Source of the DNA: Rhodospirillales bacterium
Lineage (GTDB): Bacteria; Pseudomonadota; Alphaproteobacteria; BOG-932; Roseiterribacteraceae
DNA: 41,763 bases
NCBI GenBank assembly: GCA_028291365.1
Contig: JAQGIE010000042.1
Location: 1-41,763, forward strand
Direction of reading: 5' to 3'
The position numbers were made by a program, and so were the translations under genes. Shown here piece by piece: positions 1 through 41,763 of this stretch. The notes beneath the pieces were generated by a model that saw nothing but the letters and a program-made list of their open reading frames with translations, was not told the origin of the DNA and searched no databases. The first letter of the stretch is position 1; every line of letters starts with the position of its first letter.

Positions 1-46
1 GCCGCTGGATCGCGACCAGCACCAGAATGAGGAGCGCGAGTCTCAG
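1..46 (-). CDS. Partial N-terminus of a probable isoprenylcysteine carboxyl methyltransferase-like membrane protein
   Basis: Only the first ~15 codons lie in the window. Read on the minus strand, the frame starting near base 46 gives a hydrophobic stretch ending in LVAIQR. This resembles the start of the small membrane methyltransferases (ICMT family, e.g. BpsB/SrsB) that commonly follow type III polyketide synthases and methylate their alkylpyrone products. The frame overlaps the last bases of the synthase gene, as in a coupled operon. No ATG, GTG or TTG is available close by in this frame (a CTG sits at 46-44), so the true start is unresolved. The assignment rests mostly on context and is weak. 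Confidence 0.3.
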   Translation of the reverse strand, partial: MRLALLILVLVAIQR

Positions 47-1125
47 AGATCGACCAGGCAGAAAGAGAGGGTGAAGCCCGGTCCCAGCGCTGACATCAGA
101 TGCGGTCCGCTTTGGCCGCCGGCGAGACGCCGTTCGAGCACGAACCAGACCGTTGCCGCCGACATGTTGCCGAATTCGCGCAGCACGGCGCGCTCGACGT
201 CGAGACTGCCGGGCGGCCGTTCCATCGCGCCTTCGATCGCTTCGACGACCTTGGCGCCGCCGGGATGACAGATCAGCCCTGCCAGCGTGTCGGAAGACGC
301 ACCGTTGGCGGCAAGAAAACGATCGGCGATGACCCGCATCTCGCTGCGCACGATGCCGGGAATGTCGCGCGAAAAGATCACGCCCAGCCCGTCCGGTTCG
401 ACCGACCAGCCCATCACGCCGATACTGTCCGGCCAGCAATGTTCACCGCTGGCTTCGACCGTGAGCAGCGGCGCCCGGTCAGACAATTCTTCGGTCGAAA
501 TCAGCGCCGCGGCGGCGCCGTCACCAAACAAAGCGGTGGCGAGAATGTTCGACTTGCTGAGATCGCTTTGCCGCAACGTCAGGCTGCACAGCTCGATCAC
601 AAGCAGCAGCACGCGGCTGCCCGGGCGCGCTTCGGCAAGCTGGGCGGCCCGGGCCAGGCCGGTCACCCCGCCGGCGCAACCCAATCCGAAGATCGGCAGG
701 CGCGCGACGTCGCGGCGGAAGCTCATCCGTTGCAGCAGGCGCGCGTCGAGGCTGGGCGTCGCGATGCCGGTCGAACAGATGGTGACGATCTGATCGACGT
801 CTTCTGCAGCCAAGCCCGCATTTTCCAGACAGCGCGTCGCGACCTGTTCCAGCAGATCATCGGCATGGGCGAGAAAACGCTGATTCCGGCCGGTCCAATC
901 CTGTGGCGTCACGTACCAATCGACCGGTTCGCACACGTGGCGCGCATCGATTCCGGCGCTGTCGAACACCTGCCACATCCGATCGAAATGCTCGGAACGT
1001 CCCTGAAAAATGCGCCGTGCACCTTCGCGCGCCATCTCCTTGTCAATGCGATGCGGTGGGCTTGCGGTCGCGAGCGACAACAGCCGTGCTGGAATGCGGG
1101 GAGAGATTTGCACGGCAAGCGACAT
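43..1125 (-). CDS. Type III polyketide synthase (chalcone/stilbene synthase-like)
   Basis: A 360-residue thiolase-fold enzyme that would condense an acyl-CoA starter with malonyl-CoA units to give alkylpyrones or alkylresorcinols. The Cys-His-Asn triad is visible: Cys150 in GLGCAGG, His287 in ICHPGG and Asn320 in GNMSAA. A GPGF-type loop lies at about 347-351 (LGPGF). The length matches bacterial type III synthases. The start is the ATG at 1125, 8 bp after the stop of the crotonase gene, so the two are probably co-transcribed. A methyltransferase-like frame follows directly. The triad and length make the family secure; the product is not predictable from sequence. Confidence 0.93.
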   Translation of the reverse strand: MSLAVQISPRIPARLLSLATASPPHRIDKEMAREGARRIFQGRSEHFDRMWQVFDSAGIDARHVCEPVDWYVTPQDWTGRNQRFLAHADDLLEQVATRCLENAGLAAEDVDQIVTICSTGIATPSLDARLLQRMSFRRDVARLPIFGLGCAGGVTGLARAAQLAEARPGSRVLLLVIELCSLTLRQSDLSKSNILATALFGDGAAAALISTEELSDRAPLLTVEASGEHCWPDSIGVMGWSVEPDGLGVIFSRDIPGIVRSEMRVIADRFLAANGASSDTLAGLICHPGGAKVVEAIEGAMERPPGSLDVERAVLREFGNMSAATVWFVLERRLAGGQSGPHLMSALGPGFTLSFCLVDL

Positions 1126-1133
1126 GGTGTGAT

Positions 1134-1919
1134 TCAAGCGTAGGGGAAGCGGGGTTTTCGTTTCTCGAGAAAGGCGGCGGTGCCTTCGGCGAAATCGGTA
1201 CCGCGGAACGCGTCGAAGAAATCCTGTCGCGTCACGGAATCGTCCTGGTACTGGCCGTCCAGAATTCGGCGCACCGTGCGCTTGACCATGGCGACGCTGA
1301 ATTGCGACGCGGCCGCGACCTCCTCGGCCCAGGCGCGCGTCTGTTCGCCGATCTCGCTGGGACCGTAGAGCCGGTCGATCAATCCAATGCGCAGCGCTTC
1401 TTCGGCGCCGGTGATGCGGCCGGTGAAGAGCAGATCCTTGGCGGTGCTGGCTCCGACCACATCGACCAGCCGTTTGGTGTCTTCGAGCGTGTAGGCGAGG
1501 CCAAGCTTGGCCGGCGTGATGCCGAGCCGCGCGGTGCGATCGGCGAAGCGCACGTCGCAGGCGAGCGCCAAGCCGCAACCGCCGCCGACACACGGGCCCT
1601 GGATCATCGCGACGCTTGCCTTGTCGAGCTGCGCCAGCGCCTGCATCGCCGCCACGACGCCTTCGAAATAGTCGCGCGTCGATTCCTCGGTGGCATAGAC
1701 CTCTTCGAATTCGGAAATGTCGGCACCCGCGGCAAAGGCGCTCGCGTCGGTGCCGCGCACCACCAGCACTTTCAGCTTCTTGTCGTCCGCGACACGCTGC
1801 ACCAGCTCGGCAATGGAACGCCACATCGTCCGGCTCAGCGCGTTGCGCCGCTCGGGGCGGTTGAGGACCAGGTGCGCGACCTCGCCTTCGGCGTGGAGGT
1901 AGACGGGGCTCTGACTCAT
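1134..1919 (-). CDS. Crotonase-superfamily protein (enoyl-CoA hydratase-like, catalytic glutamates absent)
   Basis: A 261-residue crotonase fold. The CoA-binding and oxyanion-hole segments are clear: AAGADISEF at about 63-71 and GGGCGLALACDV at 112-123. In true hydratases the two catalytic glutamates fall in GGGCE and in the PE of FGQPE. Here those positions are Gly116 and Pro136, so water addition by the usual mechanism is unlikely. Other crotonase activities (isomerase, thioesterase, decarboxylase or C-C bond lyase) remain possible. It is first of a minus-strand unit with the type III polyketide synthase, suggesting a role in making or tailoring its acyl-CoA starter. The start is the ATG at 1919; the divergent gene at 2046 leaves a 126-bp shared promoter region. 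Confidence 0.88.
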   Translation of the reverse strand: MSQSPVYLHAEGEVAHLVLNRPERRNALSRTMWRSIAELVQRVADDKKLKVLVVRGTDASAFAAGADISEFEEVYATEESTRDYFEGVVAAMQALAQLDKASVAMIQGPCVGGGCGLALACDVRFADRTARLGITPAKLGLAYTLEDTKRLVDVVGASTAKDLLFTGRITGAEEALRIGLIDRLYGPSEIGEQTRAWAEEVAAASQFSVAMVKRTVRRILDGQYQDDSVTRQDFFDAFRGTDFAEGTAAFLEKRKPRFPYA

Positions 1920-2045
1920 TTCGCTCCTTGGCAGACCATGGCGTGGTCTCTCGTTCGGCTGGCTGGCCGGATGAGCTTGCCAAGGGCCGACCTGCCGCGC
2001 AAATGTCCGGACAGATTTATCCGCACCGCATGCCAGGAGCGTTCG

Positions 2046-2522
2046 ATGCCGGGCCAGGGATCGGTCGTCGATATCCGCCGCGAGATGCCTCTTCTCGCTC
2101 GCCATGAGGGCGAGTGGGAAGGCGAATACATCTACGTCGACATAGACGGGAACGTGGTGGATCGGCACCGGAGTCACCTGTCCTGTACGTTTCCGACCGA
2201 GGGCGAATTCCCCTACCTGCAGATCAATCGGTACTATTGGGATGACGGGCGCTCGGAAATCATTCATTTCCCCGCCCGCTACGCCGACGGTCGCATCTGG
2301 TGGGACACCGAGCGGATCCGCGGCTGGGCGACGTCGGTGCCGATCGACACCGAATCGCGCACCACCATGCTGATGTGGGTGCGCAAGGACATGCCCGACA
2401 TCTATCTCTACGAGATGATCCAGATTTCCGCCGACAACCGGAAGCGCGGGCGGACCTGGCATTGGTTCCGCACCGATGAACTGTACCTGCGCACCCTCAT
2501 CCAGGAGCGGCGTGTTGCCTGA
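2046..2522 (+). CDS. Conserved hypothetical protein, possibly calycin/lipocalin-like (158 aa)
   Basis: No confident family. The ATG at 2046 was chosen because AGGAG lies at 2035-2039, six bases upstream; the frame is open further upstream but would then run over the opposite-strand crotonase gene. The protein has no signal peptide or membrane segment. It alternates charged and aromatic residues in short strands (EGEWEGEYIYVD near the start, then WWDTERIRGW and TWHWF), as in beta-barrel calycins that bind small lipophilic ligands. It is transcribed away from the polyketide synthase operon and could share its promoter region. A lipid-handling role would fit but is a guess. Confidence 0.75.
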   Translation: MPGQGSVVDIRREMPLLARHEGEWEGEYIYVDIDGNVVDRHRSHLSCTFPTEGEFPYLQINRYYWDDGRSEIIHFPARYADGRIWWDTERIRGWATSVPIDTESRTTMLMWVRKDMPDIYLYEMIQISADNRKRGRTWHWFRTDELYLRTLIQERRVA

Positions 2523-2583
2523 CGCCAGGCAGGCCGCGGCAAAAAAACGGTGATTCAGGCGCCGATCTGCTAGATTCGGGGCC

Positions 2584-3546
2584 GTGCCGCCGACCACGAC
2601 TCTCGACTCGCTCGAAACCGCGCTCGTCGCCGACGCGGCCAGCGCTTCGATCGAGAGCGCCGGCGGCCGGCACAACGAGGCCTGCCAGAATTGCGCCGCC
2701 GTCCTGCAGGGTCCGTATTGCCATCGCTGCGGCCAGCACGACGAGGAGATCAAACGGCCGCTCTGGTCCCTGGCCGAGCACGCGATGGATTCGCTGTTCC
2801 ATTTCGATTCGCGCGTCCTGCGTTCCTACGCCTGGCTGCTGTTCCGCCCTGGCCGCATGACCCGCGCCTATCTCAGCGGCCAGCGCGCGAAATTCGTACC
2901 GCCGATCCGCCTGTACATCTTCACCAGTCTGCTTTTCTTCCTGGCGCTGAGCGCCAGCGGCCTGGTGCTGGTGCAGCCCGTGTCGCACCGCGCGGCCGAT
3001 GGCGACACGACGACCAACAACATCATGCTGGAGCTGCTGGCGCCGCCGAGCACGACGCCGGTGCTGCTGCCCGACGAGATCGCGCATAGCGACGCCGACG
3101 TCATCAACGTCACGCGTCACGGCAAGCAGCGGACGATCAGCGTCGAGAAGCTGGTCGAGCTCGCCAACGACCCGGTGCACCTGTCGGCTTTTCTGACCGA
3201 CTGGCTGCCCAAAGTGCTGGTGGCCGCGATGCCGCTCTTTGCGCTGCTGCTGGGCCTGCTCTATGTCCGGCGCAAGCGCTATCTGATCGACCATCTGGTG
3301 CTGACGCTGCACCTGCACGCGCTTTTGTTCGCGGTCGGGCTCCTGCTCATCGGGTTGCGCGCCGCGACCGGACACGGTCTGCCCGCCTTCGCGCTGCCGA
3401 GCCTGCTGGCCCTGTATTTTCTGCTGACCATCAAGCGCGTCTACGCGCAGAACTGGGCGCGGACGATCGTCAAAGGCTTCGTTCTGGGGCTTGCCTATCC
3501 CATCATTCTGATGCTGTCGGCGATTGCGTTTGCGATCTGGACCTGA
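2584..3546 (+). CDS. DUF3667 family membrane protein with N-terminal zinc ribbon
   Basis: A 320-residue protein from a GTG start. Near the N-terminus, Cys34-x2-Cys37 and Cys46-x2-Cys49 (the second in YCHRCGQ) form a zinc-ribbon knuckle, followed by the RPGRMTRAYLSGQR segment and a PPIRLYIF-led membrane helix typical of DUF3667. Further hydrophobic segments occur at about residues 116-132, 212-227, 241-260, 265-280 and 300-318. Function is unknown in the family. The stop codon at 3544-3546 is two bases before the GTG of the kinase gene, so the two probably form one transcript and this protein may work with the sensor. Confidence 0.85.
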   Translation: MPPTTTLDSLETALVADAASASIESAGGRHNEACQNCAAVLQGPYCHRCGQHDEEIKRPLWSLAEHAMDSLFHFDSRVLRSYAWLLFRPGRMTRAYLSGQRAKFVPPIRLYIFTSLLFFLALSASGLVLVQPVSHRAADGDTTTNNIMLELLAPPSTTPVLLPDEIAHSDADVINVTRHGKQRTISVEKLVELANDPVHLSAFLTDWLPKVLVAAMPLFALLLGLLYVRRKRYLIDHLVLTLHLHALLFAVGLLLIGLRAATGHGLPAFALPSLLALYFLLTIKRVYAQNWARTIVKGFVLGLAYPIILMLSAIAFAIWT

Positions 3547-3547
3547 C

Positions 3548-5347
3548 GTGCAGCGCGACAACGAAGTCGCCGAACCCGGCGGCGTCCGGATCGAAGCGAC
3601 GCAAGGCGGTCTTGCGCGCCACCTCTCGGCGACGCGGCCGCTGCTGCTCGGCCTGCTCGCCACCTGCGTCGTGATCGCGCTGTTCCTGGGTCTTGAACTG
3701 GCTGCCGAATATCGCCGCGCGCTGGGCGAAGCCGAACGCGCGACACTGGCCGCCGCACGTATCGGGCAACGGCAGGTGTCGCAGGCGCTGCAGCATATTC
3801 AGCTCGCCTTTCAGTCGTTCGACGAAGATCCGACCGTCACCTCGACATTGGTGGTTCGGCGCGTCAATTCCGAGCAGCACGCCGCGCTTTGGCGCATCCG
3901 CAACAGCTCGCCGCTTTTCTCGCGGCTGATCGTGGTCGACACCGAGGGCAAACTCGTCGCCAGTTCGGAACAGGCCGAGCCGGCACCGATCTCGTTCGCC
4001 GAACGCCCATGGTTCAAGGCGCAGATCAACCATGTCGGCACCGGGCTCCGTTTTGACGAGCCGCTGCAGATCCAGGACGGGGTGCAGGCGATCCCGGTAT
4101 CGCAGCGCCTGATGACGCCGGAGGGGCAATTTGCGGGCGTGCTGGTCGCCTATGTGCGGCCCGAATATTTCGCGGACTTCTTTGCTGCGCTGTCGGTCGA
4201 CTCGATGAACCTGCTGCGCATCGACGGCAACATCCTGGCCCGCCATCCGACGCTGCCGCCGGGCGCGCCGACCGTGGTGCCCGAACAGGATGACCCCGAA
4301 CCGCACGGCGTACGCGGCGAGGAATGGACCACGCGGCGCCCGTCGCAGATCGACGGACAGCCGTCGCTGCTGGCGACGGCGCGCGTGCCCAACACCGACC
4401 TCGTCGTCGTGGCGCGGCTGACGCAATCGACGGTGCGGGCGCGCTGGGGACGCGACGTGTTGCCGTTGGCGCTGTCGGCCACCGCGCTGCTGCTGGCCTT
4501 CGCCGCGGTCGGGATGTGGCTGGCGCGTTCGCTCAAGCGGCGCGACGTGCTGGTCCATGCCATCGTCGAAGCGCAGGCCTCGGCCGACACGGCGCGTGCC
4601 GAAGCCGAAGCGGCGAGCAATGCCAAGTCGAACTTCCTGGCCCAGATGAGCCACGAGCTGCGCACGCCGCTGAACGCGATCCTCGGCTTCGCGCAGGTGC
4701 TCGAAGGCGAGATGTTCGGCAAGCATGGCGATGCGCGCTATCGCGAATATAGCCGCCATATCCGCCGCAGCGGCGATCACCTGCTGCAGCTGATCAACAA
4801 TCTGCTCGACCTGTCCAAAGTGCAGAGCGGCAACTGGGTGCTGGATGACGGCCCGGTCGATCTGGTCGCGTCGGCCGATTGGGTGCTGGAGATTCTGGGC
4901 CAACGCGCCACCGAGGCGTCGCTGACGCTGGTGAACTCGATTCCCGCCGACTTCCCCGAGCTTCACGCCGACAAGCGCATCTTGCGCCAGGTGCTGCTCA
5001 ACCTGGTCGGCAATGCGATCAAATTCACGCCGGCCGGCGGCCACATCGCGATCGAAGCCGCACGCGACGCGCGCGGCGGTGTCGCCTTGTCGGTGCGCGA
5101 CAGCGGCATCGGCATCGATCCCGACGACATCCCGGAAATCCTGACGCCGTTCGGCACCGCCAAGCGCCAGGCCACGACCGCCGCACACGGCACCGGTCTG
5201 GGTCTGCCGCTGTCGAAAGCCTTCGCTGAATTGCATGGCGGCGTGCTGGAGATCCGGCCGGCCCCAGGCGGCGGCACCATCGTTACGATGCTGCTGCCCG
5301 AAGCACGCGTGATCGAAGCACCGCCATTGCTGATCGCGATGGGCTAG
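3548..5347 (+). CDS. Cache-domain sensor histidine kinase
   Basis: An inner-membrane two-component sensor of 599 residues. Order: TM1 at about 31-53, a large periplasmic Cache/PDC-type sensing region at about 60-290, TM2 at about 305-327, a short coiled linker, HisKA with phospho-accepting His369 in the MSHELRTPLN motif, then HATPase_c with Asn489 (NLVGNAIKF), the G1 box DSGIGID and the G2 box GTGLGLPL. No receiver domain or response-regulator gene is adjacent, so it is an orphan within this window. I chose the GTG at 3548, two bases past the DUF3667 stop; a TTG at 3524 in the same frame is an alternative. The stop is followed at once by two hairpin repeats. Confidence 0.93.
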   Translation: MQRDNEVAEPGGVRIEATQGGLARHLSATRPLLLGLLATCVVIALFLGLELAAEYRRALGEAERATLAAARIGQRQVSQALQHIQLAFQSFDEDPTVTSTLVVRRVNSEQHAALWRIRNSSPLFSRLIVVDTEGKLVASSEQAEPAPISFAERPWFKAQINHVGTGLRFDEPLQIQDGVQAIPVSQRLMTPEGQFAGVLVAYVRPEYFADFFAALSVDSMNLLRIDGNILARHPTLPPGAPTVVPEQDDPEPHGVRGEEWTTRRPSQIDGQPSLLATARVPNTDLVVVARLTQSTVRARWGRDVLPLALSATALLLAFAAVGMWLARSLKRRDVLVHAIVEAQASADTARAEAEAASNAKSNFLAQMSHELRTPLNAILGFAQVLEGEMFGKHGDARYREYSRHIRRSGDHLLQLINNLLDLSKVQSGNWVLDDGPVDLVASADWVLEILGQRATEASLTLVNSIPADFPELHADKRILRQVLLNLVGNAIKFTPAGGHIAIEAARDARGGVALSVRDSGIGIDPDDIPEILTPFGTAKRQATTAAHGTGLGLPLSKAFAELHGGVLEIRPAPGGGTIVTMLLPEARVIEAPPLLIAMG

Positions 5348-5348
5348 G

Positions 5349-5415
5349 GAGGTTTTCGTCTCGCGAAAACCGACCGGACAGTCCGCGAGGTTTTCGTCTC
5401 GCGAAAACCGACCGG
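5349..5415. repeat. Two direct copies of a 29-bp hairpin repeat
   Basis: Copies at 5349-5377 and 5387-5415 are identical and lie 38 bp apart. Each contains GGTTTTCG and CGAAAACC, giving an 8-bp stem with a 5-base loop. The first copy starts directly after the TAG of the histidine kinase gene. Probably a bidirectional terminator or mRNA-stabilising hairpin. Confidence 0.85.
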
Positions 5416-5646
5416 TCATCGCCGGAACGCGTCCGCGGCTTTTACAGATTGCAGGCGCTGCATTGCACAGAGCGGCGCAGCGAGCCGCTGGCACGACAGT
5501 TGCGAAACTCCAGGCATCGCCCGACCCGCTGCGGTGTTCCGGCCACGACCCTCGGTGTGACGCGCCTCGTCGAGAAGGACGAGGCCCCTCGCACCTTGCA
5601 TCCGGACGGCCCGCGCAAAGCGTAATCGGGCAAGCACGGAACGAAC

Positions 5647-5669
5647 GGGCGCGCGGTTTCCGCGCGCCC
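5647..5669. repeat. Perfect inverted repeat, 10-bp stem
   Basis: GGGCGCGCGG and CCGCGCGCCC are separated by TTT. All ten pairs are Watson-Crick. No T-tract follows on either strand, so it is not a classical intrinsic terminator. Confidence 0.75.
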
Positions 5670-5700
5670 CCCGGGCGGGAGGCAGGCGGCCTTTGCCGCG

Positions 5701-5735
5701 GATGCGTTTTCCACCGGAAAACGCATCAAACAAAG
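5701..5735 (+). repeat. Dispersed palindromic repeat, copy 1 (12-bp stem hairpin)
   Basis: GATGCGTTTTCC (5701-5712) pairs perfectly with GGAAAACGCATC (5716-5727) around ACC, and is followed by the AAACAAAG tail shared with copies at 15209, 18948 and 37899. It lies 11 bp past the stop of the minus-strand HMG-CoA lyase gene and probably helps end that transcript. Confidence 0.8.
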
Positions 5736-5737
5736 AG

Positions 5738-6649
5738 TCAGGCGGCCTTCGCCGCCGGGGCCGGAAATCCACCGGCTTTCGACACCATGCCCGGCACCGT
5801 CTTGCCGAGCTGCGTCTCGATCCAGTTGGCTGCTTCGATCACGCGCTCGAGATCGATGCCGGTCTCGATTCCCATCCGCTGCAGCATGTAGAGCACGTCT
5901 TCGGTCGGCACGTTGCCGGTCGCGCGCGGCGCGAACGGGCAGCCCCCGATGCCGCCGATCGAGGCGTCGACATAGGTGACGCCCTCGGCGATCGCGGCGG
6001 CGACGTTGGCGATGCCGGTGTTGCGCGTGTTGTGGAAATGGACGCGCAGCGGCACGTCGCGGGCCAGCGGCTTCAGGGCGCGCAGCATCTCGGTCACCTG
6101 GCTCGGCACGCCGACGCCGATCGTGTCGGCGACCGCGAGATCCACGCCGGGCGACTTCATGCAGGCCTCGACGATGTCGCGCACGCGCGCCAACGGCACC
6201 TCGCCTTCGAACGGACAGCCGAAGGCGGCGCTGACGGTGAGGCTCGCCTTGACGCCGCGTTCGGCGGCGGCGCGCGACAGCTCGTGCCAGACGCGGATGC
6301 TGTCTTCGATGGTCTGGCCCTGGTTCTTCTGGCCGAACGTGTCGCTCGCGACGACGACGCAGCCGACTTCGTCGACGCCCGCTTCAATGGCGCGATCGAA
6401 ACCCTTCTTGTTCAGCACCAGGCCGATATAGCTCACGCCGCGATCGCGCGGCACGCCCGCCATCACCTCGGCCGCGTCGGCCATCTGCGGCACCAGCTTG
6501 GGATTGACGAAGCTGGTCGCTTCGAGCCGCTTGATGCCGGCATCGATCATGCGGTTGATGAAGGCGAGTTTCGCCTCGGTCGAGACCGCTACCTTCTCGT
6601 TCTGGAGCCCGTCACGCGCACCGACTTCGACCAGCTGGATCTGCGTCAT
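5738..6649 (-). CDS. mvaB: Hydroxymethylglutaryl-CoA lyase
   Basis: A TIM-barrel lyase of 303 residues that splits HMG-CoA to acetyl-CoA and acetoacetate at the end of leucine breakdown. Visible signatures: VEVGARDGLQNE at 7-18 with Arg12 and Asp13, the metal-binding HFHN at 204-207, and GGIGGCPFAPRATGN with Cys237, the active-site loop that defines this family. Length fits bacterial MvaB. It diverges from a CaiB/BaiF CoA-transferase across 107 bp, so both may share control. Acetoacetate could be used by the CoA-transferase at 17393-18849. HMG-CoA lyase-like paralogues acting on other 3-hydroxyacyl-CoAs exist, so the exact substrate is inferred. Confidence 0.92.
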   Translation of the reverse strand: MTQIQLVEVGARDGLQNEKVAVSTEAKLAFINRMIDAGIKRLEATSFVNPKLVPQMADAAEVMAGVPRDRGVSYIGLVLNKKGFDRAIEAGVDEVGCVVVASDTFGQKNQGQTIEDSIRVWHELSRAAAERGVKASLTVSAAFGCPFEGEVPLARVRDIVEACMKSPGVDLAVADTIGVGVPSQVTEMLRALKPLARDVPLRVHFHNTRNTGIANVAAAIAEGVTYVDASIGGIGGCPFAPRATGNVPTEDVLYMLQRMGIETGIDLERVIEAANWIETQLGKTVPGMVSKAGGFPAPAAKAA

Positions 6650-6756
6650 GAAAATCCTCGTTCGACCGACGCCCGGCCGCTTTTTCGCCCAGTGTTGCCG
6701 CGTCCCGGTCCGCTCTGTAGGACCGGATGCGACGCTCCTTAGAGGATCCTAGGCCG

Positions 6757-7974
6757 ATGGAAGCCGAGAACGAACCCGTTGCGGCTGCAGGTCCGGTCGC
6801 CGATTTGCGCGTAATCGAGATGGGACAGCTGCTTGCCGGCCCCTTCTGCGGTCAGCTGCTCGCCGATTTCGGTGCCGAGGTGATCAAGATCGAGCCGCCC
6901 GGAATCGGCGACCCGCTGCGCGAATGGGGCCAGGAGAAGCCGCACGGCCATTCGCTGTGGTGGCCGGTCGTGGCGCGCAACAAGAAATCGGTGACGCTCA
7001 ATCTGCGCGAGGAAGAAGGCCAGGCAATCGTTCGCGAGCTGGTCAAGAAGAGCGACATCCTGCTGGAGAATTTCCGGCCCGGCACGCTCGAGCGGTGGAA
7101 TCTCGGCTACGAGCAGTTGAGCGCGATCAATCCGCGGCTGGTGATGATTCGCGTCTCGGGCTTCGGCCAGACCGGGCCACGCTCGCAGGAGGCCGGCTTC
7201 GGTGCCATCGGCGAAGCAATGGGCGGGCTGCGCCACGTCATCGGCGATCCCGACCGGCCGCCGGCGCGGGCCGGCATTTCGATCGGCGATTCGCTGGCCG
7301 CCACCTTCGCCTGTCTCGGCGGCATGATGGCGATCCATGCGCGCGGCCGCACCGGGCGTGGCCAGGTCGTCGACAGCGCGATCTATGAAGCGGTGCTGGC
7401 GATGATGGAATCGCTGGTCACCGAATACGACAAGACCGGCTATATCCGCGAACGGACCGGCGCGGTGTTGCCCAACGTAGCGCCGTCCAACGTCTATCCA
7501 TGCAGCGACGGCATGGTGCTGATCGCCGGCAACCAGGACACGGTGTTTCGCCGTCTGGCGCAGGGCATCGGCCAGCCCGAGCTGGCGAAGGACGAGCGCT
7601 ATGCCACGCACACGGCGCGCGGCAAGCGCCAGGCCGAACTCGACGCGCTGATCGCCGCCTGGACGCAACAGCGCACGGTCGACGACGTCATCGCGGCGAT
7701 GAATCAAAGCGGCGTACCCGTGGGAAAGATCTATCGCGCGCCCGACATGATGACCGATCCGCACTTCATCGCGCGCGAAGCCATCGTGCGCGTCGCGCAT
7801 AAGACGTTCGGTGATCTCGCCATGCAGAACGTGGTGCCGAAACTGTCCGAGACGCCGGGCTCGGTGCGCACCGCCGGGCCCGAGCTGGGCGAGCATAATG
7901 ACGAGATTTATAAGGGCCTGCTCGGTCTCGACGAGGCGCGCCTGGCCGAACTCAGGCAGCGCGGCATCATCTGA
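6757..7974 (+). CDS. CaiB/BaiF family (class III) CoA-transferase
   Basis: A 405-residue family III CoA-transferase, which moves CoA between carboxylic acids through an aspartyl-CoA intermediate. The N-terminal LLAGPFCGQLLADFGAEVIKIE segment is typical, and the catalytic Asp is Asp178 in SIGDSLA. The ATG at 6757 was chosen over the one at 6727 because AGAGGA lies ten bases upstream and the family start is near the LRVIEMG strand. It is divergent from HMG-CoA lyase and 12 bp ahead of the DJ-1-family gene. The acyl group cannot be told from sequence; a role in branched-chain or organic-acid catabolism is inferred from context. Confidence 0.93.
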   Translation: MEAENEPVAAAGPVADLRVIEMGQLLAGPFCGQLLADFGAEVIKIEPPGIGDPLREWGQEKPHGHSLWWPVVARNKKSVTLNLREEEGQAIVRELVKKSDILLENFRPGTLERWNLGYEQLSAINPRLVMIRVSGFGQTGPRSQEAGFGAIGEAMGGLRHVIGDPDRPPARAGISIGDSLAATFACLGGMMAIHARGRTGRGQVVDSAIYEAVLAMMESLVTEYDKTGYIRERTGAVLPNVAPSNVYPCSDGMVLIAGNQDTVFRRLAQGIGQPELAKDERYATHTARGKRQAELDALIAAWTQQRTVDDVIAAMNQSGVPVGKIYRAPDMMTDPHFIAREAIVRVAHKTFGDLAMQNVVPKLSETPGSVRTAGPELGEHNDEIYKGLLGLDEARLAELRQRGII

Positions 7975-7986
7975 ACGGAGGCGACG

Positions 7987-8670
7987 ATGCAGATCGGCTT
8001 TCTGCTGTTTCCGCGCCTGACGCAGCTGGACCTCACCGGCCCGTATGAAATGCTGACGCGTGCGCCCGAGGCGACGGTGCGGCTGGTCGCGAAGACGCGC
8101 GAACCGGTGACCAGTGATTCCAACCTGACGATCCATCCGCACGCCTGTTTCGACGACGTCGCGTCGCTCGATGTGCTGGTCGTTCCGGGCGGGCCCGGCC
8201 ATCTCGACGCGATGCTCGACCACGACACGCAGCATTGGTTGCGCGAAGTCGCAGTTGGCTGCAGCTGGGTGACCTCGGTTTGCACCGGCGCGCTGGTGCT
8301 GGGCGCGGCGGGCCTGCTGAAGAACTACCGCGCCACCACCCATTGGATGTCGCTCGAGCGGCTGGCCACGTTTGGCGCGACGCCGGTCGATGCGCGAGTC
8401 GTGGTCGATCGCGATCGCATCACCGGCGGCGGCGTTACGGCGGGGATCGATTTCGGCCTCACCCTGCTGGCCCAACTGTCTGGCGAAGCGGTGGCGCGCC
8501 GCGTCGCGCTGCAGACCGAATACGCGCCGTCGCCGCCTTTTCCCGGCCGCGCCGAGGAGGCCGATCCCGACGACGTCGCCGCGATCCGCGCGCGCGCCGC
8601 GTCCTATATCGAGAAGATGCGCACGACCGACGCGGTCGCCGCGGCACGGCTGCGCCAGATTACACTGTAG
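7987..8670 (+). CDS. DJ-1/PfpI family protein, isonitrile hydratase-like
   Basis: A 227-residue class-I glutamine-amidotransferase-like protein. The nucleophile elbow is SVCTGA with Cys99 and Thr100. Asp15 (QLDLTG) matches the residue that, with the Cys and Thr, is needed in Pseudomonas InhA, an isonitrile hydratase making N-substituted formamides. The VVPGG strand, the RATTHW segment and the TEYAPSPPF stretch also fit that subfamily, as does length. GGAG at 7977-7980 serves the ATG. It is probably co-transcribed with the CoA-transferase. Many DJ-1 proteins of this type are annotated as transcription-regulator cores, but no DNA-binding domain is present here. Confidence 0.85.
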   Translation: MQIGFLLFPRLTQLDLTGPYEMLTRAPEATVRLVAKTREPVTSDSNLTIHPHACFDDVASLDVLVVPGGPGHLDAMLDHDTQHWLREVAVGCSWVTSVCTGALVLGAAGLLKNYRATTHWMSLERLATFGATPVDARVVVDRDRITGGGVTAGIDFGLTLLAQLSGEAVARRVALQTEYAPSPPFPGRAEEADPDDVAAIRARAASYIEKMRTTDAVAAARLRQITL

Positions 8671-8780
8671 AACGCCAGGGGTCCGGAATCCCCGGGTCCG
8701 CACTGCGGAAGTGACCGCTGCGCCACAGCGGGTCCGGATCTTGTGGATTCGGTAACCAGAGGCGCGGAAGATCCCGCTCC

Positions 8781-9611
8781 GTGAGCGAAGAACAAGCAAA
8801 ACGACCCGAAGCGCGCCGTCGGCGCGCGCGCGCCCCGAAGACACCCGGTCCTTTTCCGCACGGATCCGACTGGACGCGTCATTTTTTCGATGGCTTGGCC
8901 AATCGATTCTGGCGCGCGGCGCTGCCGCCGCAATTGACCGAGGCCGAAGCTGCCTGGCTGCACGCGCTGTTCAGCGAGACCGCGCACGGCAAGACACGCG
9001 CGCTGCTCGACGTGCCCTGCGGTCACGGCCGGCACGCAATCGCACTGGCCGCGCGCGGCTGGCGCGTCACCGGCATCGATCTGTCGAACGAAGAGCTCGA
9101 CGCGGCGCGCGCCGCGACACCGTCGGGCGTCAAGATCACCTGGAAGCCCGGCGACATGAGCCGGCTGTCCTTGCCGGCCAAGCGCTTTGATGGCGCTTAT
9201 TGCTTCGGCAACTCATTCGGCTACCTGTCGCTCGACCGCATGCATAATTTCGTCGCGACGGTTGCAAGCGCGCTGAAGCAAGGCGCCCGCTTCGTCATCG
9301 ACACGCCGATGGTGGCGGAAGCGATCCTGCCCAATCTCGAAGCCCGCACCTGGGTCGAAGCGGGTGGCGTGCACGCGATGATCGAGAACGGCTACGACGT
9401 CGCGACCTCGACGCTGGAAAGCCGCTTCACCTTCCTTGCCGACGGCTCGGTCGAACGAAAGACCGCCTTCCACGCCGTGTACGGCATCGCCGAATTGTCG
9501 CGCATGCTGGCGCGGCACGGGCTTGCCGTCGAACGGCTCGACGGCTCGCTCGACGGCACGGCGTTCCAGCTGGGCGACCCGCGGCTGTTGCTGGTGGCTG
9601 TGAAGATCTGA
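8781..9611 (+). CDS. Class I SAM-dependent methyltransferase
   Basis: A 276-residue Rossmann methyltransferase from a GTG start. A basic N-terminal tail of about 25 residues precedes the domain. Motif I is LLDVPCGHGRHA at 75-86, followed by the acidic GIDLS at the end of strand 2 (ribose contact) and the GDMSRL and FGNSFGYL segments. Substrate unknown. It is separated from the DJ-1 gene by 110 bp, which includes short inverted repeats, so it may have its own promoter. Confidence 0.88.
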   Translation: MSEEQAKRPEARRRRARAPKTPGPFPHGSDWTRHFFDGLANRFWRAALPPQLTEAEAAWLHALFSETAHGKTRALLDVPCGHGRHAIALAARGWRVTGIDLSNEELDAARAATPSGVKITWKPGDMSRLSLPAKRFDGAYCFGNSFGYLSLDRMHNFVATVASALKQGARFVIDTPMVAEAILPNLEARTWVEAGGVHAMIENGYDVATSTLESRFTFLADGSVERKTAFHAVYGIAELSRMLARHGLAVERLDGSLDGTAFQLGDPRLLLVAVKI

Positions 9612-9638
9612 GCCTGGGCGCGCAGCGCCTCCCGACTT

Positions 9639-10160
9639 TCAGCTCTGAAATTCAGGAGCGGCTGCACCGCTGGAGGGCAGCGCCTTGCACCGTTTCCACA
9701 TCACGTAGGAACGCGCGAAGAGCAGGCCGACCACGAAGGCCATGCAAGCTTCGGCGACGACGCTGAACGGATTGGCGGCACCGCCGCTCATCTGGCGCAT
9801 CGCCGTGCGCGCCGCCATCAGCACGATGAGGAAGATCAAGCCCTCGATCGACAGGCGCATCATGATGAAGCCGGTGTCGGGATCGCGGTGCAGGTGCAGC
9901 GACCGTGCGCGATACCAGCCCGCGGCGACGCCGAGCAGCAACCCGGCGAGCAATGCCAACGCCGTCACCATGGTCAGCGGCCCGCCTTTGAAATAGGCGC
10001 CCATCGCAAAGAAGCCGGCACCGATGGTGATCAGGACCGGTGCGACCCACAAAAAATTCGGCCGTACGCGGCGGGGCTTTTTCAGTCTCCGCATCATCAT
10101 CAGCAGCACGATCAGCGGGATGATGAACGGCAGGTACTCGTTGATGTCTTGTGGACTCAT
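9639..10160 (-). CDS. Small integral membrane protein, DUF1453/CcdC-like
   Basis: A 173-residue protein with an N-terminal helix (YLPFIIPLIVLLMMM), a basic RRLKKPRRVRP loop and three or more further helices. The loop after the first helix, the HRDPDTGFIMMRLS stretch and overall length resemble DUF1453 (CcdC-like) proteins. CcdC was named for a cytochrome c maturation locus in Bacillus, but its action is unknown. The ATG at 10160 overlaps the tusA stop by four bases, so it is translated right after tusA; the partner suggests sulfur or thiol redox chemistry at the membrane. Family call is tentative. Confidence 0.7.
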   Translation of the reverse strand: MSPQDINEYLPFIIPLIVLLMMMRRLKKPRRVRPNFLWVAPVLITIGAGFFAMGAYFKGGPLTMVTALALLAGLLLGVAAGWYRARSLHLHRDPDTGFIMMRLSIEGLIFLIVLMAARTAMRQMSGGAANPFSVVAEACMAFVVGLLFARSYVMWKRCKALPSSGAAAPEFQS

Positions 10161-10408
10161 TCGACACGCTTCTCGATGAGGAAGATCCAACGATCGGACT
10201 CGCGCCGCTCTTCGAGCAACGAATGTCCAGCTTGATGACAGAAGACGGGCACGTCGAGCGCCGAGGCGGCGTCGGTCGAGATCAGCTCGACCCTGTCACC
10301 CGGCTGCATCGAGGCGAGCAATTTGCGGGCTTTCAGCACCGGCAATGGGCAGCTCAGGCCCGATGCATCGAGCCGGCGAATCAAACGAGGTTCGTCGGTG
10401 TCGCTCAC
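10157..10408 (-). CDS. tusA: TusA-family sulfurtransferase
   Basis: An 83-residue SirA/TusA fold with the hallmark Cys-Pro-x-Pro (LSCPLPVLKA), whose cysteine carries a persulfide. TusA proteins relay sulfur for tRNA thiolation, molybdenum cofactor synthesis or sulfur oxidation; which applies here is not shown, and no tusBCDE lies in the window. The start is ambiguous: GTG at 10408 is preferred, but TTG at 10414 is in frame and neither has a good ribosome binding site. It lies 45 bp after the deacetylase gene and overlaps the DUF1453-like gene by ATGA. Confidence 0.88.
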   Translation of the reverse strand: MSDTDEPRLIRRLDASGLSCPLPVLKARKLLASMQPGDRVELISTDAASALDVPVFCHQAGHSLLEERRESDRWIFLIEKRVE

Positions 10409-10453
10409 CGCCAATGCGCCAAGTTGCCACCGGGGCCAAGATGCTGATCGACT

Positions 10454-11358
10454 CTAAGTAAGCGCATCCAGATGCGCGGCGCAGCCGCCTTCGAGACCTT
10501 CGAGGTCGTAGCCGCCTTCGAGCATCGAGACGACGCGGCCTTGCGCATGGCTGCGCGCGAGGTCGCGCAACGCGCGGGTGACCCAGAAGAAATCCTCGTC
10601 CTCGAGCATCAGATTGGCGAGCGGGTCGCGGCGATGGGCGTCGAATCCGGCCGAGAGGATCACGAGCTCAGGCCGAAACGAGTCGAGCGCCGGCAGCACC
10701 GTCGATTCGTAGGCGGCACGAAAGGCCGGGCCCTGCGTACCGGCCGGCAAGGGTGCATTGACCACGTTGCCGTCGATGCCGGTTTCGCGCCGGGCGCCGG
10801 TGCCGGGATAGAGCGGCCATTCATGGCTCGACGCGTAGAACAGACGCGGCTCGCGATAGGCGGTCGCCTGCGTGCCGTTGCCGTGATGCACGTCGAAATC
10901 GACGATCGCGACACGCGTCAGGCCGTGCGCGTCGAGCGCGTGCAGCGCGCCGACCGCAGCGTTGTTGAACAGGCAGAAGCCCATGGCGCGATCGGGCTCG
11001 GCGTGATGGCCGGGCGGGCGCACGGCGCAGAAGGCGGTGTCGGCCTCGCCGTTCAAAACGGCGTCGACGGCGGCGACCGCGGCACCCGCCGCCGCGCGTG
11101 CAGCCTTGGCCGAGCCCGCTGAAACGATCGTGTCGGCGTCGAGCGCGGCGCGGCCGGTTGCCGGGATCGAAGCGAAGACTCGCGCGATGTACGATTGGTC
11201 GTGCACGCGCGCGAGTTGGTCATCGGTGGCGTCGGGCGCGTCGCGGCGCGGATCAGCACGAGGCCTGAGCGCGCGCGCGACCGCCTCCAACCGCGCCGGC
11301 CGCTCCGGATGGTGCGGGCCGGTATCGTGGTCGCGGAAGGAGTCGTGCCCGAAGATGA

Positions 11359-11362
<4 letters not shown>
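10454..11362 (-). CDS. Histone deacetylase family (class II-like) zinc amidohydrolase
   Basis: A 302-residue arginase/deacetylase-fold enzyme. The paired histidines are His119-His120 in RPPGHH. Zinc ligands are Asp157 and His159 in [10 protein letters not shown] and Asp241 in AGFDAH. The catalytic tyrosine lies in EGGYD near the C-terminus. Bacterial members hydrolyse acetyl-lysine or acetylpolyamines. Translation starts at the GTG at 11362, which overlaps the argG stop by four bases (GTGA), so it is coupled to argG. That coupling may hint at an N-acetylated amine or amino-acid substrate, but this is inference. Confidence 0.92.
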
Positions 11363-12585
<1,223 letters not shown>

Positions 12586-12675
12586 CGCCTGTGCTTTCTT
12601 GTCCCACTGGTCCCGAAGGCGCGGACGATACTTTCCAGAGGCGGCTATTCCAACCGCGTCGGAGTCGCGGATCCC

Positions 12676-12933
12676 ATGCGAATCCTGATCGTCGTTCTTT
12701 CGCTCTTCGCCATGCTGGTTCTGGCCGTCTGGGCCGGCTGGGACGTTCTTGGGGGTCTGGTCGGCGGCGAAATGAGCGCCGCCGGTTGGGCGGCCGCGAT
12801 CATCGGCACGGTGCTGACCATCGGGCTGGGCGCCGGCCTGATGGCGCTGGTCTTCTATAGTTCGCGCCGCGGGTATGACGACCGCGCGGACGAGGCGACA
12901 CGCGGGGTTACCGGACCGCCCGAGGCACCCTGA
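12676..12933 (+). CDS. Small two-helix membrane protein (85 aa)
   Basis: Two hydrophobic helices, at about 3-24 and 37-61, are followed by a charged tail ([13 protein letters not shown]). No known family. The ATG at 12676 lies in the 90-bp gap upstream of the divergent argG. The last 26 bases overlap, tail to tail, the minus-strand gene ending at 12908. The overlap is unusual, but the helices and codon pattern support both genes. Confidence 0.6.
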
Positions 12934-13144
12934 CCGGCCACTTGCCCAGCGCCCACCACCACAGCAGCGGAATGCCCGCATAGGGCACGACGAAGGCGAG
13001 GCCCCAGGCCGGCGAGCGCCCCGCCTTGCCTGCGATGACGCCGAACATGCACAGCGTCCAGCCGATCAGCACCGCGATCACGAGGTGCGATGCCCAGGGC
13101 GGCAGGGCTTCGACGAAAGCGAGCTGTTCGGCGAAGGTCGGCAT
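12908..13144 (-). CDS. Small membrane protein (78 aa)
   Basis: Two hydrophobic segments, [22 protein letters not shown] and [18 protein letters not shown], with a basic C-terminus. No recognised family. The ATG at 13144 shares one base with the TAA of the preceding gene (TAATG), so translation is coupled. It ends the minus-strand run ialB-rlmN-small-small. Confidence 0.62.
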
Positions 13145-13384
13145 TACGAAACCGGCTTGTTCTTCTTTTTGCGGTCGTCGACGCGCCACGTGTCTTTCGG
13201 GCGCGACGGCCACGGCTTGAACGCCAGCACGGTGCCGATCAAGGGCCAGCCGATGACCGGCAGCAGCACCAGCCCGGCCCAGACCATCGGCAGGCCGGCG
13301 CGGCGCGCGATCAAGGCGAGCGCGGGCAGTGCCAGCGCCGCGACCAGAAAATGCACGGTGAGCGGATCGAATCCGCCAACGACC

Positions 13385-13392
<8 letters not shown>
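13144..13392 (-). CDS. Small membrane protein (82 aa)
   Basis: Two hydrophobic helices ([20 protein letters not shown] and [20 protein letters not shown]) and a charged [14 protein letters not shown] tail. Its layout mirrors the next gene, so the two may be diverged paralogues or partners. Its start overlaps the rlmN 3' end by eight bases. Function unknown. Confidence 0.62.
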
Positions 13393-14505
<1,113 letters not shown>

Positions 14506-14509
<4 letters not shown>

Positions 14510-15045
14510 TTCTTCTTCTTCGACTTCTTTTTCGGTGCCGCACCGCCGGTGCAGCTCTTGTCCAGCGCGTCGAACGCCGACGCTGCACCGCCAAGGCTGA
14601 AATTATCGACCGTGGCGGCGCCGTCCTTGGCCGTGCCGGTGAAATTCAGCACGCCGGCACTGCGGATCGCCTCGACCAGACGAGGATCGTCGGCATCGGC
14701 GGCCCAGGCCGTGTCGCCCTGGGTATAGAGCGTGAATTGCTTGCCGCCCACCGTGACCTGCGCGGTCGAACGGTCCTTGAATGTATAGCCGGGCACGACC
14801 GAGACCACGCCCCGCGTCTTTTCGCCTGGACGGTGGGTGATCATGACCCAGCCGGTGCGGCGGGCCGCGCCGGTGGCTTGCGGGGGCAGCTTGGCCGCGG
14901 CGTAACAGACCGGGCCGCCTTTCTCGCGGTACGTATAGATCGACCAGTCGCCGTATGTGCCTTTGGGCACGGGATCGGCCTGCGCCTGGGCCAGAGCGGG
15001 AACGGCTAGAGCAGCGATGACGGACAGGACGTGCCGGCGAAACAT
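14506..15045 (-). CDS. Invasion-associated locus B (IalB) family secreted protein
   Basis: A 179-residue protein with a Sec signal peptide ([21 protein letters not shown]). The mature part begins with [21 protein letters not shown], the GDW..YC pattern of IalB-like proteins; [12 protein letters not shown] and GYTFKDRST follow in the usual order. IalB was named for a Bartonella host-cell-entry protein, but most members are uncharacterised periplasmic proteins of free-living alphaproteobacteria. The last residues are almost all lysine ([10 protein letters not shown]), which is odd. It is the first gene of the ialB-rlmN unit, with a 195-bp upstream region. Confidence 0.88.
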
Positions 15046-15065
15046 CGCGCGAACGTAGTGTCCCG

Positions 15066-15095
15066 CCCGAGAAGTCCGCAAGCACGCTTCTCGGG
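15066..15095 (-). other. Inverted repeat upstream of the IalB gene
   Basis: CCCGAGAAG and CTTCTCGGG form a 9-bp stem around a 12-base loop, starting about 20 bp before the IalB start codon. It could be an operator or a 5' UTR hairpin. Further upstream, CGAACTTCC is repeated at 15137-15145 and 15150-15158, 13 bp apart. Confidence 0.45.
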
Positions 15096-15208
15096 TAAGC
15101 GGGTCACGAAGAGCTAGACCTGGTGCGATCCAGACCCGAACTTCCCGAGCGAACTTCCGATCGTCGCCCCGCAGCGCCACCCGATTCACTTGACTCGGAG
15201 TCCGCATT

Positions 15209-15243
15209 CTTTGCTCCGGCGCGTTTTCGCTGAAGCGAACCTA
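15209..15243 (-). repeat. Dispersed palindromic repeat, copy 2
   Basis: On the minus strand it reads TAGGTTCGCTTCAGCGAAAA, then CGCGCCGGAGCAAAG. It begins with the stop codon of the NERD gene and carries the CAAAG tail of the family. Its stem (TTCGCTTCAGCGAA) is shorter than in the other copies. Confidence 0.6.
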
Positions 15244-15951
15244 GGGGCGTCGCGGCTCCGATCCGAGCACGGCGAGATGTCCCGCGATGCGACCCAGCAT
15301 GCGACGCCAACGCGGCGCACGGCGCAGCGCACGGCGAAATTCACGCGCCGTTCCGATGAATGGCGCGGTGGCACGCGGCGGCGCGTCGATCCGGGGTGCG
15401 ACGCGCGCCAGGGTGCAGTGGATCCAGCGCTGCAACGGCGGCGGCACCGGCCGTGCGGCACGACCGGGCAGCAAGGTGGCAAGCCAGGTCGCGGGATTTG
15501 GCTCGTCGCCGAACAGGAATCGATCGGGCGCACCCGACATGCGCGCGAAGTCGAGCGCATCGGCGCCGTCCATCTCGAGCATCGCAACGCCGTGCTGCAG
15601 CGGCAGGAACAGCCCCGCGTCGCGCAGCAGCGCGAATTCGCGGTCGTCCTGCAGCCTCGCCCACAGGCGATGCAGCGCGCGCTTCGACTGCGCCAGCGGG
15701 TCGCCGCTTTCCATCCACGCATCAGCGCCGCGGTGAAAGACTTGCGTGCGACCATCCTGCACGCGCCAGCGCGATGCCTTGCATTCAATGACCGCCATCC
15801 CGCGCGCGGGATGCAGCACCAGCACGTCGATCTGGCGCGCGAACGGATCGTCGTCCGTGGCGACGTCGTGCAGCACGAGATAGTCGCTCTCGAGCGCGGC
15901 ACGAAGCCGCGCCACGACCGACTCTTCGTGTGCGCGGCCGCTGCTCGTCAC
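15241..15951 (-). CDS. NERD domain protein (nuclease-related)
   Basis: A 236-residue protein. The first 100 residues match the nuclease-related domain: Glu10 in an N-terminal helix, Asp42 in RQIDVLVLHP, and Glu56-x-Lys58 in AVIECKAS, i.e. the PD-(D/E)xK metal site. No signal peptide or membrane helix. The C-terminal half, rich in arginine and proline, is not recognised. The GTG at 15951 overlaps the TrmH-like gene stop by four bases. NERD proteins are often linked to DNA processing; the tie to an RNA methyltransferase gene is unexplained. The stop codon is the first codon of a dispersed repeat. Confidence 0.85.
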   Translation of the reverse strand: MTSSGRAHEESVVARLRAALESDYLVLHDVATDDDPFARQIDVLVLHPARGMAVIECKASRWRVQDGRTQVFHRGADAWMESGDPLAQSKRALHRLWARLQDDREFALLRDAGLFLPLQHGVAMLEMDGADALDFARMSGAPDRFLFGDEPNPATWLATLLPGRAARPVPPPLQRWIHCTLARVAPRIDAPPRATAPFIGTAREFRRALRRAPRWRRMLGRIAGHLAVLGSEPRRP

Positions 15952-16463
15952 GATGCGGAACGAAGATCTTTTTTGATCAGCGGGCCGCCGACGCGCACCG
16001 GCCGTTCAGCCCAGCTGCCGAGGCTGATCATGCGGTCATACAGCACGATCGCGCCGGCGACGCCGACATTGACGCAGAACTTGGTCGGGATCTTCACCAC
16101 GTGATCGCAGCGCGCCACCAGCTCGGGCGTCAGTGAACCGCGTTCGCGCCCCAGCACGTAGGCGGCGCGCAGCGGGTGCCGGAAGCTCGGCAATTCGACC
16201 GCGTCGTCGGTAAGTTCCACGCCGACCAGAACGCAGCCTTGCGGCAGCGTCAGCTCGGCCGGCGTGTTCCACTGGTAAAAGGGCAGATGCAGCGCCGCGT
16301 CCGACGTATCGGACTGGCGCAGCCCGTCAAAATCGACGCTGGGATTGACCGCGAAAAAGAAGCTGGCGCCGAACGCATGCGCCGACCGCATCAGCGTGCC
16401 GGCATTCTGCGGCTTGCTGATCGACTCGACCCCGACCCCGAAAAATCCACGCTGAGGCTGCAT
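15948..16463 (-). CDS. TrmH-family (SPOUT) RNA methyltransferase
   Basis: A 171-residue SPOUT methyltransferase. Motif 1 has Asn20 and Arg26 (NAGTLMRSAHAFGA), motif 2 is VLGRERGSLTPEL at 103-115 and motif 3 is CVNVGVAGAIVLYD at 130-143, the knot that binds SAM. There is no N-terminal substrate-binding domain, so it is a minimal tRNA or rRNA ribose methylase type. Motif 3 usually reads SLNVS; here it is CVNVG, a mild departure. The start is uncertain: ATG at 16463 is preferred, with ATG at 16475 also possible. The NERD gene is coupled behind it. Confidence 0.9.
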   Translation of the reverse strand: MQPQRGFFGVGVESISKPQNAGTLMRSAHAFGASFFFAVNPSVDFDGLRQSDTSDAALHLPFYQWNTPAELTLPQGCVLVGVELTDDAVELPSFRHPLRAAYVLGRERGSLTPELVARCDHVVKIPTKFCVNVGVAGAIVLYDRMISLGSWAERPVRVGGPLIKKDLRSAS

Positions 16464-16556
16464 GAACGCGACCATGCCCAAGCGCGGGGCAAACTGGAAC
16501 AGGGGGCGGCGCCGCAGCTTCCCCGTACGAGCCATTCGTCGGAGGGGAGATTCAAC

Positions 16557-17357
16557 ATGACCACCACCAGCTACGCGGACCGCCAGGAACGCGTCGAAAC
16601 GGGACTGGCCCTGGGCAGTCTGCCGGGCCGTATCAGCTGGGCGGCCATATTCGCGGGAGCCGCCCTGACCGTGGCCCTGACCGTGGCGCTCAACCTGCTC
16701 GGCGCCGGGGTCGGGCTGTCGATGTTGCGGCCGTTTGACCCCGCTGCGACGCCGTCGGGCGGCACGTTCGGCATCGGCGGCGCGCTGTGGTGGGTGGTGT
16801 CGAACTGGATCTCGGTCCTCGCGGGCGCGTATCTGGCGGGCCGGGTCTCCAATCGGGTCGAGAATGCCGACGGTGCGCTGCACGGGGTCACGGTCTGGGC
16901 GATCAGCCTGATCGCGGTTGCCTGGGTACTCGCATCGACCGTCGGGTCGGCGGTCGGCGGCGCTTCGCGCGCCATCGGCGCGGCGGCGCCGCAGGCGGCG
17001 CAAGCGGTCCAGAATCGGGGCGGAATGGAGTCCTTGCTTGCGCGTGCCGACAGTCCCGAGGGCGTGCAGGCGCAGCTGCGGCAATTCGTGACCGATCCCT
17101 CGAGCGTCGATCGCGCGTCGCTGGTTCGAGCCGTCGCGGCCCAGGCCGGCATCCCCGAAGATCAGGCCGATGCGCGTCTGACCCAGTACGAGCAGCAGGC
17201 GCGCGCCGCCGCCGACAAGGCGCGTCGTGTCGCGTCGCAGACCGCGATCTGGAGTTTCATCGCGTTGATGGTCGGATTGGCCGCGGCTTGTTTCGGCGGC
17301 ATCCGGGGCGTGCGCACACTGCGCGAAGCCGAAGCGCGGCACGGCGGCCTCGCCTGA
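16557..17357 (+). CDS. Alphaproteobacterial membrane protein of the 'PhnA-like' type
   Basis: A 266-residue protein. After RISWAAIFAGA comes a helix at about 28-50, then helices at 68-90, 108-130 and 240-258. A helical soluble part at about 135-235 is rich in alanine and glutamine. The order (a WxAxFAGA start, FGIGGALWWVVS, AGRVSNR) matches proteins often labelled 'PhnA-like' in rhizobia, a name with no functional basis. GGAGGGGAGA at 16541-16550 is a strong ribosome binding site for the ATG. A terminator follows at 17364. Confidence 0.82.
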   Translation: MTTTSYADRQERVETGLALGSLPGRISWAAIFAGAALTVALTVALNLLGAGVGLSMLRPFDPAATPSGGTFGIGGALWWVVSNWISVLAGAYLAGRVSNRVENADGALHGVTVWAISLIAVAWVLASTVGSAVGGASRAIGAAAPQAAQAVQNRGGMESLLARADSPEGVQAQLRQFVTDPSSVDRASLVRAVAAQAGIPEDQADARLTQYEQQARAAADKARRVASQTAIWSFIALMVGLAAACFGGIRGVRTLREAEARHGGLA

Positions 17358-17363
17358 TCGAAC

Positions 17364-17394
17364 GGTGCCGGCGCAGGCGCGCCGGCACCCCTTT
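17364..17394 (+). terminator. Intrinsic terminator between convergent genes
   Basis: GGTGCCGGCGC (17364-17374) pairs with GCGCCGGCACC (17379-17389) around a four-base loop, giving a perfect 11-bp stem, followed by CCTTT. It sits in the 35-bp gap between the membrane-protein gene and the end of scoB, so it may serve both strands. Confidence 0.8.
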
Positions 17395-18052
17395 ACGCAG
17401 CAGCCCGATCGATCGCGACGTCGAACGCCGCGTCGGTCTTGGCGCGGATTTCGTCGACCGAAACGCCGGTCGCGGTTTCCAGCAGCCGCGGCGTGCCGCT
17501 GCCGCGCTTGTCGAGTTCGAACACGCCGAGATCGGTGATCACGAGGTCGACCACGCCGGCGCCGGTGAGCGGCAGCGTGCAGGCCTTCAGCAGTTTGGGC
17601 GCGCCCGACTTTTCGACGTGCTCCATCACGACGACGACACGCTTGACGCCGGCGACGAGATCCATCGCGCCGCCCATGCCCTTCACCATCTTGCCGGGCA
17701 CCATCCAGTTGGCGAGGTCGCCATTCGCGGCGACCTGCATCGCGCCCAGGATCGACAGATCGATATGGCCGCCGCGGATCATGCCGAACGAATCGGCGCT
17801 GCTGAAATAGCTGCTCTCGGGCAGCTGGCTGACCGTCTGCTTGCCTGCATTGATGAGGTCGGCGTCGACTTCGTCGTCGAACGGGAACGGACCGATGCCG
17901 AGCATGCCGTTCTCGGATTGCAGCGTCACTTTCATGCCCGGCGGCACGAAGTTCGCGACCAAGGTGGGAATGCCGATGCCGAGATTGACGTAGAAACCGT
18001 CGCGCAGCTCTTTCGCGGCGCGGGCGGCGATGTCGTCGCGTGTCCAGACCAT
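17393..18052 (-). CDS. scoB: 3-oxoacid CoA-transferase subunit B
   Basis: A 219-residue beta subunit of a family I CoA-transferase, which moves CoA from succinyl-CoA to acetoacetate or another 3-oxoacid. The catalytic glutamate is Glu47 in the [10 protein letters not shown] motif, and [11 protein letters not shown] near the start is typical. The ATG at 18052 was chosen; the frame is open upstream only through the repeat element. It follows scoA but is separated from it by an 89-bp gap filled with an inverted repeat pair, where these genes are usually adjacent or overlapping. Confidence 0.95.
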
Positions 18053-18075
18053 GTTACGCAGCCCTTCTTGCCGTA

Positions 18076-18141
18076 TTCCCCGCGAAAGCGGGGATCCACT
18101 TGGTTGCAACGAGGGTGCTGGACCCCCGCTTTCGCGGGGGA
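18076..18141. repeat. REP-like inverted doublet between scoA and scoB
   Basis: Two hairpins in opposite orientation: CCCCGC-GAAA-GCGGGG at 18078-18093 and CCCCCGC-TTTC-GCGGGGG at 18123-18140. The flanks GGATCCA and TGGACCC are also inverted, so the whole unit can fold back on itself, like the paired REP sequences called REPINs. The last base touches the scoA stop codon. Confidence 0.8.
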
Positions 18142-18849
18142 TTAGGCAGCCCGCTTACGTACGGTGCGTTGCTCGATCCGCTTCTCGAATTTTCCTTCGA
18201 GAATGCGTTTTACGAAAATGCCCGGCGTATGGATCGAGTCGGCATCGAGCGAACCGACCGGCACCAGGTGCTCGACTTCGGCAACGGTGACCTTGCCCGC
18301 AGTCGCCATCATCGGATTGAAGTTCCGCGCCGTCTTTCGATAGATGAGGTTGCCTTCCTCGTCGCCCTTCCAGGCTTTGACGATCGACAGGTCGGCGACG
18401 ATGCCGCGCTCCATCACATAGTTGCGGCCGTCGAAATCGCGCACTTCTTTCCCGTCGGCGACCTGCGTGCCGACACCGGTCGCGGTGAAGAAGGCGGGAA
18501 TGCCGGCGCCGCCGGCGCGAATACGTTCCGCTAATGTGCCTTGCGGATTGAATTCGATCTCAAGCTCGCCCTTGAGGAAGAGTTCGGCGAACAATTTGTT
18601 CTCGCCGACATAGGACGAGATCATCTTCCTGATCTGCCGCGTCTCGAGCAGCTTGCCGAGGCCGAACCCGTCGACGCCGGCATTGTTCGACACCACGGTC
18701 AGATCTTTCACGCCACTGGCGACCAGCGCGTCGATCAGGTTTTCGGGGATGCCGCACAGGCCGAAGCCGCCGGCCATGATCGTCATGCCGTCAAACAGCA
18801 CGCCGTCCAGCGCCGTCCGCGCATCTGTCACGAGCTTCCGCGATGCCAT
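18142..18849 (-). CDS. scoA: 3-oxoacid CoA-transferase subunit A
   Basis: A 235-residue alpha subunit, partner of scoB. The glycine-rich CoA-transferase signature [13 protein letters not shown] lies at 27-39. The [13 protein letters not shown] and [14 protein letters not shown] segments match succinyl-CoA:3-ketoacid transferase. GAGG upstream of the ATG at 18849 serves as ribosome binding site. With HMG-CoA lyase elsewhere in the window, it could return acetoacetate to acetyl-CoA. The TAA stop is at the edge of the inverted doublet. Confidence 0.95.
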
Positions 18850-18947
18850 CGAGCCTCGACCTTCGCTTGAGTGGAGCCCGGTCCGTAGCCGTTTGCGGAC
18901 GCCCCCGTCAATTCATCAAACCGTGTATTCAGCGCATAGCCGACCCT

Positions 18948-19027
18948 AGAGCAGGGCCCGATCAAATCGATCGGGTCCTGCTCTCCAGCTTTTTGATCTG
19001 GCGCGTTCTCCCGCCGAAAACCCGCTA
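18948..19027 (-). repeat. Dispersed palindromic repeat, copy 3 (two-part)
   Basis: The minus strand begins with the TAG of the lipoprotein gene, then a GTTTTCGGCGGGAGAAC arm and a CAAAAAG tail. A 16-bp stem with one G-T pair follows (18948-18963 with 18969-18984, 5-base loop). It aligns over its full length with copy 4 at 37899-37980. Confidence 0.82.
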
Positions 19028-19936
19028 GTCGCGGGTCCGCTCGGGCGCGCCGGAAACGGTGTGGTCGGCGATGCGGACCGCCGCCAGCATCCGGGCACGG
19101 CGGCCGTCGGGGTCGCGCGAGGCCGGGGGCGCTGCCAGCATTTCGACATCGCCATAGTCGAAGTCGCGCACCGCGCGGTCGCCGCGCAGCACCAGCCCGA
19201 AGGCGGCTGCGGCGATGGCGAAGCGGGTTTCGGAATCGACCTTCTCGACGTCATCGATGGCGGTGACCGCGATGGCGCGGGCAAGTCCGCTGGGCTCGTT
19301 GGCGGTGCTGGTTCGCCAGTGCAGCTGCACCGTGCCGAGATGGATCTGCGTGCGCGGCGGCTCGCGGCGCAGCGCCCAGGGGCGCGCCGGGGTCAGCTCG
19401 TACAGCGCCTGGGCGAGTTTCCCGTCCGACGACATGGCGACCCGATCGCCGCCGATCGGACGCGCGCGCGCCACTTCGGTCGGATCGAACTCGATCGCGA
19501 CGCCTTCCTCGGCGGCGAGATTGCCGAGCTTGGTGCCGTCGGCGCTGCGCACCGCGACATGCAACAGCCAGCCGCTTTCGTTCCAGGGCGAACGCAGCAA
19601 GGTCGTGTGCACTTCGAACGGCGCGTCGTGCGGTGCCGGCACGTCATAGGCGAACCCCGCCACCAGCGAGGCGACGTCCAGCGTCGCGCGCGACGGCAAT
19701 TCGTGGTGCGACAGCGCCTGCTCGACCGATTCGAGCGCTTCGGTCGACGGCACCAGACGCCAGGTGAAATTGCGCCGTTCGGCAGCGGCGGCGCGGCTCG
19801 GGGCCGCCACCTTGGTCAGTGCCCCGTTCGACGCGACCGGCTCGGGCTTCTTCCGGTCGTCGTCGCACGCAGCCGCCAACAGCGCCAACCCCAAGGCCAG
19901 GAATCGGAATCGGGCGAATCGCAATCGTGCTCGCAT
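19025..19936 (-). CDS. Lipoprotein resembling YfbK/VWA-family proteins but lacking the VWA core
   Basis: A 303-residue protein with a lipoprotein signal (LALGLALLAAAC, Cys24) and a DDD sequence after the cysteine. Residues about 56-131 resemble the N-terminal domain preceding VWA in YfbK-type proteins: a span ending in ALSHHELP, a FAYDVPAP turn, and RSPWNESGWLLHVAV. Residues about 145-295 resemble the domain that follows VWA (DUF3520): VAIEFDPTEVARARPIGG, ALYELTP, VQLHWR and RFAIAAAAFGLVLRGD. The roughly 170-200-residue VWA domain with its DxSxS metal site, expected between them, is absent. It is last in a five-gene minus-strand cluster and its stop lies in a dispersed repeat. Family assignment is by pattern, not by search. 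Confidence 0.72.
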   Translation of the reverse strand: MRARLRFARFRFLALGLALLAAACDDDRKKPEPVASNGALTKVAAPSRAAAAERRNFTWRLVPSTEALESVEQALSHHELPSRATLDVASLVAGFAYDVPAPHDAPFEVHTTLLRSPWNESGWLLHVAVRSADGTKLGNLAAEEGVAIEFDPTEVARARPIGGDRVAMSSDGKLAQALYELTPARPWALRREPPRTQIHLGTVQLHWRTSTANEPSGLARAIAVTAIDDVEKVDSETRFAIAAAAFGLVLRGDRAVRDFDYGDVEMLAAPPASRDPDGRRARMLAAVRIADHTVSGAPERTRD

Positions 19937-19946
19937 GCGCTGCTGC

Positions 19947-20321
19947 TTACGCGCGGCTCGTGGCGGGATCGCGGCGGGCGCCTGCGGCGTCGAGCCGCTC
20001 CAGATACTCGGCCCAGCGTTTGTCCTGCTCACGCCCAAGCAGGTGCAGATACGACCAGCTATAGAGCCCGGTATCGTGCCCATCGTCGAACCGCAGCCGC
20101 ACGGCGTAGTTTCCGACCGGCTCGACCGCGACGATGGCGACGCTGCGCTTGCCCGCAACGAGCTGCTTCGGCCCGCCGCCGTGACCCTGCACCTCGGCCG
20201 ACGGCGATTCGACGCGTAGATATTCGGCCGGCAGCGCGATGTGCGTGCCGTCGTCGAATTCGATCTCAAGTGTCTGCGTAGCGCGAACGAGCTTGATCTC
20301 GTTCGGCCATACGTCGCTCAT
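19947..20321 (-). CDS. DUF971 family protein
   Basis: A 124-residue protein matching DUF971, related to the N-terminal domain of gamma-butyrobetaine hydroxylase. Diagnostic stretches are WPNEIKL, ALPAEYLRVESPSAEVQGHG, EPVGNYAVRL and FDDGHDTGLYSWSYL. Stand-alone copies are common near iron-sulfur scaffold or Mrp-type genes in proteobacteria, but none lies here. The ATG at 20321 is used. It is 10 bp ahead of the lipoprotein gene and downstream of the Trm112-like gene. Confidence 0.92.
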   Translation of the reverse strand: MSDVWPNEIKLVRATQTLEIEFDDGTHIALPAEYLRVESPSAEVQGHGGGPKQLVAGKRSVAIVAVEPVGNYAVRLRFDDGHDTGLYSWSYLHLLGREQDKRWAEYLERLDAAGARRDPATSRA

Positions 20322-20379
20322 CTTCGTTGTCCGCACATGCTCGGCCGCCCTGCCAACCCCGCGCACGGGCGCACGGTTT

Positions 20380-20568
20380 TCACGGATCCAGTTGCCGGGC
20401 TTCGTCGACGAGCATGATCGGAATGCCGTCGCGGATCGGATAGGCCAGACGGGCTGCGTCGCTGATCAACTCCTGCGCGGCGGAATCGTAGCGCAACGGT
20501 TGTTTGGTCAGCGGGCAAACCAGAAGGTCGAGCAGCTTTGGATCGACGGTGCGACGCGCATCGGGCAT
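20380..20568 (-). CDS. Trm112-like/YcaR family small protein
   Basis: A 62-residue protein of the UPF0434/Trm112 type. [20 protein letters not shown] and [17 protein letters not shown] are the family core. The usual second cysteine of the CP.C knuckle is replaced, so a zinc site is probably not formed. In yeast and archaea Trm112 stabilises methyltransferases; bacterial copies may do so too. It lies 10 bp behind the LON-domain gene. Confidence 0.92.
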
Positions 20569-20578
20569 GGCCCAGAAC

Positions 20579-21256
20579 TTAATGACAGGGGTCGTCGCCG
20601 TCCATCTGCGTCGCGACCGCGATTTCGAGCAGGGCCATCATGACCTTGGCCCGCTCCTTGAGGCAGGTCGCTTCGAGCAGCGCCTGTTTTTCGCTCGAAG
20701 CGAAAGGACAGATCATGGCGAGCGAGGTCACCAGCTTTTCGTCGGGCGCGCTTTCGATCGCGTCCCAGTTGGCCGAAAGGCCCTGCTGGCGGAAATAGGC
20801 CTGCAGCAATTCGAGCAGGCGCGAACGATCGATCGGCGCCGTCGCGCCCTCTTGGTAGTCGGCCTTGAACGACGCCCAATCGACCTGCACGCGGCGATAG
20901 CCTTTGACGGCGGGCAGCTCGCCTTTGACATGGAAGCGCGCCAGCCCGGTCAAGGTGATGAGATAGCGGCCGTCTTCGGTTTCGTTGAAGCTGGTGATGC
21001 GGCCGGCGCAGCCGACCGGAAAAATCGCCGGACCGGCCCCCGACTGCGCTTTGTATGAACAGCCTTCGCCGCAGGGCTGGATCATGCCGACCAGCCGATC
21101 GCCCCGCATCGCATCATCGAACATCGCCAGATAGCGCGGTTCGAAGATGTTCAACGGCAGCTTGCCACGCGGCAGCAGCAGCACGCCGGTCAGCGGAAAG
21201 ATCGGGAGCGTGCTGGGCAAGCGCTCGAATGGCGGATCGAAAGCGTTGCGGGGCAT
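20579..21256 (-). CDS. LON peptidase substrate-binding domain protein
   Basis: A 225-residue protein consisting of the LON N-terminal (substrate-binding) domain only: [29 protein letters not shown] at the start, a [24 protein letters not shown] strand pair, then a helical tail. No AAA+ or protease domain follows. Such stand-alone proteins are common next to thioredoxin-TPR genes in alphaproteobacteria and may act as adaptors, but their role is not proven. It starts 17 bp after the CnoX-like gene ends. Confidence 0.93.
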
Positions 21257-21273
21257 AGCGACCGAGCTAGGGC

Positions 21274-22194
21274 TTAACTGAACAAAATCGAGGAGAGTTT
21301 TCGCCGCCCCTGAATTGTCAGCGGATCGGTGGGCCCCCAGGCCTCCCAGAACTTCACCAGCTGCTTGCGCGCCTCGCCGTCGTTCCAGGCGCGGTCGCGG
21401 CGGATCGAGTCGAGCAGCACGTCCATCGCGGCTTCGAGCTGGCCGGCCGCGTAGAGGCCGAGCGCGAGTTCGAGCCGCGCCGCCTGGTCGTTGGGATCGC
21501 GCGCGACCTTGGCTTCGAGTTCAGCCAGCGGGCCGCTCTTGGCCGCCTGTTCGGCGAGGTCGAGCTGGGTCCGCACTGCGGCGATGGCAGGATCCTTGGC
21601 AACGCTTTCGGGCAGTGCGGCGAGGCGCTGCTTGGCGCCCTCGAGGTCGCCGGCGGCAATCACGGTGCGCAGCAGCCCGGCATGCGCGGCGCTGAGTTCG
21701 GGGTCGTGTTCGAGCAGCGCGGCATAGATTTCCGCGGCGCCGGCAGGATCGCCTTCGTCTTCGGCCGTCTTCGCTTCGGCGAGCGCGGCCTGGATTCCTT
21801 CCTCTTCGCTGTCGGGTGCACCTTTCAGCAGGCGATCGACGAACTGCTTCAACTGGCTTTCGGGCAGCGCGCCCATGAAGCCGTCGACCGGGCGGCCGTC
21901 GAGAAACGCGTAGACGGTCGGAATCGACTGGACGCGCAGCGCCTGCGCCAGTTCGGGATTCTCGTCGATATTCACTTTGACGAGGCGGACCCTCCCCTTG
22001 GTCGCGCCGATCACCTTTTCGAGCGCCGGCGTGAGTTGGCGGCACGGGCCGCACCAGGGGGCCCAGAAATCAACCACGATGGGGCGTTCGCGCGAGGCGC
22101 GAAGCACATCGCTTTCGAAGCTCTGCGTCGTGGCGTCGATCACGGCGCTGTCCGCGTCCGGTGCCGCTGCGGTCTGGCCGAGCGTGAAGGTCAT
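21274..22194 (-). CDS. cnoX: Thioredoxin-TPR protein, CnoX/YbbN-like chaperedoxin
   Basis: A 306-residue protein. Residues about 20-125 form a thioredoxin domain with the WCGPC redox site (Cys48 and Cys51); residues about 135-300 are TPR-like helical repeats. CnoX proteins hold unfolded proteins under oxidative stress and pass them to GroEL or DnaK. E. coli CnoX has SxxC rather than CxxC, so this copy may also be redox-active. It is the first gene of the minus-strand cluster that runs to the lipoprotein. The ATG at 22194 lies 182 bp from tRNA-Gly, which is on the other strand. Confidence 0.92.
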   Translation of the reverse strand: MTFTLGQTAAAPDADSAVIDATTQSFESDVLRASRERPIVVDFWAPWCGPCRQLTPALEKVIGATKGRVRLVKVNIDENPELAQALRVQSIPTVYAFLDGRPVDGFMGALPESQLKQFVDRLLKGAPDSEEEGIQAALAEAKTAEDEGDPAGAAEIYAALLEHDPELSAAHAGLLRTVIAAGDLEGAKQRLAALPESVAKDPAIAAVRTQLDLAEQAAKSGPLAELEAKVARDPNDQAARLELALGLYAAGQLEAAMDVLLDSIRRDRAWNDGEARKQLVKFWEAWGPTDPLTIQGRRKLSSILFS

Positions 22195-22308
22195 GGGGTC
22201 GGTTCCGTCATTCAGGCAATTTGGGGCGGCGATTAGATGTGCGGCCGAGGCGCCCTGGGCAAGGCGTTTTCGTCGCAGCCTTGGCCAACCGGGCCATTTT
22301 CGGCCCGC

Positions 22309-22336
22309 TTGCGCCCGGAACGCGGATCCGTATAGT
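22309..22336 (+). promoter_or_regulatory. Probable promoter of tRNA-Gly
   Basis: TTGCGC (22309-22314) and TATAGT (22331-22336) are separated by 16 bases, placing a start about 34 bp before the tRNA. The match to the -35 consensus is moderate. Confidence 0.45.
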
Positions 22337-22376
22337 GCGCGACTTCCGCGGCCGGACCGGCCACGGGAATCGGAGC

Positions 22377-22451
22377 GCGGGCGTAGCTCAGGGGTAGAGC
22401 ACAACCTTGCCAAGGTTGGGGTCGAGGGTTCGAATCCCTTCGCCCGCTCCA
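22377..22451 (+). tRNA. tRNA-Gly (anticodon GCC)
   Basis: A complete cloverleaf of 75 bases with encoded CCA. The acceptor stem GCGGGCG pairs with CGCCCGC; the anticodon stem CAACC/GGTTG encloses TTGCCAA with anticodon GCC; the T-arm has GGTTCGAAT. All stems are intact. Confidence 0.97.
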
Positions 22452-22488
22452 GTTTTCTAGACGTTGGAATTTGCACCGACCCGGTGGC

Positions 22489-22514
22489 GCCGCTACGCCC
22501 TGGGGCGGCTTTTT
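22489..22514 (+). terminator. Probable terminator after tRNA-Gly
   Basis: GCCGC (22489-22493) pairs with GCGGC (22505-22509) and is followed by a run of five T. It lies 38 bp past the tRNA and 17 bp before the next start codon. Confidence 0.45.
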
Positions 22515-22530
22515 GCGTTCGAGGGTCGTC

Positions 22531-23223
22531 ATGGACTTCGCGTCGTTCGACAAGCGCCACTACCCCGTCCTCGGCCCACGCGACGGCTATGGCGAATGGG
22601 CGCCGACCTACGAGGCGACCGTCCTCGATCTGATGGATCTCAGGCTGCTTGCGCGGCTGCGCTGCGTTGACTGGCCGGCGAGCGAGGCCACGATCGACCT
22701 CGCCTGCGGCACCGGACGGGTGGGCGCCTGGTTGCGCGCGCAGGGCGTCGCGCGGCTCGACGGTGTCGATCTGACCCCCGCGATGCTGGCGCTGGCCGAG
22801 CAGAAGAAACGCTATGACCGGCTGATCCTGGCCGACGTCACCGCGACCGGGCTTGGCGACGGCGCTTATGACCTCGCAACGCAGAGTCTCGCCGACGAAC
22901 ATATCGCTGACCTGCGCCCGCTCTATCGCGAAGTGGCGCGGCTGCTGCGCCCGGGCGGGCGGTTCGTGCTGGTCGGTTATCACCCGCATTTCCTGATGCT
23001 GGGCATGCCGACGCATTTCGATCGCGCCAGCGGCGACTCGGTCACGGTCGAAAGCCACGTGCATCTTTTCGCCGATCACGTCACCGCCGCGCATGAAGCC
23101 GGCTTCGTGCTGCAGGACATGGTCGAAGGCGTGATCGACGACGCGTGGATCGCGGCCAAGCCCAAATGGGCGCCGCATCGCAACCACCCGATCAGTTTTG
23201 CGATGGTGTGGCGGCGCGGCTAG
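22531..23223 (+). CDS. Class I SAM-dependent methyltransferase
   Basis: A 230-residue Rossmann methyltransferase. Motif I is DLACGTGRVG at 56-65, the GVDLTPAML post-motif provides the ribose-binding acid, and LLRPGGRFVLVGYHP is the later strand. The GEWAPTYEATV stretch near the N-terminus and HFDRASGDSVTVESH downstream could help define a subfamily, but I do not recognise it. The ATG at 22531 follows the tRNA-Gly terminator; no promoter was identified. The 50-bp tandem repeat starts within 20 bp of the stop. Confidence 0.88.
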   Translation: MDFASFDKRHYPVLGPRDGYGEWAPTYEATVLDLMDLRLLARLRCVDWPASEATIDLACGTGRVGAWLRAQGVARLDGVDLTPAMLALAEQKKRYDRLILADVTATGLGDGAYDLATQSLADEHIADLRPLYREVARLLRPGGRFVLVGYHPHFLMLGMPTHFDRASGDSVTVESHVHLFADHVTAAHEAGFVLQDMVEGVIDDAWIAAKPKWAPHRNHPISFAMVWRRG

Positions 23224-23240
23224 CGTCGACGCAGGCCGTG

Positions 23241-23404
23241 GCGCTACGCGTCGCCTGCCGGCGCAGGCCGGCAAACAAAAACCAGCCGCGACGCTACGCG
23301 TCGCCTGCCGGCGCAGGCCGACAAACAAAAACCAGCCGCGACGCTACGCGTCGCCTGCCGGCGCAGGCCGGCAAACGAAAACCAGCCGCGACGCTACGCG
23401 TCGC
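23241..23404. repeat. 50-bp tandem repeat array (three copies plus a partial fourth)
   Basis: Units start at 23241, 23291 and 23341, with a partial one at 23391. They differ by only a few substitutions. Each unit holds two hairpins: GCGACGC-TAC-GCGTCGC across the unit junction and GCCTGC-CGGC-GCAGGC, followed by an A-rich stretch. There are no variable spacers, so it is not a CRISPR array. It fills the gap between the convergent methyltransferase and glsB genes. Confidence 0.93.
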
Positions 23405-23642
23405 GGCGCCCGGCGATCATCCGATAGAGAAACAGCAGGATCATCGCGCCGATCACGCTGCCGACGAATCCCGCCGTCTCGCCTTGGCGGTACCAGCCCA
23501 ACGTCTGGCCGAGATAGGTGCCAACGAACGAGCCCGCGACGCCGAGCAGCATGGTGATGATGAAGCCGCCAGGATCGCGGCCCGGCATCAGCAGCTTGGC
23601 GACGAGACCGATCACAAGACCGATGATGAGGGTGGCAAGCAT
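23394..23642 (-). CDS. GlsB/YeaQ/YmgE family small membrane protein
   Basis: An 82-residue protein with three glycine-rich helices: MLATLIIGLVIGLVAKLLMPG, GGFIITMLLGVAGSFVGTYLG and AGFVGSVIGAMILLFLYRM. This is the transglycosylase-associated (GlsB/YeaQ) family, commonly stress-induced. CGGAG lies just before the ATG at 23642. An EcfG-type promoter lies 33-57 bp upstream, consistent with general stress control. The TAG stop is inside the partial fourth unit of the tandem repeat. Confidence 0.92.
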   Translation of the reverse strand: MLATLIIGLVIGLVAKLLMPGRDPGGFIITMLLGVAGSFVGTYLGQTLGWYRQGETAGFVGSVIGAMILLFLYRMIAGRRDA

Positions 23643-23663
23643 CTCGCAACTCCGGCGGCTGGG

Positions 23664-25001
23664 ATGTACTTCCCAACGATGTACCCGCAGACCAGTTCCG
23701 CCCCGCCGACCCGGTTCGACCGCACGACCGTGCTGGCCTGGTGCCTCTATGATGTCGGACTCGCCGCTTTCAACACGGTGATCGTGACCTTCGTCTTCCC
23801 GGTCTATTTCGCCAAGGCGATCTGGGGCGACGAGACCAGTGGCAGCGCGGCCTGGGGTTTCGCGATGGGCGCAGCGGGCGTCGGCGTCGCGATCCTGAGT
23901 CCGGTCATCGGCGCCATCGCCGATCAGCAGCGCCGCGTGAAGCCGTTCCTGATCCTGTTCGGCAGCATCGTCGCCGCCGCCAGCGCCTGCCTCTGGTTCG
24001 CGACACCCGACCGCGGCAACGCGATCTGGGTGCTGGTCGTGGTCGGCGTGTCGGCCATCGCGTTCGAACTCGCCTTCCTGTTCTACAACGCGCTGCTGCC
24101 GCGTCTGGCGCCACCGGCCAAACTCGGCCGGCTGTCGGGCTGGGGCTGGTCCTGTGCTTATCTGGGCGGCATCGCCTGTCTCGCCGTCGCGCTGGTCGGG
24201 TTCGTGCAGCCGCAACAGCCGTGGTTCGGCCTGACGCGAAGCAACGCCGAAAATGTGCGCGCGACGATGCTGCTGGTTGCGGTCTGGTATCTCGTCTTCA
24301 CGCTGCCGTTGCTGCTGGTGCTGCGCGAAGCGAAAGCGGCGCTGTCGATCGGCGCAGCGGCACGCGCGGGCCTGGCGCGTCTCGCCGCGACCTTGCGCGA
24401 AGCGCGGCGCGAGCCGGATCTGTGGCGCTTTCTGCTGGCCAGCGCGCTCTATCGCGACGGGCTCGCAACCGTGTTCGCGATGGGCGGTCTCTACGCCGCC
24501 GGCACGTTCGGCATGGCGTTCGACAAAGTCGTGCTGCTTGCCATCGGCCTCAACGTTGCGGCCGGCATCGGTGCGATCGGATTCGCCTGGCTCGACGATT
24601 TTCTGGGTTCGAAGCCGACCGTGCGCCTGTCGCTGATCGGGCTGATCGTCAGCGGCGTGCCGTTGCTGCTGGTCCAAGACGCGAGCGCCTTCGTCGTGCT
24701 GGCCTTGTGCCTGTCGCTGTTCGTCGGACCGACGCAGGCAGCAAGCCGTTCGCTGCTGGTGCGCCTGTCACCGCCCGGACGCACCGCCGAATTGTTCGGG
24801 CTGTATGGCCTGACCGGGCGCGCCTTCACTTTTCTCGGACCGCTCGGCTTCTCGTTGGCGACCACCGCCACCGGTTCGCAGCGCATCGGCATGAGCGTCG
24901 TGGTGCTGTTCTTCGTGCTCGGCTGGGCGCTGCTGGAGACGGTGCGCGTTGAACGCGTGAACGCCACTGTACCGTTCACCGCCAAAACGCCAACGATTTG
25001 A
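23664..25001 (+). CDS. MFS transporter of the UMF1/Atg22 type
   Basis: A 445-residue membrane carrier with about 11-12 hydrophobic helices. The N-terminal LAWCLYDVGLAAFNTVIVTF, then VFPVYF, is the Atg22/UMF1 signature, and FVGPTQAASRS and LFGLYGLTGRAFTFLGPLGF occur in the C-terminal half as expected. Atg22 exports amino acids from the yeast vacuole; bacterial members have no firm substrate. Two ATG starts, 23664 and 23679, are possible. Both overlap the EcfG promoter of glsB on the other strand, and the 5' UTR must be very short or shared. The frame is open upstream through the tandem repeats, but that part has no coding character. Confidence 0.88.
   Translation: MYFPTMYPQTSSAPPTRFDRTTVLAWCLYDVGLAAFNTVIVTFVFPVYFAKAIWGDETSGSAAWGFAMGAAGVGVAILSPVIGAIADQQRRVKPFLILFGSIVAAASACLWFATPDRGNAIWVLVVVGVSAIAFELAFLFYNALLPRLAPPAKLGRLSGWGWSCAYLGGIACLAVALVGFVQPQQPWFGLTRSNAENVRATMLLVAVWYLVFTLPLLLVLREAKAALSIGAAARAGLARLAATLREARREPDLWRFLLASALYRDGLATVFAMGGLYAAGTFGMAFDKVVLLAIGLNVAAGIGAIGFAWLDDFLGSKPTVRLSLIGLIVSGVPLLLVQDASAFVVLALCLSLFVGPTQAASRSLLVRLSPPGRTAELFGLYGLTGRAFTFLGPLGFSLATTATGSQRIGMSVVVLFFVLGWALLETVRVERVNATVPFTAKTPTI
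23675..23699 (-). promoter_or_regulatory. EcfG-type general stress promoter for the GlsB/YeaQ gene
   Basis: On the minus strand GGAAC (23699-23695) and CGTT (23678-23675) are exactly 16 bases apart, matching the alphaproteobacterial EcfG consensus GGAAC-N16/17-CGTT. Transcription would begin about 25 bp before the start codon. The site overlaps the first codons of the divergent MFS gene. Confidence 0.72.
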
Positions 25002-25043
25002 TCGGCGCCGCTTCGCCTTGGTTCGGTGATGAGCACCGCCCTA

Positions 25044-26009
25044 TCAGCGCAGCGAGTAGTCGCGGATGTCGGCAAAGCGGCCGCCTTTGCGATAGCGGTC
25101 GAGATAGGTCGGCAGGATCAGCTCCATCGACGTCGCCTCGATGTCGAGATCGCGCAGCGTCGCCGCGCCGGGCGACACGACGTTGTCGCGCTTGAGCAGT
25201 TCGACCTGATCGGCGGTGAGCGGCGCGCCCGGCAGCCAGCCGGTGAACTTCGCCAGCAACTCGGCGATGCCGAACGGAATCGGCAACAGCATGCGCTCGA
25301 GACAGATCTCTTTCAGCAGCAGCTGCATCAACTCTTCGAAACTATGCACGGCGGGACCGCCGAGCTCGTAGATGCGGCCGCGCGTCGAATCATTGGCGAC
25401 GACGTTGGCGATGGCCTGCGCCACGTCGCCGACCCAGACCGGCTGGAAACGCGTCTTGCCGCCGCCGATCAGTGGCAGCACCGGCGAAAGCTGAGCCATG
25501 CTGGCGAAGCGGTTGAAGAACGCGTCCTCGGATCCGAACACGATCGAGGGGCGCAGAATTGTCGCAGCGGCGAAAGCGGCGCGCAGCGCCCGCTCGCCTT
25601 CTCCCTTGGTCGCGGCGTAGCGCGAGGTCGCGTTCGGATCGGCGCCGATGGCCGAAATATGCACGACGCGCTGCACGCCGGCGCGCGTGGCGGCAGCCCC
25701 GATCCGTGCCGGCAGCTCCGCCTGGACCCGCTGAAAGGTGGATTTGCCCCGCTCGGCCAGAATTCCGACCAGGTTGATCACGACGTCGGCGCCGTCGATC
25801 GCGGCCGCCAGCATCCGATCATCGTAGGGATCGACCAGAATCGGCACGACCTGCCCGACCGCGCCGCCGGTACGGAGATACGCGGCGTTCGCCAGGGTCC
25901 GCGTGGCGACCCGGATCACGATGTCCGATCCGGTCAGCTTCTTGAGCGCGTGGCGTCCGATAAAGCCGGTGCCGCCGAAGATGGTCGCGACTGGGGTCTT
26001 GTAGGTCAT
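25044..26009 (-). CDS. NDUFA9-like NAD(P)-binding protein (complex I NDUFA9 subunit family)
   Basis: A 321-residue atypical short-chain dehydrogenase. The dinucleotide motif GGTGFIGR is at 12-19, VVINLVGIL and VVHISAIGADP follow, and RPSIVFGSEDAFFNRFA is the family hallmark. Homologues are annotated as NADH:ubiquinone oxidoreductase subunit NDUFA9-like in alphaproteobacteria; in mitochondria NDUFA9 is an accessory complex I subunit that binds NADPH. The usual catalytic YxxxK is present in a weak form (YAATK). ATG at 26009 is chosen; a TTG at 26012 directly before it is also possible. Confidence 0.9.
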   Translation of the reverse strand: MTYKTPVATIFGGTGFIGRHALKKLTGSDIVIRVATRTLANAAYLRTGGAVGQVVPILVDPYDDRMLAAAIDGADVVINLVGILAERGKSTFQRVQAELPARIGAAATRAGVQRVVHISAIGADPNATSRYAATKGEGERALRAAFAAATILRPSIVFGSEDAFFNRFASMAQLSPVLPLIGGGKTRFQPVWVGDVAQAIANVVANDSTRGRIYELGGPAVHSFEELMQLLLKEICLERMLLPIPFGIAELLAKFTGWLPGAPLTADQVELLKRDNVVSPGAATLRDLDIEATSMELILPTYLDRYRKGGRFADIRDYSLR

Positions 26010-26061
26010 CAAGGGGTCCGGGCTCGGGTTTCGGCGCTGCTCGTACCTCGTGGCGCCTACG

Positions 26062-26090
26062 TTGACAACGCGCCAGGGGGAGGCCTATCA
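26062..26090 (+). promoter_or_regulatory. Strong promoter of tRNA-Leu and RNase D
   Basis: TTGACA (26062-26067), a 17-base spacer, then CTATCA (26085-26090). Transcription would begin near 26097, about 8 bp before the tRNA. It is the best sigma-70-type match seen in the window. Confidence 0.7.
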
Positions 26091-26104
26091 CGTGCGCCCG
26101 CACT

Positions 26105-26192
26105 GCCCAGGTGGCGGAATTTGGTAGACGCGCTGGTTTCAGGTACCAGTGGCCGAAAGGCCTTGGAAGTTCGAGTCTTCTCCTGGGCACCA
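26105..26192 (+). tRNA. tRNA-Leu (anticodon CAG)
   Basis: An 88-base class II tRNA with encoded CCA. The acceptor GCCCAGG pairs with CCTGGGC, the anticodon stem CTGGT/ACCAG encloses TTCAGGT (anticodon CAG), the long variable arm TGGCCGAAAGGCC forms a hairpin, and the T-loop is TTCGAGT. Complete. Confidence 0.97.
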
Positions 26193-26197
26193 TTCAC

Positions 26198-26812
26198 GTG
26201 AACGAAAAAATCACCCTTCATCGGGGCGACCTGCCCCCGGATCTCTCGTTCGGTTCGATCGTCGCGATCGATACCGAAACGATGGGATTGCGCCCCGAAC
26301 GCGACCGGCTGTGCCTGGTGCAGCTGTCGTCGGGCGACGGCACGGTGCATCTCGTTCAGTTCAACAATCGCTTTGACGCGCCCAATCTGAAACGGCTGCT
26401 GACCGATCCGTCGGTGGTGAAGCTGTTCCATTTCGCGCGTTTCGACGTCGCGGTGTTGAAGGCCTATCTCGGCGTCGACGTGAATCCGATCTGGTGCACC
26501 AAGATCGCATCGAAGCTGGTTCGCACCTTCACCGATCGCCACGGGCTCAAGGATCTCGTGCGCGAGCTGCTCGGCGTCGAACTGTCGAAGCAGCAGCAGA
26601 GTTCGGATTGGGGCGCGCCCGAATTGACCGAGGCGCAGCTCGAATATGCCGCGTCCGACGTGCTGCACCTGCATGCGCTGCAGACCAAGTTGACCGAGAT
26701 GCTGGTGCGCGAAGGCCGGCTCGACCACGCCGAAGCCTGTTTCCGCTTCCTGCCGACGCGGGGGTGGCTGGACCTGAAGGGCTGGGCCGACGCGGACATT
26801 TTCGCCCACTGA
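26198..26812 (+). CDS. rnd: Ribonuclease D, single-domain form
   Basis: A 204-residue DEDD exonuclease. Metal-binding residues are Asp25 and Glu27 (AIDTETMGL), Asp83 (HFARFDVAVL) and Asp154 with Tyr150 (EYAASDVLHL). The C-terminal HRDC domain of E. coli RNase D is absent, as is usual for the short alphaproteobacterial type. RNase D trims tRNA 3' ends. The GTG at 26198 is only five bases after the CCA of tRNA-Leu; longer frames would start inside the tRNA. There is no room for a normal ribosome binding site, so mRNA and tRNA probably come from one transcript. Confidence 0.93.
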   Translation: MNEKITLHRGDLPPDLSFGSIVAIDTETMGLRPERDRLCLVQLSSGDGTVHLVQFNNRFDAPNLKRLLTDPSVVKLFHFARFDVAVLKAYLGVDVNPIWCTKIASKLVRTFTDRHGLKDLVRELLGVELSKQQQSSDWGAPELTEAQLEYAASDVLHLHALQTKLTEMLVREGRLDHAEACFRFLPTRGWLDLKGWADADIFAH

Positions 26813-26892
26813 TCGCGGTGGCTTCGATCGCGCATTCGGCACGAATGCACGTGAATCAACCGCAAAGGCTGTGACTCGTTGTATCCGGGGGC

Positions 26893-26921
26893 CTGACGAA
26901 AGGGCCCCTCATCTGTATATG
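26893..26921 (+). promoter_or_regulatory. Possible promoter of lptC
   Basis: CTGACG (26893-26898), 17 bases, then TATATG (26916-26921). The predicted start is at or next to the ATG at 26928, so the mRNA could be leaderless. A GGGGCC/GGCCCC inverted repeat overlaps the -35 region. Confidence 0.35.
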
Positions 26922-26927
26922 TAAGTC

Positions 26928-27575
26928 ATGGATTCTGACTTGGAATCTGGGGCCGCGCGCGACCGCGTCGCCTGGACGCCGACAAAGCGCGATCCGATCA
27001 ACCTGCGGCGCAGCCGCCAGGTGCGGATACTGCGCGTGGCTTTGCCGGTCGTCGTCGTGGTCCTGCTGGGCGTGATCGCGCTATGGCCGCAGTTCCGGCC
27101 GCGCCAGATCGAAACGGCGCAGGAGGAACGGCGCCGCTCCGAGATGGTCAATACACGCTTCACCGGCATGGATCGGTCGAGCCGACCCTATACGATCACC
27201 TCGGATGCAGCCGAACAGGCGTTGGACGGGTCGGGCATCGTCGAGATGACCCATCCGGTCGCCGAAATCACCCTGGCCAACGGACGCTGGATCGCGGTGA
27301 AGGCCGTCCATGGCCGCTACGACCAGAATACCGGCAAGATCGATCTCGACGGCGCGGTCGAACTGTTCCACGACGAGGGGTATCGGTTTCTGACCGAACG
27401 TGCGCATGTCGATTTCAACCAGGGGGTGGTGTGGGGCGATCAGCCGGTCGAAGGTCACGGACCCAAGGGCGAGATTCGCGCGCTGGGCTTTCGCGTGACC
27501 GACAAGGGCGAGAACACGGTCTTCACCGGTCCGTCCAAACTGACGCTGCGCGTGGCGGAGCGGCCTCCCTCGTGA
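26928..27575 (+). CDS. lptC: LPS export protein LptC
   Basis: A 215-residue bitopic protein: a basic cytoplasmic tail (RDPINLRRSRQVRIL), one membrane helix at about 37-54 (ALPVVVVVLLGVIALW), then a periplasmic beta-jellyroll with the SDAAEQALDGSGIVEMTHPVAEI stretch typical of the LptC family. It joins LptB2FG at the inner membrane and hands LPS to LptA. Start is ATG at 26928. Its TGA overlaps the GTG of lptA (GTGA). The order lptC-lptA-lptB supports the call. Confidence 0.94.
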   Translation: MDSDLESGAARDRVAWTPTKRDPINLRRSRQVRILRVALPVVVVVLLGVIALWPQFRPRQIETAQEERRRSEMVNTRFTGMDRSSRPYTITSDAAEQALDGSGIVEMTHPVAEITLANGRWIAVKAVHGRYDQNTGKIDLDGAVELFHDEGYRFLTERAHVDFNQGVVWGDQPVEGHGPKGEIRALGFRVTDKGENTVFTGPSKLTLRVAERPPS

Positions 27576-28507
27576 AATTTTTTGACGTGAAGTCTTTCGG
27601 CATGATGCAGGTCGGCTTGAAGTTCGCGGCGCTGTCGGTGCTGGCGATCGCCATCGCGTCGCCGGCGGCCGCGCAACTCACACCCTTCGCCGATCCGGCC
27701 GACAAGAACGACAAGGCGCCGTTGGAGATCACCGCCGACGGCACGCTGGAATGGCTGCAGGATGCGCGCGCCTACGTCGCCCGCAAGAACGCGGTCGCCA
27801 CACGCGGCCCCTCGACCGTGCACGCCGACACGCTGACCGCCTTCTATCGCGAGTCACCGAAAGACGCGAAGAAGCCGGCGCCCGAGCACAAGAAAGGCGA
27901 TCCCAGCGACGCCGACCCCGGCCAGATCTGGCGCGTCATCGCCGAGGGCGGGGTGAAGATCGAAAATAACGGCCGCACCGCCTATGGCGACCGCGCGGTC
28001 TACGACGTCGACAAAAAAGTCGTGGTGTTGACCGGCGGCGATCTCAAAGTGATCACCCCGATCGAAACCGTCACCGCGAAAGACTCGATCGAATATTGGG
28101 AAGACACCGAGACCGCGGTCGCGCGCGGTCAGGCGCTGGCGCGCAAGCGGGAAGACACGCTGGCCGGCGACGTGCTGGTGGCGCACTTCACCAAGGACGA
28201 GAAAGGCTCGACCTCGCTGCACCAGGTCGAAGGTTTCGGCAACGTCGTGATCACGACCCCCAAGGATGTGGTTCGCGGCGCGCACGGCACCTACGACATG
28301 CGAACCCGGCGCGCGACGATCGCGGGCCCGGCGAAATTCGCACAGAGCAAGGCTGCCGGCGCACCCGAGCCGGGCACGCCGCCCGGTCCGGCCAAGACTG
28401 CGCCGGTCCGCGTGCGCGGCCTGTTCGTGCCCAAGAACTCCGATGACAAACAACCGGCGAGGGCCCCTGCTGCGAGCGCGCAGGCCGGCGCCGAGGCGAA
28501 GAAATGA
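27572..28507 (+). CDS. lptA: LPS transport periplasmic protein LptA (OstA-like)
   Basis: A 311-residue protein. The GTG at 27572 overlaps the lptC stop and leads into a signal peptide ending at SPAAAQ (residues about 10-35). The mature part holds the LptA/OstA jellyroll: PLEITADGTLEWLQDARAYVARKNAVATRG, then GVKIENNGRTAYGDRAVYDV and AHGTYDMRTRRATIAG. It forms the LPS bridge across the periplasm. It is longer than E. coli LptA (185 residues), with an insert rich in Lys, Asp and Pro at about 95-115 and a long Pro/Ala-rich C-terminal tail. Its stop overlaps the lptB start by four bases. Confidence 0.92.
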   Translation: MKFFDVKSFGMMQVGLKFAALSVLAIAIASPAAAQLTPFADPADKNDKAPLEITADGTLEWLQDARAYVARKNAVATRGPSTVHADTLTAFYRESPKDAKKPAPEHKKGDPSDADPGQIWRVIAEGGVKIENNGRTAYGDRAVYDVDKKVVVLTGGDLKVITPIETVTAKDSIEYWEDTETAVARGQALARKREDTLAGDVLVAHFTKDEKGSTSLHQVEGFGNVVITTPKDVVRGAHGTYDMRTRRATIAGPAKFAQSKAAGAPEPGTPPGPAKTAPVRVRGLFVPKNSDDKQPARAPAASAQAGAEAKK

Positions 28508-29256
28508 ACGACATGCCGCGGCTGGTCGCCGACAATGCCGGGCTGGTGGCCCGCCATCTGGGCAAGCGCTTCAAGCGCCGCCCGGTGCTGCGCGACGTGT
28601 CGGTCGCGGTCCAGCGCGGCGAGGCGGTCGGCCTGCTCGGCCCTAACGGCGCCGGCAAGACCACCTGTTTCTACATCATCACCGGGTTGATCGCGGCCGA
28701 TACGGGCTCGATCCATCTCGACGGGCACGACATCACCTCGCTGCCGATGTATCGCCGCGCCCGGCTGGGAATCGGCTACCTGCCGCAGGAAGCGTCAATC
28801 TTTCGCGGGCTGACGGTCGAGGAAAACATCCGCGCCGTGCTCGAAGTGGTGGAAAGCGACCCCGACCAGCGCGCCGTGATGCTGGACGATCTGCTGGCCG
28901 AATTCTCGATTTCGCACCTGCGCCGCACGCCGGCGCTGGCGCTGTCTGGTGGCGAGCGCCGCCGCGTCGAGATTGCGCGCGCGCTGGCGAGCCAGCCGCA
29001 ATTCATGCTGCTGGACGAACCTCTGGCTGGCATCGACCCGATCGCGGTGGGCGAAATCCGCGAGTTGATCCAACTTTTGCGCCGCCGCGGCATCGGCGTG
29101 CTGATCACTGACCACAACGTTCGCGAGACGCTCGATATCGTAGATCGCGCCTACATCCTGCATGATGGCGCCGTCCTCATGGAGGGCGCACCCTCGGACA
29201 TCGTCGGAAACCAGGATGTCCGGCGGGTCTACTTGGGTGAAAGGTTCAGTCTTTAG
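28504..29256 (+). CDS. lptB: LPS export ABC transporter ATPase LptB
   Basis: A 250-residue cytoplasmic ATPase. Walker A is GPNGAGKT at 46-53, the signature is LSGGE at 147-151, Walker B is MLLDEP with Asp171 and Glu172, and the H-loop is ITDHNVRETL. The GYLPQEASIFRGL stretch is the Q-loop characteristic of LptB. It powers LptFG-driven extraction of LPS. LptF and LptG are not in the window. It follows lptA with an ATGA overlap. Confidence 0.97.
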   Translation: MNDMPRLVADNAGLVARHLGKRFKRRPVLRDVSVAVQRGEAVGLLGPNGAGKTTCFYIITGLIAADTGSIHLDGHDITSLPMYRRARLGIGYLPQEASIFRGLTVEENIRAVLEVVESDPDQRAVMLDDLLAEFSISHLRRTPALALSGGERRRVEIARALASQPQFMLLDEPLAGIDPIAVGEIRELIQLLRRRGIGVLITDHNVRETLDIVDRAYILHDGAVLMEGAPSDIVGNQDVRRVYLGERFSL

Positions 29257-29273
29257 GCGTTCGATACGTCGAC

Positions 29274-30764
29274 ATGGCGCTCACGCAACGGCTCGATCTC
29301 CGCCAGGCGCAGACCCTGGTGATGACCCCTCAACTGCAGCAGGCAATCAAGCTGCTGCAGTTGTCGAACGTCGAGCTGGTGGATTATGTCGAACGCGAGC
29401 TGGAGCAGAACCCCCTGCTCGAAATGGCCGATCCGGCCGAGCCGCCCACCGCCGCCGACCAGCCTGCCGCCGAAGCCCGCCCCGAAAGCGAGGGCACGCA
29501 GGACCTCACGCAGATCACCCAGAACGACGCGGCCGGTACCGCCGAGACCCCGCTCGATACCGATCACGACACGACCTATGACGAAGCCGGCCCCTCGGCC
29601 TTCGCGCGCGAACGCAGCGGCGGCGGCACCTCGTTCGAGGACGACGACTTCGATGCCACCGAGCGGCTGACCGAAACCAAGACGCTGCGCGATCATCTCT
29701 ACGAGCAGCTTGCGGTCGAGATCACCGACCCCGCCGAACGTCTGATCGGCGGCGCCTTGATCGAGATGGTCGATGAATGCGGCTGGATCACCGAACCGCT
29801 CGCGCACGTCGCCGCCGCGCTCGGCGCGCCGGTCGAGCAGGTCGAAACGGTGCTGTTGAAGCTGCACAAATTCGAGCCGACCGGCGTCTGCGCGCGCTCG
29901 CTGGCGGAATGTCTGGCGCTGCAGCTGCGCGAGCGCGACCGCTGCGATCCGGCCATGCAGACGCTGCTCGACAATCTCGACCTGCTGGCGGCGCGGCGCA
30001 TGCCGGACCTGATGCGGCTGTGCGGCGTCGATAGTGCCGATCTCGCCGACATGATCGCCGAGATCAAACAGCTCAACCCGAAACCGGCCCGGGAGTTCGA
30101 TTTTTCGCCGGTGCACACCGTCGTGCCCGACATTCTGATGCGCCCCAACCCGTCGGGCGGCTGGGTGGTCGAGCTCAACCACGACACCTTGCCCAAGGTG
30201 CTGGTCAATCGCCGCTACCACGCCGTGGTGCAAAAAGGCACGTTGAGCAAAGCCGATCGCGACTACATGGCCGAGCGGCTGACGGCGGCGAACTGGCTGG
30301 TGCGTTCGCTCGACCAGCGCGCCACCACCATCCTGAAAGTCGCCAGCGAGATCGTGCGCCAGCAGGACGCGTTCTTCATCTACGGCGTGCAATATCTGCG
30401 GCCGCTGATCCTGCGCGACATCGCCACCGCGATCGAAATGCATGAATCGACGGTGAGCCGCGTCACCTCGAACAAATACATGCAGACTCCGCGGGGCATT
30501 TTCGAGCTCAAATATTTCTTCTCGACCGCGATCGCGGGCTCGGCCGGCACCGATTCCCACTCGGCCGAGGCGGTGCGTTTCCGGATCCAGAAGCTGATCA
30601 CCGGCGAAGCCGCCGACGCGATTCTCAGCGACGACACCATCGTCGACCTGCTCCAGAAGGACGGAATCGAGATCGCGCGCCGCACCGTGGCGAAGTACCG
30701 CGAACAGCTCCGCATCCCGTCCTCGGTGCAGCGCCGCCGGGAAAAACTGTCCGCCTCGGCCTAA
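29274..30764 (+). CDS. rpoN: RNA polymerase sigma-54 factor RpoN
   Basis: A 496-residue sigma factor. Region I (LTQRLDLRQAQTLVMTPQLQQAIKLLQL) binds enhancer-bound activators, an acidic region II follows at about 55-130, and the RpoN box ARRTVAKYRE lies at 468-477, which reads the -24 element. It starts 17 bp after lptB, the usual proteobacterial order. The hpf and ptsN genes that often come next are absent; two secreted cysteine proteins follow instead. Confidence 0.98.
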   Translation: MALTQRLDLRQAQTLVMTPQLQQAIKLLQLSNVELVDYVERELEQNPLLEMADPAEPPTAADQPAAEARPESEGTQDLTQITQNDAAGTAETPLDTDHDTTYDEAGPSAFARERSGGGTSFEDDDFDATERLTETKTLRDHLYEQLAVEITDPAERLIGGALIEMVDECGWITEPLAHVAAALGAPVEQVETVLLKLHKFEPTGVCARSLAECLALQLRERDRCDPAMQTLLDNLDLLAARRMPDLMRLCGVDSADLADMIAEIKQLNPKPAREFDFSPVHTVVPDILMRPNPSGGWVVELNHDTLPKVLVNRRYHAVVQKGTLSKADRDYMAERLTAANWLVRSLDQRATTILKVASEIVRQQDAFFIYGVQYLRPLILRDIATAIEMHESTVSRVTSNKYMQTPRGIFELKYFFSTAIAGSAGTDSHSAEAVRFRIQKLITGEAADAILSDDTIVDLLQKDGIEIARRTVAKYREQLRIPSSVQRRREKLSASA

Positions 30765-30935
30765 TTCTCCTGAATCCAGTGGAATTCTGGAACAGTTGCG
30801 GCCGTCCAGGCGATTCCGCACCCGGAAGCTGATGTTAACCAAGGCCGCATTTCCGTCCTATTCAGGGTAGTGACTCCGGCAATGCTTCGGATAGGTTCCG
30901 ACGCCCGTAACACATCTCCAAGGAGACGCTGTCAG

Positions 30936-31226
30936 ATGAAGTCCGTTCTCGCGCTCGCCGCTCTCGTTGCTTTCGCCGCCGCCCCTGCGGTTGCGAAGGA
31001 TTGTGGCGCCCGCCCCGCCGCCCCCTCGGTTCCGAGCGGCAAGACCGCTACCGAAACCGACATGAAGACGGCCGGCGGCAAAGTTCAGGCCTATACCAAG
31101 GCGATGAACGATTACATGAAGTGCCTGGTCGATGAGGCCAACTCGGCGCGTAACGAAGGCACCAAGGTGTCGAAGGACTACGAAGTCGCGGTCAACGAGT
31201 ACAACAAGACGCCTGCGAAGCAGTAA
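30936..31226 (+). CDS. Small secreted protein with one two-cysteine module (96 aa)
   Basis: Family not recognised. A signal peptide (MKSVLALAALVAFAAAPAVA) leaves a mature protein of about 76 residues with Cys23 and Cys63, 39 residues apart. After the first cysteine comes a Pro-rich strand, then a charged amphipathic helix ending in YMKC, then a second helix ending in NEYNKT. The same pattern appears twice in the next gene. The cysteines probably form a disulfide between helices. AAGGAGA at 30919-30925 serves the ATG at 30936. It lies 171 bp after rpoN, so it likely has its own promoter. Confidence 0.8.
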   Translation: MKSVLALAALVAFAAAPAVAKDCGARPAAPSVPSGKTATETDMKTAGGKVQAYTKAMNDYMKCLVDEANSARNEGTKVSKDYEVAVNEYNKTPAKQ

Positions 31227-31306
31227 CCACCCGCAGCAGTCATGGCAGCGGCTGTCCGCGAGTGGCCGCGCCACCACTTTTCCCCGGGACGATCACGAGA
31301 GCCACG

Positions 31307-31987
31307 ATGATCCGCCAAGCTTCTGCATTCGCCGCCGCCGTCTTTGCCTTGTTCGTCGCCGCGCAGGCGCAGGCCCAGTCGGGCGCGCCGGCCGTGACCC
31401 CCGCGAACTGCAAGGAGCCGGTGGTCCCCAAGCAGCCCGCCGCGAAGATGACGAGCGAAGAGCTCAACGCGCTGACCAAGCAGTATCAAGCTGCCGTGAA
31501 AGACGGAAACTCGCGCTACATGCAGTGCGCGAGCGACGCCGATTGGGGCAAGTTCCAGAAGAAGGTCGAAGCCTACGGCAACAAGCTCAGTGCCGAGGTC
31601 GCCACCTTCAACAAGACCAATGGCCGGCCGCAGACCACGCCCGCGAGCTGCACGCCGATGAAGGCGCTCGACTTTCCTGCCGTGCCGACGCGTGAGCATG
31701 TGGTGCAGATCCAGGCCGATCTCAAAGTCGCCCAGGCCGACTTCAACGATCGCTATGCCAAATGCGCCGCGACCAAGGATGCGGTCGAGGCCAAGAACAA
31801 CATCGAAAAAGCCGTGACCGCCTTCAACGCCAAGGCGCAGCAGATCAATGCCGAGACGCAGCGCGTCAACAGCGAAACCCAGAAGGCGAACGAAGAAGCG
31901 CTGAAGCAGCAGGAAGAGAACGCTTCCAAGCAGAAGAGCAACACGCCGAGCGGCGGCTCCAGCAATAGCCCCGGCACGCGCTACTGA
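31307..31987 (+). CDS. Secreted protein with two copies of the two-cysteine module (226 aa)
   Basis: Family not recognised. A signal peptide (cleavage near AQAQA, about residue 24) precedes two tandem modules. Module 1 has Cys35 and Cys74 (YMQC) and ends in TFNKT; module 2 has Cys115 and Cys153 (RYAKC) and ends in TAFNAK. Both start PxxC and contain a Pro-rich turn and a helix, as in the neighbouring 96-residue protein. The tail at about 178-215 is a Gln/Glu/Asn/Lys-rich coiled coil, then a Ser/Gly end. It lies 80 bp downstream of its paralogue and the pair is closed by a strong terminator. Confidence 0.8.
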   Translation: MIRQASAFAAAVFALFVAAQAQAQSGAPAVTPANCKEPVVPKQPAAKMTSEELNALTKQYQAAVKDGNSRYMQCASDADWGKFQKKVEAYGNKLSAEVATFNKTNGRPQTTPASCTPMKALDFPAVPTREHVVQIQADLKVAQADFNDRYAKCAATKDAVEAKNNIEKAVTAFNAKAQQINAETQRVNSETQKANEEALKQQEENASKQKSNTPSGGSSNSPGTRY

Positions 31988-32010
31988 TCTTCCGCATCAG
32001 CGGTACGACG

Positions 32011-32046
32011 AAAGCGGCGGGCCCAAAGCCCGCCGCTTTTTTGTTT
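32011..32046 (+). terminator. Intrinsic terminator after the cysteine-module genes
   Basis: AAAGCGGCGGGC (32011-32022) pairs perfectly with GCCCGCCGCTTT (32028-32039) around a five-base loop and leads into TTTTTTGTTT. A textbook rho-independent terminator. Confidence 0.93.
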
Positions 32047-32107
32047 GGCGGTATGCGCCCGTGCGCTGCGCATGCCGGATCGTGTTCGCTTCGCGAAACG
32101 ACCGGGG

Positions 32108-33931
32108 TCAGGAAACCTCTTCGAGCTCGTCGACCATACGTTCGATCAATGACAGGCCGCGCGCCCAGAAAGCGGGGTCGGCGGCGTTGAGCCCGAACGG
32201 TGCCAGCAATTCGCCGTGGCGTTTGGTGCCGCCCGCGCGCAGCAGGTCGAGATATTTCTCGGCGAACCCGTCGGGATGCGCCTCGTACTCGGCATAGAGC
32301 GCATTCACCAGGCAATCGCCGAACGCGTACGAATAGACATAGAACGGCGTGTGCACGAAATGCGGAATATACGCCCACAGATTGGCGTATCGCGCATCGA
32401 TGTCGATCGCCGGGCCCAAACTGTCGCGTTGTGTCTCGAGCCAGATCTCGCCCAGCCGTTCCGGCGTCAACTCGCCGTCGCGACGTTCGCCGTGAACGCG
32501 CAGCTCGAAGCGATGGAATGCGATCTGCCGCACCACCGTGTTCAGCATGTCCTCGACTTTGGCGGCCAGCATGAAGCGGCGTACGGCGGGATCCTTCTCG
32601 CCGTCGAGCAGCGCGCGGAAGGTCAGCATTTCGCCGAACACGCTCGCCGTCTCGGCCAAGGTCAGCGGCGTCTGCGACAGTAGATGTCCCTGTGCGCCCG
32701 CCAGCACCTGGTGCACGCCGTGACCCAGCTCGTGCGCGAGCGTCATCGCATCGCGAACCTTGCCGTGCCAGTTGAGCAGCAGATAGGGATGCGCGCTGGG
32801 CACGGTCGGATGCGCGAAAGCGCCTGACGATTTGCCCGCCACCGGCGGCACGTCGATCCAGCTGTTGGCAAAGAACCGTTCGCCGACCTTGGCGAGATCG
32901 GGCGAGAAGCGCGCATAGGCGCCCAGCACCAGCTCGCGTCCCGCCTCCCAGCCGATGGCGCGATCAGCGTCACCCGGCAGCGGCGCGTTGCGGTCCCACC
33001 AGTTCAGCTTCTCCTTGCCGAACCAGCGCGCCTTCAACGCGTAATAACGATGCGACAGGCGTGGATGCGCCTGCTCGACCGCGGCGACCAGCGCGTCGAC
33101 GACCTCGTCTTCGACCTGATTGGCGAGATTGCGGAACGAGGTCGAACGTGGATATCGCCGCCAGCGATCGTCGATCTCCTTGTCCTTGGCCAAGGTCGAT
33201 GTGATCAGCGCGAACAGCTTGTTGTTGGCCGCGAGTTTTTCGGCGACCGCGAGCCCGGCTTCGCGCCGCACCGCCTCGTCCGGTTCGCTCAACAGGTTGA
33301 GCGTGTCGCTGATCGGCAGCTCCTTGCCGCCCACGGGAAAGCGCAGGCCGGCGATGGTCTGGTCGAACAGGCGCGACCACGCACCCGAGCCGACGACATG
33401 GCGTTCGTGCAGCAGCTTCTCGGCATCGTCGCTGAGCTGATGGGCGCGAAAGACGCGCACCGAATCGAGCCAGGGACGCCAATGGCGGAGCGCCGCGCTG
33501 CTGCCATAGGCGCTTGTCAGATCGCTCTCTTCGATGCGGTTGAGTTCGAGCGAGAAGAAGACGAGGTCGGACGAGATCTGCGTCACGCGCTCGACGATCG
33601 TCTGGTAGAAGCGGCCGATCGCGGGATCTTCCTGATCCTCGGCATGAACCAGCCCGGCATAGGATACGAGTTTCGACAGGCCCTCATCGACGCGTTCATA
33701 GGCGGCGACCGATTCAGCCAGCGCATCGCCGTCGAGCGACGCGACCTTGCCTTGATAGCGCTTGGCGAACTCGGTCGCCTCGCGCGCCAGACGCTGCAAG
33801 TCGGCTTCGATCGCAGGCGACTCGCGCCCCGAGTAGAGATCCGATAGATCCCAGCGCGGCAGCGAGGCGGCCTCGTCACCCTGCGCCCCGGCCACGCCCG
33901 CCTTGTCCCGTCGCAGATCAGCACGATTCAT
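32108..33931 (-). CDS. pepF: Oligoendopeptidase F (M3 family metallopeptidase)
   Basis: A 607-residue cytoplasmic zinc peptidase. The active site is His400-Glu401-x2-His404 (TLAHELGHGVH), with the third ligand expected in the downstream SVFGEML stretch. The N-terminal RWDLSDLYSG and the GTKRHGELLAPFGLN end are typical of M3B enzymes, and the length is normal. It degrades peptides of about 7-17 residues. The start at 33931 is 14 bp from the divergent bioY gene, so the promoters must overlap or lie inside the coding regions. Confidence 0.96.
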   Translation of the reverse strand: MNRADLRRDKAGVAGAQGDEAASLPRWDLSDLYSGRESPAIEADLQRLAREATEFAKRYQGKVASLDGDALAESVAAYERVDEGLSKLVSYAGLVHAEDQEDPAIGRFYQTIVERVTQISSDLVFFSLELNRIEESDLTSAYGSSAALRHWRPWLDSVRVFRAHQLSDDAEKLLHERHVVGSGAWSRLFDQTIAGLRFPVGGKELPISDTLNLLSEPDEAVRREAGLAVAEKLAANNKLFALITSTLAKDKEIDDRWRRYPRSTSFRNLANQVEDEVVDALVAAVEQAHPRLSHRYYALKARWFGKEKLNWWDRNAPLPGDADRAIGWEAGRELVLGAYARFSPDLAKVGERFFANSWIDVPPVAGKSSGAFAHPTVPSAHPYLLLNWHGKVRDAMTLAHELGHGVHQVLAGAQGHLLSQTPLTLAETASVFGEMLTFRALLDGEKDPAVRRFMLAAKVEDMLNTVVRQIAFHRFELRVHGERRDGELTPERLGEIWLETQRDSLGPAIDIDARYANLWAYIPHFVHTPFYVYSYAFGDCLVNALYAEYEAHPDGFAEKYLDLLRAGGTKRHGELLAPFGLNAADPAFWARGLSLIERMVDELEEVS

Positions 33932-33945
33932 AGGTTTCAGCTCCG

Positions 33946-34461
33946 ATGTCCCGCGTCAGATCTAGGCCGCTCGGTGCGCTCGGCCAACCGTTGCTGCTGA
34001 CGATTGTCGGAACCGCGGCGATCCTTCTCGGCGCGCGTTGCGCGGTGCCGCTGGGATCGACCCCGTCGACCCTGCAGAGTCTCGCGCTCGTGCTGGTGGC
34101 CGGATTGTGGGGGCCGCGGATCGGCGCTGCCGCGGTGCTGCTCTACGCCGCAGCCGCGGTGGCAGGTCTGCCGGTCCTCTCGTTCGGCAGCTCGATCCCG
34201 TTTCCGCGCTTCGTGCAGAGCGGCTCGTTCGGCTGGGTGCTGGGTTTTCTGCCGGCGGCGCTGCTGGCAGGCGCGGCGCGTCATTGGGCCGGCGCGCGGC
34301 TGGGACGCTGGTTCGCGGTCGCGCTGGCGGCGCATGTCATGCTGATTGCGGTCGGGCTGGCGTGGAATCGCGCCGGCGTCGAACTCACCGTCCTGTTCGG
34401 CGCGGTGCTGAAAAGCGCGGTCGCGGCGGCGCTGCTGGCGCTGATCCGATCGCGCCGCTGA
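33946..34461 (+). CDS. bioY: Biotin transporter substrate-binding protein BioY
   Basis: A 171-residue membrane S-component with five or six helices. The QSLALVLVAGLWGPRIGAAAVLLYAAAAVAGLPVL stretch, followed by a GSFGWVLGFLPAALLAG helix, matches BioY. It imports biotin alone or with the ECF module BioMN; bioM and bioN are not nearby, so it may act alone. It is slightly shorter than the usual ~190 residues because the N-terminal tail is short. Confidence 0.92.
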   Translation: MSRVRSRPLGALGQPLLLTIVGTAAILLGARCAVPLGSTPSTLQSLALVLVAGLWGPRIGAAAVLLYAAAAVAGLPVLSFGSSIPFPRFVQSGSFGWVLGFLPAALLAGAARHWAGARLGRWFAVALAAHVMLIAVGLAWNRAGVELTVLFGAVLKSAVAAALLALIRSRR

Positions 34462-34497
34462 GTCTTTGTCCGGTCGCGTTTTCCGATGGAAGCCGCT

Positions 34498-35289
34498 TCA
34501 CCGCCCGACAAAGCGCGGCGCCCGACCTTCGCGAAAGGCGGCGACGCCTTCGGCGAGATCGGCGCTGCCGACCAGCGACGCAAACTCCGCCGCTTCGATC
34601 GCGAGCCCTTCGTCGATCGTGACGTTGAGCCCGCGCGTCACCGCCGCCAGGCACGCCGACACGGCGCGGGGCGCAAAGGCAGCGATGGCGTGCCCGAGCG
34701 AACGCGCTTCGTCGAGCAGCGCTGCGCGCGGCACGACGCGATTGATCAGCCCCAACTCGAGCGCGCGCTGTGCGCCGAACGGCGCGGCGGTCAGGATCGC
34801 TTCCATGGCGCGCTTGCGACCGATCAGGCGCGGCAGGCGCTGCGTGCCGCCGAAAGTGGGCGGCAGGCCGAGCTTGATCTCGGCTTTGCAGAACGTCGCC
34901 TCGTCGCAGGCGATGGCGAGCGGCGCCGCCTCGGTGACTTCGCAACCGCCGCCATAGGCGAGCCCGTTGACCGCGACGATCACCGGCTTGGGAAACGACT
35001 CGATGCGCGCGGTGAGGCGCTGGCCGCGGCGCGGGAATTCGCGCACCGCGACGGCGGGACCGGCGGCGATGCTGCCGGCGAATTCGTGGATGTCGGCGCC
35101 GGCGGAAAATGCGCGCGTGCCGGCACCGGTGAGGATGACGGCCCGGATCGCATCGTCGCGCTCGATCGCGTCAAGCGCGACGAGCAATGCGTCGATGGTC
35201 GCGTAATCGAGCGCGTTCAGCCGGTGCGGCCGGTCGATGGTGAGCGTCGCGAGGACGCCGTCGCGTTCGGTGCGGATCGTGTCGGTCAT
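34498..35289 (-). CDS. Enoyl-CoA hydratase
   Basis: A 263-residue crotonase with both catalytic glutamates: Glu117 in GGGCE and Glu137 in KAEIKLGL. SAGADIHEF provides the oxyanion hole. Unlike the crotonase at 1134-1919 it should be a functional hydratase in fatty-acid or amino-acid degradation. Start chosen at ATG 35289; ATG 35301 would add four residues and has GGAG only two bases before it. It stands alone, 53 bp from the DUF2269 gene. Confidence 0.93.
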   Translation of the reverse strand: MTDTIRTERDGVLATLTIDRPHRLNALDYATIDALLVALDAIERDDAIRAVILTGAGTRAFSAGADIHEFAGSIAAGPAVAVREFPRRGQRLTARIESFPKPVIVAVNGLAYGGGCEVTEAAPLAIACDEATFCKAEIKLGLPPTFGGTQRLPRLIGRKRAMEAILTAAPFGAQRALELGLINRVVPRAALLDEARSLGHAIAAFAPRAVSACLAAVTRGLNVTIDEGLAIEAAEFASLVGSADLAEGVAAFREGRAPRFVGR

Positions 35290-35354
35290 GGCAAACAGCA
35301 TGGCTCCGCGGCGGCGGCGAAGCTGAGCGAGACCTGCTCACGTGCCCATGAGCG

Positions 35355-35825
35355 TCACGCAGGTCTCGCGACCATCAGCCAGAAGATCAGCGTCAAGGCC
35401 AGAAAGGCCGGCCAGCCGAGCAGGAACCAGCGCCGCATGTCGCGCTCGACCGCGTCGGGAATGACCTGCTGCCCGGCCAGGCCGTCCCGCACCCGGATCT
35501 GGATCGCGACGACGGGCAGCCAGCACAGCGCCGCAAGTACGTAGAGCGCATAGGTCACGAGCAGCCAGGGCGCCGCGTAGTCATAGCCGGCAGCCCAGAC
35601 CAGCGCGGCGCCGCTCACCGGCTGCAGCACACCCGACGTTGCGGTGAAGAGCCAATCGGCGAGCACGGTGCTGCGCGCCGCGCCGTAGAGACGTTGCGCA
35701 TCGCGCGAGCGCCACGCCGACCACAGATGAAAGGCCGTGCCGATACCGGTGCCGAACAGCACGGTCGAGCTCAACACGTGCAGCCATTTGAGCGGCAGAT
35801 AGAGCGTCGCGGCGTCGAGGCTCAT
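35355..35825 (-). CDS. DUF2269 family membrane protein
   Basis: A 156-residue protein with four or five helices. LPLKWLHVLSSTVLFGTGIGTAFHLW at the start is diagnostic of DUF2269, and LQPVSGAALVW, PWLLVTYALYVLAALCWLPVV and RWFLLGWPAFLALTLIFWLM follow. Conserved histidines in the first helices suggest a haem-binding type of membrane protein, but no function is proven. It overlaps the SDR-DoxX gene by four bases and is translated after it. Confidence 0.9.
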   Translation of the reverse strand: MSLDAATLYLPLKWLHVLSSTVLFGTGIGTAFHLWSAWRSRDAQRLYGAARSTVLADWLFTATSGVLQPVSGAALVWAAGYDYAAPWLLVTYALYVLAALCWLPVVAIQIRVRDGLAGQQVIPDAVERDMRRWFLLGWPAFLALTLIFWLMVARPA

Positions 35826-37063
35826 CGATCATCTTCCAGCACGGCATAGACCAGCACCGCCACGGCGAATGTCGCGTTCTTGAGCAGCGGCCCGAACGGA
35901 TCGAGCCACAGACCGGGCGCCCACCAGCTTGCCGCGAGCGTATAGGCCAGCACCGTCGCGATCTGCGCCAGCGCAAGCCTGGAAGGTTCGTGGCGCCGCC
36001 GCAGCACCGCAACACCGAGCGCGACGTCCCATGCACAAGCCAGCAATGAAGGCAGCATCGGCCACTCGCCGCCGAACGCGGCGGGCAATCCGATCAGGCC
36101 CACAAAAATCCAACTTGCGCCGAGGACGAACCGTACCAGCGGACGCATGAAATAAAGCCGCGCATGCCAGCGGTCCTGCACCTGCGCAGGCCGTCTGGCG
36201 AGCGCGGCGGCGAACGCGATCGGCGTTACGCCGGTCGCCGATGCAGCGGGCCCCGCGTCGCCTTCATTGCCGTGCTCCATCTGCGCCAACGACACGCTGG
36301 CAATGGGACCGTCGCCCATACGGTCGCCGAGTTTGGCGGCCACGCGGATCAGGCGCATCGGTACGCGCAGCAGCGGCGCCCGCCGAAAGCCCAGCCAGGC
36401 ACGCAGCTCGGCCAGCAGCTCGCGCAAGGTCAGCGTGCCGGGTCCGCACGGCGCCAGCGTCGTACCATCGGCGCGCCCCTCCAACGAAGCTGCGATCATC
36501 GCCGCCAGATCGTCGAGATGAATCGGCGAAAAGCGCGCGTCGCCATTTCCCGGTATCGGCAGCAGTCCGGGAAAGCCGGCAAGGCCGCGCAACAGCGACG
36601 TGCCGCCATACGAACCTTCGCCATAGACCAGCGACGGCCGCAGCACGCAGTAGGCGAGGCCCGAGTCGCGCAGCACGGTTTCCCCGGCCAGCTTGGTCCG
36701 CGCGTAGTCGGTCGCCGCGCCGGTGCTGATCGCGGAAACCAGAACGGCACGCGTCACGCCCGCCTTTCGCGCCGCTTCATACAGCGCGCGGGGTCCTTCG
36801 ACATGCACCGCGGTGAGGTTTCCGCGCAGAATCCCGGCGCAGTTCACGATGGCCTCGCAGTCGCGGACCCGTTCGCTCCAGTCCGCCGGAGCGAGATCGC
36901 GCGCAAGATCGGCTTGCACGGCTTCGATGCGCGGCAGGATGCGTTTGAGTCCGGCGGGATCGCGCGCCACGCCACGCACCGACCAGCCGCGCTCGAGCAG
37001 CGAAGCCGCCACGCTGCGTCCGATGAAGCCGCTGGCACCGAGGAGCAGAACGCGGCGAGTCAC
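35822..37063 (-). CDS. NAD(P)-dependent SDR-like protein fused to a DoxX-like membrane domain
   Basis: A 413-residue fusion. Residues 1 to about 295 form an extended SDR domain: GASGFIGR at 9-16 binds the cofactor, VNCAGIL follows, and Tyr120-x3-Lys124 (YARTK) is the catalytic pair. Residues about 302-413 hold four hydrophobic helices of the DoxX-like type (RFVLGASWIFVGLIGL; LLACAWDVALGVAVL; IATVLAYTLAA; ATFAVAVLVYAVLE). The enzyme is thus anchored to the membrane and probably acts on a lipid or quinone-like substrate. It starts at the GTG at 37063 and is coupled to the DUF2269 gene. Confidence 0.92.
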   Translation of the reverse strand: MTRRVLLLGASGFIGRSVAASLLERGWSVRGVARDPAGLKRILPRIEAVQADLARDLAPADWSERVRDCEAIVNCAGILRGNLTAVHVEGPRALYEAARKAGVTRAVLVSAISTGAATDYARTKLAGETVLRDSGLAYCVLRPSLVYGEGSYGGTSLLRGLAGFPGLLPIPGNGDARFSPIHLDDLAAMIAASLEGRADGTTLAPCGPGTLTLRELLAELRAWLGFRRAPLLRVPMRLIRVAAKLGDRMGDGPIASVSLAQMEHGNEGDAGPAASATGVTPIAFAAALARRPAQVQDRWHARLYFMRPLVRFVLGASWIFVGLIGLPAAFGGEWPMLPSLLACAWDVALGVAVLRRRHEPSRLALAQIATVLAYTLAASWWAPGLWLDPFGPLLKNATFAVAVLVYAVLEDDR

Positions 37064-37211
37064 GATGCGATGAAAGACCTGGCGGACATGGACCGGAACC
37101 TCGCGCGCCGTACCCGACCTGGCAAGCCGCGGCCCATGTGATCGCGATCAAGTGGCCCAGGACGCAGCCGCCGCGTCGGTGTCTCTGCCCGCGCACACCA
37201 AGGAGCACCGC

Positions 37212-37904
37212 GTGGACACCTGCCCGTTCGTCGAATATCGCCGCTACACGCTGCATCCCGGACGGCGTGACGAGCTGATCGAGTTGTTCGACCGCGAGTT
37301 CGTCGAAACGCAGGAAGCCGAGCAGATGCACCTGCTCGGCCAGTTTCGCGTGCTCGACCAGCCCGATCGCTTCGTCTGGCTGCGCGGCTTTGCCGACATG
37401 ACGGCGCGCGGCAAAGGCCTCGCGGCTTTTTACGGCGGGCCGGCCTGGCGGGCGAACCGCACCAAAGCGAACGCGACCATGCTCGATTCCGACGACGTGT
37501 TCCTGTTGCGCCCGTCGGCGCCGCAATACGGGTTCACGCGCGACGGGCGCGAGCGCGCGCCGCGCGGCGCGACCGAAATGCCGGCCGGCCTGTTTCTGGC
37601 GATGACCTGGTTCCTGGCGCCGGGCGGCACGACGGGGTTCGCGGCGCAGTTCGAAGGCAAGATCCTGCCTGCCTTGCTGGATTCGGGCGCCGAGCTGCTT
37701 GCGACCTACTGCACGTCGCGCGAAGAAAACAATTTCCCGGCCCTGCCGGTGCGCGACGAGGAGGTCTTCGTCGCGTTCGCCGCGGTTGACGATGCTGCGT
37801 CGCGACCCGCGATCGAGGCCGTGCTGGCGCCGCATTGCGACGCCGGCACGGAGTTGTGGTGGCTGACGCCGACCGCGCGGTCGGCGCTGCGGCGGTCAGC
37901 ATGA
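37212..37904 (+). CDS. NIPSNAP family protein
   Basis: A 230-residue protein with two ferredoxin-like alpha/beta halves. The N-terminal FVEYRRYTLHPGRRDELIELFDREFVE and later RFVWLRGFADMTARGKGLAAFY match the NIPSNAP domain; function is poorly known. The GTG at 37212 was chosen because AAGGAG lies at 37200-37205 at good spacing; a GTG at 37152 is the longer alternative. The TGA stop lies inside the palindrome of dispersed repeat copy 4. Confidence 0.88.
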   Translation: MDTCPFVEYRRYTLHPGRRDELIELFDREFVETQEAEQMHLLGQFRVLDQPDRFVWLRGFADMTARGKGLAAFYGGPAWRANRTKANATMLDSDDVFLLRPSAPQYGFTRDGRERAPRGATEMPAGLFLAMTWFLAPGGTTGFAAQFEGKILPALLDSGAELLATYCTSREENNFPALPVRDEEVFVAFAAVDDAASRPAIEAVLAPHCDAGTELWWLTPTARSALRRSA

Positions 37905-37980
37905 CCCGATCCAATTGAATCGGGTCATGCTCCAGACTGGCTTTGTTGGGTCGCGATTTCTGTCGGCGGAAAACGCCCTA
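37899..37980 (-). repeat. Dispersed palindromic repeat, copy 4 (two-part), filling a convergent gap
   Basis: On the minus strand, TAGGGCGTTTTCCGCC, a variable arm and CAAAG are followed by an imperfect palindrome. GCATGACCCGAT (37899-37910) pairs with ATCGGGTCATGC (37919-37930). The element supplies the TAG of the methyltransferase gene at one end and the TGA of the NIPSNAP gene at the other. Confidence 0.85.
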
Positions 37981-38823
37981 CCGCCTGGTGATGACGATCT
38001 CGAGATACTCGCTGGGCACGACCATGGTTCCGTCGTTGGCCCGGTTGAACTGTGCGATCAGTTCGAGCAGCTCGCGGTCGAGCGCCGCTTGCGCCGACGG
38101 TTCCAGCGCGCCGTAGGCCTTGAGCACCGGCCCGTAATAGGTCTTGAAGATGTCGAGCCAATGAAGGGGCGAGCGATAGCGGAAGGTGAAGGTCCGCGGC
38201 GTCGCCTCGATCGACGAGGCGTCTGCTTCGAACATCTCGGCCAGCCGCGCGCGCGTTCCCCACAGCGCGGGTGACTTGGCGCCCGGCGGCGGTGCCACAT
38301 GCTTGCCGATGGTCTTGAAGAGCCGGCCGATGAAGCTGTCGGGCGTCCAGTTCGCCATGCCGATCTTTCCGCCAGACCGGCAGACGCGCACCAGTTCGGC
38401 GGCGGCGCGATCATGATCGGCGGTGAACATCACCCCGAAGGTCGAGACGACCACGTCGAAGCTCGAATCCTCAAACGGCAGCGCTTCGGCGTCGGCTTCG
38501 CGGAATTCGATGTCGAGCCGGTCGGCCTCGGCGCGCTCGCGTGCGCGTTCGAGCAGCGCGGGCACATAGTCGGTCGCGACCACGTCGCACCAGCGCCGCG
38601 CCGCTGCGAGCGAGACATTGCCGTTGCCCGCCGCGACGTCGAGCACCTGCTGGCCGGGGCGAACGTCCAGCGCTTCACACAGTTCCTCACCGACGATTTG
38701 AAGCGTGGTGCCAACCACCGCGTAATCGCCCGACGACCAGGCGCCGTGCTGGCGGGCCTTGATCGCCTTGACGTCGACGTGGGCGGGCGGGGGATTTGGG
38801 CTCGTCGTGTCGGCAAGGGTCAT
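37978..38823 (-). CDS. Class I SAM-dependent methyltransferase (UbiE-like)
   Basis: A 281-residue Rossmann methyltransferase. Motif I is VLDVAAGNGNV at 60-70, ATDYVP provides the second-strand acid, DAEALPFEDSSFDVVVSTFGVMF is the UbiE/Coq5-like stretch and RVCRSGGKIGMANW follows. The C-terminal third, with an IFKTYYGPVLKAYGAL helix, is probably a substrate lid. GGAGA upstream of the ATG at 38823 is a good ribosome binding site. Substrate unknown. Confidence 0.9.
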   Translation of the reverse strand: MTLADTTSPNPPPAHVDVKAIKARQHGAWSSGDYAVVGTTLQIVGEELCEALDVRPGQQVLDVAAGNGNVSLAAARRWCDVVATDYVPALLERARERAEADRLDIEFREADAEALPFEDSSFDVVVSTFGVMFTADHDRAAAELVRVCRSGGKIGMANWTPDSFIGRLFKTIGKHVAPPPGAKSPALWGTRARLAEMFEADASSIEATPRTFTFRYRSPLHWLDIFKTYYGPVLKAYGALEPSAQAALDRELLELIAQFNRANDGTMVVPSEYLEIVITRR

Positions 38824-38955
38824 GATCCATCTCCATTGGCGCGGGTTTGCCCACGAGCTTCGGCCGCGCGCATGCGGGCAGGCGTCGTGCTGGCGTAGGT
38901 GGCAAACGCGCGTGGAGCCGATCGTGCGGCGCCGGGGTGAATTGATGCGCGAGGT

Positions 38956-39771
38956 TCAGCGGTCCGCGCCGCTGCGCGCGTCGACGAGATGGTCGAGACG
39001 CAAACGTTGCCGTGCATCGGTCAGGCGCAGCGCGGCCAGGCGCACCGCCAGCAGCGCGGCCAGCCCGCTGCCCCCGGCCAGCAGGAACATCAGCAGGATC
39101 TGATATTTCACCGCTTCAATCGGATCGAATCCGGCGAGGATCTGGCCCGTCATGATGCCGGGCAGCGTAATGAGTCCTGCCGCCGCCATCTGGTTGATGA
39201 TCGGCAGCATGCCGATCCGGATCGACTCGCGCATCGCCGACCCCAGCGAGGTCCAGCGATCGGCACCCAGCGCGAGTCGCGCCTCGATCGCCGCTTTCGA
39301 TCGTACGCTCGTGGTGAGAAACGCGTTGGTCGCGAGGCTCGCGGCGTTGAGCACGCTGCCCAGCACAATTCCGACCAACGTCACGGCATAGCGCGGATCG
39401 TACCAGGGTGATGGGCGGATCGCGGTGGTGAGGGCCAGCAGCACGACGAGGGCGGTCGGCGCTGCGACGGCAACGCCCGCGCAAGCATGTCGCCACCAGC
39501 CCCGCAGCCGGCGGTCACCGCGGCTGGTGCTCTCATAAATCGCCGCGCCGGTCATCGCGAGCACGACGATGAATGTCAGGGCCGGTGATGGTGCAGCGAA
39601 CAGGAAGCGCAGAACGAAACCGACGGCGAGAAGCTGCACAACGAGGCGCAGCGACGCCCACGCCAGGCGCCGGTGCAGACCGAGCCCGAGAACGATCGAC
39701 AGGACCGCGTCCAGCACCACGAGCGAGGCCGCGATCGCGAGATCCTCGATACCGAGAAGAATCGGCGTCAT
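38956..39771 (-). CDS. fetB: ABC transporter permease, FetB/UPF0014 family
   Basis: A 271-residue membrane protein with about seven helices. The diagnostic MAAAGLITLPGIMTGQILAGFDPIEAVKYQILLMF segment covers the conserved FetB core. In E. coli FetAB exports iron and protects against peroxide. It overlaps the ATPase gene by four bases and is translated after it. A 132-bp gap without recognisable features separates it from the methyltransferase gene. Confidence 0.93.
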   Translation of the reverse strand: MTPILLGIEDLAIAASLVVLDAVLSIVLGLGLHRRLAWASLRLVVQLLAVGFVLRFLFAAPSPALTFIVVLAMTGAAIYESTSRGDRRLRGWWRHACAGVAVAAPTALVVLLALTTAIRPSPWYDPRYAVTLVGIVLGSVLNAASLATNAFLTTSVRSKAAIEARLALGADRWTSLGSAMRESIRIGMLPIINQMAAAGLITLPGIMTGQILAGFDPIEAVKYQILLMFLLAGGSGLAALLAVRLAALRLTDARQRLRLDHLVDARSGADR

Positions 39772-40367
39772 GCCGGATGACCATTGCTGATGCGGAGCTG
39801 CGCGCGACCGACACGGGCGGCGAGCGCTTCGTCATGCGTGACCAGCACGATGGCAAGCCCGTCTTTCATCCGTTGCTGCAGCAATGTTTCGACGCGCCCG
39901 ACCGACGCGGCGTCCAGGGCTGCGGTCGGCTCGTCGAGCAGCAACACGCGCGGGTCGACCGAAAGCGCGCGCACCAGCGCCAGTCGTTGCCGTTCGCCGG
40001 TTGAAAGCCGCACCACGTCGCTGGCAAAGAGACCCGGCGCGAGACCAAGCGCTTCCGCGACGGGGGCCGCACGATCGAGATCTTCGAAATGATCACCGGT
40101 CCGGTCCGTCCACCAGCCCGGCTCGGCCGGCAGATATCCGACGAGTCGCCGCCACGCCGGACCGCTCCAGGATGCGCGTGCACGGCCGGTCCACGAAACC
40201 TCGCCGTCGGACGGATCGAGATCGGCGAGCATGCGCAGCAGCAGCGTCTTGCCCGCGCCGGACGGACCCACGATCGAAAGACACTCGCCCGCCGCAACAT
40301 GAAGATCGAACGGACCGACGATCGCGTTGCGCAGGTTGCGCGCGATGAGGCTCGGCTCGTCGCTCAT
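39768..40367 (-). CDS. fetA: ABC transporter ATP-binding protein, FetA-like
   Basis: A small 199-residue ATPase. Walker A is GPSGAGKT at 34-41, the signature is LSTGE at 121-125 (Thr in place of the usual Gly), Walker B is LLLDEP at 142-147, and the H-loop is VTHDEAL. The pairing with fetB supports FetA. It starts at ATG 40367, 50 bp after the LysR gene ends on the same strand, so all three could be one transcript. Confidence 0.9.
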   Translation of the reverse strand: MSDEPSLIARNLRNAIVGPFDLHVAAGECLSIVGPSGAGKTLLLRMLADLDPSDGEVSWTGRARASWSGPAWRRLVGYLPAEPGWWTDRTGDHFEDLDRAAPVAEALGLAPGLFASDVVRLSTGERQRLALVRALSVDPRVLLLDEPTAALDAASVGRVETLLQQRMKDGLAIVLVTHDEALAARVGRAQLRISNGHPA

Positions 40368-40417
40368 TTCGCTCGGCTCCGTTGCGGGCAATTGGTCATC
40401 GGGCTCTTGCAAGCACC

Positions 40418-41323
40418 TCAGCCGATCATGCCGGGCACCGCTGCCACCTCGTTCGCAAGAAAATCGATCAGGAGACGCACCCGGGCAAGCTTGGTGCGTC
40501 CCGGTACCGCGAGCACATGGAAGGGCACCGGCTCCAGCCGGTATTCGGGCAGCACGATTTTGAGACGTCCTGCTTCGAGGAGATCGGCCACCAGCCAATA
40601 ATGCGCCGGGCCGAGTCCTCGGCCGGCAAGAAACGCCTCGCGGAGCGCGAGTCCCAGATCGGCCTGGAAATCGCCGCCGAAGGGCACGGTTTCGGTCTTC
40701 CCCGCCCCGTTCGTGAGCCGCAACTCGCCGCCGCCGGCGAGACCGGCAAAGCGGATGCCGTTGTGCTTCACGAGGTCACGGGGCCTGCGCGGTTCGCCAT
40801 GCCTGGCCAGATAATCCGGTGACGCGACAAGAACCCGCCGCGCCTGTCCGAGCCGGCGCGCGACCAGGCCGCTGTCGTTGAGCGTCCCCATGCGGACAAC
40901 GAGATCAGCGCCGTCTTTGACGAGATCAATGCGCTCATCGGTCAGTCCAAGGTCGATCCGCATCCGGGGATATTTGTCCTGGAACGCGAAAAGGATTCGG
41001 CAGAGGTGCAGCACGCCAAAGGCCGACGTGCAGGACAGGCGGATGACACCGCCCGGACGCGCGTGGGACGTGCGGATTTCCTCATGCGTCTGCTCGATGA
41101 GCCCCAGAACGATCTTCGCGCGTTCGTAATACTGTGCGCCCGCTTCGGTCAGCGCGAGGCGCCGCGTCGTGCGCTGCAACAACGCAGCGCCCACGACCGT
41201 CTCCAGATCTTTCAGGTGCCTGCTGACCGTCGCTTGCCCAAGCTCGGCTTCGCGCGCGACGGCCGACAGGCTGCCGCGTTCGACCACGCGCACGAAGGTG
41301 CGCATCAACTCAAGCTCGCCCAT
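40418..41323 (-). CDS. LysR-family transcriptional regulator
   Basis: A 301-residue regulator. The N-terminal winged helix (LMRTFVRVVERGSLSAVAREAELGQATVSRHLKDLE) is followed by a two-lobed inducer-binding domain (GVIRLSCTSAFG start). It diverges from the oxidoreductase at 41432 with an inverted repeat between, the classic arrangement of a LysR protein controlling its neighbour. The effector is unknown; a quinone or electrophile would fit the target. Confidence 0.94.
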   Translation of the reverse strand: MGELELMRTFVRVVERGSLSAVAREAELGQATVSRHLKDLETVVGAALLQRTTRRLALTEAGAQYYERAKIVLGLIEQTHEEIRTSHARPGGVIRLSCTSAFGVLHLCRILFAFQDKYPRMRIDLGLTDERIDLVKDGADLVVRMGTLNDSGLVARRLGQARRVLVASPDYLARHGEPRRPRDLVKHNGIRFAGLAGGGELRLTNGAGKTETVPFGGDFQADLGLALREAFLAGRGLGPAHYWLVADLLEAGRLKIVLPEYRLEPVPFHVLAVPGRTKLARVRLLIDFLANEVAAVPGMIG

Positions 41324-41326
41324 TCA

Positions 41327-41349
41327 ATTCATCCGTAAATCAGATGAAT
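41327..41349. promoter_or_regulatory. Probable LysR operator
   Basis: ATTCATC (41327-41333) and GATGAAT (41343-41349) form a perfect 7-bp inverted repeat with a nine-base spacer, holding a T-N11-A core. It starts four bases before the LysR start codon and 83 bp before the oxidoreductase start, fitting autorepression and divergent activation. Confidence 0.65.
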
Positions 41350-41431
41350 GATATCCAGCCCTTCGCCATTTCGGAAGAGCGGCCCAGGCGCAATCTTCCA
41401 TCTCTCGTTGTCTGTTCAGGGATGACCGGTG

Positions 41432-41763
41432 ATGAAGGTTCTTATTGTCTACGCGCACCCCGAGCCGCATTCGTTGAATGGCGCGCTGAAGGCGGTCGCG
41501 GTTTCTGCGCTGCAGAGCGCGGGCCATGAGGTCCAGGTCTCCGACCTCTATGCGAGCGGCTGGAAATCCGAGTTCGATCGCCCGGATTTCACCACCCTTT
41601 CCCCCGATACGCGCCTGCACCCCGTATTGGCGTCCAAGGAAGCATTCGCGACCGGCACGCAAACGCCCGACATCGCGGCCGAGCAGGCGAAGCTCCTGTG
41701 GGCCGACGCGGTCATCCTGCAATTCCCGCTCTGGTGGTACACGATGCCGGCCATCCTGAAGGG
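41432..41763 (+). CDS. NAD(P)H oxidoreductase, flavodoxin-fold (NQO1/MdaB/KefF type), partial
   Basis: The first 110 codons are in the window; the gene runs off the end. MKVLIVYAHPEPHSLNGAL is the FMN/FAD-binding start of the family, VQVSDLYA and SEFDRPDF follow, and ADAVILQFPLWWYTMPAILKG is the second flavin-contact segment. Members reduce quinones or nitro compounds with two electrons, or regulate KefC potassium efflux. The divergent LysR gene probably controls it. Start at ATG 41432; a GTG three bases earlier is possible. Confidence 0.92.
   Translation, partial: MKVLIVYAHPEPHSLNGALKAVAVSALQSAGHEVQVSDLYASGWKSEFDRPDFTTLSPDTRLHPVLASKEAFATGTQTPDIAAEQAKLLWADAVILQFPLWWYTMPAILK

Follow-up and report, generated by a model that had tools for sequence, protein, structure and literature searches.

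In the pancreatic polypeptide (PP) fold an N-terminal segment is folded back antiparallel on a helix, and three prolines interdigitate with helix residues (PMC12981483). Miniature proteins based on avian pancreatic polypeptide have been reviewed (PMC10125317). The hormones of the PP/NPY group share with the cysteine-bounded unit of the bacterial protein A described here three prolines at every third residue, a G-x-x-A-T turn and an amphipathic helix in the same register. In contrast to the hormones, A and its neighbour B belong to a bacterial family, are predicted to be exported, putatively disulfide-stapled, and carry a long helical tail. The hormones have an amidated R-x-R-Y C-terminus, whereas A ends with TPAKQ and B with PGTRY lacking an amidation glycine. 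The Pfam hormone profile matched none of 40 unit sequences at E-values up to 10, and the likeness is presumably a convergence and not a homology. The best sequence matches of the unit in the PDB were the PPalpha miniproteins (5lo2, 6gwx, 8es2), which are synthetic, 36 residues long and have neither a disulfide nor a tail. LprI-like (DUF1311) and Spy/CpxP (LTXXQ) proteins resemble A and B in being small, exported and helical, but neither profile matched A, B or any of 35 relatives.

The window, the whole analysed stretch of 41,763 nucleotides, encodes A and B next to each other. We interpret both as exported members of an undescribed family of the Pseudomonadota, in which a disulfide-stapled polyproline-II (PPII)/alpha hairpin is followed by an amphipathic helical tail, and assign this reading a probability of about 0.65. 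The features of the locus are:

30861 to 30935, plus strand: leader of A, 75 nt, 71 of 75 positions identical between the two species of the genus
30936 to 31226, plus strand: gene A, 96 aa, one unit (Cys23 to Cys63) and a helical tail, predicted to be exported; a reading frame with orthologues at the same locus in both genera of the bacterial family
31002 to 31124, plus strand: unit of A, Cys23 to Cys63, model pLDDT 93-98
31125 to 31208, plus strand: helical tail of A, residues 64-91, predicted from model and heptad analysis
31307 to 31987, plus strand: gene B, 226 aa, two units and a long helical tail, predicted to be exported; in the genomes searched, present in the window's genus only
31409 to 31528, plus strand: unit 1 of B, Cys35 to Cys74, prolines at +3, +6 and +9, from hhalign and a shuffle test
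31649 to 31765, plus strand: unit 2 of B, Cys115 to Cys153, diverged proline stretch, from hhalign to unit 1
31775 to 31936, plus strand: predicted long helix of B, residues 157-210, weak heptad pattern, low-confidence model
31955 to 31984, plus strand: C-terminus of B, GSSNSPGTRY, identical in the second species and preceded by a diverged linker
32010 to 32040, plus strand: intrinsic terminator common to A and B, 13-bp stem and T run, strong

Both N-termini have, by inspection, a hydrophobic, signal-peptide-like segment, as a preliminary description of the sequence had proposed. That description had also assigned one shared terminator to the two genes. The terminator was located after B and the same search found none between the genes, thus co-transcription of A and B as one message is plausible. 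In Rfam only a sub-threshold match to Xoo2 was obtained, over the terminator (32010-32040), and none for the 75-nt leader of A. G001, a second species of the genus, carries intact copies of both genes with identities of 63 % for A and 60 % for B; its contig matches Rhodospirillales bacterium TMPK1, a strain that has been described as Roseiterribacter gracilis (PMC11164329). Between the two species dN/dS was about 0.6 for A and about 0.4 for B, below 1 in both cases. A and B are real genes under purifying selection, albeit fast-changing. The leader of A was better conserved between the species than the coding DNA of mature A (71 %) and is possibly a regulated promoter or leader. A SPGTRY-stop pattern was present once per genome in both species, only at the end of B, and the terminal GSSNSPGTRY may be a short recognition tail.

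The gene order lptC-lptA-lptB-rpoN-A-pepF is common to the window's genus and a sister genus (G002, G003), and rpoN-A-pepF was observed in both genera where the locus could be read. In the sister genus, which lacks B, A and pepF are separated by about 40 bp; in the window's genus this space is taken up by B, which is thus a genus-level addition beside A. The earlier suggestion of a lineage-specific slot after rpoN agrees with this arrangement. Genes for ribosome hibernation (HPF) often come after rpoN; in this genome they are located elsewhere. Among 372 genomes of the class, B had no convincing full-length homologue outside the genus, only weak partial matches. Within the genomes searched, the two-unit protein is restricted to the genus.

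The presence of one two-cysteine unit in A and two in B was confirmed, with Cys1-Cys2 distances of 40 residues in A, 39 in unit 1 and 38 in unit 2 of B. The further marks noted from the sequence were all present: a proline-rich stretch after the first cysteine in all three units, an aromatic residue ahead of the second (Y60 in YMKC, Y71 in YMQC, Y150 in YAKC) and endings at YN90 in A and at FN102 and FN174 in B. In A, P27, P30 and P33 occupy every third residue, a turn SGKTAT follows, and M43, A46, V50, Y53, M57 and Y60 form the heptad face of the unit helix; L64, A68, A71, G75, V78, Y82, A85 and Y89 take the a/d positions of the tail. The tails, proposed to be coiled coils, showed a heptad pattern in A (p 0.005) and in residues 157-200 of B (p 0.006), weaker for residues 157-210 (p 0.035). 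Among 57 relatives, Cys1 and Cys2 were 39 or 40 residues apart in 52, an aromatic residue stood at C2-3 in 55 and at C2-10 in 53, and prolines clustered at C1+3/4, +6/7 and +9/10. The length past C2 ranged from 32 to 76 residues; with the near-constant C1-C2 distance, this indicates a putatively stapled head of fixed length and a variable tail. Both cysteines are invariant in the family alignment, in which conserved histidines or other ligands, CxxC and CxxCH were not found. The family framework, i.e., signal peptide, C1-C2 of about 39-40 residues, proline triad and aromatic residue at C2-3, was present in A and its relatives and complete in unit 1 of B. Unit 2 lacks the proline triad, its prolines P117, P124 and P127 lying at +2, +9 and +12, and has no aromatic residue at C2-10.

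Membership of A in this two-cysteine family is virtually certain. A paralogue with 38 % identity is present in the same genome. Relatives of A were detected in 25 of 385 genomes of the class, where a single genome may carry as many as seven, and in a phylum-wide sample of 397 genomes 15 had them. Single-unit proteins that have a signal peptide and share the framework are spread over Alpha- and Gammaproteobacteria; Niveispirillum, Haliea, Steroidobacter and Woeseiaceae are among the named genomes, and no member was found on plasmids. In Pfam and NCBIfam, A, B and 35 relatives had no convincing match, only stray weak ones, and a PHROGs search with A and its relatives was likewise without a convincing match. 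The preliminary description was therefore right that neither protein falls into a named family; that the unit is widespread in Pseudomonadota and not confined to this locus had been missed. No paper on the two-cysteine family was found. Judged by Pfam, NCBIfam and the literature searched, the family is new; the fold type is already known. A lipoprotein reading of Cys1 was rejected, as by inspection A and the relatives lack a lipobox. Short-tailed A-type members beyond the order of the window were observed at two loci (L032 and L103, genomes G314 and G048), on the contigs searched not beside rpoN. The second family member of the window's genome (L002 / L104, G000 contig C134) has 111 aa. A polA-sized gene lies beside the second family member in the second species (L065), and L085, a family member of a related genome, has the same type of neighbour.

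The genomic surroundings of other members vary by lineage; the assignments of neighbour genes to loci were partly made from tallies and sizes. Tandem copies are common elsewhere in the family, as in Niveispirillum and Steroidobacter, and a Niveispirillum member neighbours a sucC-like ATP-grasp gene. In Halieaceae, a SPOR-domain gene precedes the member and a SIS/GATase gene, probably glmS, follows it; the family gene is located just downstream of the SPOR-domain gene at L076, L077, L079, L084, L089, L090 and L095. In Steroidobacter-like genomes moeA/moaA lie downstream of members, and a position just upstream of moeA/moaA was seen in some Gammaproteobacteria (L072, L080, L082, L087, L088, L094). 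A conserved neighbour was thus discarded as a functional clue, and no functional partner could be deduced. Because the neighbours differ, we tentatively favor a free-standing role as a rigid periplasmic module for binding or oligomerisation, an adaptor or scaffold and not an enzyme, although at somewhat less than even odds. Small periplasmic inhibitors or stress chaperones, comparable to lysozyme inhibitors or Spy/CpxP, would also be small, exported, multi-copy and, putatively, disulfide-containing, and the fast evolution of A and B (dN/dS about 0.4-0.6) is a trait that inhibitors often have. But the proteins matched neither LprI nor LTXXQ nor any inhibitor family, and a conserved target enzyme beside the genes is absent, which makes this alternative to a scaffold unlikely.

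Affiliation of B to the family is very probable. A template was derived from the other members (C1-C2 of 38-42, aromatic residue at C2-3, prolines at C1+3/4, +6/7 and +9/10). None of 300,000 shuffled versions of mature B gave a unit with the full proline triad, and two template units arose in a fraction of 1e-5. Alignments with hhalign yielded P 2.4e-6 for the B units against the family, P 1.5e-5 for unit 1 against the family and, in agreement with the duplicated and fused module proposed from the sequence, P 1.6e-5 for unit 1 against unit 2 with two-sequence profiles. Neither unit has the second aromatic residue. B could instead be a separate coiled-coil protein unrelated to A, with four cysteines similarly spaced by chance. 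Such a coincidence would suit the HMM, which alone scored B barely above shuffles, the weak direct match of unit 2 to the family (P 0.016) and the failure of profile comparison to resolve a specific nearest single-unit relative; in view of the shuffles, the unit 1 alignments and the adjacency to gene A, we regard it as improbable. B plausibly arose in the window's genus by a duplication beside A and a subsequent internal duplication. A itself is only a candidate parent of B, since profiles of A-type members were no closer to B than other profiles.

The fold was approached by structure prediction and by comparison to the PDB. An AlphaFold2 model of A, based on 36 sequences, had a mean pLDDT of 86.5, and 93-98 for the mature part as far as residue 90 or so; an extended segment (residues 21-39) preceded a single helix of 52 residues (40-91). 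The model of B was of low confidence (pLDDT 59.8), but it too placed an extended segment before a helix in each unit. A profile of the C1-C2 segment was searched against 177,635 distinct PDB sequences. The six best matches were PPalpha-Tyr, its redesigns and pancreatic polypeptides (E 0.1-0.24), the PPalpha designs being aligned almost end to end, and a profile of the whole family repeated this picture. Individually, E-values of 0.1-0.4 are not significant, and the matches, being mutually related, amount to a single observation; a reversed-sequence profile, used as control, retrieved none of them. In the alignment, M43, A46, V50, Y53, M57 and Y60 of A fall without gap on L18, Y21, L25, Y28, L32 and Y35 of PPalpha-Tyr, and P27, P30 and P33 on P3, P6 and P9, the turn of A being one residue longer. 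A proline at every third residue facing a heptad of aromatic and hydrophobic helix residues was seen in A and its relatives, and partly in the B units. The estimated lengths are similar, with 31 Å for ten PPII residues of 3.1 Å and 35 Å for 23 helix residues of 1.5 Å. Foldseek with the model of A against the PDB returned no PP-fold structure, only two matches with E above 7; the PP-fold targets have only 36 residues. Matches of B to 14-3-3-like helices were discarded, with an rmsd of about 14 Å from a low-confidence model. Proline periodicity, helix register, cysteine spacing and model agree, and a PP-fold-like PPII/alpha hairpin is the likely structure of the unit.

The preliminary description had instead proposed a helical hairpin pinned by a disulfide, with Cys1-Cys2 joining two antiparallel helices. 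The helical propensity is indeed high, and in longer members a second helix past Cys2 could fold back. But Cys1 lies within a proline-rich, non-helical stretch in 57 of 57 members, a proline at every third residue fits PPII and not an alpha-helix, and the confident model of A has a single helix; the helical hairpin is probably wrong, and we give it little credence. Binding of metal or haem, or intermolecular disulfides, would accord with only two cysteines, both invariant, and with the extra-cysteine variants, but seems quite improbable given a rigid Cys1-Cys2 spacing across the PPII/helix span and an alignment devoid of conserved ligands and CxxC-type motifs. The variants themselves (L042, L043, L045) have extra cysteines inside the unit, which suggests a second disulfide.

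For the PPII/alpha hairpin the following course may be envisaged. A Sec signal peptide would export A and B. Cys1, directly past the signal peptide, would open a short PPII stretch with proline, or another small or hydrophobic residue, at each third position, and a PDGxTA turn would return the chain as an alpha-helix that would receive the prolines on its a/d face (Met, Ala, Val, Tyr, Met/Leu, Tyr). Cys2, three residues past the last tyrosine, would come to lie level with Cys1, and oxidation of the DsbA/DsbB type would join the two and lock the hairpin; a DsbB is encoded in the genome of the window. The heptad-patterned tail would continue the helix and likely pair with another copy or a partner. 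In B, two hairpins in series would place a pair of heads on a single, longer tail. The wider proposal, a natural stapled PP-fold family convergent with vertebrate PP and PPalpha, with one-headed A and two-headed B assembling via their tails in the periplasm, is speculative and rather doubtful.

The reading provides a testable fold for an unannotated family that extends over Alpha- and Gammaproteobacteria and may have as many as seven paralogues in one genome. If true, a tertiary fold that is among the smallest known would have been reached independently in bacteria, in a disulfide-stabilised form, and dozens of natural sequences would become available for miniprotein design. It would also give a starting point for finding out what the two-cysteine proteins do in the cell envelope.
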